From the NCBI GenBank assembly GCA_030266015.1, contig JAJDHD010000007.1:1-64000 (forward strand): DNA of 64,000 bases. Reading direction: 5' to 3'. Made by a program: the position numbers and the translations under genes. This document shows, in pieces, positions 1 through 64,000 of this stretch (within the stretch, counting starts at the first letter, position 1; the number at the start of each line of letters is the position of its first letter). This DNA is from Christensenellaceae bacterium OttesenSCG-928-K19 (GTDB lineage: Bacteria; Bacillota; Clostridia; Christensenellales; Christensenellaceae). The notes below the pieces were generated by a model. The model was not told the origin of the DNA. It saw only the letters and a program-made list of their open reading frames with translations, and ran no database searches.

Positions 1-80
1 CTCTGTATGAAGAAGTGTGCGCACTTGTCTAAAAAACTATTGAACGGAATATTGAAGGGTTTGCTGTTTGGTCTTGGTAG

Positions 81-263
81 TGTCTGGTAGCTATTGTAAT
101 TACGATTGTAATATAGGCTATCAGATATTATGCTATACCCGTAGATGTGGATTTGACTTCGATTAATATAATTGCTTTTGTGGCAATTTTTGCACTTGGG
201 ACAATAGATTATGTGATTCAATGCTTTACGAAGATTAGGGATATTGTGAGATACAAAGCTTAG
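81..263 (+). pseudogene. Remnant of a small two-segment membrane protein
   Basis: One frame reads through two hydrophobic segments and ends at the TAG at 261-263, but it is cut by TAG codons at 78-80 and 114-116. The readable C-terminal part holds a hydrophobic stretch (IIAFVAIFALGTI) followed by a basic tail. The frame ends 20 bases before a strong terminator, as a real gene would. The open piece after 116 has a possible GTG start but no clear ribosome binding site. I do not recognise the family; a decayed gene is the simplest reading. Confidence 0.35.
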
Positions 264-282
264 GTAAAGCTTGATATAATTC

Positions 283-319
283 AAGGCAGTAAGATTAATT
301 TCTTACTGCCTTATTTTTT
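283..319 (+). terminator. Rho-independent terminator
   Basis: A perfect 12-bp inverted repeat (283-294 with 301-312, six-base loop) is followed by a run of T at 314-319. The T run lies on the plus strand, so it ends transcription of the broken gene to its left. It abuts the 3' end of tRNA-Val. Confidence 0.85.
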
Positions 320-393
320 GGTGCTCGTGGTTGGGATCGAACCAACGACTTCTCCCGTGTGAGGGGAACACTCTCCCGCTGAGTTACACGAGC
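319..393 (-). tRNA. tRNA-Val (anticodon CAC)
   Basis: The minus strand folds as a tRNA: acceptor GCTCGTG/CACGAGC, D arm ACTC..GAGT, anticodon stem TTCCC/GGGAG with loop CTCACAC (anticodon CAC), T arm with GGTTCGATCC, discriminator A and an encoded CCA (319-321). It is co-oriented with, and downstream of, a truncated tRNA and a consensus promoter at 459-487. Confidence 0.92.
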
Positions 394-418
394 AAATAAT
401 ATATAGTATAATTGGCAC

Positions 419-446
419 AAGTGCTCTCCCGCCGAGCTACGCTTGC
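419..446 (-). pseudogene. Truncated tRNA: 5' half only
   Basis: On the minus strand the bases from 446 downward read as a tRNA 5' half: acceptor strand GCAAGCG, TA, D stem GCTC, D loop, GAGC, then the start of an anticodon stem. After about position 419 the sequence becomes AT-rich and no anticodon or T arm follows, so the amino-acid identity cannot be assigned. It lies between an intact promoter (459-487) and tRNA-Val (319-393) and is probably still transcribed. Confidence 0.7.
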
Positions 447-458
447 ATCCGTACATAA

Positions 459-487
459 ATTTTAGTCGATTTCAGTAAGAGTGTCAA
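459..487 (-). promoter_or_regulatory. Sigma-A promoter of the tRNA unit
   Basis: Minus strand: -35 TTGACA (482-487), 17-bp spacer, -10 TAAAAT (459-464). The start site would fall a few bases before the truncated tRNA at 446. Confidence 0.75.
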
Positions 488-544
488 GTTTTTTGACATT
501 GCTTTTTACACGCGCTTAACAGCCGCCTCTTCCCTGCTCCATGC

Positions 545-910
545 TTATTCCGGCACAATCTCAATCCAATACCCGTCCGGATCTTCAATAAAATAAATTC
601 CCATCTCCTCATTCACAAAACAAATGCAGCCCATTTCTTCGTGCTTTTTCTTCGCGCCGGCAAAATCGTCCGCCCTCAGCGCCAAATGAAATTCCGTATC
701 TCCAAGATCATAATTGTCTTTTTCCCAGTCACGCAACCACGTCAGCTCCAACAGGAATCCATTTTTCCCATCGCCCAAATAAACAATTAAGTAGCTGCCA
801 TCTTCCGCCTCTTTGCGCCGCACCTCTTTTAGTCCCAGCGCCTCCCCATAAAAGGCCAGCGACTTCTCCATATCTATCACATTAAAATTGAAATGATCGA
901 ACCTATACAT
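545..910 (-). CDS. VOC-family protein, glyoxalase I-like
   Basis: A 121-residue single-module vicinal-oxygen-chelate protein. The four metal-ligand positions of glyoxalase I-like proteins are present: His6 (FDHFNF), Glu55 (LLELTW), His75 (EFHLAL) and Glu117 (WIEIVP), with the usual DPDGYWIE ending. Such proteins bind a divalent metal as dimers; many isomerise hemithioacetals of methylglyoxal (lactoylglutathione lyase type), but the substrate cannot be read from sequence. It lies 33 bases downstream of cysteine synthase on the same strand and may be cotranscribed, which would fit handling of a thiol adduct. Length is normal for the family. Confidence 0.85.
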   Translation of the reverse strand: MYRFDHFNFNVIDMEKSLAFYGEALGLKEVRRKEAEDGSYLIVYLGDGKNGFLLELTWLRDWEKDNYDLGDTEFHLALRADDFAGAKKKHEEMGCICFVNEEMGIYFIEDPDGYWIEIVPE

Positions 911-943
911 CTTAATCCTCCCGCCTCGTCTTCTATACAGCGT

Positions 944-1888
944 TCAATACGCAATATTCTCCGCATCAAACAACGGCGTGCTAAAATAGCGCTCACCAGT
1001 ATCCGGCAAAACCGTCACCACTGTTTTTCCCTCACCCAGAATCTCTGCCATTTTAATAGCAGCCGCCACATTCGTACCACTCGAAATTCCACACATCAAG
1101 CCTTCCTTTTTCGCAAGATCCTTAGCAACCTGTATCGCCTCCTCATCCGTAACAATACAAATATCATCATATATTTCCATATTCAGGTTATCAGGAATCA
1201 ATCCATCACCAATTCCCATTTGCAGATGCGTCCCTATGTTTCCGCCTGCCAATATCGCCGCGTTTTCCGGCTCTACCGCCCATATGAGCATGTCCGGATA
1301 TTGCGCCTTCAGCACTTCGCCAATGCCTGATATGCTGCCGCCCGTGCCAATTCCCGCACAAAAGCCATGGATATCCTTGCCGGCTTGTTCCAAAATCTCT
1401 ACCGCTGTATGATGCTTGTGCACCAAGGGATTATTCGGATTATCAAATTGTTGCGGGATATATACCCGTTCGTTTTCTTTTTCCATTTGGAAAGCCAATT
1501 CAAGGCACTCCGCAATGCATTTACCAATATCACCTTCATCCTTCACAAGCCGCACTGTCGCGCCATAATGCTCCACAAGCTTACGCCGCTCCTCGCTCAC
1601 GGAATCCGGCATAATAATCACCACTTCATAGCCCTTTACAGCACCCACCAACGCAAGACCGATTCCCTGGTTTCCGCTTGTCGCCTCCACAATCACAGAG
1701 CCTGGCCGCAACGTACCATCCCTTTCCGCCTTCACAATCATATTATATGCCGTGCGTGTCTTTATGGAGCCCCCAATATTCAGGCCCTCATATTTCACCA
1801 AAATCTTCGCACTGCCTTCTTTAGTCATATTATTCAGGCGGATCAATGGAGTATGCCCAATCGCATCCAAAACTGTATTACATATCAT
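944..1888 (-). CDS. cysK: Cysteine synthase (O-acetylserine sulfhydrylase) family
   Basis: A 314-residue PLP enzyme of the fold-type II cysteine synthase / cystathionine beta-synthase family, cytosolic, making cysteine from O-acetylserine and sulfide. The PLP lysine is Lys43 (GGSIKTR), the phosphate-binding loop is GTGGSISG, and GISSGTN occurs near the C terminus. The asparagine loop reads TSGNQG (70-75) where most members have TSGNTG, so substrate range could differ. The start is the ATG at 1886-1888 with AAGGAAGG about ten bases upstream. No riboswitch or T-box is apparent upstream. Confidence 0.88.
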   Translation of the reverse strand: MICNTVLDAIGHTPLIRLNNMTKEGSAKILVKYEGLNIGGSIKTRTAYNMIVKAERDGTLRPGSVIVEATSGNQGIGLALVGAVKGYEVVIIMPDSVSEERRKLVEHYGATVRLVKDEGDIGKCIAECLELAFQMEKENERVYIPQQFDNPNNPLVHKHHTAVEILEQAGKDIHGFCAGIGTGGSISGIGEVLKAQYPDMLIWAVEPENAAILAGGNIGTHLQMGIGDGLIPDNLNMEIYDDICIVTDEEAIQVAKDLAKKEGLMCGISSGTNVAAAIKMAEILGEGKTVVTVLPDTGERYFSTPLFDAENIAY

Positions 1889-1947
1889 TTAAAGTATCCT
1901 TCCTTTTCTGCCAAGTTATACTGCTTATCCCCCATCAACCTTCACAA

Positions 1948-2226
1948 TCAGAACGCTCCCCACCAACTGACAGAACACATACTATGTTTATTTTCCACAA
2001 CAAATACCACTCGTGAAAAAAAATCATCACATCCCGTTCCCATATCCGCTCCTACGACATGCCAGCCTTCTTGCGCATCCCAAAACCGCGATTCACTATT
2101 TGATGAATATGCTGATTTCAGATCTGTCTCGCTTTCCTGTGCTTCCGCACTCCATCTTTTCAGCCTGAAAATATATGCGTGCGCCTTCAACAATTTCAAC
2201 TTTAACTGCTTCATTTTTGAAAACAC
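1948..2226 (-). CDS. Small hypothetical protein, uncertain
   Basis: An open frame of 92 codons from a GTG (2226), or 88 codons from an ATG at 2214, upstream of cysK on the same strand. The N terminus is basic (KQLKLKLLKAHAY), the rest is mixed and ends in aromatic residues. No ribosome binding site stands out and no family is recognised. It could be a real short gene or a chance frame. Confidence 0.25.
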   Translation of the reverse strand: MFSKMKQLKLKLLKAHAYIFRLKRWSAEAQESETDLKSAYSSNSESRFWDAQEGWHVVGADMGTGCDDFFSRVVFVVENKHSMCSVSWWGAF

Positions 2227-3403
2227 CTAGCAAATTTGCTTTTTTGCAAAAAATTTACATTCTACAAGCAAAAACACCAGCCCCACAATCATAAAAATAG
2301 TCATGGTTTTTTTCATGTTTTGCCTTCAAAAAGATGTTACAAACTATTATATCTCTTCTGTTTTCCAAATGCAACAAAAGTACACCTACGCAGCAGCATG
2401 GGACATCAAAAACGCAAGCATCTCTTAAATGAACTTGCGTTCATTTTGATGCGCTTTCTTTTAACAATGCGGGTTTTGGCGTGCTTGTCGCTTTCGTTTT
2501 TTCAAGTTGTATTACATAAATCAAAATGAACCCAGAACAGGCTGACCGCTATCAATTTTTCTAATTTTCTGGTTGAAATTCACAAAAAAATGTTTTTCGG
2601 AGTGCACTTCTTTTTTTACGAAATTTTGTATGCCGAACGAGTGTATAATCATCGATTTTTGCAGTTTTTTTCCTCTATCAACAACCAACAGGTCTGCCTA
2701 GGCACAGAGATCACAACGCATCTCCATTTTTTACACAGAACATGGTTCAATTTCAATCAGCACCACCACTTCGCTTGTATATTCAGCTTCATTTCCGCAC
2801 ACACCCTCCACATTTGCATGCTTTCAGCATTGATAAATACTCATTTTCCCAATAATTAGACAAATTCCTAACTCTCCCTCTTTGTCCTTTTTGTTATAAT
2901 ATCCTGAGAGTTTTTACCTTCTGTCAAATTGATTGCAGAAAAAATAACATCCTAATTTTCCGTCTTTCTCTATTTGAATTTTTTTCTGCACTTGGTAGGT
3001 CTTCTTTCCTCTATACTAAGATGTAGATTTTTCTGAGAATGCCGTTTTTTCTGCCATTACACTTTTGAGTGTTCCCCTCATTGCCCCTGATTCCACTTTC
3101 CCGGATGCACGTTGTACCCTTTGTTGTGTACTGGTATGAGACCGCAAACAACATAAACTAGTATGCGACCAATAGCATTTCTATCCTGCGGTTTGTCTAT
3201 TTTCCGTACTCCCGTTTTCTTCTGGCACATGGTTTCTTGGGCAATCCCCACACTTTTCTCAATTTTAACTACGTTTAACACACGATAGCATGTGTTAATA
3301 GAACCACGCTATCTTTGAGCCTCATTTAATACCGACGCAGATAGAAACACAAATCCCGGCAATTTTTCTTTGCCTTAGCTTCATAAAAAACGCTATCCCG
3401 GCA
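2227..3403. other. Gene-poor AT-rich stretch
   Basis: About 1.2 kb without a credible gene. The open frames are low-complexity and lack ribosome binding sites. I see scattered A/T runs, a lone TATAAT near 2892, an inverted repeat AACGCAAG/CTTGCGTT around 2412-2442, and the repeat TTAACACA/TGTGTTAA at 3275-3298. It may be a decayed region; no RNA gene or insertion-sequence end was recognised. Confidence 0.5.
3275..3298. repeat. Perfect inverted repeat, 8-bp arms
   Basis: TTAACACA (3275-3282) and its complement TGTGTTAA (3291-3298) are separated by eight bases. Both arms are AT-rich and there is no T run, so it looks more like a protein-binding site than a terminator. Nearby genes point away from it. 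Confidence 0.4.
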
Positions 3404-4957
3404 TCACAACACCCCCATTGAACTCCGATCAATCAGGAAGTAGCTGCCATCTTCTGTGAAAAGCGCTCCCGATATTTTTTGTCCATAATATTTCATATTG
3501 TCTCTACCTGTTTGTTTTGCCCAGTACAGTGCAGTCTCTGCCTCATCCAACAGCTCCTTCACTGTGTTATGCCGTTTTTCCAACCGCGCCATGCCAATGC
3601 TCATTGTTGGCTGCACCTCACAGCCATCTGCGCAAACAGGCGTTTCCCGCATCTCCCTCATTAGGTCTTCCGCTATAAAGCACGCCCCATCAAAATTTGT
3701 GGCAGGCAGAAAGACGCAATATTTCCCTCCTTTGATTCTTCCCAACGCATCTGAGCACCGCATCCGCCCGATTATCACTTGTTCTGTACGCCGAACCACT
3801 TCATCCCCCACCTCTCGGCCAAATGCCCTGTTCACAGATTTCATATGGTCAATATCCACCACCAGCATTACCGATTGCATTCCCAACCGCCGCAGCAAAT
3901 CAAAGCTGCGTTCCGCATATTGCATAAACTCCTCTTTTTCTAATATGCTATTCTTTTCATCCTGTTCGATTGTTTGCCTCCTCAGGCTATGAAGCGTCGT
4001 TACGTCCTCAAAAAGCAGGCAGTGTCCCTCCTCTCCCACCGGAAGCATAGACGGTCGCAGCCATCGGGTTTCCTGCTCCTTTTTCACGGCAACATCCTGC
4101 ATTGATTGTGCCGAAAGCTCTGCATCCAAGGGAAACCCCTCTAGATCCTTTAACCGTGTTCCCTGCCTACACTCACAGAGCGCCGGAAACATCATTTTGG
4201 CAGTAGTGTTTGCATCCGCATATCTTTTATCTACATCCAGTAATACAATGGCATTCGGAATCGTATCCGCCGCTGCGCTCCACAAACCCACTGCCTGTTC
4301 CTGCTGCACCTCTTTCTGTATCACACGCGTCATCATGCCATAACAAACCACAACCATAACAGAGGCAACCTCTGGTGCCCCCGGCTGCGCAAGCATGGCA
4401 ATTACCGCCACTATCCAGGGGCATATCCCCATCATCAGGAATGTCGCCTTAACAACGACTTTGCGCTTATTTTTATATGGATAGTGGGCTATCAATTCAT
4501 AAACAGCCAGCCCCGAAAGCACAGCACAGTAAACGACCCCCGCATAGTAAAATGGTCCGCCCCGCTCTCCCAGAAATGGATTGTCATATGCGGCAGCAAC
4601 ATAATATAGCGTAGAATAAGGATAGGCATATGCACTTACAATAATCACGCATGGCAGCACAAAGAGCAGCACACGAACATGTTTTTGAATCGTCCTGCCA
4701 TTATAACCGCGCACAAAAAAGTAAAAAAGCACAGGTAAAAGTAACATGCCAAGATTTGCCATTCTTTGCCCAGCCAGGGCATCCTGCATATTGACGCTGC
4801 AAAGCTCCAGCAAAAAACCCAACGCAAAAAGAAAGGTGGCGATGCCCATACTCAAAAAATATTTTGTTTTTGGCACCATACCGCCATTCAAAAAACGGTA
4901 AACCTGATAGGCTGAATATGCACACACTGCTATTTGCAACACAATCAAGATAAACAT
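3404..4957 (-). CDS. Membrane protein with degenerate GGDEF domain
   Basis: About 517 residues. The N-terminal 220 residues hold roughly seven hydrophobic helices, like the 7TM sensor module of some histidine kinases; a PAS-like region follows, then a short coiled segment and a GGDEF-type domain. At the signature position the sequence reads KGGKY (in GRIKGGKYC) instead of GGDEF, so both acidic active-site residues are lost and diguanylate cyclase activity is unlikely. It may act as a c-di-GMP or GTP sensor. The chosen ATG (4957) follows AGGAGG by ten bases; an upstream in-frame ATG (4978) has no such site. Confidence 0.8.
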   Translation of the reverse strand: MFILIVLQIAVCAYSAYQVYRFLNGGMVPKTKYFLSMGIATFLFALGFLLELCSVNMQDALAGQRMANLGMLLLPVLFYFFVRGYNGRTIQKHVRVLLFVLPCVIIVSAYAYPYSTLYYVAAAYDNPFLGERGGPFYYAGVVYCAVLSGLAVYELIAHYPYKNKRKVVVKATFLMMGICPWIVAVIAMLAQPGAPEVASVMVVVCYGMMTRVIQKEVQQEQAVGLWSAAADTIPNAIVLLDVDKRYADANTTAKMMFPALCECRQGTRLKDLEGFPLDAELSAQSMQDVAVKKEQETRWLRPSMLPVGEEGHCLLFEDVTTLHSLRRQTIEQDEKNSILEKEEFMQYAERSFDLLRRLGMQSVMLVVDIDHMKSVNRAFGREVGDEVVRRTEQVIIGRMRCSDALGRIKGGKYCVFLPATNFDGACFIAEDLMREMRETPVCADGCEVQPTMSIGMARLEKRHNTVKELLDEAETALYWAKQTGRDNMKYYGQKISGALFTEDGSYFLIDRSSMGVL

Positions 4958-5181
4958 AAAAATCCGTCCTCCTTCCATCTGTCAAGAGCAACGGATCCGC
5001 ACACCGCTTTGCACTTTTCTCCAAATGCGCAAGCGCTTTTTCGTTCTGTTATCAGCCTCCACCAACCAGCGTGTTCACTTCTTTATGTTTTTTCCACCAC
5101 GCAACTCGGGATATTTTGTAGCCACGTTATCAAACTTAAAAACCAAATTTCTACTGCCATTCAAGCCACCCGGCAGCGTAT

Positions 5182-5919
5182 TTATATGTCCATGTCCACC
5201 TTTTCACCCGCGCCGCCCATTAAGTCGAGCGCACTTTCGGCATCAGCAGTATCGTTTTTCGCCGCCATCGTAGAAATTGTGGTTGTTCCCCCCGCCACGT
5301 AAATCTTATGGCATTCCGGGCAACAGCCCATTTGCAGTGTTACTTTTTTTTGTGTCACAACACGTTCTTCCTGCATCGCCTTTTCCGTTTCGCGAGATAC
5401 ATGTTCCCCCTCGTGTGATGCAACCTTAACCCCCGCCATGGAGGCTGGAATATGCTGTGCCGTCTGGAAGGAAACCCCTGCATCATTTGAGCCGTCCTGA
5501 TAGGTACGGTTTTGGCATGTCTGGCATCCCGAATACGCTTCCGTACCGTTTTGCCGGGACATCTCCGGCAGCATAGACGCTTCTTTCTTCGCCCCATCCG
5601 CACCATATACAACATTAGCCGGTTGTGCAGTCGTCGCCCCATAAGAAGGCAACGAAGCAGCCGAAGGTTGCGCGGCCCTGCTTACAGGCTGAGCCATAGA
5701 ACGCGGCAAAGAAGCCCCTCCCGTATGCGGCTTATAATAGGTCATCTTAGATAATGATTCTTTTGGAATCTGTGCCAGGGCGGTGTTACCTTCAAGCCTG
5801 CCGATGCTGTCCGCTTGGCGTGCCGCGCGCACATTCTCGGCCGCCACTGCCTTTTGCGTTACCGCAGGCGCTTGCCGGCTTACCCTGTCCTGATATGCAG
5901 TTGCTACAGATTGTGCCAT
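5182..5919 (-). CDS. SprA-like protein with HExxH motif
   Basis: About 245 residues. The first 130 are Ala/Gln/Ser-rich and look disordered. The C-terminal part has a CxxC pair (CQTC), a DGSND segment, the zinc-peptidase-type motif HEGEH, then CCPEC and an AGGTTT segment. This order matches the SprA-related family common in Clostridia, whose function is not well established; a zinc-dependent peptidase is possible. No signal peptide is seen. A GTG nine bases upstream is an alternative start, but AAGGA is better spaced for the ATG at 5919. Confidence 0.7.
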   Translation of the reverse strand: MAQSVATAYQDRVSRQAPAVTQKAVAAENVRAARQADSIGRLEGNTALAQIPKESLSKMTYYKPHTGGASLPRSMAQPVSRAAQPSAASLPSYGATTAQPANVVYGADGAKKEASMLPEMSRQNGTEAYSGCQTCQNRTYQDGSNDAGVSFQTAQHIPASMAGVKVASHEGEHVSRETEKAMQEERVVTQKKVTLQMGCCPECHKIYVAGGTTTISTMAAKNDTADAESALDLMGGAGEKVDMDI

Positions 5920-6144
5920 ATTCCCCACATCCTTGCTTCACACAAAACCGTATCATTCTCCAATGCTTATTATACCTCAATATTCATGAAAAATCAATGT
6001 AGATTTATGCAGCTTAACCGTTTTCCCTCTATGCCACTCTCGTTTTAACGCTCTTTAATAGCCAAGCGCAGCGCACAGCTCTTCACACACGACCTTCCCA
6101 TTGCGCGTATCCACCAACGGCAGGCCTTTTTTCTAAAGCAAACG

Positions 6145-7284
6145 TTATTCCTCTTCCGTTTCTTCCTCCGGCGTAGGCACATAAACCAACTCTTCCAGCG
6201 CGCTATCCGATAGCTCCCTTCCATAAAACAAGGCATAAAAATCCTTTATTTCCTGACCCAGATTCACCCCTTCATAAAGCTCCGGATAAAGCAAGGCCGC
6301 CATCCACACCAGCCCAATTGCACGGTTGGGTGATTCGGGCGCTTCCAACCAGGGAAAAGGCGATGAGGGCACACCATAAACCCGACCACCAATCACAGCA
6401 TCCATCGTGCCATACGCCGGATTATCAAGAATTTTCCACGCGGCATCCTGCCCGTCAATTCCTTCACCCGGCTGCCCGCTTGAAAATATCACGTCTGGAT
6501 TAAGCTCTATCAACTCACTGAGCGACATCCCCAGAATTTTATTCTTGTCGTCCACGGCCGATTCCACCGCGTTTACGCCACCAGCCAGCTCCACCAGTTC
6601 CCTGCCACCGCCCGCGGCGGCCACAGCCAATGAATCTGCCTCCTTTGCCGCATAGACGGACGGGCGCTCCTCTTCCCCGGGTATTTCCATATCCTGAACT
6701 ACGCCCAGCAATCGCTCCACCGCTGCCGAAAGCTCCTTTCCCCGTTCCTCATCACCCGACGCTTCCGCCAGCATTGCATATGCCTGCGGCAATTCCTGCA
6801 ATCCGCCCGTCAAAATAATCACAGGCACTTCCAGCCTTTCTTGCAGTGCGTCAGCCCGCTCGCTATCCATATTCGTCTCGCCCACACACACAACCACATC
6901 CGGCAAGGTGTTTTCCCCAACCTCAAAACCGTCATATAGCCCATATACCGGTAACCCGCGGTATTCTTCCGGAATCTGCTCTTTCATGATATCCGTCAAT
7001 TCTTCGTTCCAACCGCACAGCTTTTCCGCGCACAACGTATATACCAGGCTTGTCGCGGCCTCATCCACACCCATAACGCTCTCCACCTCCATGGGCAGCT
7101 GTACTGTGCGCCCGGCCGCGTCACGAAATTCCCTCGTCGGCTCCGGTGTGGGCGTGGGTGTAGGCGTGGGCGCCGGTTCAGGCGTTTGTTGTTCTTCCTG
7201 CGCCGGCTGCTCCACCTGCGCACAACCCAAAAAAGCCGCACTGGCCAGCACGACACACATAACAATGATCAAAACTCTTTTCAA
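6145..7284 (-). CDS. ABC transporter substrate-binding lipoprotein (BtuF/FepB-type)
   Basis: A lipoprotein with a typical signal (MKRVLIIVM...) and lipobox FLGC, then a Pro/Thr-rich linker, then a periplasmic-binding fold of the iron-siderophore/cobalamin class (PF01497-like). Visible family features are the FRDAAGRTVQLP start of the domain, VDEAATSLVY and the NPDVIFSS segment. No permease or ATPase lies nearby, so the ligand is not predictable. I prefer a TTG start at 7284, preceded by GGGGGGAG, because it gives a standard signal peptide; an ATG at 7320 is the alternative. The C terminus is strongly acidic. Confidence 0.8.
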   Translation of the reverse strand: MKRVLIIVMCVVLASAAFLGCAQVEQPAQEEQQTPEPAPTPTPTPTPEPTREFRDAAGRTVQLPMEVESVMGVDEAATSLVYTLCAEKLCGWNEELTDIMKEQIPEEYRGLPVYGLYDGFEVGENTLPDVVVCVGETNMDSERADALQERLEVPVIILTGGLQELPQAYAMLAEASGDEERGKELSAAVERLLGVVQDMEIPGEEERPSVYAAKEADSLAVAAAGGGRELVELAGGVNAVESAVDDKNKILGMSLSELIELNPDVIFSSGQPGEGIDGQDAAWKILDNPAYGTMDAVIGGRVYGVPSSPFPWLEAPESPNRAIGLVWMAALLYPELYEGVNLGQEIKDFYALFYGRELSDSALEELVYVPTPEEETEEE

Positions 7285-7403
7285 CTTGCTTCTCCCCCCA
7301 TTTTGCTTATTATACATCAATGTTGAATTCCCCTCTCCTTGGGGTGTTCAGTCTATCCATTCTCATTTTCTTATGTTGCCGGCTTTTTCCATCGGCAAAC
7401 TTC

Positions 7404-9302
7404 CTATATAAAATCATCCCAGTTGCTACCGTTATTCTGTGATTCGCCGGTATAGATGGCATAGCGGTTTTTCCCCCGCTCCTTAGCGGCATAAAGCGCC
7501 ACATCCGCCGTCTTATACAGCGTATCAAACGAATTCCCATCCCCCGGCAAAAAGGAAATGCCTATACTGCAATAGATGGGAACCGTACCCTTCTCTGCCT
7601 GCGTTATACGGTGAAAATATTCCAGCACCTCATCTGCCTTTTTCACGGCAAACGCACGGTCGGGTATGTTTTTAATAAACACCGAGAACTCATCGCCGCC
7701 AATACGCGTCATGATATCAGATTTGCGGAATGTATTCTTGATCCCCTTTGCCACCTTGCGCAGCACCTTGTCGCCATATGGATGCCCCATCGTATCATTC
7801 ACCGCTTTAAAGTTATCGATATCGATAATCATAAACGCTGATTCGTCTGTTTCCGGGGCTATTTTTATATAACCGTCCACCAGCCGTCGCGAAGCTTCCT
7901 TGGTATAAAGGCCGGTGAGCGAATCCGTCAGCGTTTTAATAATCAGCTTTTTCTTTTCCACATGCTCCTTGGTAATATCGCGGATGGTGCCAATTACCCT
8001 GCACAGCTGCCCATTCTCATATAAGGCCGTCGAACGTATCCTGCACCAGATGGGAGCTCCATCCTTATTCATCATTTTCAATTCCACTTCTTCCACAGGC
8101 GTGCCAGATACCAAGCCTTCAATATAATTCATATAGGTTTCCCTGTAATCCTCATGAACATGTGGTTCAAACGCCGCGAGGTTCTGGTTTTCCCCTTCCG
8201 CAATCACGCCGAACAGGTCTTCCCATTTATTACTGTAATACATGCTGCCATCAATCAGGTTCCATTCAAACACAACATCGTTTGCCTGCTCTACCACAGT
8301 CTTATAGCGGTCTTCGTTTAATTGCACCGTTTGCTGTGTCTGCCTTAGCGCATTGTTGTCCCTCGCCTGCACCACCGCAATATAAATGATACAGCCCACA
8401 AAAGCGATTGTAATATAAAGTGAAAGCTGGCGCGCCAGCTCATTCATTTTGTCTGTTTGCTCTGTCACTACATTTTGTGGAATAACAGAAAGCACATACC
8501 ACCCATTAAACGACGACTGGGCATAAGCAAGGTAGCGTGCCGAGTCGTCTCTGCTATACCGCAAAAAGCCGTCCTGTCCGCTTTTTATGTTTTGCATCAT
8601 CTCGTCGTAAGCGTTTTCTTCTTCCGGATTCACTTGCTCAAACGCGTCAAACAGGCTACCCTCTGCCTGCAGGGCGTCTTTGTGGCTGGAATGCAGCAGC
8701 ATATTACCATCCGCATCCACAACATACAAATAACCTTCCCCATCAAACAATCCCACGTCCAGCATAGACTCCAGCGCCTGTGTGTCATACGCGGCAGCCA
8801 GCACGCCTTCCACCGCGCCGTTTCGCTCCACCGGCACAGCGATCACCATGCCACCCTCTTCCGCTATTGAGGATGACAAAACGTTTGTCACGACTGTACT
8901 ACCATCTTTTGCACGTTCAAAATAAGGCTCGCCGGAAAAATCCACCATCCCACTTTTCCCGCCAACCCGGGCCTGTCCATCCATAGCGATCAGCGCCATA
9001 CGTAAAAAGCCGGAGTCCTCTGCCGCTGTCTCCAGCAGCCCCACCACCCCGGGCGCAGTATCACTGTCAAATGTAGCAATATAAGAAGCCAAAAGGTTCA
9101 GTGTATTCACAGACGCTTCCATCTCGTTATCAAACAGCACTGTCATGCTTTGGGCTGTTTCTGAAAGATATCCGCCTACCTGCGCTTCCACCAGTTCATC
9201 CATTTGCTCGGAAAAAGAATTGAGCAGCAAAACAACAAGCAGCATGATCAATGCTACAATCACAACCAACAACACACGGTAAACCAGCCTGCTTTTACCC
9301 AT
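7404..9302 (-). CDS. Sensor diguanylate cyclase (dCache-PAS-GGDEF)
   Basis: 632 residues: a transmembrane helix (about 8-28), an extracellular dCache-type sensor domain (about 35-285), a second helix (about 293-312), a PAS domain (about 325-445) and a GGDEF domain (about 455-620). The active site GGDEF (535-539) is intact and an RxxD inhibitory site (RKSD, 526-529) lies five residues before it, so the protein should make c-di-GMP from GTP with product inhibition. The ligand of the outer domain is unknown. It counterbalances the HD-GYP protein at 49,419. Confidence 0.9.
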   Translation of the reverse strand: MGKSRLVYRVLLVVIVALIMLLVVLLLNSFSEQMDELVEAQVGGYLSETAQSMTVLFDNEMEASVNTLNLLASYIATFDSDTAPGVVGLLETAAEDSGFLRMALIAMDGQARVGGKSGMVDFSGEPYFERAKDGSTVVTNVLSSSIAEEGGMVIAVPVERNGAVEGVLAAAYDTQALESMLDVGLFDGEGYLYVVDADGNMLLHSSHKDALQAEGSLFDAFEQVNPEEENAYDEMMQNIKSGQDGFLRYSRDDSARYLAYAQSSFNGWYVLSVIPQNVVTEQTDKMNELARQLSLYITIAFVGCIIYIAVVQARDNNALRQTQQTVQLNEDRYKTVVEQANDVVFEWNLIDGSMYYSNKWEDLFGVIAEGENQNLAAFEPHVHEDYRETYMNYIEGLVSGTPVEEVELKMMNKDGAPIWCRIRSTALYENGQLCRVIGTIRDITKEHVEKKKLIIKTLTDSLTGLYTKEASRRLVDGYIKIAPETDESAFMIIDIDNFKAVNDTMGHPYGDKVLRKVAKGIKNTFRKSDIMTRIGGDEFSVFIKNIPDRAFAVKKADEVLEYFHRITQAEKGTVPIYCSIGISFLPGDGNSFDTLYKTADVALYAAKERGKNRYAIYTGESQNNGSNWDDFI

Positions 9303-9449
9303 ACACCCTACCTGCCGCCCCTATGCGGCGCACAATACTTGCCATCCCCCCGCTTATCATTCCACAATTATTCTACCATATTCCTCCACGGTTTAAAAGA
9401 AAATCGTCGTCAATTCCATCTTTTGCCCCATTTAGAAATTAAAAATGGC

Positions 9450-10043
9450 TTATTCCGGGAATGCAAATCGTTTTTTTGCCTTTTTGATTGCTTTTTCGTA
9501 TTTTTTCCGAACAGGCTCGGCTTTTTCCGCTTCGGCCACAGCCTTCACCTTACGGAAAATCTTTTCCCGCCCGGGGCAACCATCCATCAACAACACCGTC
9601 GTAAGCGCATAACAGGTATTAAACCTCACCACAACGCTCTCCTCTCCAGCTTGCAAAAAAAGTTTTTCCAACGGTTCCTCCAGCGCTCCTTTAAACAACG
9701 GCGCAATGTTGCCAATCAGCTCCGCGGCTTCCCATTTCACGCGATTGCCCTCACTGCACAGGCAAGAGCTTGCAAGCAGTAACATTTTCTTTTTTGCTAT
9801 CGACGGGTTCTCTTTCGTTACGATACACAGGGCCTCCAGGCAAGTGCCCAAATCCACCATGCCAGCAGTTTGCGCAACCCGGTACAGCGACGCATACGAA
9901 ACCTCCCCTTCTTTGAGTGCAATTGCAAGCCGCCGCGCTTTTTCTTTTGCCCTGACTGTTTTATCCTTCAGGATACGTGAAATCGTCACGGTTCCACCTT
10001 CTTTCAATTGTCCTGCAACGGATCCACCAAAGCAGGATTCCAT
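9450..10043 (-). CDS. HEAT-repeat-like alpha-helical protein
   Basis: 197 residues, predicted mostly helical, with repeated helix-pair patterns resembling HEAT/ARM repeats (for example VKWEAAELIGNIAPLF followed by VVRFNTCYALTTVLL). The C terminus is very rich in Lys/Arg/Glu. Such solenoids usually bind proteins; no catalytic motif is seen. The start is an ATG with GGGAAGG eight bases upstream. An internal GTG at codon 19, preceded by AAGGTGG, is an alternative. Confidence 0.6.
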   Translation of the reverse strand: MESCFGGSVAGQLKEGGTVTISRILKDKTVRAKEKARRLAIALKEGEVSYASLYRVAQTAGMVDLGTCLEALCIVTKENPSIAKKKMLLLASSCLCSEGNRVKWEAAELIGNIAPLFKGALEEPLEKLFLQAGEESVVVRFNTCYALTTVLLMDGCPGREKIFRKVKAVAEAEKAEPVRKKYEKAIKKAKKRFAFPE

Positions 10044-10234
10044 ACCAAATGCCTTCCCGCACTAAGCTGCAGCGAATACCTGATTTGCCTATTATTGATA
10101 CCACAATGAAGGGGATTTAAACCCACTGTCATTTATCTGTTTTCCCAGCTAAAAAAATCATATATTATTCCCGGTTGCGGCTCACATATCCGGGTTATTA
10201 ATAGATAAATCTTGAATATGCAGGAGGAACCGCT

Positions 10235-10456
10235 ATGAGTAATTATCCAATTCGCTTCTCAATCGATTTCCCAGGCAATAGCCGCGAACTTCCCGAATCT
10301 GAAACCCTCACAATAGCCACTCTTTACAACATTACCAAAGAAATTGTGGAAAAAGGCGGGCAGGTCACCACCAAAACATACTTCCAAAACGGTGGCATGG
10401 AAGAAGCCGTACTAGGTAAGGTCAGCGATATTTACGCGCTCTTTGGCAAGCCGTAA
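10235..10456 (+). CDS. Small conserved-looking protein of unknown function
   Basis: 73 residues starting MSNYPIRFSI, preceded by CAGGAGG with good spacing. No signal peptide, membrane segment or cysteine motif. It stands alone between genes of other orientation. I do not recognise a family; the strong ribosome binding site and balanced composition make it a likely real gene. Confidence 0.6.
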   Translation: MSNYPIRFSIDFPGNSRELPESETLTIATLYNITKEIVEKGGQVTTKTYFQNGGMEEAVLGKVSDIYALFGKP

Positions 10457-10615
10457 CCTTTTAAAAAACATATTACCCAAAATCATGACGCAGCAATGCG
10501 TCTTTTTTAACGCATCAATTTGATCCCCGCCTATTGATTTTTTCCCGTGCATGTCTTTATCGTCGTGTTTTCTTTTATACCCAGCACGCTTCCCCAGTCT
10601 GTTGTTAATTCCCTA

Positions 10616-10646
10616 TTGACATTCCTTCAACGAAATAGTACTATTT
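10616..10646 (+). promoter_or_regulatory. Promoter of the TetR gene with overlapping palindrome
   Basis: -35 TTGACA (10616-10621), 17-bp spacer, -10 TACTAT (10639-10644). The perfect 14-bp palindrome AAATAGTACTATTT (10633-10646) covers the -10 box. This is the expected position for autorepression by the TetR-type protein encoded 70 bases downstream. Confidence 0.7.
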
Positions 10647-10712
10647 AAACATGGTTCAGTAAAACGTTACGCGTTCAAACAAATACCCTTACAGAGGAAG
10701 GAAAGTATTATC

Positions 10713-11324
10713 GTGGAAACAACACAGGCAAAGCCCATTCGTGAAAAATATGTACAGGAAATGCGCGCGCTTATCCTTGGCACCGCCCAGAAGATTTATA
10801 AGGAAGAAGGCGCACAGGCATTGACCATACGCAAAATCGCCAAGCAGATGGAGTATTCCCCGGGTATCATCTATCATTATTTTAAAAACAAGGAAGAAAT
10901 ACTAGCAATCCTGCGTGAAGAAGGGTTTCACAAAATACTCCATTCCACAGAGCCTCCCTCCAGCTTGCCGCCAGACAGGGCAATGGAGTCCTTCCTGCTT
11001 AAGTTTTGTGACAACGCGCTCAAAAACCCAGACGCGTTCCGCGAGGTTATGTTTGATAATGCGCCTTCCGTGCTGGAATATACCTCTTTTTTGGGGGAGC
11101 CAACTAAATACCGCGCTGTCAACCGCATTGCCAACCTGCTCAACGCCGGTGTAGAGCAAGGACAGTTTGCCCCATGCGACCCCGCCCTTACCGCGCGCGC
11201 CCTCATGTGCTCGCTATTTGGGTTGGTCTCCCGCCTCGTCACCGAAAAAGGCGTTGCCGCAGACCGCCGGTTTAACCTATTGGTTACACAGGTAAAGCTG
11301 CTAATGCGGGGACTGCGGGCATAA
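10713..11324 (+). CDS. TetR/AcrR-family transcriptional regulator
   Basis: 203 residues. The N terminus carries the TetR DNA-binding domain (about residues 15-62: helix-turn-helix LTIRKIAKQM...PGIIYHYFKNKEEI). The C-terminal ligand-binding part is helical and variable; the ligand is unknown. Start GTG at 10713 with AGAGGAAGG upstream. Its own promoter carries a perfect palindrome over the -10 box, so autoregulation is likely. No efflux gene is adjacent, so the wider target is unclear. A strong terminator follows directly. Confidence 0.88.
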   Translation: METTQAKPIREKYVQEMRALILGTAQKIYKEEGAQALTIRKIAKQMEYSPGIIYHYFKNKEEILAILREEGFHKILHSTEPPSSLPPDRAMESFLLKFCDNALKNPDAFREVMFDNAPSVLEYTSFLGEPTKYRAVNRIANLLNAGVEQGQFAPCDPALTARALMCSLFGLVSRLVTEKGVAADRRFNLLVTQVKLLMRGLRA

Positions 11325-11333
11325 CCCACACAC

Positions 11334-11368
11334 AAAAACGGCGACATTCGGTGTCGCCGTTTTTTTAT
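11334..11368. terminator. Bidirectional terminator
   Basis: AAAAACGGCGACA pairs with TGTCGCCGTTTTT around a five-base loop, with A and T runs on both sides. It ends both the TetR gene (plus) and the citrate synthase gene (minus). Confidence 0.9.
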
Positions 11369-11396
11369 TTGCTTAATCTATAATTCTATAGTCTTG

Positions 11397-12764
11397 TCAG
11401 TCCCTTTCCTCAAGCGGCACATACTCGGTGTGCGGCGCAACATTCTTGTACGCCGGGCGTATGATCTTGCCCGCGGAGATCAACTCTTCTATCCTGTGCG
11501 CACTCCAGCCCACAATACGCGCAATGGCAAACATAGGCGTGTAAAGCTCTTGTGGTAAGCCCAGCATGTCATAGACAAAGCCACTGTAAAAGTCTACGTT
11601 GGCGGAAACACCCTTGTAAATCTTGCGTTCCTTTGCAATGACCTCAGGTGCCATGCGCTCCACAAGCGAATACAGCTTAAACTCCTTATCCAGGCCCTTT
11701 TCTTTGGAAAGTCGCTCCACAAAGCCTTTAAAGATATTTGCCCTGGGGTCGGAGAGTGAGTACACCGCGTGCCCCATGCCATAGATCAGGCCGGCTTTAT
11801 CAAACGCTTCTTTTTTGAGCAATGCAGTAAGGTAGCTGCGCACCGCATCCTCGTCCTCCCAATCCTTCACATTTTTCTTCATATCCTCAAACATCTGTGT
11901 TACCTTGATGTTTGCGCCGCCATGCTTTGGCCCCTTGAGCGAGGCCAGCGAGGCCGCCGTGGAAGAATACGTATCCGTTCCGGATGACGTGACCACATGT
12001 GTGGTAAATGTTGAGTTGTTGCCGCCGCCATGCTCCATGTGCAGCACCAATGCCAAGTCGAGAATGCTTGCCTCAAGCTGCGTAAACTTGCTGTCGTCGC
12101 GCAGCATATGCAAAATATTCTGTGCAGTGGAATATTCGGGCTGGGGCTGGTGAATGACCAAACTCTGGCCTTCCTTGTAATGGCGGAACGCCTGATAGCC
12201 GTATACCGAAAACAATGGGAACAGTGATACCAGCTGCAACGACTGGCGCAGCACATTGGGAATAGACGTATCATCTGGCTGTGGGTCGTAAGCATACAAT
12301 GTCAGCACGCTTCTTGCCAGCGTGTTCATCATGTCGCTGCTGGGCGCTTTCATTATGATATCGCGCACAAAACTCTCGGGCAGCGTACAATATTCTGCCA
12401 ACAAGTCCTTAAAGCTTTCCAGATCTTTTTTACTTGGCAATTCGCCAAAAATCAAAAGATAGGCAACTTCCTCAAACCCAAAACGGTTTTCCGAAATAAA
12501 TCCGCCAACAAGCTCTTCTATATCGATGCCACGGTAAAACAGCTTGCCCTCGCAGGGCACCATTTCCTCATCCTGTATGATATAAGCGCGCACTTCGGCA
12601 ATCTCTGTAAGCCCGGCCAGCACGCCGCGCCCGCTGATATCACGCAACCCGCGTTTTACCTCAAATTTCGAATAAAGCTCCGGATCAATCTTGTCGTTTT
12701 TTATACAGAGTTCACTTAAGCGTGATAGTTCCGGGGTTAATTTTGCGAATTTTTTATAAGGCAT
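11397..12764 (-). CDS. gltA: Citrate synthase
   Basis: About 455 residues, condensing oxaloacetate and acetyl-CoA into citrate in the cytosol. The catalytic residues are visible: His245 (MEHGGGNN), His332 (GMGHAVY) and Asp391 (NVDFYSG). No other citrate-cycle gene is in the window, so it probably serves a partial pathway toward glutamate. I choose the ATG at 12764 rather than a TTG 18 codons upstream. The gene has a consensus promoter at 12911-12940 and a leader of about 140 bases with a GC-rich hairpin. Confidence 0.9.
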   Translation of the reverse strand: MPYKKFAKLTPELSRLSELCIKNDKIDPELYSKFEVKRGLRDISGRGVLAGLTEIAEVRAYIIQDEEMVPCEGKLFYRGIDIEELVGGFISENRFGFEEVAYLLIFGELPSKKDLESFKDLLAEYCTLPESFVRDIIMKAPSSDMMNTLARSVLTLYAYDPQPDDTSIPNVLRQSLQLVSLFPLFSVYGYQAFRHYKEGQSLVIHQPQPEYSTAQNILHMLRDDSKFTQLEASILDLALVLHMEHGGGNNSTFTTHVVTSSGTDTYSSTAASLASLKGPKHGGANIKVTQMFEDMKKNVKDWEDEDAVRSYLTALLKKEAFDKAGLIYGMGHAVYSLSDPRANIFKGFVERLSKEKGLDKEFKLYSLVERMAPEVIAKERKIYKGVSANVDFYSGFVYDMLGLPQELYTPMFAIARIVGWSAHRIEELISAGKIIRPAYKNVAPHTEYVPLEERD

Positions 12765-12848
12765 CTCATCACATCTTTCTATAAATTTTTCACTAATACC
12801 AAACCACTCTTCACGCAACCGAAACGGCTGCCATGCGCTGTGTATAAA

Positions 12849-12868
12849 GACGCGGCAACCGCCGCGTC
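12849..12868 (-). promoter_or_regulatory. Hairpin in the citrate synthase leader
   Basis: Perfect 8-bp stem GACGCGGC/GCCGCGTC with a four-base loop, in the untranslated leader. A second imperfect GC stem lies at about 12,872-12,889. On the minus strand neither is followed by a good T run, so the role is unknown. Confidence 0.5.
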
Positions 12869-12910
12869 CAAACGCCCTGTAGCAGGCGCTTTTTAATGAA
12901 ATATAGTTTT

Positions 12911-12940
12911 ATTATACTTTATCCGCTTTATCCTTGTCAA
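12911..12940 (-). promoter_or_regulatory. Sigma-A promoter of citrate synthase
   Basis: Minus strand: -35 TTGACA (12935-12940), 18-bp spacer, -10 TATAAT (12911-12916). Confidence 0.8.
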
Positions 12941-13086
12941 TTTTCGGCATCACCGCAAATACATTGATTAACATCGTAAAACACCGTTCCCACATAAAAA
13001 TACGCTTCATTTTTCAGGCAAAAAAAGGTATACTGTTAATAGTATAAATAACCTACGGGCGTTCTTTCAAACAGGAGGCGATCATT

Positions 13087-13725
13087 ATGAGCGAAGGTAC
13101 TATTATCACACTCGGCCGTCAATTTGGCAGCGGTGGCAGGGAGATTGGCAGAATGCTTGCCCAAAGAATGGATGTTCCTTTCTATGACCGCGATCTTATT
13201 CGACTTGCGGCAGAGGAAAGCGGCTATAATAGCGAGGTGCTGGAAAGCGCCGACGAAAAAGCTACCAATATTTTTTTGCAGTCCTTTGCAACAACAGCAT
13301 ACACAGCTGGCTCGCGTATTTCCCTTCCCACAGAAATTTCCCTCAACGACAAGCTGTTTTTTGCGCAGGCGGATGTGATTAAAAAAGCTGCGGAAAAAGG
13401 CCCCTGTGTCATTGTGGGGCGATGCGCCGATTATATCCTGCGCGACCGCAGTGACTGCCTCAATGTATTCATCCACGCGCCGCTGGAAACACGCATTGAG
13501 CGCGTGATGAATCTTTATAAGCTGGGGCTGACCTATGAAGAGGCAAAAAACACCATACTCAAAACGGACAAAAAGCGCGCCAACTATTACAATTATTATT
13601 CCAATAAGGAATGGAACAGCATAGAGAGCTATGATCTTACCCTAAACTGTGATGCAACAGGCATCGAGGGCACTGTAGAGACAATTATTGAGGTCGCCCG
13701 ACGCCGTCAGCAAAACCGGGAGTAA
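13087..13725 (+). CDS. Cytidylate kinase-like family protein
   Basis: 212 residues with an N-terminal P-loop of the form GRQFGSGGREIG and the helical LID-like region of the cytidylate kinase-like family (PF13189 type). VFIHAPLETRIERV matches the nucleoside monophosphate kinase fold. These proteins are common in Clostridia beside true Cmk; the phosphate acceptor is not established. The start follows ACAGGAGG with good spacing. The upstream region has a TATACT -10-like box within the repeat TATACT/AGTATA (13,031-13,048). A terminator follows at 13,763. Confidence 0.8.
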   Translation: MSEGTIITLGRQFGSGGREIGRMLAQRMDVPFYDRDLIRLAAEESGYNSEVLESADEKATNIFLQSFATTAYTAGSRISLPTEISLNDKLFFAQADVIKKAAEKGPCVIVGRCADYILRDRSDCLNVFIHAPLETRIERVMNLYKLGLTYEEAKNTILKTDKKRANYYNYYSNKEWNSIESYDLTLNCDATGIEGTVETIIEVARRRQQNRE

Positions 13726-13762
13726 TGTTAGCTGGTAAATTGCAAAGCATCCAAATAGAAAA

Positions 13763-13788
13763 GCGGATGACTATGTCATCCGCCTTTT
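13763..13788. terminator. Bidirectional terminator
   Basis: GCGGATGAC/GTCATCCGC with a three-base loop, followed by CTTTT on the plus strand and TTTTC on the minus strand. It separates the kinase-like gene (plus) from putP (minus). Confidence 0.85.
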
Positions 13789-13854
13789 GCATTTCTCCAC
13801 TTCATACGGCTTCAAAGAATAATAGCTGCCTCATGGCATTTCTTAACTCCGGGG

Positions 13855-15357
13855 TTAGCATTCTTTGCATTCTTTGCGCACTTCTTCAAATTCTTCTTCT
13901 ACTTCTTTGTCTGGCTGCTTGCCAAGCAGGCTCACCACAATCCCCACAATAAGTCCGGCGGCGAATCCCGGAACAATTTCGTAAAGCCCTGTCGGCCCCG
14001 CGAGGAGTTGATTCCACACAATGGAGAGCACAAATCCTGTAGCCATACCCGCCAGCGCACCCATTTTGGTTGTGCGTTTCCAAAACAGCGCCAGCAAAAT
14101 AATAGGCCCAAACGAAGCGCCAAAGCCCGCCCACGCAAACGACACAATATCCATGATGGACGCCTCCGGGTTGCTCGCCACAAGCGCACCAATCACCGCG
14201 ATAATGATCACGCCAATGCGGCCCATCCACATTGCTTTTTTGTCCGACGGCTTCTTCTTTGCCAGCCTGATATACAGATCGTTTGTAATGGCGGAAGACG
14301 CCACCAAAAGCTGAGAATCCGCCGTACTCATCACCGCCGCAAGGATAGCGGAAAGCAAAATACCCGCGATCACCGGCACAAACAGATCGGTGGACATCAC
14401 CAAAAAGATAGTCTCCGCAGCAGCCTTGTCTTCAAACACATAGCCCTGGTTCATCGTATATGCGCGGCCCACAATACCCACAAGAATCGCGCCTATGAGC
14501 GCTACCACAATCCACGCAGCCGCAATCCTGCGCGATGTTTTGATCGTGCGTGGATTTTTTACTGCCATATAGCGAATAATAATATGCGGCATCCCAAAAT
14601 ACCCAAGCCCCCAGGCCAACAACGAAACAACGGATATTATTGATAACGGAGCGCCATCCGCATCCGTAAAGGGATTCAAGAAGCCTTCGGAAATCTCTCC
14701 CGCTGTGGCAAACGCCTGTTCTGCGCCACCTAGCTTTCCCATTGCCGCCATCGGCACAATGAGTATGGCGACCAGCATCAGCATTCCCTGGAAAAAGTCC
14801 GTCCACGAAACCGCCTTAAAGCCGCCCATAAAGGTATATACAATCACCACAATAGCACAAATGACCATCGCCCAAATGTAAGGCATCTGAGGAAAGATGG
14901 TGGTAAACACCTTACCACCGCCCACAAACCCGGACGCGACATAAAAAGTGAAAAATACCAGAATGACAATGGAGCTGACAAAGCGCAGCACACCCTTTTG
15001 GTCATGAAAACGGTTTTCGAAAAATTCCGGAAGCGTAATCGCATCTTTTACCCTATAGCTATACACCCGCAGGCGCTTTGCCACCACCAGCCAGCTACAA
15101 TAAGAACCAATGGCAAGACCCACGCCAATCCACATCTCGCTCATCCCAGAAAGGTATAGCGCACCCGGCAAACCCATCAGCAGCCAACTGCTCATATCCG
15201 AGGCTTGAGCCGAAAGCGCAGCAACACCAGGATTCAGCCCCCTGCCGCCTAACATATAATCTGAAATATTAGATGTCTTTTTGTAAAAGTACAACCCAAT
15301 CAGCAACACAAAAACAAAATAACCGATAAACGCGGCCACAATGCCAACATCAACCAT
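13855..15357 (-). CDS. putP: Sodium/proline symporter, SSS family
   Basis: About 500 residues with some 13 hydrophobic helices, typical of sodium:solute symporters. Hallmarks are the unwound first helix region (SDYMLGGRGLNPGVAALSAQ), the ALSAQASDMS segment and VMSTADSQLLVASS with the conserved sodium-site serines. It imports proline with sodium. I choose the ATG at 15357 because GGGGG lies seven bases upstream; the ATG at 15372 has none. The C terminus is acidic with two Cys residues (KECKEC). No proline dehydrogenase is nearby. Confidence 0.9.
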   Translation of the reverse strand: MVDVGIVAAFIGYFVFVLLIGLYFYKKTSNISDYMLGGRGLNPGVAALSAQASDMSSWLLMGLPGALYLSGMSEMWIGVGLAIGSYCSWLVVAKRLRVYSYRVKDAITLPEFFENRFHDQKGVLRFVSSIVILVFFTFYVASGFVGGGKVFTTIFPQMPYIWAMVICAIVVIVYTFMGGFKAVSWTDFFQGMLMLVAILIVPMAAMGKLGGAEQAFATAGEISEGFLNPFTDADGAPLSIISVVSLLAWGLGYFGMPHIIIRYMAVKNPRTIKTSRRIAAAWIVVALIGAILVGIVGRAYTMNQGYVFEDKAAAETIFLVMSTDLFVPVIAGILLSAILAAVMSTADSQLLVASSAITNDLYIRLAKKKPSDKKAMWMGRIGVIIIAVIGALVASNPEASIMDIVSFAWAGFGASFGPIILLALFWKRTTKMGALAGMATGFVLSIVWNQLLAGPTGLYEIVPGFAAGLIVGIVVSLLGKQPDKEVEEEFEEVRKECKEC

Positions 15358-15522
15358 AGAATATACCCCCATCTATGTATAAGATTTTTCCATATATATG
15401 ACTATATACGATAACCCTGCCATCTTCTTGGCAGAAGCATGTGGCGCTTGCCACATCCACAAAGCAATTCCCAGATTGTTCGCAGTTGTTTAAGTATACA
15501 ACAGATTCGCCGGGCGCTCAAG

Positions 15523-16350
15523 TCAAATATCGTTTGCCACAGCCACAAACGGGTATTTTTCCCCTAAAGCGTCCTGCGCGGCGGTAAGCTTAGCCTCATT
15601 CTCAAAAACGGCAAACACACAACTGCCGCTGCCCGTCATCATGGCAAAACGCGCGCCCTGCCCATAGCAGTCGCGCAGCGCCTGCTCCACCTCCGGGCAA
15701 AGCAATTTCCCCGCCGGGGCAAGGGCATTGCCCGCGTATCTAAAGTATGCCTCACAATCTGCCGCCCCAAGAGCGTCTACAGCCGCCTGCACGTCCACTT
15801 CGTCCTTGGGCAGCCTGTGGTAAGCCTCATATGCGGCGCGGGTGTTCACGCCGCCCTCCGGCTTCACCAGCAGGTAACGAAACCCGCAGTTGTTTTCCAA
15901 CGGGGTCAATACTTCACCCACTCCCTGCGCCCTCGCACACCCGCCAAGCAAAAAAAACGGTACATCCGCGCCTACGCACAAGCCAATCCTGCTCAGCTCT
16001 TCCGCAGACAGTTTCGTTTTGAACATTTCATTCATCAACAGCAATGTTGTAGCCGCATCGCTGCTGCCGCCACCCAGCCCCGCCTGCGCGGGTATGTTTT
16101 TTTGTATGGTAATATGAACGCCATGCGGTATTCCTGTGCCCGATATAAACTGCGCCGCGGCTTTATACGCCGTATTCTTCTCCTCCGGAACCCCTTCGCA
16201 AAAAACACGCAAATCCTCTGCTTTTTCCACCGTCACCACATCATACAGACTGATGCGCTGCATCACCATATCAAGCATGTGGTATCCATCCTCCCGCATG
16301 CCCGTGATGGCAAGCGACAAGTTCAGTTTTGCATATGCGTTTCGTTGCAT
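15523..16350 (-). CDS. ispE: 4-diphosphocytidyl-2-C-methyl-D-erythritol kinase
   Basis: 275 residues, GHMP-kinase family. It phosphorylates CDP-methylerythritol with ATP in the non-mevalonate isoprenoid pathway. Seen: the N-terminal AYAKLNLSL with Lys8, the ATP loop PAQAGLGGGSSDAA (residues 87-100, Asp98) and the C-terminal TGSGSCVFA loop. Length is normal. It is divergent from the methyltransferase gene at 16,441, and a perfect 16-bp palindrome lies between them. Confidence 0.93.
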   Translation of the reverse strand: MQRNAYAKLNLSLAITGMREDGYHMLDMVMQRISLYDVVTVEKAEDLRVFCEGVPEEKNTAYKAAAQFISGTGIPHGVHITIQKNIPAQAGLGGGSSDAATTLLLMNEMFKTKLSAEELSRIGLCVGADVPFFLLGGCARAQGVGEVLTPLENNCGFRYLLVKPEGGVNTRAAYEAYHRLPKDEVDVQAAVDALGAADCEAYFRYAGNALAPAGKLLCPEVEQALRDCYGQGARFAMMTGSGSCVFAVFENEAKLTAAQDALGEKYPFVAVANDI

Positions 16351-16372
16351 TGTGCTCTCCTATCAACTGATT

Positions 16373-16388
16373 TGCTAATATATTAGCA
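16373..16388. promoter_or_regulatory. Perfect 16-bp palindrome between divergent genes
   Basis: TGCTAATATATTAGCA is a perfect palindrome in the 90-base gap between ispE (minus) and the methyltransferase gene (plus). It overlaps likely promoter sequence (a possible TATCAT -10 box lies downstream), so it is a candidate operator. Confidence 0.5.
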
Positions 16389-16440
16389 TAAAACGTTAAA
16401 ATATGGTATCATGGCTTAAGTTTAAGGATAGGAGAAACCT

Positions 16441-17298
16441 ATGTTTTTAGCCACTGGGTTTGAGGATTACAAAATATTGGATACGGGCGATGGCATGAAG
16501 CTGGAGCGCTGGGGGGAATATGTGCTCGCCCGGCCCGATCCGCAGGTGATTTGGCAAAAGCAATCCCCCGCTTTGTGGGAGCAGGCTCATGCTACTTACC
16601 TACGCAGTAGCGAAGGGGGAGGCCGGTGGGAATTTTCAAAAGATCTGCCCGAGCGCTGGATCATCAGCTATAAGCACCTTTCTTTTTATGTGCGGCCCAC
16701 TGGCTTCAAGCACACCGGCCTGTTTCCCGAACAATCAGCAAATTGGGATTTTATGATGCACGCAATCAAAAACGCGGGCTTTACGCCAAACGTTTTAAAC
16801 CTGTTCGCCTACACCGGCGGGGCAACGCTTGCCTGTGCCAGTGCGGGCGCAAAGGTGACACATATCGACGCAGCAAAAAGCATGAACGGCTGGGCAAAGG
16901 AAAACCTTGCACTCTCCGGCCTTGCCGATTGCCCCGTGCGCATCCTTGCGGATGACTGCCTGAAATTCGTTCGACGGGAGCAGCGGCGGGGCAACAAATA
17001 CGACGCAATCCTTATGGACCCGCCTTCTTACGGCAGGGGCGCGGATGGCAAGGTGTTCCGCACGGAAGACAACCTGTTCGAGCTGGTCTGGGAAACGGCA
17101 AAGCTGCTTTCCGATACGTCGCTTTTCTTCATCATCAATTCATATACCACCGGATTATCCTCCGTCGTCAGCCGAAACATGCTGGAAATCTGCCTTGCGG
17201 GACGCGGCGGGGTAGTAGAAAACGCCGACCTCGCAATCCCCATAGAAAACCAGGCTGTGCTGCTGCCTTGCGGCACTACATCGAGATGGCACAAATGA
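16441..17298 (+). CDS. SAM-dependent methyltransferase, rRNA type
   Basis: 285 residues, class I methyltransferase related to the RlmI/RlmK (PF10672) group. Motif I is LNLFAYTGGATL (about 119-130), and motif IV is LMDPPSYGRG with the D/NPPx residues typical of base methyltransferases. It probably methylates ribosomal RNA; the base is not predictable. It overlaps the next gene by four bases (ATGA), and that gene is a pseudouridine synthase, which supports a role in RNA modification. Confidence 0.85.
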   Translation: MFLATGFEDYKILDTGDGMKLERWGEYVLARPDPQVIWQKQSPALWEQAHATYLRSSEGGGRWEFSKDLPERWIISYKHLSFYVRPTGFKHTGLFPEQSANWDFMMHAIKNAGFTPNVLNLFAYTGGATLACASAGAKVTHIDAAKSMNGWAKENLALSGLADCPVRILADDCLKFVRREQRRGNKYDAILMDPPSYGRGADGKVFRTEDNLFELVWETAKLLSDTSLFFIINSYTTGLSSVVSRNMLEICLAGRGGVVENADLAIPIENQAVLLPCGTTSRWHK

Positions 17299-17978
17299 AC
17301 AATCCGGAAATTTTATACGAAGACAACCATATCATTGTCGCAGTAAAGCCGCAAAACATGCCCTCGCAGGCAGACAGCAGCGGCGACATGGATTTCCTAT
17401 CTCAAATCAAGGAATATGTGCGCATAAAATACCAAAAGCCGGGCGAGGCATACATCGGCCTTGTACACCGGTTAGACCGCCCTACGGGCGGCGTGATGGT
17501 GTTCGCGCGCACCTCAAAGGCAGCGGCACGGCTGGGCGCGCAACTAAAAGAAAATTCTTTTCAAAAAAGCTATCTTGCCGTCACGCGCGGCAGCCTCCCC
17601 AAAGAAGCAGCGCTCACCGATTGGCTGCTGAAGGATGCTGCCACCAATATATCCCGCGTTGTGTCACAGGATACCCCAGGCGCTAAATACGCAGAGCTGT
17701 CCTATCAAACGCTTGAGCAGGCACAAGGGCTCTCTTTGCTTTCTGTTGCACTTAAAACAGGCCGCTCCCACCAGATCCGCGTGCAGCTCGCCCATAGGGG
17801 TGCGCCGCTTTTGGGCGATGCAAAATATGGCGGTACCAAAAACAATTCTCTATGCCTCTGGGCCTATTACGTCAGCTTTCTGCATCCCACCAAGAAAACA
17901 CGGATGGAATTTAGCTGCCCGCCACCTCTCCAATATCCATGGGAATTGTTTAAAGGCTTACCCCGCCGTTTATATTAA
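17295..17978 (+). CDS. RluA-family pseudouridine synthase
   Basis: About 228 residues. The catalytic motif HRLDRPTGG is at 58-66 with Asp61, and the TGRSHQIRVQLAH and LLGDAKYGG motifs follow. It isomerises uridine to pseudouridine in rRNA or tRNA. No S4 domain is present. The start ATG overlaps the stop of the upstream methyltransferase gene, which implies translational coupling; an upstream in-frame ATG at 17,268 would run further into that gene. Confidence 0.88.
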   Translation: MNNPEILYEDNHIIVAVKPQNMPSQADSSGDMDFLSQIKEYVRIKYQKPGEAYIGLVHRLDRPTGGVMVFARTSKAAARLGAQLKENSFQKSYLAVTRGSLPKEAALTDWLLKDAATNISRVVSQDTPGAKYAELSYQTLEQAQGLSLLSVALKTGRSHQIRVQLAHRGAPLLGDAKYGGTKNNSLCLWAYYVSFLHPTKKTRMEFSCPPPLQYPWELFKGLPRRLY

Positions 17979-18014
17979 TAATGGCTAGTTTTGACTTTTT
18001 ACTGGGAGGTAACG

Positions 18015-19385
18015 ATGGACGTCAGCAAAACTGTACAATCACAAAGGGACTATTTTTATACCGACATAACAAAATCATATGAATTCCGGCTGGACGCACT
18101 CAAAAGGCTGGAGACCGCCATGCATCAAAATGAAGGCAAACTTTTTGACGCGCTTCAGGCCGACCTTGGCAAAAGCGAGCAGGAGGCCTATATGACAGAG
18201 GTGGGCCTGACCTACGGCGAACTGCGCCACGCAATAAAGAATTTAAAAAAATGGATGAAGCCAAAAAAGGTGGGCACACCACTGGCGCACTTTCCTTCCA
18301 GAAGCGTCATTCACAGCGACCCTTATGGCGTTGTGCTTGTCATGTCACCGTGGAATTACCCATTTTTTCTCACAATGGTGCCTGTTATCGGAGCCATTGC
18401 GGCAGGCAACTGCGTTGTTGTAAAGCCGTCCAATTATTCCCCCGCAACCTCGCAGGCAATTGCTGATTTGCTGCAATCGTGTTACCCGGAGAACTATGTG
18501 GCAACCATACTCGGTGGGCGGGAGCAAAACCAGGATCTATTGAAGCAAACTTTTGACTATATCTTTTTTACCGGCGGCCTTTCCGTGGGGCGTGTGGTGA
18601 TGGAATCCGCTATTCCAAACCTTACCCCCATCACGCTGGAGTTGGGCGGCAAAAGCCCCTGCATTGTAGATAAGAGCGCCCCTTTGCCGCTTGCCGCGCG
18701 TCGAATCGCGTTTGGCAAATTCACCAACACCGGGCAGACGTGCGTGGCACCCGATTACCTGCTGGTGCATTCCAGCCAAAAGGACGAGCTTGCCTCCCAC
18801 CTGAAAAAAGAAATCATTGAAATGTATGGGGAGGACACGCTGCAAAATGGCGACTACCCCCATATTGTAAACAAAAAGCACTTTGACCGGCTTTTGGGGT
18901 TGATGGAAGGGGCAAACATACTACAAGGCGGCAAGAGTGACCGCCAAACACTCAAAATCCAGCCCACGCTGCTGGACGGAGTAACGTGGGACTCCCCCGT
19001 TATGGGCGAGGAGATCTTTGGCCCATTGTTCCCCATCCTCACCTACGACACGCTGGATGAGGTCATTGCCACGGTAAATTCACACCCAAAGCCGCTAGCC
19101 CTTTACCTTTTCACAACGGACCGGGCGGTGGAGCAGCGTATTTTAACCTCCGTATCTTATGGCGGCGGCTGCATCAACGACACCATCATTCACCTCGCAA
19201 ACCCACAGCTACCATTTGGCGGCGTAGGCTACTCCGGCATGGGCTGCTACCATGGCAAGGACAGCTTCGACACCTTTACGCATTATAAATCCGTACTGAA
19301 AAAAGCTAACTGGCTGGACATTTCCATGCGCTACGCGCCGTATACAAAGAAAAAATATGACACCGTCCGGCGGTTTGTCAAATAG
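18015..19385 (+). CDS. Aldehyde dehydrogenase (class 3-like)
   Basis: About 456 residues, NAD(P)-dependent oxidation of aldehydes to acids. Active-site residues visible: Asn114 (SPWNYPF), Glu209 (LELGGKSP) and Cys243 (NTGQTCVAP). The short N terminus and the C-terminal VLKKANWLDISMRYAPYT segment place it in the class 3 / fatty aldehyde dehydrogenase group. The start ATG at 18015 is preceded by GGGAGG; an ATG at 17,991 has none. It is 36 bases downstream of the pseudouridine synthase gene and may share its transcript. The natural substrate is not known. Confidence 0.88.
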   Translation: MDVSKTVQSQRDYFYTDITKSYEFRLDALKRLETAMHQNEGKLFDALQADLGKSEQEAYMTEVGLTYGELRHAIKNLKKWMKPKKVGTPLAHFPSRSVIHSDPYGVVLVMSPWNYPFFLTMVPVIGAIAAGNCVVVKPSNYSPATSQAIADLLQSCYPENYVATILGGREQNQDLLKQTFDYIFFTGGLSVGRVVMESAIPNLTPITLELGGKSPCIVDKSAPLPLAARRIAFGKFTNTGQTCVAPDYLLVHSSQKDELASHLKKEIIEMYGEDTLQNGDYPHIVNKKHFDRLLGLMEGANILQGGKSDRQTLKIQPTLLDGVTWDSPVMGEEIFGPLFPILTYDTLDEVIATVNSHPKPLALYLFTTDRAVEQRILTSVSYGGGCINDTIIHLANPQLPFGGVGYSGMGCYHGKDSFDTFTHYKSVLKKANWLDISMRYAPYTKKKYDTVRRFVK

Positions 19386-19392
19386 CATATAC

Positions 19393-19424
19393 AAAAAAAG
19401 CCGCACAAGCTGCGGCTTTTCTTT
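19393..19424. terminator. Bidirectional terminator
   Basis: AAAAGCCGCA/TGCGGCTTTT around a five-base loop, with A-rich and T-rich flanks. It ends the aldehyde dehydrogenase gene (plus) and the XRE regulator gene (minus). Confidence 0.85.
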
Positions 19425-19431
19425 TGTCGTT

Positions 19432-20040
19432 TTATGTTGTTTTTTGGCGCGTATTTACCGAGTACACAATACTGGCCACCAGCCCGCCCGCCGCGGCATA
19501 GAACACGGGCAGCAGCAGGATATTGTAATAATCCGCCTGTGCTGTCCACACGCCCCACGCAATCCACATCGCAATACCCCATATGGTAACGCCCACTGCT
19601 GCAATGGGCAGCCCGAGGCGAAGGAGGTTCCACCAAAAGCCCCTCTTGCCGCCAAAATACTGAAACAACAACGCAACCACCGGTGCAAATACCCATAGCA
19701 GGATGATAGCTGCAGGGTCAAGCAAAGAGGCAACTCCCACTCGCGGGTCGTATACCATAACCAGCATGACAACTGTTGCCGCGGCATAAATCGCCATCAA
19801 TAGTTTATTACGCGTTTTTTGTGTTTTTTGCGGTGTTTCCCCGCGCAGTATATAGTCTGTGCTTGTGCCAATCACATCCGCCAGCACAGGCAATATGGTG
19901 ATATCCGGCAGACCCTCGCCCGTCTCCCATTTGGATACCGCCTTGTTTGTTACGTTGAGGCTGTCCGCAAGCTGCTGCTGTTTCCATCCCCGCTCCTTGC
20001 GCAAGGTGGCAATGCGCCCGCCCACTTCTTTCGCGTTCAT
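19432..20040 (-). CDS. XRE-family regulator with membrane domain
   Basis: 202 residues. Residues 6-62 form a Cro/C1-type helix-turn-helix (QQQLADSLNVTNKAVSKWETG). After a short linker come about four hydrophobic helices (roughly 80-195). Membrane-anchored XRE proteins of this kind are frequent in Clostridia; signal and targets are unknown. No obvious partner gene is adjacent. The Lys-rich break at 72-79 precedes the first helix. Confidence 0.8.
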   Translation of the reverse strand: MNAKEVGGRIATLRKERGWKQQQLADSLNVTNKAVSKWETGEGLPDITILPVLADVIGTSTDYILRGETPQKTQKTRNKLLMAIYAAATVVMLVMVYDPRVGVASLLDPAAIILLWVFAPVVALLFQYFGGKRGFWWNLLRLGLPIAAVGVTIWGIAMWIAWGVWTAQADYYNILLLPVFYAAAGGLVASIVYSVNTRQKTT

Positions 20041-20136
20041 AAATAACAGCTCCTTTCCCTGTTTGCTCCATTATAAACGCAAGCCATCCGTATTACACCC
20101 TACGCTTTCGTTTTTTCGGAGTCCACGTTGCGTAGA

Positions 20137-20607
20137 TCAGCCTTCGGCCTCCAGCTTTTTGATGTAATCAAGTGGACCCATTGTTTTTTCCGCCACCTGA
20201 TCTGCTGTCATCCCTTGCTTAAGAAAGCGCTTTATCACCATCCCCAGGTCTTCGCCAATCTCTATGATATGCCCATCCGGGTCATACAAGCGAATCACAC
20301 GTTGACCCCAGTCATGCTCCTTTACCCCATGCACATACTTGATTTCAAATTTTGACAGACATTCCACATCTGCGTCAAACTCCACCGATTCAAAGTATAG
20401 CTCTGCGTTTTTTGCGTCAAAGCGAATGTTTTCTTGCTTATCGCCGATAAACTTTGCCCACCATGTGAGGTCTTGCAGCGAATAGCCGCCCTCAAACGTC
20501 ACATTCGCGCCGAAATCCGAAATAATTTTTTGCCCCAGCACCTCCTAGTAAAATTTCTTGGACGCCTCTATATCCCTCACCACAATCAGGTTGCCAGAAT
20601 ATTTCAT
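20137..20607 (-). pseudogene. VOC-family protein with in-frame amber codon
   Basis: From the ATG at 20607, preceded by GGGAG, the frame reads MKYSGNLIVVRDIEASKKFY, then TAG (20545-20547), then EVLGQKIISDFG and on to the normal end, 156 codons in total. The sequence on both sides of TAG matches one VOC (glyoxalase/bleomycin-resistance) domain, where family members usually have Glu, so GAG to TAG is a one-base change. Everything else is intact. Either a recent nonsense mutation, readthrough, or restart: AGGAGG overlaps the stop codon. The gene is 13 bases downstream of the RluA/S4 gene. Confidence 0.75.
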
Positions 20608-20620
20608 ATTTTATTCTCCC

Positions 20621-21526
20621 TTAAAAATTTACCAATGGGAAGCCGATTTCATCTGTCATCACTTTTGTGCCATTCAGATATTCCAGCACATTGTTCACAC
20701 CCGTTGCAAAGCGAATCTCTGTAGCCCACAATGCCTGATAGCGAATACCCAGCTTTTTGTTGAGGCGTGGCACGCCGTACACATTATCGCCCAGTATTGG
20801 GTAGCCCGCCGCCTCCAGATGCGCACGCTCCTGATTGTAAATCTGCGTCACCGGCTCTACCTGCAGCAGGCTGTATTCGCCATTGGACCGCAATACCTTA
20901 TAGGTTGTGTAAATGGGCACGCTACCACGCGCCTGCCTGTCTGATATATGATATTTTGTTTCACTGTCCTTTACATAAAAATGCTTGAACTCGCCTTTTT
21001 CTCCCTCTGGACTGCCCTTCACAATCGCCTGGAACACATGCTTTATCCTGCGCTGGTTTTTTGCCTCCCGCAACTGCTCAAACATATCGCCGTTTTTGGC
21101 AAACAATGTCAACCCGCCTGTGTAAACATCAAGCTTATGGCAGGGAAAAGGAATATAGCCGGAATCTTCAAAATACTCGCCCTTATCCTTCATATAGTTG
21201 ATCACCATGCTCATAAGGTCGGGCGCGTCATCGCCCTTGCCTGCCGTTACCAGCATACCCGGCTGCTTGTTTAAAACAATGATATTCTCGTCCTCATAGC
21301 AAATTTCCATAGAGGGCGCACGATCCAGCTCTATGGGCATATATACCTCTACAACATCGCCCGCGGCAAGTGCCCCGTCTTTTTTTACCACACTGCCATT
21401 CAGCTTTACGTCGCCCTTACGCAACATTTTTTTTAAGTTGGTATTTTTAAGCTCCGGCAATGCCTCCGCAATGAATTCCGTCATTGCCATATCCTGCTGC
21501 GCCGGCAGCACGCTCAATCTAATCAT
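20621..21526 (-). CDS. RluA-like pseudouridine synthase with S4 domain
   Basis: 301 residues: an N-terminal S4 RNA-binding domain (about 15-65) and an RluA-type catalytic domain. The active-site motif reads HKLDVYTGG (Asp133 kept, Arg replaced by Lys), and the usual TGRxHQIR motif is replaced by VTQIYNQERAHL, while LGDNVYG is kept. The catalytic aspartate suggests activity, but substrate contacts have diverged. Start ATG follows AGGGGAAGG. It is followed closely by the interrupted VOC gene. Confidence 0.8.
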   Translation of the reverse strand: MIRLSVLPAQQDMAMTEFIAEALPELKNTNLKKMLRKGDVKLNGSVVKKDGALAAGDVVEVYMPIELDRAPSMEICYEDENIIVLNKQPGMLVTAGKGDDAPDLMSMVINYMKDKGEYFEDSGYIPFPCHKLDVYTGGLTLFAKNGDMFEQLREAKNQRRIKHVFQAIVKGSPEGEKGEFKHFYVKDSETKYHISDRQARGSVPIYTTYKVLRSNGEYSLLQVEPVTQIYNQERAHLEAAGYPILGDNVYGVPRLNKKLGIRYQALWATEIRFATGVNNVLEYLNGTKVMTDEIGFPLVNF

Positions 21527-21612
21527 ACAGCCTTCCCCTCTTCATAACCTTCAACTATGAATAGTATAATCCAGCGCAATCGAAATTGCAATTACCCCAT
21601 ATCTTGTAGCAT

Positions 21613-21642
21613 AATAAAAAACCCCGGCAACAAGCACCGGGG
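21613..21642 (-). terminator. Terminator of the lipoprotein gene
   Basis: Minus strand: CCCCGG, nine-base loop, CCGGGG, then TTTTTT. Confidence 0.8.
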
Positions 21643-21753
21643 CGGTTTCCCATGTACAACAGGCCATCCCGCTTTAGCATAAAACCGGAATGCCTAACCG
21701 AAACCATTAGGTTCATTATCGAGAAAAAGGAATGAATGCCCTCATTACAGCAA

Positions 21754-22413
21754 TCACTCAACGGGGCCATAGCTTATAGAAATAGCGCTGGGTACCTCAA
21801 CGCTGCCGTTGAGCACCAATAGCACCATAGGCCGATACTCGCCGCCCCAAATAACCTTTGCCTGATATTTTGGGCGTTCACCTGATAATTCTATTGCCAA
21901 CAAATCTTCTTTCGTAAAATCTTCTTGTATACTCCCATCTTCCGCAGTCAGACTTCGGGCAACCTCCGGCTCTCCAAACTCTTTTTCCATCTTATCTATC
22001 ACATCCCAAAACAAGTCAAAATACTTTTCCTTGTTCTCCTCATGAACAGACAACGCCCCCGTTGTATAGGTCACAAACTCCACTTTCCCATCCGCAACCA
22101 TGAGAGAAACCGCTCCATCCTCTTTGCCTAAAAAAGAAACCTGCTTGTGATAAATCAACAGTGTGGAATACTGCGACAGGGACTGATCCATGCCTGGTTC
22201 CACATCAATTGGCTTTAACGCCGGATCAGAATCAATAAGCTCTTGCTCTGTCATGTTCAACAAACCATTTTCCAGCACACCATACGGGTCAAGCTCCATC
22301 TGTTCAAGTTGTATTTCCTGCGGCTTCTCCCGCTCGTTTGCCTGGGCACAACCAAACAACATACAGGTTAAAAACACAAGCACTGCAGTAACGACGATCA
22401 TCTTTTTCATCAT
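21754..22413 (-). CDS. Lipoprotein of unknown function
   Basis: About 219 residues. A signal peptide with lipobox MLFGC shows it is anchored outside the membrane. The mature part is acidic and has no motif that I recognise. It contains a beta-rich segment (DGAVSLMVADGKVEFVTYTTG). The start at 22413 follows GCGAGGTG; an upstream ATG at 22434 is less likely. It lies 122 bases downstream of a small membrane protein gene on the same strand and may share its promoter at 22,877-22,905. Confidence 0.7.
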   Translation of the reverse strand: MMKKMIVVTAVLVFLTCMLFGCAQANEREKPQEIQLEQMELDPYGVLENGLLNMTEQELIDSDPALKPIDVEPGMDQSLSQYSTLLIYHKQVSFLGKEDGAVSLMVADGKVEFVTYTTGALSVHEENKEKYFDLFWDVIDKMEKEFGEPEVARSLTAEDGSIQEDFTKEDLLAIELSGERPKYQAKVIWGGEYRPMVLLVLNGSVEVPSAISISYGPVE

Positions 22414-22535
22414 AAACACCTCGCTTTGCTTCACTTGGGTTTACCCTGACACAGCAACGCTGTTATTTTTCTTTACGCCACCGCCCTACTTTGCTTCTCT
22501 ACCACCATATTGCTTTTGCCTGCATCACAGCCTTT

Positions 22536-22766
22536 TCACTTCATAAAGCATAGCACCCCAATGCAGCTGATCGCGGCTCCAAACGCTGCCAAAGCCGTCT
22601 GCAACGAGTACTCGGAGAACCGTCCCATTAAAAACAGTACCACGATCGTAACGCCACTCGCGAGCAGCACGCCTCCACTACAAAAGCGAACAATCTTTTT
22701 CCATTTTGGCTGGTGTGACTTTTCTTCTGATGCCTGATTCGGCTCATACACTATCTGGCTCTTCAT
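22536..22766 (-). CDS. Small two-helix membrane protein
   Basis: 76 residues with a charged N terminus (about 25 residues) and two hydrophobic helices (about 28-47 and 54-74). The start follows ATAGGAGG with good spacing. It is the first gene behind a textbook promoter (22,877-22,905), with a leader of about 105 bases that contains a possible eight-residue reading frame (22,818-22,844). Function unknown. Confidence 0.7.
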   Translation of the reverse strand: MKSQIVYEPNQASEEKSHQPKWKKIVRFCSGGVLLASGVTIVVLFLMGRFSEYSLQTALAAFGAAISCIGVLCFMK

Positions 22767-22876
22767 AACAATTTACCTCCTATCGTACACCAACTAAAGT
22801 TTCCTTTTGTTTTGGGTTTAGGCAGGCATAGCATCGATATGCATACGGTCTTTTGCACCTCTTATACGGTAATTAG

Positions 22877-22905
22877 ATTATATCACACAGTCGCGCGATT
22901 GTCAA
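22877..22905 (-). promoter_or_regulatory. Consensus sigma-A promoter
   Basis: Minus strand: -35 TTGACA (22900-22905), 17-bp spacer, -10 TATAAT (22877-22882). Both boxes match the consensus perfectly, so the small membrane protein gene, and perhaps the lipoprotein gene, should be well transcribed. Confidence 0.88.
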
Positions 22906-22993
22906 TAGACACTGAATCACTTTTACTACTGTTCGAATTGTTTGCCCTGCTCAGGCATTATGATAGAGTCTCTGCAAATATTTCCAACGATAT

Positions 22994-23025
22994 AAAAAAC
23001 AACCCCGTCGCAAGTGGCAGGGTTG
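22994..23025 (-). terminator. Terminator at the end of the YybS-to-GNAT gene block
   Basis: Minus strand: CAACCC (23020-23025), 14-base loop, GGGTTG (23000-23005), then TTTTTT (22994-22999). Confidence 0.75.
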
Positions 23026-23061
23026 TTGGTTCCGGCTTTTGTGTGTTATAGGCATGCCATG

Positions 23062-23565
23062 TTATCCATCCTGCGGCACTGCTGTAAAAAAGTCCTCAAA
23101 ATGCTTATCTTTTCCACACTTACTTGGGATAACCAGCGTTTCCTTTGTCACACTCATTGTTTTGTGAGGGATGTTCTCTTCCATATATTCTTCCCCTTCA
23201 CAAGCAAATCCATATCGCTCATAAAACGGTACAGCATACGTTTGCGCATGAATACGCACTTCGCTTGGATTATATTCAAATGTTTTGATCAGAAGCAGCT
23301 TTAACAGCAAATCGCCAATGCCGCCACCCCTCTCGCTTTTTGTGACACAACAGCGCCCAATACGGAATGTTTTTCCATCATGCCAAATGCGCCCTGTGGC
23401 AATGGGTGTGTCCCCATCATACACCACCAGATGCAGCGATTGAAGATCCAGATCGTCAAACTCCTGCTCCTCTGCCACATTCTGCTCTTCTATAAACACC
23501 TCACGGCGCAGCTTTTTCGCATCTTCCCATTCGCCGTTCCCGGCTATCCATTTATTTGTTATCAT
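23062..23565 (-). CDS. GNAT-family N-acetyltransferase
   Basis: 167 residues, ElaA/YjcF-like GNAT fold. The acetyl-CoA pyrophosphate loop is RGGGIG (79-84), followed by the helix DLLLKLLL, and PFYERYGF is the typical GNAT strand-helix end. It transfers acetyl from acetyl-CoA to an amine that is not identified. Its start overlaps the stop of the helicase gene by one base (TGATG), so it is translationally coupled as the last gene of the block. Confidence 0.85.
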   Translation of the reverse strand: MITNKWIAGNGEWEDAKKLRREVFIEEQNVAEEQEFDDLDLQSLHLVVYDGDTPIATGRIWHDGKTFRIGRCCVTKSERGGGIGDLLLKLLLIKTFEYNPSEVRIHAQTYAVPFYERYGFACEGEEYMEENIPHKTMSVTKETLVIPSKCGKDKHFEDFFTAVPQDG

Positions 23566-24935
23566 CAGAATGGAGCCTCCTGGTCGTCATGAATGTAATC
23601 AATTTCCACATATTTGGTAAATTCGCCTTGCCATTGCACCTGTATATTGCCGGTGGGGCCGTTCCTCTGCTTGGCAATCATTATGCGCGCCTTACCCTCT
23701 GTTTCCGGCGATTTATCCTCCGGGTAATAATCCTCGCGCTGCAAAAAGATAACCACATCCGCATCCTGCTCTATCGCGCCAGATTCGCGCAGGTCAGAAA
23801 GCATGGGGTAACGCGCTTTTTTGTCCCGCTTTTCACTGGCACGCGAAAGCTGGGAAAGCAGCAAGATGGGCACGTTCAACTCCTTTGCCATGATCTTCAG
23901 CGACCGTGTCATGTTGGAGACCTCCTGCTGGCGGTTTTCTGACCGGCCCGTACCCTGCATAAGCTGCAAATAATCGATGGCAATCAAACCAAGCCCCTCT
24001 GTGCGCTTTAGCCTGTGCGCCTTGGCAAGCATTTCCGTAACCGTGATGGTGGGTGAATCGTCAATGAAAATGGGCGCAGCGGAAAGCAGCTTCATGGCCT
24101 CTGCCAACTTTTTGATTTCCTCTGTTCCCATCCTGCCCGTGCGGATTACCTGAGAATCCACCTTTGCCTCCGAGCACATCAACCGCGTGGCAAGCTGGTC
24201 TGCACTCATTTCCAGCGAGAAAATGAGGCTGGGCACCTCCTTCACCCGTGCTATATGCTCTACAATGTTAAGCGCAAAGCTGGTCTTGCCCATGCCCGGG
24301 CGCCCGGCGATTACAATAAGCTGCGTGCCCTGCAAGCCCGAAAGCATTTTATCCATCAGTCCAAAGCCAGTGGGCAATCCCATCAGGCCATCCTTGGATT
24401 TTGCCGCCTCGCTGATATGCAGATACCCCTCCTGCAACGCCTGCCGGATGGGTTTTACATCATTGCGCGCGTCCTTTACCGCAATCTGATAGATTTGATC
24501 CCCCGCGCGCCCCACAATGATATCCGCGTCATCCTCGCCCTTGTAGCAATCATCCGCAATATTCATGCTGGTGTCAATCAGCTTTCTAAGCGTGGATTTT
24601 TCCTCTACAATTTTGATGTAGTGCCCGATGTTTGCCACAGATGGCACCACATCGGTTAGCTCGGTCAGGTACTCAATGCCGCCAATGTGCATTTTACCTT
24701 CCTGCTCCAGCCGCTCTGCCACGGTAACAATATCCACAGGCACACCTGTTTCCATCAGGTGCACCATCGCCGCAAAGATATCCCTGTGCTTGGGATAGTG
24801 AAAATCCTCTGGCCGCAAGAAAACAAGCGCCTCGTCCACGCATTTTGCATTGAGCAGCATACTGCCCAAAATGGACTGCTCTGCGTCCATGCTACTGGGC
24901 GGCATACGCATGTCTTTTCGCTTCTGTTCAGGCAT
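23565..24935 (-). CDS. dnaB: Replicative DNA helicase
   Basis: About 456 residues. An N-terminal DnaB interaction domain (about 15-115) is followed by a RecA-like motor with Walker A GRPGMGKT (211-218), Walker [11 protein letters not shown] and the C-terminal [16 protein letters not shown] segment. It unwinds DNA at the replication fork as a hexamer (named DnaC in Bacillus). No intein interrupts it. The start ATG (24935) overlaps the end of the L9 gene by eight bases. The order YybS - GdpP - L9 - helicase is classic for Firmicutes. Confidence 0.95.
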
Positions 24936-25371
24936 CTTCCACCACAACCTTGATCTGGGTGCTCACTTCGGCATACACCTTCACTGCCACCTCATATTCC
25001 CCCACTTCTTTGATTGTGGGCACAGTGAATTTTTTCTTATCAATGTCATAGCCCGTCTTTTCCTTGAGTGCCGCCGCTATTTCCTTGGCTGTTACCGCGC
25101 CGAAAAGCCTGCCTCCCTCGCCGTGCTTGGCGGCAATTTTTATTTCCATGCCGTTAAGTTCCTTTGCCACTTCCTCGGCGTTTTCCTTTTCCACTTCCTT
25201 TTTATGTTTGGCCGCGGCTATCTTTTGCTTGGCCGCGTTCAGGTTTTGCGCTGTCGCTTCTGTCGCCAGCTTTTTAGGAAACAGGAAATTGCGCGCATAC
25301 CCATCGCTCACCATTACAATATCCCCCGCTTTTCCTTTTCCCTGTACGTTCTCTAATAAGATTACTTTCAT
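24928..25371 (-). CDS. rplI: 50S ribosomal protein L9
   Basis: 147 residues: N-terminal RNA-binding domain ([19 protein letters not shown]...[10 protein letters not shown]), the long central helix and the C-terminal domain with the [19 protein letters not shown] segment. It binds 23S rRNA. It lies six bases after gdpP and overlaps the helicase gene by eight bases, as in many Firmicutes. Confidence 0.97.
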
Positions 25372-25377
25372 TTGTTG

Positions 25378-27333
25378 TCATACCTCCTTCTCATATTCCT
25401 GTATCTTTTTTTTCAATTCCTGCACTACCTCATCCATCCCTTTACCCTTGAGCTGCGCCCCCGCAATGGTGGCATGTCCGCCACCCCCCATTTTTTCCAG
25501 TATACGCTGCACGTTCACATCTCCAAGCGACCTGCCGGAAACCAGAATGTACCCTTCCTGCTCGCACAAAACAAATGATGCCCTGATGCCGCTGATGCCC
25601 ACAAGAGCATCTGCCGCCTGCGCCGCCAAAAGCTGCGGCGTGGGGATATCCCGTGGGCACACGGCAATGGCAATGCCGCCTTCCCCCACCTTTGCGCTTT
25701 CCACCACCTTTGCGCGCGCAGTATATGTTTCAAAATCATCTTGGAACAAATGGCGGATTTTGGTGGTATCCGCGCCCATCCGGCGCAAATAGCTCGCCGC
25801 CTCAAATGTACGCACGCCCGTTTTGAAGGAAAAGCCCTTTGTGTCTATGGTAATGCCCGCCATCAGCGCTTCCACCTCTAGCGGCTTCAACACTATATTT
25901 TCTGAGAAATACTGCACAACCTCCGTCACCATCTCTGCTGTGGACGACGCATACGGCTCATGCAAAAACAGCGTGGCCCCTTCTATATGGTTGGTGCCGC
26001 GCACATGGTGGTCCATCACCACGGTAACCTCCGCTTCTTTGATAAGCTGCGGCGCTATGGTGAAGTCGGCGATCTGTGTATCCACAATAATCAGCATCGT
26101 TTTTTCATCCATCAATGCTTCCGCCTCACCCGGCGTCACCAGCACATTCTTATAATCCGGGTCTTCCCGCATCACTTCCACCACACGCTGTATGGCCACG
26201 TTCGGCTTCTCCATCACGATATAGGTTTTTTTGTTGATGCGGCGGGCACACGCAAAAAGCCCCAGTGCCGCGCCCATGCAATCAAGATCGGGCACAGAAT
26301 GCCCCATAATAATCACCCTGTCACACTGCTCCATCAGATTGCGAAGCGCGCCTGCAAACATACGGGATTTCACCCGTGTACGTTTTTCGCGCCCCTGCTG
26401 CAAGCCGCCATAAAACTTAAACTCATGCTCATCCTTCAGCACAGCTTGGTCTCCACCCCGCCCCAACGCCATTTCCAGCGCCTTTAACGCATTGACGTTT
26501 GCCTCCGCCGCTGTGGACGCCACACCCACGCCCATGCTCAGTGTCGGGCGAATGGCATTGTTGCCTGTGTCTATTTTGCGCACTTCTTCCAGTATGCTGA
26601 ATTTGCTCTGCATCAACCCGGAAAGGTAGCGGCGCTCAAACACGATGAAATATTTCTCCCTGTCATATTTCTGGTAAGCCGCGCGGATATTTTTCATGTT
26701 TTGTGATATCACCTTATCGATCTCCGCGGCAATTTCCGCATGCTTGCTTTGCTGTGTGCCGCGCAACAGGTCACCATAATTATCTATTTGGATATGGCAG
26801 ATAGTGGGTAGCACATTTTTATAAAGATCTACCGATTCCCGGGCGCTCGCCGCTTCCACCAGACGGTAAATTACATATTCCGCGTCATCAAGGCTGGCGT
26901 GGATATCCTCGCGGATATACACCTTGCCCGCTATTTTTATCTTCCTGTCCTTCTCCGGCTTGTTCATCTGCTCAAACAGACGGAAAATGTTCATGCCAGA
27001 GGCCTGTTTGCCGGCAAGCAGGAAAAAAGCGGGATTGTGCCAGAGGATTTTGCCATTCACCTTTGTGATTGCCGTGGGAATAGACGCCGCATTTACATAT
27101 TTATCTATCTTCTCGGCATATTTTTTTAAGATGCGGTCCGCAAGATATGCCCTGACCTGCCGCAGCCACGCGGACAGCAGGAAATACAACGCAGCCACCA
27201 CAAAAACGACCACAATGACAACCATGCGGATATAAAACACCTTCACAAAAAGCATCACCAATATGGCGGCCGCGATCAACGCAATGGCCACTACAAAATC
27301 ATGTGACAGGTAATTTAATTTTTTCCTATCCAT
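25378..27333 (-). CDS. gdpP: Cyclic-di-AMP phosphodiesterase (GdpP/YybT)
   Basis: 651 residues: two membrane helices (about 13-55), a PAS-like domain (about 75-150), a degenerate GGDEF domain (about 165-310) and a DHH/DHHA1 phosphodiesterase. Catalytic residues: His345, Asp349 and Asp351 (GHSVPDLD), Asp418 (VDT), the DHH at 441-443, Asp497, and GGGGH at 616-620. It hydrolyses c-di-AMP to pApA and thereby affects wall, potassium and stress physiology. It overlaps the YybS-like gene by eight bases. Confidence 0.95.
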   Translation of the reverse strand: MDRKKLNYLSHDFVVAIALIAAAILVMLFVKVFYIRMVVIVVVFVVAALYFLLSAWLRQVRAYLADRILKKYAEKIDKYVNAASIPTAITKVNGKILWHNPAFFLLAGKQASGMNIFRLFEQMNKPEKDRKIKIAGKVYIREDIHASLDDAEYVIYRLVEAASARESVDLYKNVLPTICHIQIDNYGDLLRGTQQSKHAEIAAEIDKVISQNMKNIRAAYQKYDREKYFIVFERRYLSGLMQSKFSILEEVRKIDTGNNAIRPTLSMGVGVASTAAEANVNALKALEMALGRGGDQAVLKDEHEFKFYGGLQQGREKRTRVKSRMFAGALRNLMEQCDRVIIMGHSVPDLDCMGAALGLFACARRINKKTYIVMEKPNVAIQRVVEVMREDPDYKNVLVTPGEAEALMDEKTMLIIVDTQIADFTIAPQLIKEAEVTVVMDHHVRGTNHIEGATLFLHEPYASSTAEMVTEVVQYFSENIVLKPLEVEALMAGITIDTKGFSFKTGVRTFEAASYLRRMGADTTKIRHLFQDDFETYTARAKVVESAKVGEGGIAIAVCPRDIPTPQLLAAQAADALVGISGIRASFVLCEQEGYILVSGRSLGDVNVQRILEKMGGGGHATIAGAQLKGKGMDEVVQELKKKIQEYEKEV

Positions 27334-28372
27334 TTGCAGTCAATTCCCTCTTGCGGAGTTTTACCACCTGTTCAAAAAAGCCAATCCACATATATACATT
27401 CCAAATACTGCCCAGCAAAAACGTAACCACAATAATGGCGACGCGTCCCGGCCGCGATGCGATTTTCTTTTTGAGCGCCCAGTCGATAAACGCCATGCCC
27501 TGTACAGAATACACCGCTGTCAAAAATCCCATTACGATGACATACACATAGTCAAAATTATTCCAGCCCGCTCCCACACCGATATAGGACAAAATGAGCA
27601 AGAAAAGCGACCATTTGCCAAAATGGCGGGGCAACCCCCATGCGGAAAACACAGGCACCTTCCCCACCGCGCGCCCCTGCTTCTTTATAATAGCGCGTGG
27701 AATAATGTAGTTTAGCAAGCCCAGCACCGGCACGCAAAACGCAGCCATCTGCGGCAAAAGCAACGCCATTTGCGCTGTGAACGATTTCATAATACCCGCC
27801 ACCGCCGTTTCCAACGGGATGGAGCTTATCGCCGCCGAGGTAATGCCTGCCAGCTCGCTCATCACCTGGGCATCGCCCGATTGCGCCGCCGGCAGCAGCC
27901 GTTCCGTCAGGTAATACAGTTGCTTTGTCCCCTCCGGGCTTTGGACAAGTGTTTCCTCTACCTTTATCAAAATCAAATCCAATAGCTGCATATCATATAG
28001 CAGATAGGTGCACAGGAACAATATCCCCAGCGATGCCAGCATTGTAATGACCGACGCCAACACACTGTTGTAGAATGTCATTTTACGGCGCATCACATGC
28101 CCTACAACAAGCGCCGACGGCAACACACAGCACATCAGAATTCCCGCTATGTTAATCCCTGCCATCAGGAACACGGCCACACCAAACGCCAGCACTGCCG
28201 CCACCGTCCATGCAACGCCCGTGCGCGCCCGGTGGTAGATAAACACCATAGGGAAAAGCAGCGACAACACCATGAGAAGGAAAACACCGCCGTAGTATCC
28301 AAGCGCGAAAAGGGCAACCGAGATCAAAACACATAACGCGGTTGTGCCTGTCTTCCTTGCCATCTTCTTCAA
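27326..28372 (-). CDS. YybS-like membrane protein (DUF2232)
   Basis: About 348 residues with eight or nine hydrophobic helices. Position directly before gdpP and the internal segment between helices match the YybS family, whose role is not settled. Start uncertain: a TTG at 28372 is preceded by AAAGGGA, an ATG lies three codons downstream at 28363, and a GTG at 28396 is also in frame. First gene of the block. Confidence 0.8.
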   Translation of the reverse strand: MKKMARKTGTTALCVLISVALFALGYYGGVFLLMVLSLLFPMVFIYHRARTGVAWTVAAVLAFGVAVFLMAGINIAGILMCCVLPSALVVGHVMRRKMTFYNSVLASVITMLASLGILFLCTYLLYDMQLLDLILIKVEETLVQSPEGTKQLYYLTERLLPAAQSGDAQVMSELAGITSAAISSIPLETAVAGIMKSFTAQMALLLPQMAAFCVPVLGLLNYIIPRAIIKKQGRAVGKVPVFSAWGLPRHFGKWSLFLLILSYIGVGAGWNNFDYVYVIVMGFLTAVYSVQGMAFIDWALKKKIASRPGRVAIIVVTFLLGSIWNVYMWIGFFEQVVKLRKRELTANG

Positions 28373-28503
28373 TATCGTTCCCTTTCTTTTGCGCACACTT
28401 CCCCATGATACCGTAATCCATGGTGTCTTTCTATTCTACTCATTTTTAGGCATCCCGTCAATCAACGAAGGGAACAAAACGCAGGCTCGCCCGCTAAATA
28501 ACA

Positions 28504-28534
28504 AAGGCTGCCCGAAACATATCCCGGCAGCCTT
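28504..28534 (-). terminator. Hairpin terminator after encapsulin
   Basis: AAGGCTGCC (504-512) pairs with GGCAGCCTT (526-534). On the minus strand it is followed by TGTTATTT. It separates the encapsulin pair from the YybS-gdpP block. Confidence 0.65.
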
Positions 28535-28554
28535 CCTTTGTTGTTTTTCTTTAA

Positions 28555-29364
28555 TCAGTCAAAAGACACCACTGCCTCCGGGCTCTTAAGCCGCGGCAAC
28601 GCCGTTTCCATCACCCGCAGATGGTGATTTAGGTCTGCCAGCTCCAAATAAGCAACGGCCAGATCCTGCCCCACGGCAAGATCCATATATTGCGGCTCAC
28701 AGCACACAAGAAGCGCCTTCTTCATGCCCAGCGCCGTCGTGTGGAACACGCGGCCGTCCACCATCTTCTCCACACGGTCGATCTCCATTACGCCCGTGCC
28801 CTGCTGGATTCGCTGTAGTGAAAGGTAGATATCCGGGCTCATGATGATGGCATAGCGCCCATAGTATCCTTTCTCATTCAATAGGGTCAGGCCTTTTGCG
28901 ATATCCTGATAAGCAGCCTCGCCCGTACCCCAGTCGCCGCGTTTGATTTTGTTGACGCCTGCTGCGTTTGTCAGCCCCTGGATGCCCAGCTCTTTATCAC
29001 CAAAAAAGATTAACCTGTCCTCCAGGCGAGCAACGGTTTCCGCGCTGCTCATCGCGGCGGAAAGGTCTATTGGATAACCTTCTTTTTCACTGTTTTCGAT
29101 ATCCCGCCATAGCAGCCAGAAATCATTATAAAGCTGTGGCACCTCCAGGTAATTGCGCCCCGACGTGCGCACAATGCCGTTATCAAACTTCTCTTCCTTG
29201 GCAGTATCCACATTCAGTGTGGTGACGCCCGGCCCCAGCGGCCCGAATAACGACAGAAACCGGCGGCCCACCAAAATCCGTTTCGCCGTATCCACCACAG
29301 CCGTATCTATGCTCTTCCAAAGCTCCTCAGAATATGGAGCGCTCTCCCTCGATAAATAGTCCAT
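28555..29364 (-). CDS. Encapsulin shell protein (family 1)
   Basis: 269 residues, HK97-fold shell protein of the linocin/encapsulin family. Recognisable parts are the N-terminal helix MDYLSRESAPYSEELWKSID, the GRRFLSLFGPLGPG loop, the central DIENSEKEG region and the C-terminal DLNHHLRVMETALPRLKSPEA. The protein self-assembles into an icosahedral compartment that captures cargo through a C-terminal peptide. The cargo gene is 12 bases upstream, so the pair should form an iron-storing compartment. Confidence 0.94.
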   Translation of the reverse strand: MDYLSRESAPYSEELWKSIDTAVVDTAKRILVGRRFLSLFGPLGPGVTTLNVDTAKEEKFDNGIVRTSGRNYLEVPQLYNDFWLLWRDIENSEKEGYPIDLSAAMSSAETVARLEDRLIFFGDKELGIQGLTNAAGVNKIKRGDWGTGEAAYQDIAKGLTLLNEKGYYGRYAIIMSPDIYLSLQRIQQGTGVMEIDRVEKMVDGRVFHTTALGMKKALLVCCEPQYMDLAVGQDLAVAYLELADLNHHLRVMETALPRLKSPEAVVSFD

Positions 29365-29376
29365 CTCTATTCCTCC

Positions 29377-29733
29377 TTATTTAAGCAAGCTGCCTACCGT
29401 GCTGCCCTCTGCCGCCGGCTGGGCGTCCGGATTGATGCCAAGGTCTATCATCATCTCACGCACTTCTGCCTGGCCGGACGCAAAGTGCTCTGCCTCTTGC
29501 GGGTCAAGATGCCGCAGCAGCGTCATCAGCTCGCCGATATGTGCCTTCTCCTCATTGCTGATATCTGATAAAACCGCTTTGGCAAGCGGGTCGTCCGTCG
29601 CCATCACATGCGCTTCATAACCATGGATTGCCTCCAGCTCACCCACAATATCCTCCCGGATCGCCTGAATAAGCTCGCCATTGGTTAATTTCCTCGGTAC
29701 TACCGCTCCAAAGGGATTACCTAATACTGCCAT
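29377..29733 (-). CDS. Encapsulated ferritin-like cargo protein
   Basis: 118 residues. Two long helices carry carboxylate and histidine ligands (GELEAIHGYEAH and NEEKAHIGEL) as in encapsulated ferritins, where two subunits form one ferroxidase site. A flexible Ala/Glu-rich linker leads to the C-terminal targeting peptide STVGSLLK, of the known cargo-loading type (xxVGSLx). It should oxidise Fe(II) inside the shell. The start follows AAAGGAGATG. Cotranscribed with the encapsulin gene. Confidence 0.9.
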   Translation of the reverse strand: MAVLGNPFGAVVPRKLTNGELIQAIREDIVGELEAIHGYEAHVMATDDPLAKAVLSDISNEEKAHIGELMTLLRHLDPQEAEHFASGQAEVREMMIDLGINPDAQPAAEGSTVGSLLK

Positions 29734-29861
29734 AATCTTTCATCTCCTTTTCATTTTCGCAACGCAAGGAACAAAATCCCCCGCGTAATTTCCATAATAT
29801 TCTAATAACCCGCTGCTGGTAAATAAAACGTCCTTCCTTAAAATAATCCCCTCACCACATG

Positions 29862-29893
29862 AAAAACGGCCGCCACTCCGCCGCCGTTTTTTT
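29862..29893. terminator. Bidirectional terminator
   Basis: AAAAACGGC (29862-29870) pairs with GCCGTTTTT (29883-29891), with A and T runs at the ends. It ends the PHP gene on the minus strand just before the encapsulin pair. Confidence 0.8.
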
Positions 29894-29896
29894 ATG

Positions 29897-31183
29897 TTAT
29901 TTCCTGTATTTCAACCCAAGATCGCGGTAATACGCGATCCTGCTTTCCATATCCGGGTGCTCATGCTTTGCTTTTTTGGAGTAAATGCTATATGCAATGT
30001 TTTCCTCCGTGGCATGCTCGTGCCCTACCAGCGCCCATGTGCTATCCGCAAGGTGCGCAAACTCCGGGTCCCTCAGCTTCTCGCACACAAAGCTTTGCCG
30101 CGGCTGGTTTACATCTTCACCGGAGATTTCCATAAACCCATAGTGCTTGCACATATTCATGATGCATTTGAGCTGCTCCTCTGTGTTGCGCGCGGGCATG
30201 TAAGAAACCGCCTCAAACCCAAGCTCACGCAGCAGCACCATCAGCGTTGTCAGATAGCCGTCTTCAAACTTCTGCGCTTTTTTATCCCCTGTGGGCGAAT
30301 CATCCACATCGCCAAGATAGCAGTAAGTGGGAATAACGCCAAGCTGGCGTGCATAGTCTACCACTTCCTTCACCGGCGGAATATCCGCGCCGCCGGGCAC
30401 ATAAAACCTGGGCACCAGGTTTGCTTTTAAAACATTCAGCACGTCATATTCATACGCATAGAATTCGGTATCCAGCAGCATCTCTTTCGTTTTGGGCGAA
30501 ATCCCTATCCCCATATTGTTTTGCAGGAAATCGACCAACGCCTGCCCCCTGCCATATTTTTCAATCAGCTTTTTGGCAAGGGCAAACAGGATGTGCCGCT
30601 CTGTGATGCTGCCACCCTCCGCCGCCATGGAGACGGGCACAACGTCCTCGTCAAAATCAATATAAATCTGATGCTCCAGCAAAATCCTGTTCAGGTTGTC
30701 CACCTGCTTACGGTTTCTCTCGTTGCGCGCCTCGCGCACGCGCATCAAAAGCGCATCCAGCTCTTCTATTTTGCTGTGGGGAATACCGTGCAGCGTGATA
30801 TACGCGTTTCCCACTTCGTCGGGGTTGTTGATTTTTTTATCCTCCAGCGGCGTACCCGCAAACGAAACGCGCACCTCTGCGCCAATCGTTGTGGTAATGC
30901 CGATGATATCGCCCGCCTCTATGAATTCATGCGCGCCATCCACCGTATCGTGATCCACAATGCCCACTGTGGCCAGCCCGCTCATATACGCTTTATACAC
31001 AGCAGCCGTAGGCGAGTAAGAAGAAAATGAAAATGTCGTGTGCACGTGATTGTTGGTATCCTCTGTGCGCACCGGCTTTTCAATCTCGCCCGCGTCCAGC
31101 ATTGCCCGAAGCCCCCTCAGCGCTTCCAGCCGTTCTTCTTTTGTTTTTGCGTTCAGTTGTTCTGTCAATTGTTTTTCATTCAT
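29897..31183 (-). CDS. PHP-domain protein beside rhamnulokinase
   Basis: About 428 residues. The N-terminal part has the metal-binding PHP motifs NHVHTTFSFSS and VDHDTVDGA, and a late VGHEH segment; the middle is helical. PHP proteins are metal-dependent phosphoesterases; here the substrate is unknown. The start ATG at 31183 follows GCGAGGTAC; an in-frame frame upstream runs into the kinase gene and is less likely. It lies 41 bases after rhaB, so a role linked to deoxysugar metabolism is possible but unproven. Confidence 0.8.
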   Translation of the reverse strand: MNEKQLTEQLNAKTKEERLEALRGLRAMLDAGEIEKPVRTEDTNNHVHTTFSFSSYSPTAAVYKAYMSGLATVGIVDHDTVDGAHEFIEAGDIIGITTTIGAEVRVSFAGTPLEDKKINNPDEVGNAYITLHGIPHSKIEELDALLMRVREARNERNRKQVDNLNRILLEHQIYIDFDEDVVPVSMAAEGGSITERHILFALAKKLIEKYGRGQALVDFLQNNMGIGISPKTKEMLLDTEFYAYEYDVLNVLKANLVPRFYVPGGADIPPVKEVVDYARQLGVIPTYCYLGDVDDSPTGDKKAQKFEDGYLTTLMVLLRELGFEAVSYMPARNTEEQLKCIMNMCKHYGFMEISGEDVNQPRQSFVCEKLRDPEFAHLADSTWALVGHEHATEENIAYSIYSKKAKHEHPDMESRIAYYRDLGLKYRK

Positions 31184-31224
31184 TTTGTACCTCGCCTCTG
31201 TCCATATACATTGTTTTATTTTTA

Positions 31225-32679
31225 TCATTCCATGATCTTGCGGAAGTTCGCATACGCTTTTTCCCATTCACTGCCACCCTGCGGCGCATATTCTTTCAGC
31301 TCACAGGAATCTGCCACCACCTGCCGCGCCTCCGCAATACTTGCAATCTCACCTGCCGCAATCAGTTGCACGGCAATATTGCCCAGCACCGTTGCCTCGT
31401 CTGGCCCCGCCGCCACTTTTTTACCGGAGGCATCCGCCGTCATCTGGCACAGCAGCGCACTCTTGGTGCCGCCGCCCAATATGTGTACAACGTCATACCC
31501 TATCCCCGTGCAATCCTCCACGCACTCAAACCCGTAACGGAATTTCAGCGCGAGGCTCTCGTCGATACACCGAATGATCTCGCCCGGCCCTTGCGGCACA
31601 GGCTGGCCTGTTCGTTCGCAATATGCCGCAATCCGGCGCGGGATATTGCCCGGTTTAATAAACTCGGGCCGGTCTACATCAATCAGGCATTTAAAGGGCT
31701 GCGCCTGCTTCGCCATGCTTTCCAGCTCGCCAAATCCATATTCATTGCCCTCGCGAATCCACTGCCGCCGCGATTCCTGTATCAGCCATGTTCCCATGAT
31801 GTTTTTTAAAAAGCGTATGGTGCCATTAATGCCGCCCTCGTTGGCAAAATTATATTCCTGCGCTTTTTCATCCAGCACAGGCTGCTTCAGTTCTGTGCCC
31901 AAAAGCGCCCATGTACCGCAGCTGATATAGAGGAAATCCTCCGCCTGCGTGGGAATGCTTGCCACTGCCGAAGCTGTGTCGTGCGAAGCAATACACACCA
32001 CCTTTGCCTTGGGCGCGGAAAGCTCTTCACAGATTTCATCGGACAACGTGCCGCATATGGTGCCCGGCTGCACGATTTTACCCAGCATCTGCGTGGGAAT
32101 TCCCGCTTTTTTGATCAACTCCATATCCCAGTAGCGCGCGCGCGCATCCAGCATTTGCGATGTGGAAGCGATTGTATACTCCGTTTTGCCCACCCCAGTC
32201 AGGAAGTAATTGAGCAGGTCGGGCGTAAACAACAGCATTTTTGTGCGCTCCAGCTGATCCATGTGGTTGCGCACCATGGACTCCAACTGGTAGAGCGTAT
32301 TGATCTGCATTTGCTGAATCCCTGTGCTGGCATACACTTCACCTGCCGGCACGGGAAAATCAAGATAATCATCTGTGCGTTTATCCCTGTAATGCACAGG
32401 GTTTGTCACCAGCTGGCCGTCTTCTCCAACCAGTCCAAAATCCACTCCCCAAGTATCGATGCCCACATAATCAAACCCGCCCGCGTTCACCGCCTTGGTA
32501 ATCCCGGTCTTGATATCATAAAACAGCCGCAGCGTATCCCAATACATTGTTCCGTTCACGGTAACCGGGTCGTTTGTAAAACGGTGAATCTCCTGCATAC
32601 GGATCTTGCCATCCTTGTATTCCGCCAGCATGGCACGCCCGCTGGATGCGCCAAGGTCAAACGCCAGAATCTTGCTCAT
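31225..32679 (-). CDS. rhaB: Rhamnulokinase
   Basis: About 484 residues, FGGY carbohydrate kinase. Visible: the N-terminal phosphate loop FDLGASSGRAM, the substrate segment GIDTWGVDFGL, CGTWALLGTE and the adenosine loop HILGGGTKSALLCQ. These match RhaB, which phosphorylates L-rhamnulose. Isomerase and aldolase genes are not in the window. The start ATG at 32679 follows GGATGGAAG; an ATG four codons upstream is possible. Confidence 0.88.
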   Translation of the reverse strand: MSKILAFDLGASSGRAMLAEYKDGKIRMQEIHRFTNDPVTVNGTMYWDTLRLFYDIKTGITKAVNAGGFDYVGIDTWGVDFGLVGEDGQLVTNPVHYRDKRTDDYLDFPVPAGEVYASTGIQQMQINTLYQLESMVRNHMDQLERTKMLLFTPDLLNYFLTGVGKTEYTIASTSQMLDARARYWDMELIKKAGIPTQMLGKIVQPGTICGTLSDEICEELSAPKAKVVCIASHDTASAVASIPTQAEDFLYISCGTWALLGTELKQPVLDEKAQEYNFANEGGINGTIRFLKNIMGTWLIQESRRQWIREGNEYGFGELESMAKQAQPFKCLIDVDRPEFIKPGNIPRRIAAYCERTGQPVPQGPGEIIRCIDESLALKFRYGFECVEDCTGIGYDVVHILGGGTKSALLCQMTADASGKKVAAGPDEATVLGNIAVQLIAAGEIASIAEARQVVADSCELKEYAPQGGSEWEKAYANFRKIME

Positions 32680-32980
32680 TTTAGCTTCCATCCTTTTATT
32701 TTATACTATTCCCCGGCAAAAAACAGGTATGCTATCCACATACCCGAATATTAGTATTATATATTATAGTATGGATTTAGGGATAAAAAAAGTGAAAAAT
32801 AATTCTTTCTTGCATAATCATGGATAAAAATTACATGTTTTTTCGCATTCTTCTTCGCCCGTGTTCATTTTGACCTTTGCTGTCACGTTTACTGAACAGT
32901 TTTGGCAAAACAGCACAGCCGCAGGGAACAATTGATGCCTGCCGTCCGTCTGTCTTATATCAGCTTTGGAGGTCTGAAAC
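32680..32980. other. Divergent intergenic region
   Basis: 300 bases between rhaB (minus) and a lipoprotein gene (plus). It holds a very AT-rich core (32,745-32,775) with several TATAAT-like boxes on the minus strand and no clear -35 box. No gene or structured RNA was recognised. Confidence 0.4.
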
Positions 32981-33358
32981 ATGAAAAGACTTTGCTCTAT
33001 TTTATTGATCACACCCCTTACTGCCGCCGTTGTGGGGTGCGCGGGCGACAGCAGCATCGAGGGAGCCTGGGTATACAGCGAGGAAGCCCTCTCCCGGTTC
33101 GAAAGCCTGAATCACGAAATGACTGCGCAAACAGGCCTTGATTCGGAGGAGATGATGAAAACACTGCGCAATGCGACCGTAGAATTCAAGCCGGATGGAA
33201 CCGCCGTCACAACTCAGCCGGATGGCAGCACCACACAAGCCAGTTATACCATAGAGGATGACACCGTTACCATGGAGGCAGAAGGGGCTACCACAGAGCT
33301 TACGTTAAATGACGGCATTTTATATCACATGGGCATTCCTACTTTTGTTAAGAAATAA
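32981..33358 (+). CDS. Small lipoprotein
   Basis: 125 residues with a signal peptide and lipobox VVGC. The mature domain reads like a small beta-barrel of the lipocalin-like/DUF5640 type: EGAWVY near the start, then alternating strands (VEFKPDGTAVTTQPDG, ASYTIEDDTVTMEAEG). Function unknown. TTGGAGG precedes the ATG. A terminator follows at once; it is a single-gene unit. Confidence 0.7.
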   Translation: MKRLCSILLITPLTAAVVGCAGDSSIEGAWVYSEEALSRFESLNHEMTAQTGLDSEEMMKTLRNATVEFKPDGTAVTTQPDGSTTQASYTIEDDTVTMEAEGATTELTLNDGILYHMGIPTFVKK

Positions 33359-33370
33359 AAGACATGACAT

Positions 33371-33408
33371 AAAAAAAGCTCCCGTTTTTTACTATACGAG
33401 AGCTTTTT
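33371..33408. terminator. Bidirectional terminator
   Basis: AAAAAGCTC and GAGCTTTTT arms around an inner CG/CG extension and an AT-rich loop. It ends the lipoprotein gene and, on the other strand, the ABC permease gene. Confidence 0.75.
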
Positions 33409-33421
33409 GCTTCGTTGTTAT

Positions 33422-34765
33422 TTACTCCGCGCCGCGGATTGCCTCCAGCGGACTCATTTTTGTTGCGCGCCACGCCGGGTAAAGCCCGGACACAATGCCC
33501 ACCCCCGTCGCAATGAGGATAGCCCCCAGGCTGAGCCACCACGGAATGGAGAGACGCACCCCCTCGTAAAAGTACATTCCAAGGAAATTCATCTCGCCGC
33601 CGCCCATGTTTACCACGCCGCCCACAGCATAGCTGATCACCAAACCTATGATGCCGCCTAGCAGGCCAATCAGGGCCGCCTCTACCAAAAACATCAGGTT
33701 GATCTTGCGTATGGACAGGCCGATTACCTTCATCACGCCAATCTCCCGCCGCCGCTCCAATATGCTTGCCAGCATGGTGTTGGCGATACCAATGGCAGAC
33801 ACAAGAAGCGAAATCAATCCAATGGCAATGAGCTGCGATTGCTGCCTCATCGCCTCTTCCTGCACCGTGTTGATCCACTCTGAGTCACTATACGCCTCAA
33901 AGCCCATTTCCTTTATTTTCGTCAGTATACCGTCTACAGCATCCACATCCACGGCATTTACATAAGCCTGCTGGTAACTCCCGGCTTTATACCCCAGGTT
34001 TTCCAGCAGCTTTTTGTTTTCCTTCATGATGCGGTCTGCCGCGTCCCTGCTGATAAACATCTGGTAGCTCCATGCATCATTTGAAAGAATACCCGTGATT
34101 TTCGCCTTATATTCCTTTGGCGCAGGATTTTCCGGCGTAAATTCCTCGTCTTTGCCGTCGCTCCAGTGGGGATAAAACTTTAACTGCTGCGTGAGCCAAT
34201 CCACATCCGGGCCGCTTGGCTCTTCATACTCCGCGTCCTCATAATAGACGCCACCCACAGACATTGCCACCCCATACCCGTAATACCCGCTGGTATCACG
34301 AGGATCGGTGAAATATTGCCGGGTGCTCTTGCCAATAACCAACTCCACCGCGTCCGTATCCGAATACAGGCCACCCTCCATGAACTCAAAGCCCATGGCC
34401 TCGGCATCCACGGCATATACCTCGCTGCCGTTTACATATTTACCCATCACAAGGTATGCAGGCAGGCTTTGCACGCCGGTGGCGCTTTTCACGCCATCCC
34501 AGCCCTTTATCATATCGATGGTTTGCTCATTCAGCCTTGTGCCCGACTGGCCGCCCATGCTGCCATAGTTATATACCTGTATTTGTGTCAGGTTAAAGCT
34601 GCCCATGATATTCTCATTAAATTGTTCCAGGTTTCCCAGCCCCAACGCCACCATAATGACGATACATGCCGTGCCGATAATCACTCCCAGCACCGTAAGC
34701 ATCGTGCGCAGCTTCCTGCGCCACAGGTTGCCGGCGGCAAGCGCCAGGACGTCAAATAAGTTCAT
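33422..34765 (-). CDS. ABC transporter permease, MacB/FtsX type
   Basis: About 447 residues: one N-terminal helix, a large extracytoplasmic MacB-like domain (about 45-315) and three C-terminal helices with the FtsX signature ILERRREIGVMKVIGLS. It works with the ATPase at 36,373 and probably with the secreted protein at 34,752. Such type VII ABC systems do mechanical work across the membrane rather than classical transport. The start ATG overlaps the previous gene by 14 bases. Confidence 0.85.
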   Translation of the reverse strand: MNLFDVLALAAGNLWRRKLRTMLTVLGVIIGTACIVIMVALGLGNLEQFNENIMGSFNLTQIQVYNYGSMGGQSGTRLNEQTIDMIKGWDGVKSATGVQSLPAYLVMGKYVNGSEVYAVDAEAMGFEFMEGGLYSDTDAVELVIGKSTRQYFTDPRDTSGYYGYGVAMSVGGVYYEDAEYEEPSGPDVDWLTQQLKFYPHWSDGKDEEFTPENPAPKEYKAKITGILSNDAWSYQMFISRDAADRIMKENKKLLENLGYKAGSYQQAYVNAVDVDAVDGILTKIKEMGFEAYSDSEWINTVQEEAMRQQSQLIAIGLISLLVSAIGIANTMLASILERRREIGVMKVIGLSIRKINLMFLVEAALIGLLGGIIGLVISYAVGGVVNMGGGEMNFLGMYFYEGVRLSIPWWLSLGAILIATGVGIVSGLYPAWRATKMSPLEAIRGAE

Positions 34766-36344
34766 TGTCGTCCATATCCTCCAGCAACGCTTTTTCGCGT
34801 TTTTTCTTCCTGCGAGCCGCCACAACGCCGCCCACAACCGCAACGGCTGCAACAGCAATGATCACCCAGCCCCACCACGGGAATGACGGGCCGGCTTCTT
34901 CCTCTATCATCTCCGGATCTTCCCACATGCCGGGATCCTCATACACCATTTCTATGATTTCCGTTTTCAGCGGTATCTTTTCTTCATAAGTATCCCCATA
35001 TTCGTCTTCATAGGAGATTACATAATTACCTTCCACCGCGCCCAGCACAGGCAGGGCCTCCGGGTCATCCGCCGAATACCCCACGGACGCGTAAATATCT
35101 GCGCTTTTGCTCGCACCCGACTCCATATTCCCCAAAAAAGAACTGGCGTCTGGCGTAATCCCGTCAACCTCCAGGTTCACCGTCACGTTATAAAGCGTGT
35201 TCTTGCCCTTGTTGTAAAGGTTTAGCGTAGACTGCATACTGTCGCCCGCATATACAACAGTAGGAAACTGCGGCTCGTCAAAATCCAGGCGAATCTGCTG
35301 TTTGATCTGCACGGTAATTTCATCATCCACTTTATATGCGGTCGCGCTGCTGTCCTCATAGTCTATGGATATGCTAATCTTTTGTGGACCGGACTTAGCG
35401 TCTGCACGCGCCTTCATTTTAAAGGTAAAGGATTGTGACTCCCCCTTTTTGATTTCCTTGATATAGGAGGTGCTTGCCCCATCCTCCGGCATCAAATCTG
35501 TCTCTACACTTTTGTGGTTTATGGTGATGTTTTTCACATTCACCTTTTCACTTGTATTGGTCAACGTTGCGGTCACGGCGAATACCTCCCCCGCATACGC
35601 AGGCTCGGGCACCACCATATAGTTGCTCATAATCACCTTGGGCTGGGAGGTAGCTCCGCTCCCGCCACCACCGCCGCTTCCGCCGCCGCCATCGCTTTCA
35701 CCACCGCCACCGCTTTCACCGCCGTCCGGTGGCATATCTGAATCTGGCTCATCACCTATCCCATCGCTGATTGTCACATAGAAAACAAAATTCTGCACAT
35801 ATTCTTCATATGGTTCTTTACTTCTTACATCCTTCGCAAAATAACGAACGCTGACGCCCAATGGATACGTCCCATTTTTCCTGTCTTCTTTCAGTTCCAG
35901 CTCAAACTCTGGAATAGAATAATGGATGAGTGGATTAAGCCCTGAAGGTTCTTGAATAAATGGAAAAATCAACCCGTCATAATTCTTTTGCACAAACGGT
36001 ATATTCCCATTGCCCAGCGAAAGAGAGGCGGTAATATGGGTTACTTGATCTCCGCCTACAAACTGTGCTGCAATTTCAAACCCATCCGTCAGTACCAGCG
36101 GCAACATAAAATTCAGCTTGCCATCCACAATCTCTGGCACATACCCGCTTTCAAAATACTGTACATTGCCCTGGCTGTCTTCGATAGGATAATCTCCCAT
36201 GATCTGCAAAATGCCTGCGGCATTTGGGGTCTCCTTAAATTCGACCTTCATGGAATCCTTTTTTTCTTCCGCCGCAAATGCTGGCACAGCAAGCGCCAAC
36301 ACCATCACCAAAGCGACCACTACTGTCACAATCCGTTTCCTCAT
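34752..36344 (-). CDS. Secreted, membrane-anchored CARDB-like protein
   Basis: 530 residues. Signal peptide (cleavage near AFAAE), an N-terminal beta domain (about 30-195), a Gly/Ser/Asp-rich linker (about 200-230), two or three Ig-like CARDB/S-layer type domains (about 235-480), a C-terminal transmembrane helix (about 491-512) and a basic cytoplasmic tail. It sits between ATPase and permease genes where other systems have an HlyD-like adaptor. This suggests a large external partner of the ABC complex; the function is inferred from position only. Confidence 0.7.
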   Translation of the reverse strand: MRKRIVTVVVALVMVLALAVPAFAAEEKKDSMKVEFKETPNAAGILQIMGDYPIEDSQGNVQYFESGYVPEIVDGKLNFMLPLVLTDGFEIAAQFVGGDQVTHITASLSLGNGNIPFVQKNYDGLIFPFIQEPSGLNPLIHYSIPEFELELKEDRKNGTYPLGVSVRYFAKDVRSKEPYEEYVQNFVFYVTISDGIGDEPDSDMPPDGGESGGGGESDGGGGSGGGGGSGATSQPKVIMSNYMVVPEPAYAGEVFAVTATLTNTSEKVNVKNITINHKSVETDLMPEDGASTSYIKEIKKGESQSFTFKMKARADAKSGPQKISISIDYEDSSATAYKVDDEITVQIKQQIRLDFDEPQFPTVVYAGDSMQSTLNLYNKGKNTLYNVTVNLEVDGITPDASSFLGNMESGASKSADIYASVGYSADDPEALPVLGAVEGNYVISYEDEYGDTYEEKIPLKTEIIEMVYEDPGMWEDPEMIEEEAGPSFPWWGWVIIAVAAVAVVGGVVAARRKKKREKALLEDMDDNELI

Positions 36345-36372
36345 GCTCTCCTCCTCAAGACGCGCAAATTCA

Positions 36373-37089
36373 TTAATTTAAACTTTGTTCAATTTTTCTA
36401 TCAGTGTTTATTGTAATGTTATCAATCTTTCCATCTGTCAAATGTATCAATTTATCGGCATAAGCCGCCTTTTCCACATCATGCGTCACAAACACCAGCG
36501 TCGCACCGCGATCCCTGGCAACCTTGGATATAATATCCATAATCTGTACCGACGTTGCCGAGTCCAAGTTGCCCGTCGGCTCATCCGCAAAGATGATCTC
36601 TGGCTTGGAAATAATGGCGCGAGCAATCGACACCCTTTGCTGCTGCCCGCCAGACATCTCTAGCGGCCTGTTATAAAGCTGCTGCTTTAGCCCCATTTGC
36701 ACAAGAAGTTTTTTTGCCACCATGTTACGCGTAGTACGCGAAACACCGCGAAACATCAGCGGCAGAGCCACGTTCTCCACGGCATTCATCGTACCCATCA
36801 GGTTAAAGGACTGAAATACAAATCCGATGTGGAGCAGGCGAAAATCCACCAGTTCTTTTTCCGTCATCATATGGATTGGTTGTTTTTTGATATAGATTTT
36901 ACCAGCCGTAGGCGCCTCCAGCCCGGCCAAAAGGCTCAAAAGCGTAGACTTCCCGCTGCCCGACGTTCCCAAAATGGCACAGCTTTCCCCCGGCATGATC
37001 TCAAGATCCACACCGTTCAAAGCTTTTATTTTCACATTCGCAGTATGGTAAAACTTTTTCAGGTCTTTCGCAATAATAATCGGTTCCAT
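36373..37089 (-). CDS. ABC transporter ATP-binding protein (MacB/LolD type)
   Basis: 238 residues. Walker A GTSGSGKST (41-49), Q loop FVFQSFNLM, signature MSGGQ (146-150), Walker B IIFADEP (166-172) and the H-loop histidine in VFVTHD are all intact. It energises the FtsX-type permease at 33,422. First gene of the operon behind the promoter at 37,243-37,271. Confidence 0.9.
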   Translation of the reverse strand: MEPIIIAKDLKKFYHTANVKIKALNGVDLEIMPGESCAILGTSGSGKSTLLSLLAGLEAPTAGKIYIKKQPIHMMTEKELVDFRLLHIGFVFQSFNLMGTMNAVENVALPLMFRGVSRTTRNMVAKKLLVQMGLKQQLYNRPLEMSGGQQQRVSIARAIISKPEIIFADEPTGNLDSATSVQIMDIISKVARDRGATLVFVTHDVEKAAYADKLIHLTDGKIDNITINTDRKIEQSLN

Positions 37090-37242
37090 GCTATACTTCT
37101 ACCTAACCCCCAAATATTGTGTTGCACACGCAAAGAAAATCGTGGCCCGGCATAGCGGCAACACGCGCCCATTCTTCCTTGTTGGTATTTAAAATACTAC
37201 ACGATGTGGCGTTTTGAACCTTCCACCCCAACAATATCTTCC

Positions 37243-37271
37243 ATTATAGTATAGCGCTGAAAAAGTTACAA
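37243..37271 (-). promoter_or_regulatory. Sigma-A promoter of the ABC operon
   Basis: Minus strand: -35 TTGTAA (37266-37271), 17-bp spacer, -10 TATAAT (37243-37248). The leader to the ATPase gene is about 145 bases. The rest of the 37,090-37,499 gap shows nothing else apart from the hairpin at 37,370. Confidence 0.75.
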
Positions 37272-37369
37272 CTCCCCAAACCTTAATATATTCTTAAAAT
37301 CTCTCATTCCACTATATATTGATTTTGTATGCATACCCGCCGCGCAGCTTTCCCCAAGCGCTTTACAAT

Positions 37370-37401
37370 AGAAAACGCCCGCTTTCCCGCGCGCGTTTTC
37401 T
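37370..37401 (-). terminator. Likely terminator of the M20 peptidase gene
   Basis: AGAAAACGC (37370-37378) pairs with GCGTTTTCT (37393-37401). The T run on the minus strand is short (TTTTCTATTG), so efficiency is uncertain. Confidence 0.5.
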
Positions 37402-37499
37402 CAGTTTTTCACTTTTTTTTGTTTTTAGGTTTTTCGCTATCAAATATCTTTTTTACACGAATCTTTTTTATCTGGCCGCTCCACTGTCACGGCTCACAT

Positions 37500-38951
37500 T
37501 CATTTTTCTGGCTTACCCCCACATGTGGTGCGAATCAAATGCTTGTAAAACGCAATGCCACGCCCCAGCGATTCAATCTGCATACGCTCATCACGCCCAT
37601 GCACACGCCTCATATCCTCCTTCGCCGCCGGAAATGGAATGAAACGGAACACATTGTCACAAATATTATAATAGTAGCGCGAATCTGTCGCCGCAATCAT
37701 CATTCCGGGCGCCACTGCCGCCATCTCCGGAAAGGCGTCACACACAGCGGCGCTCACCTCACGGTATGCCTGTGTGTCTACCCCGCTGACAGGGGAGGGC
37801 GGGCAGTAATAAACCGTCTCACGTTCCATACCGCCTGTCAGATGATCCACATGCGCATATACATCATCTTCCGTTTGCCCGGGCGCAAGGCGGATATTGA
37901 ATACTGCCTCCGCTTTGCCAGCGAGTACATTTGGTGCGTTGGAGCCGGCAAGCTGTGTGGGCGCAAATGTTGTGCGAAGCAGCGCCGCCATCGCGGGTTT
38001 TTTTGTTAGCATACGTTTCAGCAGCTCACCAAACAGCCATTTGTTCGCAAAAAGGAACTTGAACTTACTGTTCATATATGGCGTTAGCGTAGTAAACATC
38101 GCGTTTGCCGCGCTATTAAACTCAGGCTTCATTTGATTCTTTTCTATTTTCTCCACCGCACGCGCAAGCTCTCCAACAGGCGTTTTTGTGGGCGGCATAG
38201 ACGCGTGCCCCGCATGTCCGCGAGCCGTGAATCGCAGGTTCATTATGCCTTTTTCACAAAGGCCGACCAGCGCAACATCTCCGTCAACACCCATCGCCTT
38301 ACCATCCTGCATTCCGCAGCCTTCGTCAAGCACAAAATGCAGTCTTATCCCCCGTTCTTCCAGCAGCTTACTCACCCTGCCCGCTCCATATTCGCCCATC
38401 GGTTCTTCATCCGCGCCAAAAAGCAGGTAAATGCCACGTGCCGGGCAGAACCCTTCGGCAAGCAGCGACTCCACACTTTCCATCACGGCAATAAGCTGCC
38501 CTTTCATGTCCATCGTGCCCCTGCCATACACATAATCATCCCTGATTTCGCCGCCAAACGGTGGCACGCTCCACTCCCCTTCATCCGCCGGCACCACATC
38601 CTGGTGTGCAAGCAAGGCAATGGGCGCAAGCGACGGATTGCTGCCTTCCAAATGATAGATCAAAAAACGCATGTCCGTCGTTTCTTTTGCCAGTCTGGCA
38701 TGAATATGGGGATAGGCTTTTTCCAGATAATCATGCAACCTGTCAAATTCGCCCCAATCCATCGCGCTACGGTCAGCATATGATATCGTTTTGAATTTCA
38801 CAATTTCAGAAAGATGCAACGCAGCGCTTTGTGCGTCCACGCCTTCTTCCACTGGGCGCATCTTGCTTTTGGGTGGCTTTGCCATTGCCGTCCGCGCAAC
38901 CAGCACCACAACAAACACCACAATTGCCACCGCTACAATAATGCCCGCCAT
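37500..38951 (-). CDS. M20-family metallopeptidase, membrane-anchored
   Basis: 483 residues. An N-terminal hydrophobic helix (about 2-20) anchors it. The M20 domain has His116 and Asp118 (AHQDVVP), Asp148 (GTMDMKG) and the catalytic pair Glu182-Glu183 (GADEEPMG), with a dimerisation insert after ARGHAGHASMPP. The architecture resembles PM20D1-like carboxypeptidases, which cut or form N-acyl amino-acid amides; the substrate here is unknown. Confidence 0.87.
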   Translation of the reverse strand: MAGIIVAVAIVVFVVVLVARTAMAKPPKSKMRPVEEGVDAQSAALHLSEIVKFKTISYADRSAMDWGEFDRLHDYLEKAYPHIHARLAKETTDMRFLIYHLEGSNPSLAPIALLAHQDVVPADEGEWSVPPFGGEIRDDYVYGRGTMDMKGQLIAVMESVESLLAEGFCPARGIYLLFGADEEPMGEYGAGRVSKLLEERGIRLHFVLDEGCGMQDGKAMGVDGDVALVGLCEKGIMNLRFTARGHAGHASMPPTKTPVGELARAVEKIEKNQMKPEFNSAANAMFTTLTPYMNSKFKFLFANKWLFGELLKRMLTKKPAMAALLRTTFAPTQLAGSNAPNVLAGKAEAVFNIRLAPGQTEDDVYAHVDHLTGGMERETVYYCPPSPVSGVDTQAYREVSAAVCDAFPEMAAVAPGMMIAATDSRYYYNICDNVFRFIPFPAAKEDMRRVHGRDERMQIESLGRGIAFYKHLIRTTCGGKPEK

Positions 38952-39114
38952 ATCACACCCGCCTTCCGGAATATAGCAACAGCCCGCCGCAATGGTTTTG
39001 CCGAAGCGCTGTGCCGTTTCTTAAATTTCTACCCTGAAAACCGGGGCGCAGAACTATCGCCCCTTCCCTGTTCCTTTTATTATTACACATAAGGCAGCAA
39101 ATGGAAACGGCTGA

Positions 39115-40596
39115 TTATCCCAGCAACTCAATCTCCCGAGTCGCAATATCCCGCGCAAACGCCATATCATGCTCCACAAAAAGCATGGTAGGCGCCGAGT
39201 TCAGGATGGCCTGCTCTATCTGCATACGGGACAACACATCAATAAAGTTAAGCGGCTCATCCCACAGGTACAGATGCGCGGGCTGGCACAGGCTCATGGC
39301 AAGCAATACCTTTTTTTTCTGCCCCTCGCTGTAATCCTCCATCTCTTTTTCAAACTGCACACGCTCAAAATCCAGCTTGCGTAAAATAGCCAGGAACAAG
39401 CTTTTATCCAAGTCCTTTTGTCGCGCAAATTCATCCAGGCTCCCCCGCAAAAACGACGTATCTTGCGGCACATAGGAAATCACAACGCCCGCCGCCGTTC
39501 TCAGCGTGCCTGTATGCGGGATTTCCTCCCCCGCAAGCAGCTTTATAATGCTGCTTTTGCCACTGCCATTCTTTCCCGCAAGCACCACGCGCTCACCCTG
39601 CTTTATCGTAAAGTCCAGTCCTTCAAACACCGCCCGGCCTTCATAAGCCACAGAAAGGTGATGTGCCTCCACAATCCCGTCCGAGTGGAATTGCATGGGT
39701 TGCAGGAAAAGCTCGTCTGCCTGTTCCACATTCTTAAGCAGCTTTGACTTGTCCTCCGCCGCCCTCTCCCTGCGCGACTCCGCCACCTTGGACTTTTTCA
39801 TCATCTTGGCTGCTTGCGCGCCGATGTGCCCCCTGTCCGGCTTGAGTCCCGCCACACGCTGTCCTTTTTTGGTCTTTTCAATTTTATCAGACCAATCTGC
39901 CGTACGCCGCGCCGCTGCTTCCATGCGCTTGATATCCTTTTTCAGCTTTTCGTTTTCCGCCAGCTCATAGCCATCCTGCAACTCCTTGTTTGCCTGCCAA
40001 CTGGAAAAATTACCCTTTTGCACCTCAATATTCGTTTTATTGATGGAGAGCACATGGTCGATGCATCCATCCAGAAACACCCTATCGTGCGACACCAGTA
40101 TAAAGCCTTTTTTACTGTTCAAATAGCGGCTCACCACCCCACGCGCATGTGTATCGATGTGGTTGGTCGGCTCGTCAATCAGCAAAAAGTTGCCTGGCTT
40201 CAAAAACAATGCCGCCAGCAGCACCTTTGTTCGCTCACCATGGCTCAGCGTGCCGAATGGGCGGTACAGCACATCCTCTTGCACCTCCAGCAGGTTCAAT
40301 TCCTTTTTTACCTGCCAAAGCTCCGCGCCACAAACCGCCTGCGCCACATCTATCGTGCTGTCCCACTCGTCCTGCACCTCAAAAGGAAAATAATCGAATG
40401 AAACTGACGCGCTGATTGTACCCTTGTATGGGTGTTTTCCCATTAAAAGCTGTAAAAATGTCGTTTTGCCCCTTCCATTCCTTCCTGTGAACCCAAGCCT
40501 CCAGTCTGTATCAATCTGGAAGGAAACGTCCTCAAATATGTTGTCATAGCTGCCCTCATAGGCAAATGTAAGGTTTTTCACCTGTATCAAAGACAT
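39115..40596 (-). CDS. ABC-F ribosomal protection protein, Lsa-like
   Basis: 493 residues, two ATP-binding domains and no membrane helices. First Walker A GRNGRGKT (38-45), signature LSHGERTK, DEPTNHID; then the inter-domain linker of about 80 residues rich in charged residues, and the second Walker A GKNGSGKS with YSEGQKKK. Length and motif set fit the Lsa/Vga-type antibiotic-resistance ABC-F proteins, which bind the ribosomal E site and dislodge lincosamides, streptogramin A and pleuromutilins. The exact drug range cannot be read. A leader with an attenuator precedes it. Confidence 0.85.
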   Translation of the reverse strand: MSLIQVKNLTFAYEGSYDNIFEDVSFQIDTDWRLGFTGRNGRGKTTFLQLLMGKHPYKGTISASVSFDYFPFEVQDEWDSTIDVAQAVCGAELWQVKKELNLLEVQEDVLYRPFGTLSHGERTKVLLAALFLKPGNFLLIDEPTNHIDTHARGVVSRYLNSKKGFILVSHDRVFLDGCIDHVLSINKTNIEVQKGNFSSWQANKELQDGYELAENEKLKKDIKRMEAAARRTADWSDKIEKTKKGQRVAGLKPDRGHIGAQAAKMMKKSKVAESRRERAAEDKSKLLKNVEQADELFLQPMQFHSDGIVEAHHLSVAYEGRAVFEGLDFTIKQGERVVLAGKNGSGKSSIIKLLAGEEIPHTGTLRTAAGVVISYVPQDTSFLRGSLDEFARQKDLDKSLFLAILRKLDFERVQFEKEMEDYSEGQKKKVLLAMSLCQPAHLYLWDEPLNFIDVLSRMQIEQAILNSAPTMLFVEHDMAFARDIATREIELLG

Positions 40597-40623
40597 AAAC
40601 CGCCTCGCCTCCCTGTCTCAAAA

Positions 40624-40755
40624 TCAAAAAAGCACTGCGGGAAAATTATGATCCCGCAGCGCCTGGAAAACCAAAGCCGCTGTGCCAAAACGAATGGATT
40701 TATCAATAATCTCCCCGCGTATGCCAAAGCACTCAAAAACCCTGTGCCTTTGCAT
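40624..40755 (-). CDS. Possible leader reading frame of the ABC-F gene
   Basis: A 43-codon frame starting ATG at 40755 (MQRHRVFECFGIRGE...) that runs through the antiterminator and terminator and ends with TGA inside the T run. No clear ribosome binding site precedes it. A shorter frame with ribosome binding site-like bases, ATG AGA TAA at 40786-40778 (Met-Arg-stop), lies just upstream. One or both may serve as the ribosome sensor. It could also be a chance frame. Confidence 0.35.
   Translation of the reverse strand: MQRHRVFECFGIRGEIIDKSIRFGTAALVFQALRDHNFPAVLF
40625..40662 (-). terminator. Attenuator terminator in the ABC-F leader
   Basis: Minus strand: GC-CTGCGGGA pairs with TCCCGCAG-GC (stem 40632-40662, one mismatch) and is followed by TTTTTT (40625-40630). 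It lies between the promoter (40,820) and the ABC-F start (40,596), so it must be read through for expression. A competing hairpin (40657-40682: CAGCG..TTTGG / CCAGG..CGCTG) uses the 5' arm of the terminator and can act as antiterminator. Confidence 0.8.
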
Positions 40756-40819
40756 AAACAATCAAATTGTGGGGAAATTATCTCATGTACCTACTCCGTT
40801 TCTTTTTTTATTCACGCCA

Positions 40820-40848
40820 ATCATAGCACCTTTTTGGTTGTGTGTCAA
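40820..40848 (-). promoter_or_regulatory. Sigma-A promoter of the ABC-F gene
   Basis: Minus strand: -35 TTGACA (40843-40848), 17-bp spacer, -10 TATGAT (40820-40825). The leader RNA is about 215 bases and contains a hairpin at 40,725-40,752 and the attenuator. Confidence 0.85.
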
Positions 40849-41010
40849 TACAATTCCCACTTCGCTAAAAAAGCTATAATCGTCACTAAATCAACGAAAT
40901 AACCCGCTTATCTCTCTATGATTCCACATTCACGGCAAAATTCATTCTTTTTATTTCGTTTTTCTATGTTATACTAGAATGGAAACCAGTTTTAACCCGG
41001 AGAAACTAAT

Positions 41011-41385
41011 ATGGCAAAATCTTCTACCATGGAATCCGCATATAAAGTGCTTGCGGCACTGCTCCAATCAGAGAATGGAATGTCTGAACGAGAGCTTCGC
41101 CGCAAGTTCCTTTTTCTTGACATTGACGCAATCATCCCCAAGCTGGAGGCCCCCGGTTATATTTCCCACCGCATCACCGGCTATAAAGTACGGGGCCGCA
41201 AGGGCACAGAGATCAACCACGACTATAATGACCGCTGGTACCCCACAGACCTGGGCATAACCGCGTTGGAGCAATACAAGGATGGCCTGCCCCCTGCAGG
41301 CAGCAAAATACCCATTATCGTGCTGGCGGCGGTAAGCGCGGCCTGCGTATTTATCCTGTACCTCATCAGCCGCCCCACGGTGTAA
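41011..41385 (+). CDS. Small winged-helix-like protein with C-terminal membrane helix
   Basis: 124 residues. The first 90 resemble a small winged-helix domain (ESAYKVLAALLQSENGMSERELRRKF...). The C-terminal 25 residues form one hydrophobic helix (IPIIVLAAVSAACVFILYLI), so it is a tail-anchored membrane protein. Function unknown. GGAGAAA precedes the ATG, and a TATACT box lies about 40 bases upstream. Divergent from the ABC-F gene. Confidence 0.65.
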   Translation: MAKSSTMESAYKVLAALLQSENGMSERELRRKFLFLDIDAIIPKLEAPGYISHRITGYKVRGRKGTEINHDYNDRWYPTDLGITALEQYKDGLPPAGSKIPIIVLAAVSAACVFILYLISRPTV

Positions 41386-41464
41386 GCCTCGACTGTTTCA
41401 ATTTACGCTATGCGTATTAAAGTAAAGCTCCTCTAAAAGCAGCATTCCAATTTCATTGGTATAA

Positions 41465-41491
41465 ACAAAAAGCCGCCCGTTAAGGCGGCTT
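41465..41491 (-). terminator. Terminator of the cold-shock gene
   Basis: Minus strand: AAGCCGCC, six-base loop, GGCGGCTT, then TTTGTTT. Confidence 0.85.
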
Positions 41492-41507
41492 CTTACTTGT
41501 TCAAATA

Positions 41508-41717
41508 CTACGCAACAGTAACGTTGCTGGCCCTGACTTTATTGCTCCGCTCGTCAATCTCTGTGTCAAAAGACACTTTCTGACCGTCGTTCAGAGATTT
41601 ATAACCATCCGACTGAATTGCTGAGAAATGCACGAATACATCTTCCCCTGTCTCATCATTCGTGATGAAGCCATATCCCTTTTCCGCATTGAACCACTTT
41701 ACTGTACCATTATACAT
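41508..41717 (-). CDS. Cold-shock protein (CspA family)
   Basis: 69 residues. The RNP1 and RNP2 motifs KGYGFI and VFVHFSAI mark a single-stranded nucleic-acid binding OB fold, an RNA chaperone. The start ATG at 41717 follows ACAGGAGG; an in-frame extension upstream is less likely. A strong promoter at 41,849-41,877 leaves a leader of about 125 bases, a length usual for csp genes whose leader is a temperature-sensitive structure. Confidence 0.93.
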
Positions 41718-41848
41718 TCCTGGTACCTCCTGTAATAATAATTTCACTTTTCCTTATGTTATATAAGAAAAACCTCATATTTCTGTAAACCGGCAGAGAC
41801 GACGATTCACACAAATACGAGGTCTATCAGCACATCAAATACAAGTTC

Positions 41849-41877
41849 ACTATAACACAGCAAATTCCCGCCGTCAA
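41849..41877 (-). promoter_or_regulatory. Sigma-A promoter of the cold-shock gene
   Basis: Minus strand: -35 TTGACG (41872-41877), 17-bp spacer, -10 TATAGT (41849-41854). Confidence 0.8.
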
Positions 41878-41918
41878 ACCTTTTTTTGACAAAATCTGTT
41901 TATTTTTTCACACTATGC

Positions 41919-41945
41919 AAAAACCCGCCGCAAACGCGCGGCGGG
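41919..41945 (-). terminator. Terminator of the coiled-coil protein gene
   Basis: Minus strand: CCCGCCGC, six-base loop, GCGGCGGG, then TTTTT. Confidence 0.85.
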
Positions 41946-41955
41946 CCTTTGTATG

Positions 41956-42294
41956 CTACATCCCAAACATAAGCCAGAACAACTGTGTTTGCGCCGCAGA
42001 AAGCTGTGCAGCTATCTTTGGGTCATGGCCGCTGCTTGACAGCTTTGCCTTTAGCTGGGCAATCAATCCTCGCAGCTCCGCAATCTTTTTGTTCTTAGCC
42101 TTTTTTTCCTGTGCCGCTTCGGCTTCCTGCTTCTGACGGGCACGTTTTTGTTCCGCCGTTTCCTGCATTGAATCAAATTTCTCCAACACTTTTTTGAATT
42201 CGGCAGACTTTTCGAGCTCGTCCTCCAGCGCCTTTGACGCGGCTTCGCTTCTTGCGGTGGGCATCTCCATTGTTACACGCGATATCGCTTCCAT
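41956..42294 (-). CDS. Small coiled-coil protein
   Basis: About 112 residues, starting MEAISRV. The centre is Lys/Glu/Ala-rich and strongly predicted coiled coil (about 45-85), ending in a short hydrophobic tail (TQLFWLMFGM). No signal peptide or known domain. The ATG at 42294 follows GGAGGGAG; a longer in-frame extension upstream is unlikely. Function unknown. Confidence 0.65.
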   Translation of the reverse strand: MEAISRVTMEMPTARSEAASKALEDELEKSAEFKKVLEKFDSMQETAEQKRARQKQEAEAAQEKKAKNKKIAELRGLIAQLKAKLSSSGHDPKIAAQLSAAQTQLFWLMFGM

Positions 42295-42487
42295 AAGATT
42301 CTCCCTCCACGCGTTATTAAATTCCTGCTTTCCGCCGGCGTTTGGGGGCCGGCAAGAATTCGTGCAGTTGTAGTTATTATCGGCAAAACCTGTCAAATAT
42401 TAACCCACTTTCCCCTTCGTTTATCCCCACAAGTCAAAACTCTGCCCCTGTTCACAAATTTTTCAACAATTTCAGGCATAAATACAG

Positions 42488-42516
42488 TTGTAAAGTGATG
42501 GAAATCAGTATATTAT
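42488..42516 (+). promoter_or_regulatory. Sigma-A promoter of tilS
   Basis: -35 TTGTAA (42488-42493), 17-bp spacer, -10 TATTAT (42511-42516). The start site would fall near 42,523, about 12 bases before the ATG, leaving no room for a normal ribosome binding site. Confidence 0.75.
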
Positions 42517-42534
42517 ATAGTAGTTGGTACTTGT

Positions 42535-43923
42535 ATGGAAAAACTGGTTTGGGAATACATAACAGAACAAGGGCTAATCCAAGAAGGGCAGAATGTTGGC
42601 GCTGCCACCTCCGGCGGTCCCGATTCTATGGCACTTCTTGTTTGTTTATGTTCCCTTGCAGCTCAGCACGGTTTTTCTGTATATTGTGTGCATTTTGAAC
42701 ATGGCATACGTGGCGAGCGTTCCCTTCAGGACGCGGATTTTGTAACAGAATATTGTGACACGCACCACATCCCGCTTTTTATGGGCGCGGCAGATGTGCC
42801 CGCCTTGGCGGAAAAATGGGGACAAAGCGAAGAAACGGCGGCAAAGCGCGCTCGGGAGGCATACTTTGACTCCCTCATTGCGCAGGGCGACATTGATGTG
42901 ATGGCGACAGCCCATCACCAAAACGACAATGCCGAAAGTATACTAATGCACATACTACGCGGCAGCGGGCTTTCCGGCCTGCGCGGTATTCATAGCAGGT
43001 TTGGCGGTATGATACGCCCCTTCCTGCCACTCACAAGAAAGCGCATCTTGCGCTTTGTGAATGAAAACGCCATCCCCTATGTGTTGGATGAAACGAACAG
43101 CGATATCACGCACCGCCGCAACTATATCCGCAACGTTCTGTTACCGGATATTGAAGAGCACATCAACGCGGACGTGAGTGCTGCGCTTGTGCGCTTATCA
43201 TCGCTGGCACAGGCAGATGTGGACTATCTTGGCATAGAGTCGGCAAAAGCCTTTGACGATATTGCCGCGGTAGATGGCGACACCATAGCCATAGACGCAG
43301 CCCGCCTAAACGCACTGCACCCCGCCATAGCAAGCCGGGTCGTTTTGCAAGCAGTACGCGCCCTGCATGTAACACAGGATATTGAATATGCCCATGTGAT
43401 GGCAGTACTACGACTGGCATATAATGACCGCACAGGTACGCGAGTCAATCTCTCACGTAATATCTGTGCACAAATAGAATACGGCACACTGCTGGTTGGC
43501 TTTACCGGGCGCGAGATCGATTACAGCTTCAACATCCGGTTTGACCCCGCCGACAGAAACGAACTGCCGGATGGCAGCTATATCACCTGCGCCTACACGG
43601 AGGCTCACAACCCCGCAAATGCCGACAAGAACAGCGAATGCTTTGACGCGGACAAGCTGCCCAAGGATCTGGCACTGCGCACGCGCCACACCGGCGACGT
43701 AATCCACCCGCTGGGAGCCGGTGGCGAGAAAAAGCTAAAGGATTATTTTATAGATAAAAAGCTCAGCCGCAGCGAACGCAGCAAAACACCACTGCTGACA
43801 AGCGGTAAAAACATCGTGTGGGCAGTAGGGCACACGATTTCAGACAAATATAAGGTAACGGAGGATACCAAGCGTATTTTGCGGTTACAGTATATAGCAA
43901 AAAAGGAGGAACAGCATGGCTAG
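42535..43923 (+). CDS. tilS: tRNA(Ile)-lysidine synthase
   Basis: 462 residues. The PP-loop SGGPDSMA (26-33), the AAKRAREAYF and HHQNDNAESILM segments and the C-terminal substrate domain are typical. The enzyme turns cytidine 34 of tRNA-Ile(CAU) into lysidine, which sets AUA decoding. It is followed by hpt (8-base overlap) and ftsH, as in Bacillus. No ribosome binding site is seen before the ATG, and the promoter suggests a very short leader. Confidence 0.93.
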   Translation: MEKLVWEYITEQGLIQEGQNVGAATSGGPDSMALLVCLCSLAAQHGFSVYCVHFEHGIRGERSLQDADFVTEYCDTHHIPLFMGAADVPALAEKWGQSEETAAKRAREAYFDSLIAQGDIDVMATAHHQNDNAESILMHILRGSGLSGLRGIHSRFGGMIRPFLPLTRKRILRFVNENAIPYVLDETNSDITHRRNYIRNVLLPDIEEHINADVSAALVRLSSLAQADVDYLGIESAKAFDDIAAVDGDTIAIDAARLNALHPAIASRVVLQAVRALHVTQDIEYAHVMAVLRLAYNDRTGTRVNLSRNICAQIEYGTLLVGFTGREIDYSFNIRFDPADRNELPDGSYITCAYTEAHNPANADKNSECFDADKLPKDLALRTRHTGDVIHPLGAGGEKKLKDYFIDKKLSRSERSKTPLLTSGKNIVWAVGHTISDKYKVTEDTKRILRLQYIAKKEEQHG

Positions 43924-44470
43924 GCATTATGTGGAGCAGGACATCGACTCCATATTGTTATCAGGTGAACAAATCGAAAAGCGCGTGAAGGAACTGGCGG
44001 CCCAGATTTCCATTGATTATGAGGGCAAAGACTTTGTCGCCATTTGTATTTTGCGCGGCTGTGTCATGTTCTTTGCCGATCTAATGCGCCATGTTACCAT
44101 CCCCATGGCCATAGAATTTATGTCTATCTCCAGTTACGGCAGCGGCAGCGAAAGCTCGGGCAGCGTAAAGATAAAATATGACCTGGAGGAGGACATCCGC
44201 GGCAAGGACGTGCTGATTGTGGAAGACATTATCGATACAGGCATCACGCTTTCCAACCTGACGGAGCTTCTCTCCGCGCGGCACCCCGCCAGCCTGGAGG
44301 TTTGTTGCCTGCTAAACAAGCAAGATAGGCGAAAGGTGGAGGTTCCCATCAAATACACCGGTTTTGACATACCCGACGAATTTGTGGTAGGGTATGGACT
44401 GGATTATGATTCAAAATATAGAAATTACTGTGGCATTGGCGTATTAAAACGCGAAATCTACAGCGATTGA
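43916..44470 (+). CDS. hpt: Hypoxanthine phosphoribosyltransferase
   Basis: 184 residues, purine salvage: hypoxanthine or guanine plus PRPP gives IMP or GMP. The PRPP-binding motif VEDIIDTGITLS is at about 102-113, and ISSYGSGSESSG is the flexible active-site loop. The start overlaps the end of tilS by eight bases and follows AAGGAGG. ftsH follows. Confidence 0.93.
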   Translation: MARHYVEQDIDSILLSGEQIEKRVKELAAQISIDYEGKDFVAICILRGCVMFFADLMRHVTIPMAIEFMSISSYGSGSESSGSVKIKYDLEEDIRGKDVLIVEDIIDTGITLSNLTELLSARHPASLEVCCLLNKQDRRKVEVPIKYTGFDIPDEFVVGYGLDYDSKYRNYCGIGVLKREIYSD

Positions 44471-44521
44471 TAAAACAGCAATTAACGACAGTTAAGGACT
44501 GCCTACAAGGAGGATAGCAAT

Positions 44522-46573
44522 TTGGGCAAATTTTTGAGAGGACCGTTTATATATATCATCATCATCGTGATCATCATCATCGCGACGCAGTTTTTGAGTA
44601 CCCCTCAACAAACAGCCATTGACGAACTTGATTACGAAAGCTTTTTGCAGAAGGTCGAAAACAAAGAAATCAAGGATCTTGTCATTATCGACCGCACCAT
44701 TTATGGGCGCTATAACGATTCGGAGATTACGGACGAGCAATTCCCCGACCAGCATGACTTCACAGCGGTTATCCCGCCCAGCATCGAGCAGTTCAACCGC
44801 GACATGCAGGCTGTCATAGGCACGGACAATCCGCTGGAATATGGTTATTCGTTGAACTACCAACCCACGCCGGAGGCGAATTTCTTCCTGCAACTGCTGC
44901 CCTACCTGATCCCCATGGTGCTTCTCTTGGTATTGTGGGTAATCATTATGCGCAGGTCACAGGGCGCGGGCGGCGGCACGGGCGGCGCCATGACATTTGG
45001 CAAAAGCAAGGCGCGCATGACAGACGGCGGCGATACTAAGAAAACATTCGCCGACGTGGCGGGCGCGGATGAGGAAAAAGAAGAGCTTGTGGAAATTGTG
45101 CAGTTTTTGAAGCATCCGGAGCGCTTTAAAGAGCTGGGTGCGCGCATTCCCAAAGGCGTGCTGCTTGTCGGCCCTCCCGGCGGTGGTAAAACACTGCTTG
45201 CCAAGGCGGTCGCGGGCGAGGCCAGGGTTCCCTTCTTCTCCATCAGCGGCTCAGATTTTGTAGAAATGTTTGTGGGCGTGGGCGCTTCGCGCGTGCGCGA
45301 CCTGTTTGAAAACGCAAAGAAAAATGCCCCTTGTATTGTATTTATAGATGAAATTGACGCAGTCGGCCGCCAGAGGGGCGCAGGCCTTGGCGGTGGGCAC
45401 GACGAACGTGAGCAGACGTTAAACCAGCTTCTTGTGGAAATGGACGGCTTTGAGGTAAATGAGGGCATCATTGTGATGGCCGCCACCAACAGGAAGGACA
45501 TTCTGGATCCGGCACTTCTCAGGGCGGGCAGGTTTGACCGCCAAATTACCGTGCACTACCCCGACGTAAAGGGCCGTGAGGAAATCTTAAACGTGCACTC
45601 TAAGGGCAAGCCGTTTGAGAGCGGCGTGGACATGAAAACAATCGCGCGGCGCACACCCGGCTTCATCGGCGCCGACCTTGAAAACGTATTAAACGAGGCT
45701 GCTATTTTGGCGGCGCGGCGCAAAAAGAAAAAAATCGGCATGAGCGAGATTGAAGAAGCCATCACGCGCGTTATTGCCGGGCCGGAAAAGAAGAGCCGCC
45801 TTGTAACAGAGGAAGACAAGCGCACCACGGCATATCACGAGGTAGGGCACGCCATTCTTGCGGACAAGCTGCCTAAGTGCGATCCTGTGCACGAGGTCTC
45901 TATCATTCCACGTGGCCAGGCTGCTGGCTACACCATGACACTTCCCGAAAAGGACGACCAGCATGTGTTCAAGAGCAAGCTGACGGATGAAATCACCATG
46001 ATGCTGGGCGGCCGGGTTGCGGAGACACTCACTATAAAGGACGTATCCACTGGCGCCATCAGCGACCTCCAGCGTGCTACAAGCATCGCCAAGGACATGG
46101 TGATGAAGTATGGCATGAGCGATGAGATTGGCCCCATGTTCCTGGGCGGGGCGCACGAGGTGTTCCTGGGACGCGAGTTTGGCCAGCAGCAAGAGTTCTC
46201 GGACGAGACTGCCGCGCGGGTTGACCAAGAATCAAAGAAAATACTTGTCGCTTGTTATGAGAACGCGGAAAAGATTTTGAAGACAAACCTGAAAAAACTG
46301 CTTGATATTGGCGAAGTGCTGATGCGGAAGGAAAAGCTTTCGGGTGAGGAATTCAAAAAGCTGCTTGATTCGGATGGCGACCTTGATGTGAATAACATCG
46401 ACATTGGAGACACTTCCTTCCTGGATGACAATAACGGGGATGCCGACGAACCAATCAAAGCTCCGTCCGAAGACGGCAACGGCCCGGAAAACAACCTTTA
46501 TGATGAGGGCTACCAACCGCCCGACAGCCGTGGGCTGTACGGCAGGGGCCGTAACGGGGACGAAGACAAATAA
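44522..46573 (+). CDS. ftsH: ATP-dependent zinc metalloprotease FtsH
   Basis: 683 residues. Two membrane helices (about 8-25 and 121-142), AAA+ domain and M41 protease domain. Walker A reads GPPGGGKT (217-224; GPPGTGKT in most), Walker B is CIVFIDEID, the second region of homology is present, and the zinc motif is HEVGH (439-443; usually HEAGH). It degrades membrane and some soluble proteins. TTG start after AAGGAGG. The C terminus is long, acidic and probably disordered. Confidence 0.95.
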
Positions 46574-46585
46574 CACGAAAGGTAC

Positions 46586-46622
46586 ATTGGCGGTGTTGAG
46601 CAATCCACCGCCAATCGTTTTT
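46586..46622 (+). terminator. Terminator after ftsH
   Basis: ATTGGCGGTG (46586-46595), ten-base loop, CACCGCCAAT (46606-46615), then CGTTTTTAT. Confidence 0.85.
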
Positions 46623-46633
46623 ATCGCTATATT

Positions 46634-47467
46634 ATGTTGGATTTACACATGCATTCCACCGCTTCGGACGGCACAGACACGCCGGAGCAAATCATTACAA
46701 AATGCGCCAAGCTGCGCCTGCAGGCCTCTTCCATTACCGATCACGACACTATAGACGGGCAACAGGAGGCAATCGACACCGCGGCGGAAAAAAAGATCAA
46801 ATACATCACCGGTGTGGAATTCTCTGTGCAGCACGCGGGCGAGCTGCATATCCTTGGCTATGGCGTGGATATCCACAGCACCGCATTCCAAAGCATGATG
46901 GATGAATTGCGCCAGTCGCGCGTGGAGCGTGCCCATCTTATTTTAAAACGCCTTCATGAGCAGGGGATTGCTATCTCCTTTGACGATGTGGAGCGACACG
47001 CACAAGGCAACACGCTGGGGCGGCCTCATATCGCGCTCGCCCTTATGGAAAAAGGCTACTCCAGCAACCTGCAGGACGCCTTCACCACTTATCTCAATGA
47101 AAACGGCCTATGCTATGTGCGCAGGCGCAAGCTGAACGCAAAAGAAGCCATTGATTTGATTGCGGACGCAGGCGGGGTAAGCGTGCTGGCACACCCAAAA
47201 TTCATCCGCACAAATGACATCGCCGGATTGGTTGCGGGCATGGCGGCGGATGGCCTTCGTGGCATTGAGGCCTATTACCCTGCGCACACCGACCGTGATG
47301 TGGAGCGCTTTCTGGCCATTGCCAAAGCAAACAACCTTCTTGTGACCGCGGGCAGTGACTACCACGGCAAAATGCGCGAATATTCTGCCATCGCCAGCGA
47401 AAAGCGCACCGGCAAAGAGCTTGAACAAGCAATTCAGTATTTATTGGATACCTACACACGGGGATAA
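46634..47467 (+). CDS. PHP-domain phosphoesterase (YciV/RNase AM type)
   Basis: 277 residues. Metal-binding motifs: DLHMHSTASDG, ITDHDT, VEFS, a central HIALALMEKGY, VLAHP and GSDYHG. This set fits the family of 3',5'-nucleotide bisphosphate phosphatases / 5'-3' exoribonucleases (YciV). The start lies 12 bases after the ftsH terminator and has no ribosome binding site; a TATATT immediately before the ATG may mean a very short leader, or translation may rely on readthrough transcripts. Confidence 0.88.
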   Translation: MLDLHMHSTASDGTDTPEQIITKCAKLRLQASSITDHDTIDGQQEAIDTAAEKKIKYITGVEFSVQHAGELHILGYGVDIHSTAFQSMMDELRQSRVERAHLILKRLHEQGIAISFDDVERHAQGNTLGRPHIALALMEKGYSSNLQDAFTTYLNENGLCYVRRRKLNAKEAIDLIADAGGVSVLAHPKFIRTNDIAGLVAGMAADGLRGIEAYYPAHTDRDVERFLAIAKANNLLVTAGSDYHGKMREYSAIASEKRTGKELEQAIQYLLDTYTRG

Positions 47468-47478
47468 GACAACGGGCA

Positions 47479-47488
47479 TCCCCCCCCC
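47479..47488 (+). repeat. C10 homopolymer tract
   Basis: Ten consecutive C, 12 bases after the PHP gene stop, outside any recognised gene. The only run of this kind that I noticed. Confidence 0.9.
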
Positions 47489-47606
47489 CGCTTCAACGCT
47501 TTATATTTTAGCTGTGACTCATTTTTAACTAAATTGTTTTTCTATTTGGTTGGACGAGGCCCCCGCATGTTACAATGCCTTGATTTTTTGCAGCTGGCTT
47601 ATTAGC

Positions 47607-49085
47607 TTATTCCATCACAGCCTCTAGCAACTCCAGTCCGGGCGCGCTTTCCAATATAAAACCAATGTCCGATACCGCGCCCCCTTGCGCAACCACCGCG
47701 TTATACTCCATGGGTGTAATTGTAAGCGTATCTCCAGTTATATTATATTCCCCATTCCATCCGTCCTGCAACTCGATATCCTGATTGAATACAAGCCGGA
47801 GTTTCCATGTGCTCAGCTCCCCGTCTGTATTATTCTGTACCGTTGCCACATATTGATATGCAACGCCACCATTGCTTTCCCACGAATTTGCCAGCACTGC
47901 CCGCACCGCGTCGTCCGTTTTGTCTGTTTGCCCTTCTTCCTCATCCACAACCTGTGGCAGCTCACCGCCCATCCGGCCCACAAACCATTTGCCCGCTTGG
48001 CTCAAGTCATCCGCAATAAATCCTGACGTTTTTGTGCTCGTGGCGGTAATCATTGCAGAGCTTTCGTCCTTGTTAGAAAAATTCCACATTACGTAGCTGA
48101 TATTATACTCATTTATCCGCTCCAGCCACAGGTCCGCCTCTGCCTCGTCCACCGCGCCATTGCCGGACGCGTCACAAATGCCAAATTCTGATACAAAAAC
48201 GGGAAGCCCTGCAAGAGCCGCCTCTGCCATTTTACTCCGCAACTCCTCTTTATGCGTTGCCGCGTAAAAATGCAGCGTATACATGATATTATCGTATCCT
48301 GTGAGCGGGTTTTCTACCGCGCGGTCTATGTCTTGCGACCATGTGGGCGTGCCCACCAGCACCACAGCCTCCGTATGTTCGCGGATGACCGGAATCACCT
48401 CCTCCGCATATTCCCGGATGTCCTCCCATGAGGTATCTCCATTCGGTTCATTGCATATTTCGTAAATCACGTGGTCTTTGTCACTGTATTTTTCCGCCAT
48501 CTCCCGAAAGAAGGCAACCGCCTCATCCTTATGGAGAAGCGGGTTGTTGTCGCTTAGGATATGCCAGTCGATGATAATATAAAGCTTCAGCTCCTCTGCC
48601 GCCCGCACAGCGGTATCTATCAACTCTTTCAGCGTCTCCCTGTTCGCTTCGTCCCCGCTGCAATATCCGTTATACTCCTCCGTATACATTGCCAACCGAA
48701 ACACATTGCAGCCCCATTCCTCTTTCATTTGCCGCATCGCATCCTCGTTTACGAATTGCGGAAACCAGGATAAACCGTGTGAGCTGACACCCTTCAGTTG
48801 GACAACAGACCCATTGCCATCCGTTAGCGCTCCACCCTCCACAGAAAGACTACCAAAATAACCCTCACCTTCCTCATTTCTTTGCAATTCTTCTGGTTCG
48901 GATTGCCCTATTGGTTCTTCCACTGCAGGCGTACCTTGCGGCGGTATTTCCGTTTGCGTGGCTTGCTCTGCCTGAATCGGCTGTGCCGTTTGCTGCTGTG
49001 GTTGCAGGCTTGCATCACATCCAACAACAATCAGGCAAACCACCAGCGCCAAGCAAACCAGCCATACCATATTCCTCAGTTTCAT
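47607..49085 (-). CDS. GH5 cellulase-like lipoprotein with C-terminal CBM2-like domain
   Basis: 492 residues. Lipobox VVGC (Cys23), a Gln/Pro/Glu-rich linker, a GH5 barrel (about 75-375) with acid/base Glu213 (CNEPNG) and nucleophile Glu300 (VSEFG), and a C-terminal beta domain (about 395-492) resembling the CBM2 / bacterial cellulose-binding fold (ends near IGFILES). It should cut beta-1,4-glucan or a related glycan at the cell surface. A promoter lies at 49,127-49,155, and GGAAAGGG precedes the ATG. Confidence 0.88.
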   Translation of the reverse strand: MKLRNMVWLVCLALVVCLIVVGCDASLQPQQQTAQPIQAEQATQTEIPPQGTPAVEEPIGQSEPEELQRNEEGEGYFGSLSVEGGALTDGNGSVVQLKGVSSHGLSWFPQFVNEDAMRQMKEEWGCNVFRLAMYTEEYNGYCSGDEANRETLKELIDTAVRAAEELKLYIIIDWHILSDNNPLLHKDEAVAFFREMAEKYSDKDHVIYEICNEPNGDTSWEDIREYAEEVIPVIREHTEAVVLVGTPTWSQDIDRAVENPLTGYDNIMYTLHFYAATHKEELRSKMAEAALAGLPVFVSEFGICDASGNGAVDEAEADLWLERINEYNISYVMWNFSNKDESSAMITATSTKTSGFIADDLSQAGKWFVGRMGGELPQVVDEEEGQTDKTDDAVRAVLANSWESNGGVAYQYVATVQNNTDGELSTWKLRLVFNQDIELQDGWNGEYNITGDTLTITPMEYNAVVAQGGAVSDIGFILESAPGLELLEAVME

Positions 49086-49126
49086 AGCTTATTCCCTTTC
49101 CTATCCCATGGCAACTTTCTTTGTTA

Positions 49127-49155
49127 ATTATATACCGAACCACTTTTAAAACCAA
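49127..49155 (-). promoter_or_regulatory. Probable promoter of the GH5 gene
   Basis: Minus strand: -35-like TTGGTT (49150-49155), 17-bp spacer, -10 TATAAT (49127-49132). The rest of the 330-base gap to the HD-GYP gene shows no gene, and I saw no c-di-GMP riboswitch core. Confidence 0.55.
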
Positions 49156-49418
49156 TGGTTTTACGACTAACAGAACCATGTCGCTCCTCTCTCTCAAACT
49201 GCCATTTACCCGACTCCCCACCACCAATTTATTCTTATTGCACCTTTTGTCCGGCATCTTCTGTGCGAAGTTATTTGCAATAATGAGGCATAATCACAGA
49301 AAAATGTTGCTTTATATGCTTTATTTGAAAGAAATGGTGTGATATACTGTTCAAGGTCAACTAGTTTATATATAAATAATTAGACTGTTACGCAAATTAT
49401 CCTTTGGGGGCGATAATT

Positions 49419-50879
49419 TTGAGCGAGAAAAAGAATCATTCTATTTCACCTTCCAGCAAGCAGCAAGATGAGACCCGCAGGCATTTTGCCAACAATCTTG
49501 ATACGATTATCAAGGCAACGGGAATTGGCATGTGGGATTGGGATATCAAGACCGGCCATATTGTGCATAGCGGCCAGTTTGAACGTATAGCGGGATATGA
49601 CGACGGCGAGATGCCCGGTGCGGACACAAGCGCGCGAGACAAGCTGATTTTGCCCGCCGACCGTAAACATGCCGATGATATTATTGCCGCCTGTATAAAT
49701 GGCGAAATAGATAACTATGAAACCGAATTCCGTATTGTATGTAAAAACGGCGATATAAAATGGATCCAGGATAGAGGCGCGGTAGCCGGCCGGGATGAAA
49801 ACGGCAAAGCAACGCGCATTGTGGGCATGTTCTATGGCATAGACCGCTTTAAAGCCACCGAGGCCGCATTGTCTGCAAAGCTGCGTATGCTGGATATTGT
49901 GTCCGGAATGAGCGGACTCGGCACCCTGGAATGGGATTTACTCACCGGAAAACTAAAATTTGACGATGATTTCCTGCTTATGTTCGGATATAAAGAAAAT
50001 GAAGTGGCCGAAACCTTTGACGTACTGGATCGTTACATCGAATCAGAGGATTTTGCACAGATGTCCAGGGAACTGGCAAGATTTGTGAGCGCCAACGATA
50101 AGGACGCCGTATACTCAAAGCAGGTACGCGCCCGGCCAAAGAAAGGTAATTTTTTATGGGTTGTGGCGACGGCGCGCATTGTTGAGTGGGATAATGAAGG
50201 ACGCCCCACCCGCATATACGCCGGGGTGCTAAATGTAGATAAGCTGAAACGAGCCAACAGCTTTTTGATCGACGTACTTTCCACTACTGTGGAATTCCGC
50301 AATTTTGAATCGGGCGAGCACGTGAAACGGATGCAAAACCTAACCTATATCTTCCTCCGTATGATGCAGGACGAATATAGACTGAAGCCTGATTTAATTG
50401 AAACCATTGCGGATGCAGCTGTTTTACACGATATAGGAAAAATTGCCATTCCCGATTCTGTCCTGTTAAAACCCGGGCCGCTCACAAAAGAAGAATTTGA
50501 GATCATGAAAACACATACGCTGCGCGGTTGTGAAATCCTGAAAAGCCTGAACTATGTTCCCGACCAGGAATACTATAAATATTGCTATGAAATATGTCGG
50601 CATCACCATGAACGCTGGGATGGGAACGGATACCCCGACAAGTTGAAGGGGGACGAGATTTCTATTTGGGCGCAAGCCGCCTCCCTCGCTGATGTATATG
50701 ACGCGCTCACAAGCGACAGGGTTTATAAAAAAGCATATAGCCACGATGAAGCGGCAGCAATGATCCTTGGTGGAGAATGCGGCGTGTTCAATCCTGTGTT
50801 AATGGATCATTTTAAATCCATCCACCATGACCTTCCCAGCCTGATTGCTGAAATGTCTACAAAAGAAAAGGTACATTAG
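49419..50879 (+). CDS. PAS-PAS-HD-GYP protein (c-di-GMP phosphodiesterase)
   Basis: About 486 residues, no membrane helix. Two PAS domains (about 25-150 and 165-280) precede an HD-GYP domain with HDIGKIAIPD, the second metal segment (KTHTLRGCEIL) and HHERWDGNGYP. HD-GYP enzymes hydrolyse c-di-GMP to GMP or pGpG. The TTG start at 49419 follows GGGGGCG. It may oppose the cyclase at 7,404. PAS ligands are not known. Confidence 0.88.
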   Translation: MSEKKNHSISPSSKQQDETRRHFANNLDTIIKATGIGMWDWDIKTGHIVHSGQFERIAGYDDGEMPGADTSARDKLILPADRKHADDIIAACINGEIDNYETEFRIVCKNGDIKWIQDRGAVAGRDENGKATRIVGMFYGIDRFKATEAALSAKLRMLDIVSGMSGLGTLEWDLLTGKLKFDDDFLLMFGYKENEVAETFDVLDRYIESEDFAQMSRELARFVSANDKDAVYSKQVRARPKKGNFLWVVATARIVEWDNEGRPTRIYAGVLNVDKLKRANSFLIDVLSTTVEFRNFESGEHVKRMQNLTYIFLRMMQDEYRLKPDLIETIADAAVLHDIGKIAIPDSVLLKPGPLTKEEFEIMKTHTLRGCEILKSLNYVPDQEYYKYCYEICRHHHERWDGNGYPDKLKGDEISIWAQAASLADVYDALTSDRVYKKAYSHDEAAAMILGGECGVFNPVLMDHFKSIHHDLPSLIAEMSTKEKVH

Positions 50880-51067
50880 CCTAACTCCTTGTGGCACGCG
50901 CCTTCGCTAAGCATCGCAACACGGTGAAATCCTTTGCCCGGAATCGGTTGCTTCGATTCATACGCCAGTGCAGATGAATTGTTATGCGCAGCACCCAGAT
51001 TAGCCCATGCATTCATGGCTGCGAGATGTTGCAGGCGCGATAGATATGCCACGCAATAATCATCCAC
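50876..51067 (-). pseudogene. C-terminal remnant of an unrecognised gene
   Basis: About 63 codons from a GTG at 51067 to the TAA at 50876-50878 read like a genuine protein end (AAMNAWANLGAAHNNSSALA...KGFHRVAMLSEGACHKELG), with codon choices like the neighbours. There is no ribosome binding site, and a terminator hairpin lies immediately 5', so the N-terminal part appears missing. The stop overlaps the stop of the HD-GYP gene. The family is not recognised. Confidence 0.4.
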
Positions 51068-51074
51068 AAAGCAT

Positions 51075-51117
51075 AAAAACGGCGGATTGTAGTATAGTCC
51101 TGCAATCCGCCGTTTTG
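51075..51117. terminator. Bidirectional terminator
   Basis: CGGCGGATTG (51080-51089) pairs with CAATCCGCCG (51103-51112), with A4-5 and T4 runs at the ends. It can end transcription of the adhesin gene on the minus strand and of the HD-GYP gene on the plus strand. Confidence 0.85.
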
Positions 51118-51224
51118 TATTTTGATACTCCCAAAAAAGTGTGGGCATTGGTTTTAGTACATGCCATATGGCTTATATCATTTTTACTCTACCGTTCTCG
51201 TTCGGTCAAAATGGGGCAGGCAGG

Positions 51225-54200
51225 TTACCCTTTCTGCCTCCTTGCGCGCCAAACAAATGCCGCGCCGATGCTGCCGGCAGCCACAACGGCAAGAAGCACA
51301 AACAAAAGCAGCCTGCTGTCGTCTCCCGTTTTTGGCGATGATGAATTCCGCGCTGCCGCTTTCGGATCGCCATCATTTGGGGAAAGCTCTTGCCCACCGC
51401 CATCCTCCTGCGCGATCTTGTCGTGGGCAAACTTTACGGAAAAGGCAACCGCCGGATCGTGCGCCTCTGTGAATTCAGCGTTCTTGGAGCCTTCGCTGCT
51501 TAGGCGGTATCCTGCCGGCGCTTCTATATGCGCGATGATGTATTGCCCGGCAGGTAGCCCCTGATAAGAGAATGTGCCATCTTCCCCGCTTGTCATAAAA
51601 GCACCGTAATAAAGGTTTTCCTCTGTAAATTCCGTTGTGCCATGGGGGAATATGCCAATTCGCGCGCCTTTAAGCCCCATGCCGGCCACATCGTGTGCCA
51701 CCCCTTCAATCTTATAGGGCGCGTATTGATTGGAAAACGTGGTTGTGCCCTGCCCATCTGTCAATGTGGTGGTGCCTGTAGAATTAATCGAAAAACTATG
51801 CTTCAACAGAACGGTGTTCTTATGGTCGCTCCCATAATCCGGGAAATAGTTTTCCGGTGTTTTTGTTTCGGAAAAATAATAATCGCCGTAGATAAGCTTT
51901 CCGTTTATAAGGCAAGCCGCGCCGCGCGCATTTTTCCCATAAAGCTTATTTTCCCCGTTCGAATCAACCGCGCTTAACACGTATTTCCCTTCAGTTGCCG
52001 CATCCTCTATAAGATAGGCAACAGCATTGCCTGACGCTTTATCATACACTGTAAATTCCGCGCCCGAAAGCGGGTCATCTGTTTTTGCATCCACCTTTAA
52101 AAGTTGCACGTCACCTGTTTTGTAAAAGTTTTTGATTGTATAGCCTGCCGCCGCGCTACCCGAGAGAAGCCCAGCGTCTCCGCCCGTGATGGTATAACTA
52201 TAATTCCCCGCCGCGTCCTTTGTCACAACAACAGTCCACTCCGCAGCCGGCAGTTCATACGCAAGGGTTGCGCTACCCTCTTCTTTTAACGTATATGTCC
52301 CCGCGTCTACCTTGGTAAACGAAACAATACCATTCCCAGAGCTCACGGCAGTTTTTTGGTGTTGCGTTCCTGTGAGCGAAAGCGTAAACTCCACCCCCGC
52401 AAGGCCAATGCCGTCTTCTGTCGTCTTTTTAAATTCCACTTTCCCCTTGGGATCGTTTTGCAGCTCCAGCATATGCCCGCGCACCGTGGAATTGAATCCC
52501 ACTTCCTCTACATTTGGCAATCCTCCCGTATAAGGGGTCTGGTCTTTGAAGTAGACATAGGTGTAGGTGCCCGTCGGTGCAACATAGCCTGCAGGCGCAG
52601 CCGTCTCTTCTATCCTGTATAAGCTGTCCTTCTTAAGGAACATAAATGTCGCCTTGCCGTTTTGCGCTGTTACACGGATTTTTTCAGTATCCGAATTTAC
52701 CGATCCGTCCGCGTTTGCTTCCACCAGCGTAAATTCCGCACCGGCAAGCGCAAACAACGGGTTTTGCCCATCCATATTACATGTAGCCTTGCTGATTGAT
52801 AAATAGGGCGAGCTGCAGGCCATGCAATAATCGTCCAGGTTAAAGCTTTGCGCACCCGAAGCCTGCACATCACCTGTGCCCTGCTCCCAGCCCGCGCCAT
52901 CCGAAACCTCCGCGCCGTTTTTCATGTCTGATGCCGCAGCGGTATCACACACATAAGCGTTGAATTCCACCACTAGTGTTTTATCTTTATACGCGTCCGG
53001 GATGGTAAATTCAAATCCGCCAAATGCGACGCTTGTGCCTGTCTGTGCCTTGATTGTGTTGGTAATATCCGTGCCGGTAGTTGTGCCGCCCGAGGCGGTC
53101 ATGTCTACAGCGCTTACCTTAAACGTATCCTTGTCCATCTCAAAGATATCCCTTAGGCTATCCGCCACAGTAAAGCCGCCCATGTCGGTGTTATGGCGGT
53201 TTACCACAATCTTCCACGAAACACCCGAAGCATTCAGCCGGTCTGCGCCATATGTTCCCACGTTGCCCGTGTTCACCTTGAAAAACGTCCCGCTTTTGGC
53301 GATGTGCGGCAGCGTGCGGTTGCTGTTTGCGGTAGCTTTGGTGTTTGCCGCAATAGGCGTGCCATACACAGTTCCCTCTATTTTTGCTTCATTTGTGATG
53401 GTCGTCGCCTGCGCAGAAAAGAAATCGTGCCTGTAATTTTCATCTGAAAATTTGGTGGTGAACTCAAGCACAAATGTATCGGACGTTGTGTTAGGCACGC
53501 CAAAATCTTCAAATACTATCTCCATCTCATTGGACAGATATGGTTTGCCATCAATGTTTGCCGTATTCTCTTGGGTGATTTCAAACGCAAGGTGCGCGCT
53601 ATCCTGCATCGTAACATCCTGCTTGGTTACGCCTCCTGTCGGTGCGCTCGTTATAATGGAGCTATCCCCTCCCTGCGGCACAATCGTCTCAACTACCGCG
53701 CCCGTATTGTCTTTCCGCGTTATTTTAATAAGGTCTTGGAGCGTTGTGCCCGGAGGAAGCGCGTCTGTCATCACCGCGTCCTTTATAGGCACATTATTCG
53801 GATTCACTGTTACTGTCCAGCCTACGGTCTTTTTCTCGTAGTTATAGGTTGTAGCGCTGCCGCCAATCTTATTGTCCTTCTGTATCAACGGGCTGGTGAC
53901 TTTGTTTTCACCTGTGGCATCATCCTGATTTATAAGGGTACCCTGAGGTGCCGCCTGCACTTTTGCTGTGTTTTTCACAGAAACATTGCTGGCATTTTTG
54001 CCCAGCACCGCACCGTCTACAAGCTTTGTATCTATCGTCGCTTTGTAGTGTTCACCCGCGGCGATGCTCCCCAGATGTATTTTGAGCGTAATATCATTCC
54101 CCCCCGTGCTAAAGCAGTAATAATCATTTGCTCCTCCGGGGTCTGATGCGTCATAATTAATTACCGTACGGCTTCCTACTGATCCAAGTGAAGTCAGCGC

Positions 54201-56414
54201 GATTGGTGCATGTGAGGTATACAATAAAAACTCCTGCTTGGTGTTATCGAGCGTGTCTACAATAACAACTTCTGAAAGCGCAGTCTGGAACTGGTTGATG
54301 GTAAACTCCCAGCTTAATATTTGTGTGGCTGGATCATAGCCCGCGCCTTTTTTGGTCACCCAGCGATATTCAGTGGACACATTCTTGCCAATGTTAAAAT
54401 CGAAATTATCAGGCAGCGGGCCGTTGCCGTAATACATCTCGCGGTACACAAGCTTTGCAATATTTGTGAGTGAAGCCGGCTTTTGTGGATGGTCGTAATC
54501 TTTGGTAACCACCGTCGAATAGGTGATATCCACATTTTTTCCGATAAGGCCCGTCGCAGGGATGATAAGCACCATTTTGTCTTCAGCCGGAAGCGAAGCA
54601 TTTGATTTATAGGCATAATAACCCGCCTGCGTTGCTCCAAGGCTTTGTAATATCGCCATAAAAGCATCCGGCGTCTTAAGACTGGAATTTTTAATGTCGT
54701 CATATGTGGGCGGCGTTCCGCCAAAATTAAGTCCGGTAATCGGCATCGGCGTTTCATATGCAGCCGTATCTTTGTTGTATATTTTCACATCCGAAGTGAG
54801 ATCATACGTATGGTCGGCAATGTTGATTTCGTCGATAATATAGGCCTCAACGACACGCCCGCCCGAGCTGGAAAGGCTAATCGTCCAGTCGTAATACCGG
54901 CTATTTGTGGGCCGCGCCGCTCCGTCTTTTGAAAAAAACTTCGCATTTATTGCCGTTGATACTTCGCTGGATTTTTTAACGTTTTTGGCGCCTGCTTCGT
55001 CGCGGTTCAGCTGTGCAGTATTTTTGTAGGTTTTTTTTATGCCGTTTTTCATATAGCTTTCGCCCAGCTCATCTTTGAGACGGGTTTTTAACACAAATTT
55101 CGCGGATGTCGTATCTGTGCCGTCCCCAAACGCGTTTTCTACAAATTTATAGTTGATGATGTTTGTGGGATTGTTTTGCGCATCTTGATAGGCGCTGGGC
55201 GGAACAGGCATTCCGGAAACCGCGCCGTTCAGGAAAACCTCCGCAGATTCTATGACGAGATCTGCATCCAGTACGTCTTTGAAAAATTTGCCGTCCAGCT
55301 TGCCCGTATTGGCAGCGTCAATTTCCACTACATATTCAATTTCTGGGCTGTTTGCCACCGCGGGCGCGCTTTTTACGATGTCATAGTTTGTTGCCGGGTC
55401 TGTCACCTCAATGGGCGGTCCTTCAAAGTTGAACGACACGCTGCCATCCGAGGCAATGCTGCCGATCGACGCTGTGGTGCCCGCCACATGCACTCCCGCT
55501 GCTGCCAGCGTAAAGGAATTCTCCAGCTGTACGGTCGACCGCGAATATACGCAGTTGTCAAACGCACCGGTAAAAGTGATGACATTTCCCGACTGTGTCC
55601 AACTGTATTCTCCTATTTTGGCAGGCGGCGCCTCGGTGTCCATCAAATTGCCCGATGCCGTAACACCGGAAATATCCACTTGGGTCGCGTCAAACTTGCA
55701 TGTGAACCGAATCTTTGGCAGCCGCACATCTGTGCCAAGCCCGTTCAAATAAGCATCATAGACTGCTTTTGTGCCATGGACGCTCTGGTCGTCGACACCG
55801 GCGGCAATGGCATCATCAAGCGTCTGTCGTGTGGCCGCGCTGTCAAGATGTACCGTGTATTTAATATTGAGCGCTGAGGTGGTGGGATTAAATCCTGTCA
55901 TATCAAAGTTGTATTTGGAAAATTTGTCGGCGGGTGAATAAGAGCCTGGCGCGTTCGTAGCCATATTGCCGCCTGCCGCCATCGGCACAAATCCCCCCGA
56001 TTGCTGCACTGCCACCCCTGCTTCCTGCTCTACCACATCGGGCTCTGTCAGCAAAACACTCATCTGCGGCAACGCCACACCTTCCGCCAGCGCATATCCT
56101 GCGGGAAGAACCGCAGTAAACGTGTATCTGCCCGGCATCGCCGCATCATAGGTTTCACACCCCCATGAAACGCCCTCCACCACAACACTGCCCGACTCTG
56201 CCTGTGCAGTGAGCTGCCCAGGGAAAGGAAGCGCCGCAGCTTCCGTTCCCGTCACGGCCTGTAGCTCCTCTGGTTCTGCCGGAGACATCTCCATCAGCGT
56301 AACTTCGGTCGCTTCGCCGTCGCTTACATTCGCTTGCGTATCCACGGCCGCGCTTATACTGGAAAACATCAACAGGGCAACCAGGACAACCGCAATAATT
56401 GTGATTTTTTTCAT
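51225..56414 (-). CDS. Giant cell-wall-anchored adhesin with Cna-B/SpaA domains
   Basis: 1,729 residues. Signal peptide (first about 22 residues), an N-terminal region of about 150 residues, a long array of repeated beta domains resembling collagen-binding/adhesin modules (about 160-1,190; recurrent segments such as KSAPAVANSPEIEYVVEI and NKIGGSATTYNYEKKTVGW), then four SpaA/Cna-B type domains (about 1,195-1,625) with the ETxxPxxY pattern (IEETAAPAGY, SETKTPENY, HIEAPAGY). The end has SPKTGD (from 1,693), a hydrophobic helix and RARRQKG: a sortase sorting signal with Ser in place of Leu. No sortase gene is nearby. AT-rich leader with a long hairpin. Confidence 0.88.
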   Translation of the reverse strand: MKKITIIAVVLVALLMFSSISAAVDTQANVSDGEATEVTLMEMSPAEPEELQAVTGTEAAALPFPGQLTAQAESGSVVVEGVSWGCETYDAAMPGRYTFTAVLPAGYALAEGVALPQMSVLLTEPDVVEQEAGVAVQQSGGFVPMAAGGNMATNAPGSYSPADKFSKYNFDMTGFNPTTSALNIKYTVHLDSAATRQTLDDAIAAGVDDQSVHGTKAVYDAYLNGLGTDVRLPKIRFTCKFDATQVDISGVTASGNLMDTEAPPAKIGEYSWTQSGNVITFTGAFDNCVYSRSTVQLENSFTLAAAGVHVAGTTASIGSIASDGSVSFNFEGPPIEVTDPATNYDIVKSAPAVANSPEIEYVVEIDAANTGKLDGKFFKDVLDADLVIESAEVFLNGAVSGMPVPPSAYQDAQNNPTNIINYKFVENAFGDGTDTTSAKFVLKTRLKDELGESYMKNGIKKTYKNTAQLNRDEAGAKNVKKSSEVSTAINAKFFSKDGAARPTNSRYYDWTISLSSSGGRVVEAYIIDEINIADHTYDLTSDVKIYNKDTAAYETPMPITGLNFGGTPPTYDDIKNSSLKTPDAFMAILQSLGATQAGYYAYKSNASLPAEDKMVLIIPATGLIGKNVDITYSTVVTKDYDHPQKPASLTNIAKLVYREMYYGNGPLPDNFDFNIGKNVSTEYRWVTKKGAGYDPATQILSWEFTINQFQTALSEVVIVDTLDNTKQEFLLYTSHAPIALTSLGSVGSRTVINYDASDPGGANDYYCFSTGGNDITLKIHLGSIAAGEHYKATIDTKLVDGAVLGKNASNVSVKNTAKVQAAPQGTLINQDDATGENKVTSPLIQKDNKIGGSATTYNYEKKTVGWTVTVNPNNVPIKDAVMTDALPPGTTLQDLIKITRKDNTGAVVETIVPQGGDSSIITSAPTGGVTKQDVTMQDSAHLAFEITQENTANIDGKPYLSNEMEIVFEDFGVPNTTSDTFVLEFTTKFSDENYRHDFFSAQATTITNEAKIEGTVYGTPIAANTKATANSNRTLPHIAKSGTFFKVNTGNVGTYGADRLNASGVSWKIVVNRHNTDMGGFTVADSLRDIFEMDKDTFKVSAVDMTASGGTTTGTDITNTIKAQTGTSVAFGGFEFTIPDAYKDKTLVVEFNAYVCDTAAASDMKNGAEVSDGAGWEQGTGDVQASGAQSFNLDDYCMACSSPYLSISKATCNMDGQNPLFALAGAEFTLVEANADGSVNSDTEKIRVTAQNGKATFMFLKKDSLYRIEETAAPAGYVAPTGTYTYVYFKDQTPYTGGLPNVEEVGFNSTVRGHMLELQNDPKGKVEFKKTTEDGIGLAGVEFTLSLTGTQHQKTAVSSGNGIVSFTKVDAGTYTLKEEGSATLAYELPAAEWTVVVTKDAAGNYSYTITGGDAGLLSGSAAAGYTIKNFYKTGDVQLLKVDAKTDDPLSGAEFTVYDKASGNAVAYLIEDAATEGKYVLSAVDSNGENKLYGKNARGAACLINGKLIYGDYYFSETKTPENYFPDYGSDHKNTVLLKHSFSINSTGTTTLTDGQGTTTFSNQYAPYKIEGVAHDVAGMGLKGARIGIFPHGTTEFTEENLYYGAFMTSGEDGTFSYQGLPAGQYIIAHIEAPAGYRLSSEGSKNAEFTEAHDPAVAFSVKFAHDKIAQEDGGGQELSPNDGDPKAAARNSSSPKTGDDSRLLLFVLLAVVAAGSIGAAFVWRARRQKG

Positions 56415-56479
56415 AACTAAAAATACCCTCCAACAACTGACTTCTTTGTGTTTAATTTTCGTATATAAATGAAATCCGC

Positions 56480-56523
56480 GTTTGTCCTATTTGTCTATCG
56501 CAACACTCTGCAAATAGGCAAAC
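56480..56523 (-). promoter_or_regulatory. Long hairpin in the adhesin mRNA leader
   Basis: GTTTG.CCTATTTG (56480-56493, one extra base at 56485) pairs with CAAATAGGCAAAC (56511-56523): 13 base pairs, one bulge, 17-base loop. It lies in the 5' untranslated region, 66 bases before the start codon, and has no T run. Confidence 0.55.
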
Positions 56524-56587
56524 AAATCTAACAATAGGCTTCATATACATAATGCTCCCCCCAGAGAGCTTGACAATACTATGAATA

Positions 56588-56615
56588 ATTATAACATATA
56601 TGCACCTATTGTCAT
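56588..56615 (-). promoter_or_regulatory. Promoter of the adhesin gene
   Basis: Minus strand: -35-like ATGACA (56610-56615), 16-bp spacer, -10 TATAAT (56588-56593). The leader is about 165 bases. Confidence 0.6.
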
Positions 56616-56767
56616 AATTTTTTCTGCATTTTATATCATTTTTTCCTTGTTTGGCCTGAATTCTGCAATTACAATCTATGCATCAACTCAATCTTCACTC
56701 CACAGCGGCTTATATTGCGCCTCTGATTGAACTGGTAATGACTTTTCGGCTACATTTATCAATTCGA

Positions 56768-56796
56768 TTGCTATTGCCTTTTACTTGATATATAAT
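56768..56796 (+). promoter_or_regulatory. Promoter of the MATE leader
   Basis: -35 TTGCTA (56768-56773), 17-bp spacer, -10 TATAAT (56791-56796). The start site would be near 56,803, just before the leader-peptide ribosome binding site. Confidence 0.75.
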
Positions 56797-56814
56797 TGTT
56801 CTGAAGGAAATCAC

Positions 56815-56859
56815 ATGAAACTTTGTATTGCCCACGCTCCATTCAAATGGTTACGATGA
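56815..56859 (+). CDS. Leader peptide MKLCIAHAPFKWLR
   Basis: A 14-codon frame (ATG 56815, TGA 56857-56859) preceded by GAAGGA with seven-base spacing, at the very 5' end of the predicted MATE transcript. Its codons overlap the 5' arms of two leader hairpins (GCTCCA 56836-56841 with TGGAGC 56869-56874; GATGAG 56855-56860 with CTCATC 56887-56892). This is the layout of ribosome-sensing leader peptides that control resistance genes by attenuation. Confidence 0.6.
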   Translation: MKLCIAHAPFKWLR

Positions 56860-56950
56860 GACATTGTCTGGAGCAAAGAAAAACACCTCATCGGCATAAT
56901 TCATTCTAGAAAAGCTTTCTGGAGTTTCTTGCCGTGATCCGAAAAGAATG

Positions 56951-56985
56951 CCATGGACAATGTCTTGTCTATGGTTTTTTATTTT
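56951..56985 (+). terminator. Attenuator terminator before the MATE gene
   Basis: CCATGGACAA (56951-56960), TGTC loop, TTGTCTATGG (56965-56974, one G-U pair), then TTTTTTATTTT. It stands between promoter (56,768) and gene (57,008). GACATTGTC at 56860-56868 is exactly complementary to GACAATGTC at 56956-56964, so an antiterminator pairing can replace the terminator. Confidence 0.78.
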
Positions 56986-57007
56986 GCAAAGTTTGGAGTG
57001 ATTTACA

Positions 57008-58354
57008 TTGAAAAATAGTTTGTTAAGCGGTTCTCCGCTTTCTTCGTTGGCGCGTTTTGCAGTGCTCTTGCTTTTTGCAGTGCTCTTGCTTTTTGCAAAT
57101 CTGTTGCAGAGTGGCTATAGCGTTGTTGATATGATCATTGTAGGACAATTTGTTGGCAGTACAGGAATCGCCGCAATTAGCAGTGCATCCCGAATGGGAT
57201 ATATCATACAATCTGTCTGTACTGGAATTACCACAGGCGGGAGTGTTTTGGTTGCGCAATATGCCGGAGCAAAAAACAAAGAAAAGCAAAGTGAAACGAT
57301 AGGCGCTCTATATACAATTTCCGCCATAACAGCACTGATATTGACGATCAGTGGTTTATTCGTTTATCGCCCTGTGTTAACCGCGATGCAAGTGCCAACC
57401 GAAGCCTATCGATATGCAACCGATTACATGCAAATAATATGCTTGGGTACTGTCTTTGTTATCGGGTATAACGCCGTTTGCGCAGTCATGCGTGGCTTAG
57501 GTGATTCCAAAAATGCGCTTATATTCGTTGCGATTGCATCCATAAGTAATGTTTTTTTAGATCTCTTATTGGTTGGTGCTTTGGGGCTTGAGACAAAAGG
57601 GGCAGCAATAGCAACCATCGCGTCACAAGGAATTTCTGTTGGCATTGCTTTTATCTATATTAAAAAGAAACAATCTGCTTTCAAGCTTGAGTGGAAAAGA
57701 GTTCGCCTTGTGTGGAAAAGTATGTGGGCAATCCTGAAAATTGGTTTGCCTACCGCCTTGCAAATGACCATACTCAATTTTTCTTATCTCATTGTCGCCG
57801 GACTTTTGAATGGTTATGGCGTAATGATTGCTGCGGCAGCCGGGATCGGTTTGCAGGTAAACACATTTGCAGCCATTCCCGTTTGGGGCATTGGACAAGC
57901 CGTTACTGCAGCCACAGGCCAGTGCATTGGTGCAAACGATACACAGCGGGCAAAGCAAATGGCAAAAACGGGAATCCTGTTGGCGTTGATAATACAAGCT
58001 TGTGTAATTATATTGATACAACTTTTTGCTAAGCAGATTATTGCGTTGTTTGACTCCACCCCGGAAGTGATCCGCGAAGGGGTATTATACTTGCGCATCT
58101 GCTGTTCCATAAACAGTTTTGCATATGTCATCATGTATATTATCAATTCGTTTGCCACTGGCACGGGGCATTCACTTTTTACTATGGCTAACTCAATATT
58201 TCAATCCGTGGTGTTGCGGATATTGATGGGCATTTGCTTAAGCATTGCATTGGGGCATATTGGAGTTTACTGGGGCGAAAGTTTATCCCCGCTTCCATGT
58301 GCTTTAATTGGAATTGTTTATTGGTCGAAGGGGAGGTGGGCAAAATCTATATAA
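57008..58354 (+). CDS. MATE-family multidrug exporter
   Basis: 448 residues, about 12 hydrophobic helices. Family features: NLLQSGYSVVDMIIVGQFVG in the first helix region, GITTGGSVLVAQYAGAK, RGLGDSKNAL, and the mirrored second half starting LKIGLPTALQMTI. These proteins expel drugs or cationic dyes in exchange for sodium or protons. TTG start after TTTGGAG. The first helix contains an 18-base tandem duplication (57,059-57,094) that adds six residues. Base composition is more AT-rich than the neighbours. Confidence 0.9.
   Translation: MKNSLLSGSPLSSLARFAVLLLFAVLLLFANLLQSGYSVVDMIIVGQFVGSTGIAAISSASRMGYIIQSVCTGITTGGSVLVAQYAGAKNKEKQSETIGALYTISAITALILTISGLFVYRPVLTAMQVPTEAYRYATDYMQIICLGTVFVIGYNAVCAVMRGLGDSKNALIFVAIASISNVFLDLLLVGALGLETKGAAIATIASQGISVGIAFIYIKKKQSAFKLEWKRVRLVWKSMWAILKIGLPTALQMTILNFSYLIVAGLLNGYGVMIAAAAGIGLQVNTFAAIPVWGIGQAVTAATGQCIGANDTQRAKQMAKTGILLALIIQACVIILIQLFAKQIIALFDSTPEVIREGVLYLRICCSINSFAYVIMYIINSFATGTGHSLFTMANSIFQSVVLRILMGICLSIALGHIGVYWGESLSPLPCALIGIVYWSKGRWAKSI
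57059..57094 (+). repeat. 18-bp tandem duplication inside the MATE gene
   Basis: GCAGTGCTCTTGCTTTTT occurs twice in a row, in frame, giving AVLLLF-AVLLLF at the start of helix 1. Family members have one copy of this stretch, so the second copy is probably a recent slip. Confidence 0.9.
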
Positions 58355-58642
58355 TTAAACGCCCACCCGCAAGACGATAGCAACAAAAACCGCGAGGAAT
58401 ACCTTCTCTGGCAGAAAAAACCTTGTTGCCAAAAGATAAAGCGCGAGTGGTCTCCCTGTATTTTGCAGACTGAAAATCGCATAAGCTCAGGCGGCGCAGG
58501 CAACAAAGGCTGTTTTTAGTCTGTGGGAGGTTGCGGCGCTTCACTCCACTAAACCGTCCTGCTATTTTCCATATTTTTGAGATAGTATTTTGTTTTTATC
58601 GTATAATATAATAACAATACAAACTCAAAGGAGTACTTTATC
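58355..58642. other. Intergenic region with a long hairpin
   Basis: No credible gene. CAGACTGAAAA (58466-58476) pairs with TTTTTAGTCTG (58513-58523) around a 36-base loop; no T run follows. A TATAAT box (58602-58607) with TTGAGA 19 bases upstream may be the promoter of the next gene. Confidence 0.45.
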
Positions 58643-58873
58643 ATGGACAACGATAAAACTAAAAACAATTTATCTGACGAACAACTAAACGAAGCCAACG
58701 GCGGTTACCAAACACCACCGTCTCACCACAAGGAAAAACAAATGTATTGCTATAACTGTGGCTATTCCTGGAAGGCAGCAACGCTGATGAGAAAACACTG
58801 CCCTAAATGCAATTCTACAAATGTTGGGACAGAAATAAGGCCGAATCATGGGGAAGGATCGGGGATTACCTGA
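58643..58873 (+). CDS. Zinc-ribbon protein with double-glycine leader
   Basis: 76 residues. The N terminus (LSDEQLNEANGG, ending at Gly21) matches the bacteriocin-type leader consensus cleaved after Gly-Gly by peptidase-containing ABC exporters. The rest holds two CxxC pairs (YNCGYSW and CPKCNS), a zinc-ribbon pattern, and a polar C terminus. It may be exported or processed; no C39-peptidase transporter is nearby. AAGGAG precedes the ATG. Function unknown. Confidence 0.65.
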   Translation: MDNDKTKNNLSDEQLNEANGGYQTPPSHHKEKQMYCYNCGYSWKAATLMRKHCPKCNSTNVGTEIRPNHGEGSGIT

Positions 58874-58920
58874 AATAAAACCATATCTTGGAGAGGGCCC
58901 CTACCCGACATATAAGGAAA

Positions 58921-58957
58921 GAGTGTTCCTACAAACTCAAGTTCTGTAAGAACACTC
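58921..58957 (-). terminator. Hairpin downstream of the tRNA-Pro remnant
   Basis: GAGTGTTC/GAACACTC arms (58921-58928 and 58950-58957). On the minus strand it is followed by TTTCCTTA. It is probably the original terminator of the tRNA-Pro gene. Confidence 0.55.
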
Positions 58958-58961
58958 AGAC

Positions 58962-59006
58962 TGGTCTGGGTGAGAGGATTCGAACCTCCGGCCTCTTGAA
59001 CCCCAT
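58962..59006 (-). repeat. 3' half of tRNA-Pro(GGG): attachment-site copy
   Basis: On the minus strand from 59006: anticodon loop ATGGGGT, 3' anticodon stem TCAAG, variable region, T arm GGAGGTTCGAATCCTCT, acceptor CACCCAG, A and CCA (ends at 58962). The 5' side of the anticodon stem is not matched (GAGTCC instead of CTTGA), so the tRNA is cut at its anticodon loop. This is the standard trace of an element integrated at a tRNA 3' end; the intact tRNA-Pro should lie at the far end beyond the window. Confidence 0.8.
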
Positions 59007-59059
59007 GGACTCAAAAACCAAAATACAAAAATACGGAATGATACATAACCGGCTTTGTT

Positions 59060-59148
59060 GTCACGTTCTTTGCATGCCATCGTGACATCTGATTCCAATA
59101 AATTTGACCTGATTTTGTTCTGGTTCAGGTCAAAATTCAGGTCAAATT
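59060..59148. repeat. Repeat cluster next to the attachment site
   Basis: TGTCACG/CGTGACA forms an inverted repeat (about 59,060-59,088). Next come AATTTGACCTGA (59101-59112), TCAGGTCAAA (59125-59134) and TCAGGTCAAATT (59137-59148): one inverted and two direct copies of the same word. This looks like recombinase or excisionase arm sites, or an operator. Confidence 0.6.
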
Positions 59149-59189
59149 CTGTCTATTCAAGAGGTCGGTAAAATCCTAAAAACTGCCGG

Positions 59190-59372
59190 TTACGAGATCT
59201 TATCCAACGACACAAATTTACCCTTTTTATACTCCTCGCGTCCACGTGCAATAATGGCTCGTTCTTCGTCCGTCAAATCTGTTTCGATAATAATACTTAC
59301 ATCGGCTAAAACTGCCAGCGTCGGTTTCAGCGCTTCCAACTCGCTGTCGGGTATGTTTTCTATATATTCCAA
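59190..59372 (-). CDS. Antitoxin-like small protein, possibly truncated
   Basis: 60 codons from a TTG at 59372. Acidic, with the C-terminal pattern ERAIIARGREEYKKGKFVSLDKI, which resembles the toxin-binding tail of small antitoxins. No toxin gene is adjacent. Upstream the frame stays open for about 20 more codons without a good start, and an ATG with an AGAGGAG-type site is out of frame, so the N terminus may be frameshifted. Confidence 0.4.
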   Translation of the reverse strand: MEYIENIPDSELEALKPTLAVLADVSIIIETDLTDEERAIIARGREEYKKGKFVSLDKIS

Positions 59373-59489
59373 TTTTCTTTTCTTATGGCATTCGTTTTGT
59401 TCGCGATTATCCCGAATCTCTTTATCATCTCTCCTCTAACATTTCCCTCTCCGTCTGCCGCTTTAATTTAAGTTGTCTTTTACAGATTA

Positions 59490-60230
59490 CTATTCAATAC
59501 TTAAGCTAAGTTGTTCATCTAAATCGCACAAGTCGTTTTGGCTTAAAACGGCTACTTTTTTATCTGGTACTTCTAACCCCCAATTATCCCAGCCAAAGTA
59601 GTTTTTTCTAGCAAATAATTCAATCTTATTTTGTTTTGGAAACATTTTAGTTATACCGTCGATAACTTCTTCAGGCTTTTGACTGTGGCGACCTCTCGGA
59701 ATTGCGACTAGCTGTCTAATATTCCTAGCACCTCTAGGGGTGGGAATTTTTCCTTTCTTAAGAACAAGACAAAACTCTGTTTGTGATAAGGTGTACCTAC
59801 CGGGGTTGTGCATCATTTTATCCCACACAAACGCTACGGTCTTGTATTCAAAGCCCCATGCCTCGCCTAGTTTGATCGCATTAGAAAACTGAGGGCCCGT
59901 TGTCCACATAAACAATAAGCTATTGTCAGAAGCTATTGAATTAATATCAAGTTGCATTAACTCTTTTAATTTCAGAGTTGGATACTTGAATGTCGCCGCA
60001 CTAATAAATATATTTTTTTTGAAACCAACGTTTTCGGTTTTAATGCTTGATTTATCATATTGCATTTTTCCACCATAATCCCAAGGGGGATCCATACAAA
60101 TAATATCATACTTTTTATCAGGAAGAGGTGGGTATATATCAGTTAATGGATTGATTTTAATTCGCTTTTTTGCCTCTTCATTATATATAGAATATCCAGA
60201 TATCTGAGTTGATGTATCAATATTATCCAC
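59490..60230 (-). CDS. MT-A70-type adenine DNA methyltransferase (M.MunI-like)
   Basis: 246 residues. The catalytic motif DPPW is at 47-50 (IICMDPPWDYGG), followed by the MT-A70 segments LLFMWTTGPQ and GRHSQKPEEVI. M.MunI, which methylates adenine in CAATTG, belongs to this class. Divergent from the regulator and endonuclease genes, so it should protect the same site. GTG start preceded by TTGAGGT. AT-rich compared with the chromosomal genes. Confidence 0.88.
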   Translation of the reverse strand: MDNIDTSTQISGYSIYNEEAKKRIKINPLTDIYPPLPDKKYDIICMDPPWDYGGKMQYDKSSIKTENVGFKKNIFISAATFKYPTLKLKELMQLDINSIASDNSLLFMWTTGPQFSNAIKLGEAWGFEYKTVAFVWDKMMHNPGRYTLSQTEFCLVLKKGKIPTPRGARNIRQLVAIPRGRHSQKPEEVIDGITKMFPKQNKIELFARKNYFGWDNWGLEVPDKKVAVLSQNDLCDLDEQLSLSIE

Positions 60231-60364
60231 AAGCTTTACCTCAATTTCTTCACGCTAATATATTTTATTATATTCTTACTTCTCCATTTAGTCAAGGATG
60301 TGTTGCTCATATACCGTTGCCTTAAATCCGTCAAATCGTTATTTTAAATATTGAGGTGACCATC

Positions 60365-60571
60365 ATGATTAAAACAAAGTTTGGCAATAGAATAAGAGAT
60401 TTGAGAAAACAAAAAGAACTTAGCCAAGAAAAATTTGCTTTATTAATCGATATGGACAGAACTTATTATGCGTCTGTCGAAAATGGTAAGCGCAATATTT
60501 CCCTTGAAAATATTGCAAAAATTGCCAAGGGCTTGGGAATTAGTCTAGAAACCTTATTCAAGAATATATAG
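60365..60571 (+). CDS. XRE-family controller protein of the restriction system
   Basis: 69 residues, a single Cro/C1 helix-turn-helix (QEKFALLIDMDRTYYASVENG). Its size and position directly before an endonuclease gene match C proteins, which delay endonuclease expression when the system enters a new cell. The ATG follows TTGAGGTGA. The same ATTGAGGT word precedes the divergent methyltransferase start; both are probably ribosome binding sites. Confidence 0.82.
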   Translation: MIKTKFGNRIRDLRKQKELSQEKFALLIDMDRTYYASVENGKRNISLENIAKIAKGLGISLETLFKNI

Positions 60572-60583
60572 GAGGTAATTTTT

Positions 60584-61192
60584 ATGGGAAGGAAAGAATT
60601 GCAGGGACGAGAAATATGGCAAGACATTAGTGGGGCTAAGGCTACGAAAGCGGAACAAAATCTTTACCAAATATTTAGCGAGGCTTTTGTTGGAACAAAG
60701 TACAAGTTACATAAAAAGCCTGCTCACTTAAAAAAGCTCTATGCGCAGGTTGATCTTCATCCCGAAGTTCTTGATCAAATTTTTAACCCTGAGATTGACT
60801 TGGCAAAAACAAGTTGGGGGGTTTCTCCAGATTTTGCGATTGAAAATATTGAAACGCACAAGCTTTTGTTTGGAGAAATAAAACGTCAGGATGGATGGGT
60901 AGAAGGTAAGAATCCAAGCGCTGGGCGCGGTAATGCGCATGAACGGTTGTGCAAACTGTTTACTCCAGGCTTGTTAAAAGCGTATAGGGAAATTGGAAAT
61001 ATTAGAGATGGAAATATTTTACCTTTTTGGGTTGTTTTTCAGGGTGATATTACTCGCGATCCTAAGCGAGTCAGAGAGATTACTTTTTGGTTTGATGGTT
61101 ATTCTGACAATTTTTTCATGTGGCGCCCTAATATGTCGGGAGAGCTGTTATTAGCTCATTTCAATTCAAAACTGAAGCATTATTTAGATTGA
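60584..61192 (+). CDS. Type II restriction endonuclease, MunI-like (CAATTG)
   Basis: 202 residues, the length I recall for MunI. The PD-(D/E)xK site is Asp83 (SPDFAIEN), Glu98 and Lys100 (FGEIKRQDG), the same numbering as the catalytic residues of MunI. GRGNAHERLCKLFTPGLLKAYR and GDITRDPKRVREITFW are also MunI-type segments. It should cleave C^AATTG. GGAGG precedes the ATG. Specificity is inferred from resemblance. Confidence 0.88.
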   Translation: MGRKELQGREIWQDISGAKATKAEQNLYQIFSEAFVGTKYKLHKKPAHLKKLYAQVDLHPEVLDQIFNPEIDLAKTSWGVSPDFAIENIETHKLLFGEIKRQDGWVEGKNPSAGRGNAHERLCKLFTPGLLKAYREIGNIRDGNILPFWVVFQGDITRDPKRVREITFWFDGYSDNFFMWRPNMSGELLLAHFNSKLKHYLD

Positions 61193-61253
61193 TTCCTAAA
61201 AATTGATACTATAGCGTAAAGATAGAAATAATAACTGCCTTTAAAAATGAAGT

Positions 61254-61277
61254 GCCCGCCAGATTACTCAGGCGGGC
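61254..61277. terminator. Bidirectional terminator
   Basis: GCCCGCC (61254-61260), ten-base loop, GGCGGGC (61271-61277), followed by GTTTC on the plus strand and, after a few bases, ATTTTT on the minus strand. It separates the endonuclease gene from the mob operon. Confidence 0.7.
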
Positions 61278-61293
61278 GTTTCGATGGACTCGG

Positions 61294-61827
61294 TTATATC
61301 CATCCAACAACTTTGGCTATCGCATATAAAATCGCAATCGCTGGTGTAGTAACCAAATAAATCACAAACCAAATATCCCTCTTGCGGCGTGCACATCTAT
61401 CGTACGTACAGTCCTCCTGTGCCTTACGCATATCTTGCGCAATCTGCTCCGACGCATCTTTTGCCGCCTTTTTTACATTGCTGACAGCAGCTGCAGAGTA
61501 TTTGATAAACTTGTCAGCGGCTTCTTTCAGACTTCCTATCAACTCGTTTACCTTGTCGTCCATCACATACTCCAGTATGTTGTTGCTGTCCTTCATTTCG
61601 CATACTTTGTTTTCGATCTTCTGCGCTAACATCAGATTCTCGTTCTTGCTTTCTTTCGCTATCTGAAGCGCCAATTCCTGAAATCTGGAGATAATGCTGT
61701 CGTAATTCGTCAACGCTTCCGTCAGTAACGATTTGTCCAACGCGTCTAGATCGCCGCGCGTCCTGTCTTGTAGGTCTATCCTCAATTTTTCTCTTTTTCC
61801 CATCATCTCTTCTAACGTCAAACTCAT
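61294..61827 (-). CDS. Membrane-anchored Mob protein overlapping the relaxase gene
   Basis: 177 residues: a long helical, coiled-coil-like region (about 1-145), a basic stretch (RCARRKRD) and one or two C-terminal hydrophobic helices (IWFVIYLVTTPAIAILYAI). Its start ATG follows AAGGAGG with nine bases spacing, and 314 bases of the gene lie inside the relaxase gene in another frame. In ColE1-type plasmids, mobB encodes a membrane protein within mobA in the same manner, so a membrane link of the relaxosome is likely. Confidence 0.75.
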   Translation of the reverse strand: MSLTLEEMMGKREKLRIDLQDRTRGDLDALDKSLLTEALTNYDSIISRFQELALQIAKESKNENLMLAQKIENKVCEMKDSNNILEYVMDDKVNELIGSLKEAADKFIKYSAAAVSNVKKAAKDASEQIAQDMRKAQEDCTYDRCARRKRDIWFVIYLVTTPAIAILYAIAKVVGWI

Positions 61828-62575
61828 TTAACAAATCCTCCTTTGAAATCTTGGCTTTAAATATCTTTGAAAGCGTCTTGTCACGCACCTTGTGTCCATC
61901 TTTATCCACAAAAACAATGTATTTGCGACTTTCCCGCCAATCGACGGTGATGCCCTGTGCGCTAAGCCGAGTAGTGAAATCATCTCTGCTGGTGGCCTTT
62001 TTCATAGCGCCGTGCACAGCAACCATTATTTCGTACATCCAGCTTTTATACTTTTTCTGTACTACTTTTTCGATAGACCGATATGCGCCCATGCGGTAAG
62101 AAGTGATTTTATCACCTTTCTCGCAAATGGATTTGCCATGTTCCCGCAATATTTCATCAGACAGGTCTTTCATTGCCTGTAATTCCGGCTTGGACTGATG
62201 AAGCTTCCTGCCATGCTCAAAGCTGACTGAATTGACCAGAATATGCGTGTGTACATGCCCGCGATCAATATGTGTGGCGTAGCAAACCTCATAACCTTGA
62301 AACAACGGACAGCGCTGTATCAGCTCCCCGGCAATCACATTCGCTTCCTGTGGTGTGATTGCCTCAACCCGCGGGAAACTCTGAATAAAGTGCTTGTACT
62401 GTCTGCCTCCCAGTTTTCCCCAGGCCGCTTTGGTTTCACACATTTCCTCCAACGCTGTTTTTGGATTGCAGTTGTACGCACCAATCAGGTATTCTTCGGT
62501 CTTTTTTTCCTGTGAAATATATTTGAGGGCGGTGGCCATGCTCGCTTTTGAATTTACAGCCTTGATGATTGCCAT
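61514..62575 (-). CDS. Relaxase, MOBP-type
   Basis: 353 residues. The N-terminal relaxase domain has a candidate catalytic Tyr19 (ALKYIS) and the metal-binding histidine triad HIDRGHVHTH (from His102). The middle is DNA-binding and helical; the C-terminal 90 residues are Arg/Lys/Asp/Glu-rich, as expected where a second gene shares the DNA. It nicks oriT and leads the strand into a recipient with help from another element's secretion system. Overlaps mobC by 22 bases. Confidence 0.88.
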   Translation of the reverse strand: MAIIKAVNSKASMATALKYISQEKKTEEYLIGAYNCNPKTALEEMCETKAAWGKLGGRQYKHFIQSFPRVEAITPQEANVIAGELIQRCPLFQGYEVCYATHIDRGHVHTHILVNSVSFEHGRKLHQSKPELQAMKDLSDEILREHGKSICEKGDKITSYRMGAYRSIEKVVQKKYKSWMYEIMVAVHGAMKKATSRDDFTTRLSAQGITVDWRESRKYIVFVDKDGHKVRDKTLSKIFKAKISKEDLLNEFDVRRDDGKKRKIEDRPTRQDARRSRRVGQIVTDGSVDELRQHYLQISGIGASDSERKQERESDVSAEDRKQSMRNEGQQQHTGVCDGRQGKRVDRKSERSR

Positions 62576-62868
62576 GTTCGCCGCACCTCCCGCACCTCAT
62601 CATAGATTTTATCCAGCTGCCTCCCACAGTGACTGACCATTCCGGCGTTTGCAGCGTGAGCAAGCTGGTTTAAGTTGTTCCCAATCCGTTTAAGCTCAAT
62701 TACAACCTCATGCCCACCCTCTTTCACAAGGATTTCTTTTCCTTGTACACAGCGCAACATAAATTCGCGCAGTGGCAGCCTTGACTTCTCCACCTTGCGG
62801 CAGATCATCACATATTCTTTTTCAGTTACCCGAAAGCCTATATGTATTTTTCGCTTGCGGTTTACCAT
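62554..62868 (-). CDS. mobC: MobC-family relaxosome protein
   Basis: 104 residues. An N-terminal ribbon-helix-helix (IHIGFRVTEKEYVMICRK...LREFM) and the MobC signature LKRIGNNLNQLAHAAN. It binds near oriT and opens the nick region for the relaxase. First gene after the oriT-like repeats. Confidence 0.9.
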   Translation of the reverse strand: MVNRKRKIHIGFRVTEKEYVMICRKVEKSRLPLREFMLRCVQGKEILVKEGGHEVVIELKRIGNNLNQLAHAANAGMVSHCGRQLDKIYDEVREVRRTWQSSRL

Positions 62869-62895
62869 TTTTCCTCACCTCCGGTCTTGCACAAA

Positions 62896-62968
62896 TGGGG
62901 GTCAAGGGGGATGCTCCCCCTTGCAAGCTCAAAGTGGCGTGCCACTTGGGTAGCTTGCCAAACCCCCA
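62896..62968. other. oriT-like inverted-repeat cluster
   Basis: Three perfect inverted repeats in 73 bases upstream of mobC: CAAGGGGGA/TCCCCCTTG (62903-62923), AAGTGGC/GCCACTT (62932-62947) and GCAAGCT/AGCTTGC (62923-62929 with 62952-62958) enclosing the second. TGGGGG and CCCCCA flank the set. Nested repeats just upstream of mobC-relaxase are the usual form of oriT; the nick site cannot be named. Confidence 0.65.
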
Positions 62969-63011
62969 AAGCCCAGCGCGAGCGCATGCCGCCACTCCCG
63001 CTCCCTCCATA

Positions 63012-64000
63012 TCAAGTGACAGTTGGTGACGGCAATGACGGTTTTTTCTCTATAGCGGAATAACCGTCACAGCTGTCACAACCGTCACCGATTTTCGGCG
63101 GCATGCTTTTGTCCGCTACCCGCTCCAGCTTGATAAGCCTTGCCTTGCTTGTGCGGTTGAAAGAATAATGGATACCCGATTCAGCGAGGAATGTGGTGTG
63201 GTATTGATTGAGTAGCTTTGTCACCGTGTTTGGCGGAGTATTCACATCATCTAACGCTTGCAATAACCCGGACGCACTTCCGCTCCAGTTTCCGTGTTCC
63301 TGCAATAATTCAACTACCCGGAAAAGAAAAGCGGGCGTTTCCCTGCGCCGTATTTCCTCCGACCTCTCGCAGGATACAAACTGCCAGATACAGTCATCAA
63401 ATTTTAGCGTCAGTTCCTGATACTCCACATCCCTGCCAGTAATATGCAGCTTGGCGGTGTTGTCAGCGCGCCCGGCGCGTTCCAGCACATACGTACCATC
63501 CACCGCGCCGGTCAGCCCGGTTGTGCCTGAAATCTTGTGCAGCGGGTCGCTGTCGTCCATTTTGCGCAGATGATGCACCAATACGAGCGCCAGCCGGTGT
63601 TTATCCGCAACCTGCTTTAGCACGCCAATATCGCGGTAATCACTTGCATATGCGCTGTTATCGGATGATAACCCGCGAATGCGCTGCAATGTATCGATCA
63701 CCACCAATCCCGTATCCGGATGACTGGAAAGAAAATCTTCAATCTGTGCCATCAGGCCATTCGTAATGTTCTGGGCGGCAACAGCAAAGTGTAGGGCAGG
63801 CGGCGCAGCATCTGTAATATGAAACAGGCGCGATTGCACACGGCTGATGTTGTCCTCCAGGCATAGGTAAAGTACCTGACATTTTCTCGTCTGGTATTCC
63901 CATAGTGGCTCGCCTTGTGATACTTTCAGGCATAACCACAGCATAAGCCAGCTTTTTCCCACCTTTGGACTACCGCAGAACAGATGAAGCCCCGGTGGGA
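63012..64000 (-). CDS. RepA-like AAA ATPase (partial)
   Basis: The gene runs off the right edge; about 329 codons are visible. Near the edge is Walker A GSPKVGKSW, then the Walker B VVIDTLQRI, the LVLVHHLRK segment and a C-terminal winged-helix-like region. It matches the AAA_25/RepA family of hexameric helicases on plasmids and mobilizable elements. The C-terminal codons hold TGAC(A/G)G repeats, giving GDGCDSCDGY and a short tail. It probably supports replication of the excised element. Confidence 0.82.
   Translation of the reverse strand, partial: PPGLHLFCGSPKVGKSWLMLWLCLKVSQGEPLWEYQTRKCQVLYLCLEDNISRVQSRLFHITDAAPPALHFAVAAQNITNGLMAQIEDFLSSHPDTGLVVIDTLQRIRGLSSDNSAYASDYRDIGVLKQVADKHRLALVLVHHLRKMDDSDPLHKISGTTGLTGAVDGTYVLERAGRADNTAKLHITGRDVEYQELTLKFDDCIWQFVSCERSEEIRRRETPAFLFRVVELLQEHGNWSGSASGLLQALDDVNTPPNTVTKLLNQYHTTFLAESGIHYSFNRTSKARLIKLERVADKSMPPKIGDGCDSCDGYSAIEKKPSLPSPTVT
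63017..63087. repeat. Iteron-like array of TGAC(A/G)G
   Basis: Three copies on the plus strand (63017, 63027, 63036) face three on the minus strand (CCGTCA at 63064, CTGTCA at 63073, CCGTCA at 63082), with 9-10 base spacing and a 22-base centre. The array covers the last codons of the RepA-like gene. Confidence 0.65.

Follow-up and report, generated by a model that had tools for sequence, protein, structure and literature searches.

A probable leader-peptide attenuator upstream of a MATE transporter gene

The leader that precedes a MATE family efflux transporter gene in the 64,000-nucleotide stretch of DNA analysed here (the window) is very probably a ribosome-mediated transcription attenuator, in which a ribosome stalled on a short upstream open reading frame (uORF) by a ribosome-targeting drug would switch the MATE gene on, and the uup RNA of Rfam (RF03060) would be the core of the same attenuator. 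Sequence comparison across related leaders establishes the parts of this attenuator (Table 1), their conservation and their covariation.

Table 1 Features of the window leader and the MATE gene
Feature	Position	Strand	Remarks
Sigma-70-type promoter, TTGCTA-17-TATAAT	56768-56796	+	10/12 consensus match
Shine-Dalgarno AAGGA of leader ORF	56804-56808	+	
Leader ORF (uORF), 14 codons, MKLCIAHAPFKWLR	56815-56859	+	ATG 56815, TGA 56857-56859; end falls inside element B
Element A, 5' strand of anti-antiterminator stem S1, within leader ORF	56836-56849	+	
Hairpin S1	56836-56874	+	Sub-threshold RF03060 uup RNA match, 30.1 bits, E 3.6e-4
Element B, antiterminator 5' strand, GATGAGACATTGTC	56855-56868	+	14 bp with 56956-56969
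3' strand of S1	56862-56874	+	
Element C, CTCATCG	56887-56893	+	Pairs with 56854-56860 (helix S2, proposed pseudoknot)
Hairpin within CGGCA/TGCCG stem	56892-56934	+	Present in predicted fold
Element D, terminator ascending arm and loop, GACAATGTCTTGTC	56956-56969	+	Partner of B
Intrinsic terminator, 11-bp stem and T tract	56950-56980	+	
MATE family efflux transporter	57008-58354	+	TTG start; PF01554 160.9 bits vs 24.9; TIGR00797 206 vs 147.4

An earlier note on this DNA had described a promoter, a ribosome binding site, a 14-codon frame and an intrinsic terminator before the TTG start of the gene, all of which were located in the sequence. The predicted fold of the leader (-48.6 kcal/mol, z -2.67) contains the ORF-overlapping hairpin, the CGGCA/TGCCG stem-loop and the terminator. 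The note's exact complement, GACATTGTC/GACAATGTC, is present and belongs to a longer helix, B:D, of 14 contiguous pairs rather than 9, with two G-U pairs and a duplex energy of -19.4 kcal/mol, the best among 25 leaders. Two further elements fared unevenly: of the two hairpins drawn on uORF codons, the ORF-overlapping stem A:B is conserved but the more 5' hairpin is weak, and the 8-bp hairpin inside the CGGCA/TGCCG stem forms in the predicted fold but was not seen as a conserved element. The window leader has two of the features expected of a leader-peptide attenuator, a short translatable ORF with a Shine-Dalgarno sequence and mutually exclusive anti-antiterminator, antiterminator and terminator structures.

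Relation to the uup RNA

The uup RNA is an orphan motif found upstream of ABC-F genes, which a 2024 review places beside riboswitches with no mechanism given (PMC11477304). In an Rfam scan at a relaxed threshold, the window hairpin scored below the RF03060 gathering cut-off of 36.8 bits, whereas four orthologous MATE leaders (L067, L068, L070 and L071) exceed it with 39.2-44.5 bits; judged from these scores, the window hairpin is homologous to the uup RNA but diverged, and it formally falls under the family cut-off. The alignment retains the features of the uup hairpin, a conserved GATGARRCRTTG loop and a GGAGC closing strand, and the hairpin lies on the same strand and upstream of a gene. That gene is a MATE transporter in the window rather than an ABC-F (uup) gene, and ABC-F genes stand behind other leaders of the set. 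The RF03060 model, at 48 positions, holds S1 only, and the uORF, S2, antiterminator and terminator fall outside it.

Leaders of this type precede several resistance-like gene families

RF03060 and a model built in this analysis (R1) were used to survey the order, class and phylum, yielding 37 analysed leaders from many Bacillota genera, which are designated here by L numbers. Low-scoring RNA matches without a B element (L107, L108, L110, L126, L132-L134 and L142-L144) were rejected as chance hairpins or terminators. The window gene belongs to the MatE family by its domain score, and a protein search recovered orthologues with 44-53% identity in related genomes, each with the same leader upstream; later ones (L100, L101 and L131) came from other families. 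Every MATE relative found with at least 44% identity carries the leader (10 in addition to the window), while no convincing leader was detected by model search at relatives with 39% identity or less.

Judged by their sequences, the genes behind the leaders are resistance-like: they comprise MATE clade I (n=11, window included), an unrelated MATE clade II with 27% identity to the window protein (n=4), ribosomal-protection-like ABC-F genes (n about 16), GNAT acetyltransferases (n=2), a single metallo-beta-lactamase-fold protein and a single pair of adjacent ABC exporter genes. This last pair lies behind the uup-type leader L158 (G1247:C45:500-5100). Several leader loci also bear mobile-element genes encoding a relaxase, a sigma-factor-like protein or a recombinase. 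At L091 (G023:C175) a complete MATE-type leader (MRLCIRISSAHSHR) has no transporter gene behind it and looks like an orphaned copy. Many relatives, unlike the window, carry a second hairpin with a T tract, placed after the attenuator terminator and ahead of the gene (e.g. L097, L106, L069 and L160:3296-3345).

Blast searches returned no match for the window leader or its MATE gene among plasmids, for the window leader among phages, or for the leaders of L098, L149, L151 and L113 among plasmids. Pattern scans of viral contigs gave matches that were mostly due to chance and inside coding sequence, along with one real leader, L113, located before a GNAT gene.

The RNA helices are conserved and covary

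The earlier note had held that homologous leaders lacking the peptide, the terminator or the complementary pair would count against its reading; among the related leaders the opposite was found, with the complementary pair, the terminator and the uORF kept. In stem S1, 93.8% of cells are paired, 5/10 pairs show two-sided changes, and the covariation was matched by 0/500 shuffles. For B:D, each leader's own duplex (-13.9 kcal/mol) is more stable than permuted combinations (-11.4+-0.43 kcal/mol), with 0/20,000 permutations as good, and two-sided cells number 18 against 7.4 in shuffled alignments (0/500), exemplified by GGCATTG with CAATGCC in L072 and GATGAAGCGT with ACGTTTCGTC in L085. These permutation tests keep base composition and not phylogeny, leaving shared ancestry partly in the comparison, and the C and D segments of the alignment used (A2) were picked by complementarity, which favours those structures.

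Pairing of B with element C extends over at least 7 bp in 21/26 leaders, compared with 4.7 expected, and two-sided changes occur in 7/8 pairs, such as GGTGAA with TTCACC in L138. Since the S1 loop is the partner of C, the two helices S1 and S2 would stand in H-type pseudoknot order, and S2, which pairs 56854-56860 with C outside the Rfam model, probably makes the off-state a pseudoknot. A clear C element is missing in L068, L069 and L131, and L104 has no detectable terminator.

The uORF is conserved in position and frame

A promoter-like site lies 18-44 nt before the uORF in 20/26 leaders, against 2.5 expected, and a uORF, defined as an ATG with a Shine-Dalgarno sequence within 75 nt and reading into the stem, is found in 32/37 leaders compared with 3.6+-1.6 in resampled sequence. 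The codon frame over the stem is constant in 31/34 leaders, a count made up of 29 assigned by script together with L069 and L091, whose stems were re-anchored after the script took the wrong CTC.

As for the leader peptide, conservation is confined to the reading frame across the stem and to a motif of the type [KR][LF]C[I], which lies six codons before the stem; the remainder varies. Lysine or arginine occupies the sixth codon before the stem in 17/25 leaders and Leu, Phe, Ile or Met the fifth in 21/26, and the MATE leaders share a [KR][LF]CI motif with synonymous changes (e.g. TGT/TGC, ATT/ATC, AAA/AAG and AGA/AGG). A codon-position test showed no synonymous bias in the remaining uORF codons; the peptide as a whole is therefore not constrained, and a generally conserved peptide was rejected. 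The macrolide +x+ arrest motif is likewise not generally present in the leaders.

Proposed mechanism and alternative explanations

From this architecture we infer stalling, drug induction, the direction of the switch and the pseudoknot. When no ribosome stalls, stem A:B, together with the loop-C pairing in what is probably a pseudoknot, would sequester B, so that the terminator forms and RNA polymerase halts before the MATE gene. A ribosome-targeting drug would instead stall a ribosome near uORF codons 3-8, at the KLCI motif or the alanines behind it, where the ribosome would cover A and leave B free to form the 14-bp B:D helix with the terminator arm and loop, permitting read-through into the MATE gene. 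The leading edge of a ribosome lies about 15 nt ahead of its P site, and a P site at codons 4-7 would place this edge over 56839-56850, that is, on A with B left free, while a ribosome finishing at the TGA codon would cover B instead. The uup RNA would be the core of the same attenuator before ABC-F and other resistance-like genes, poxtA included. Conservation of the uORF, the terminator and the complementary pair supports the attenuator proposed in the earlier note, but the stall need not lie close to the start codon, as the note had supposed; what would matter is a constant position with respect to the stem, before which the leaders have roughly 7-14 codons.

Left to fold freely, the window leader is predicted to form S1 (11 bp) and the terminator (11 bp); with A masked, the 14-bp B:D helix forms and the terminator is gone. 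Across the set, B:D appears in the minimum-energy fold of only 5/25 leaders with A partly masked, and not in that of the poxtA leader, because many of the terminators are very stable. As the terminator is often kept in these masked folds, switching would need kinetics or full coverage of A. The least certain part of the model is the inducer, for which peptidyl transferase centre inhibitors are the candidates.

The conservation of loop nucleotides and the probable pseudoknot, together with the placement of the uup motif beside riboswitches (PMC11477304), could also indicate that uup-type leaders are riboswitches whose hairpin or pseudoknot has a small molecule as its ligand, with an ORF that is only incidental. 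We consider this improbable, given that a Shine-Dalgarno-preceded start reading into the stem far exceeds its expected frequency and the frame is nearly constant, and that pairing with C and D accounts for the conservation of the loop. In the MATE leaders, codons for Cys and Ile hold fixed positions, which might also recall attenuators that respond to amino-acid or tRNA limitation, in which stalling at hungry codons (Cys, Ile, Lys/Arg) would regulate the pump; a run of a single codon is absent, however, most ABC-F leaders lack Cys, and the controlled genes are resistance-like rather than biosynthetic, making this explanation very improbable. Nor, despite the perfect match first seen being just 9 bp, do we give much credence to a constitutive intergenic terminator with chance complementarity and a MATE gene that uses a promoter lying 3' of this terminator: such an arrangement is hard to reconcile with conservation and covariation across 37 leaders before several unrelated gene families.

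Comparison with known attenuators

The ABC-F attenuators of cplR and vmlR likewise combine a short uORF, drug-induced stalling and a terminator upstream of a resistance gene (PMC10201436, PMC9226507), but their uORFs, MR[I/M] and MIN, have three codons, compared with the roughly 7-14 codons before the stem and the MATE target of the window family. Transcription attenuation with a leader peptide is also found at mefA and msrD, whose macrolide-responsive peptides, MTASMRLR and MYLIFM (PMC4335068, PMC10314930), differ from the [KR][LF]C[I] motif of the window family. Ribosome-mediated attenuation of an exporter is described for bmrB-bmrCD of Bacillus subtilis (PMC4191407), and L158 also precedes an ABC exporter pair; the target of bmrB is an ABC exporter and not a MATE transporter, and the likeness drawn here is one of mechanism. 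Relative to cplR, vmlR, bmrB and msrD, the window type has a different RNA sequence, a conserved stem and a second helix of its own, and a MATE target.

The mechanism class is already known, and its assignment to the uup RNA, to MATE genes and to poxtA appears new within the literature searched, with priority provisional: this literature yielded no paper on MATE leader peptides or poxtA attenuation, and the terms 'attenuat' and 'uORF' do not occur in the PoxtA structure paper. The proposed attenuator would provide a testable mechanism for an Rfam RNA family that lacks one and extend leader-peptide attenuation to MATE pumps.

A related leader precedes poxtA

A blast search of plasmids with the MATE leader L069 matched 121 plasmids, 117 of them from Enterococcus (76% over about 106 nt), and in 4/4 inspected plasmids poxtA follows the match at a distance of about 355 nt. 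The uORF of the poxtA leader begins with GTG and reads MLFGKFCIDFGSTQQYKTEHCVEP..., compared with MLYGKFCIDFGSTQVYTTKHCAEP... before the L069 MATE gene; the two are nearly equal (MLFGKFCIDFGSTQ... and MLYGKFCIDFGSTQ..., respectively). Its B:D helix pairs at 14/14 bp, and R1 detects the leader (31.3 bits, E 3.5e-7), which the Rfam uup model does not. The target here is an ABC-F phenicol/oxazolidinone resistance gene, as opposed to the MATE pump of the window, and the model predicts that poxtA, a transferable gene for resistance to last-resort antibiotics, has a drug-inducible leader.

PoxtA protection covers phenicols and oxazolidinones (PMC10201436), and linezolid stalls ribosomes with Ala, and less so Ser, at position -1 of the nascent chain (PMC8987054). 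The codons within the stem specify Ser-Ala/Val/Thr in frame 2, or Ala-Pro in the window and L106, so that linezolid-type stalls could hypothetically fall on A, although the identity of these codons is also fixed by the RNA stem itself. Were stalling at defined residues needed, the leader would in addition show how specific the inducing class of drugs is in where it stalls ribosomes. Behind the L069 MATE gene lies a gene for a Vat-like acetyltransferase (238 bits, where the cut-off of that family is 300); this neighbour would instead suggest streptogramin A. A bolder and rather doubtful extension of the model is that all these leaders, the uup RNA included, form one modular mobile attenuator family that has a pseudoknotted off-state, senses phenicol/oxazolidinone-type stalls at Ala/Ser/Thr codons in the anti-antiterminator stem and has been shuffled among MATE, ABC-F, ABC exporter and acetyltransferase genes, the poxtA leader having come from a clostridial pool.

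Surroundings of the MATE gene

Genes following the MATE orthologues are not conserved. Within the window MATE gene, an in-frame 18-bp tandem duplication (57055-57097; 2.4 identical copies) lengthens the first transmembrane segment by AVLLLF; it may be genuine or may stem from misassembly. Directly 3' of the gene, a small ORF (58643-58873) with a double-glycine-type leader (LSDEQLNEANGG) and a CxxC...CxxC tail possibly encodes an exported peptide. Positions 51225-56414 encode a divergent surface protein of 1729 aa that carries SpaA and collagen-binding-type domains, and at 59490-62575 genes for an MT-A70 methyltransferase and a MunI-type restriction enzyme adjoin a MobA/VirD2 relaxase gene, likely constituting a mobile element near the MATE gene.
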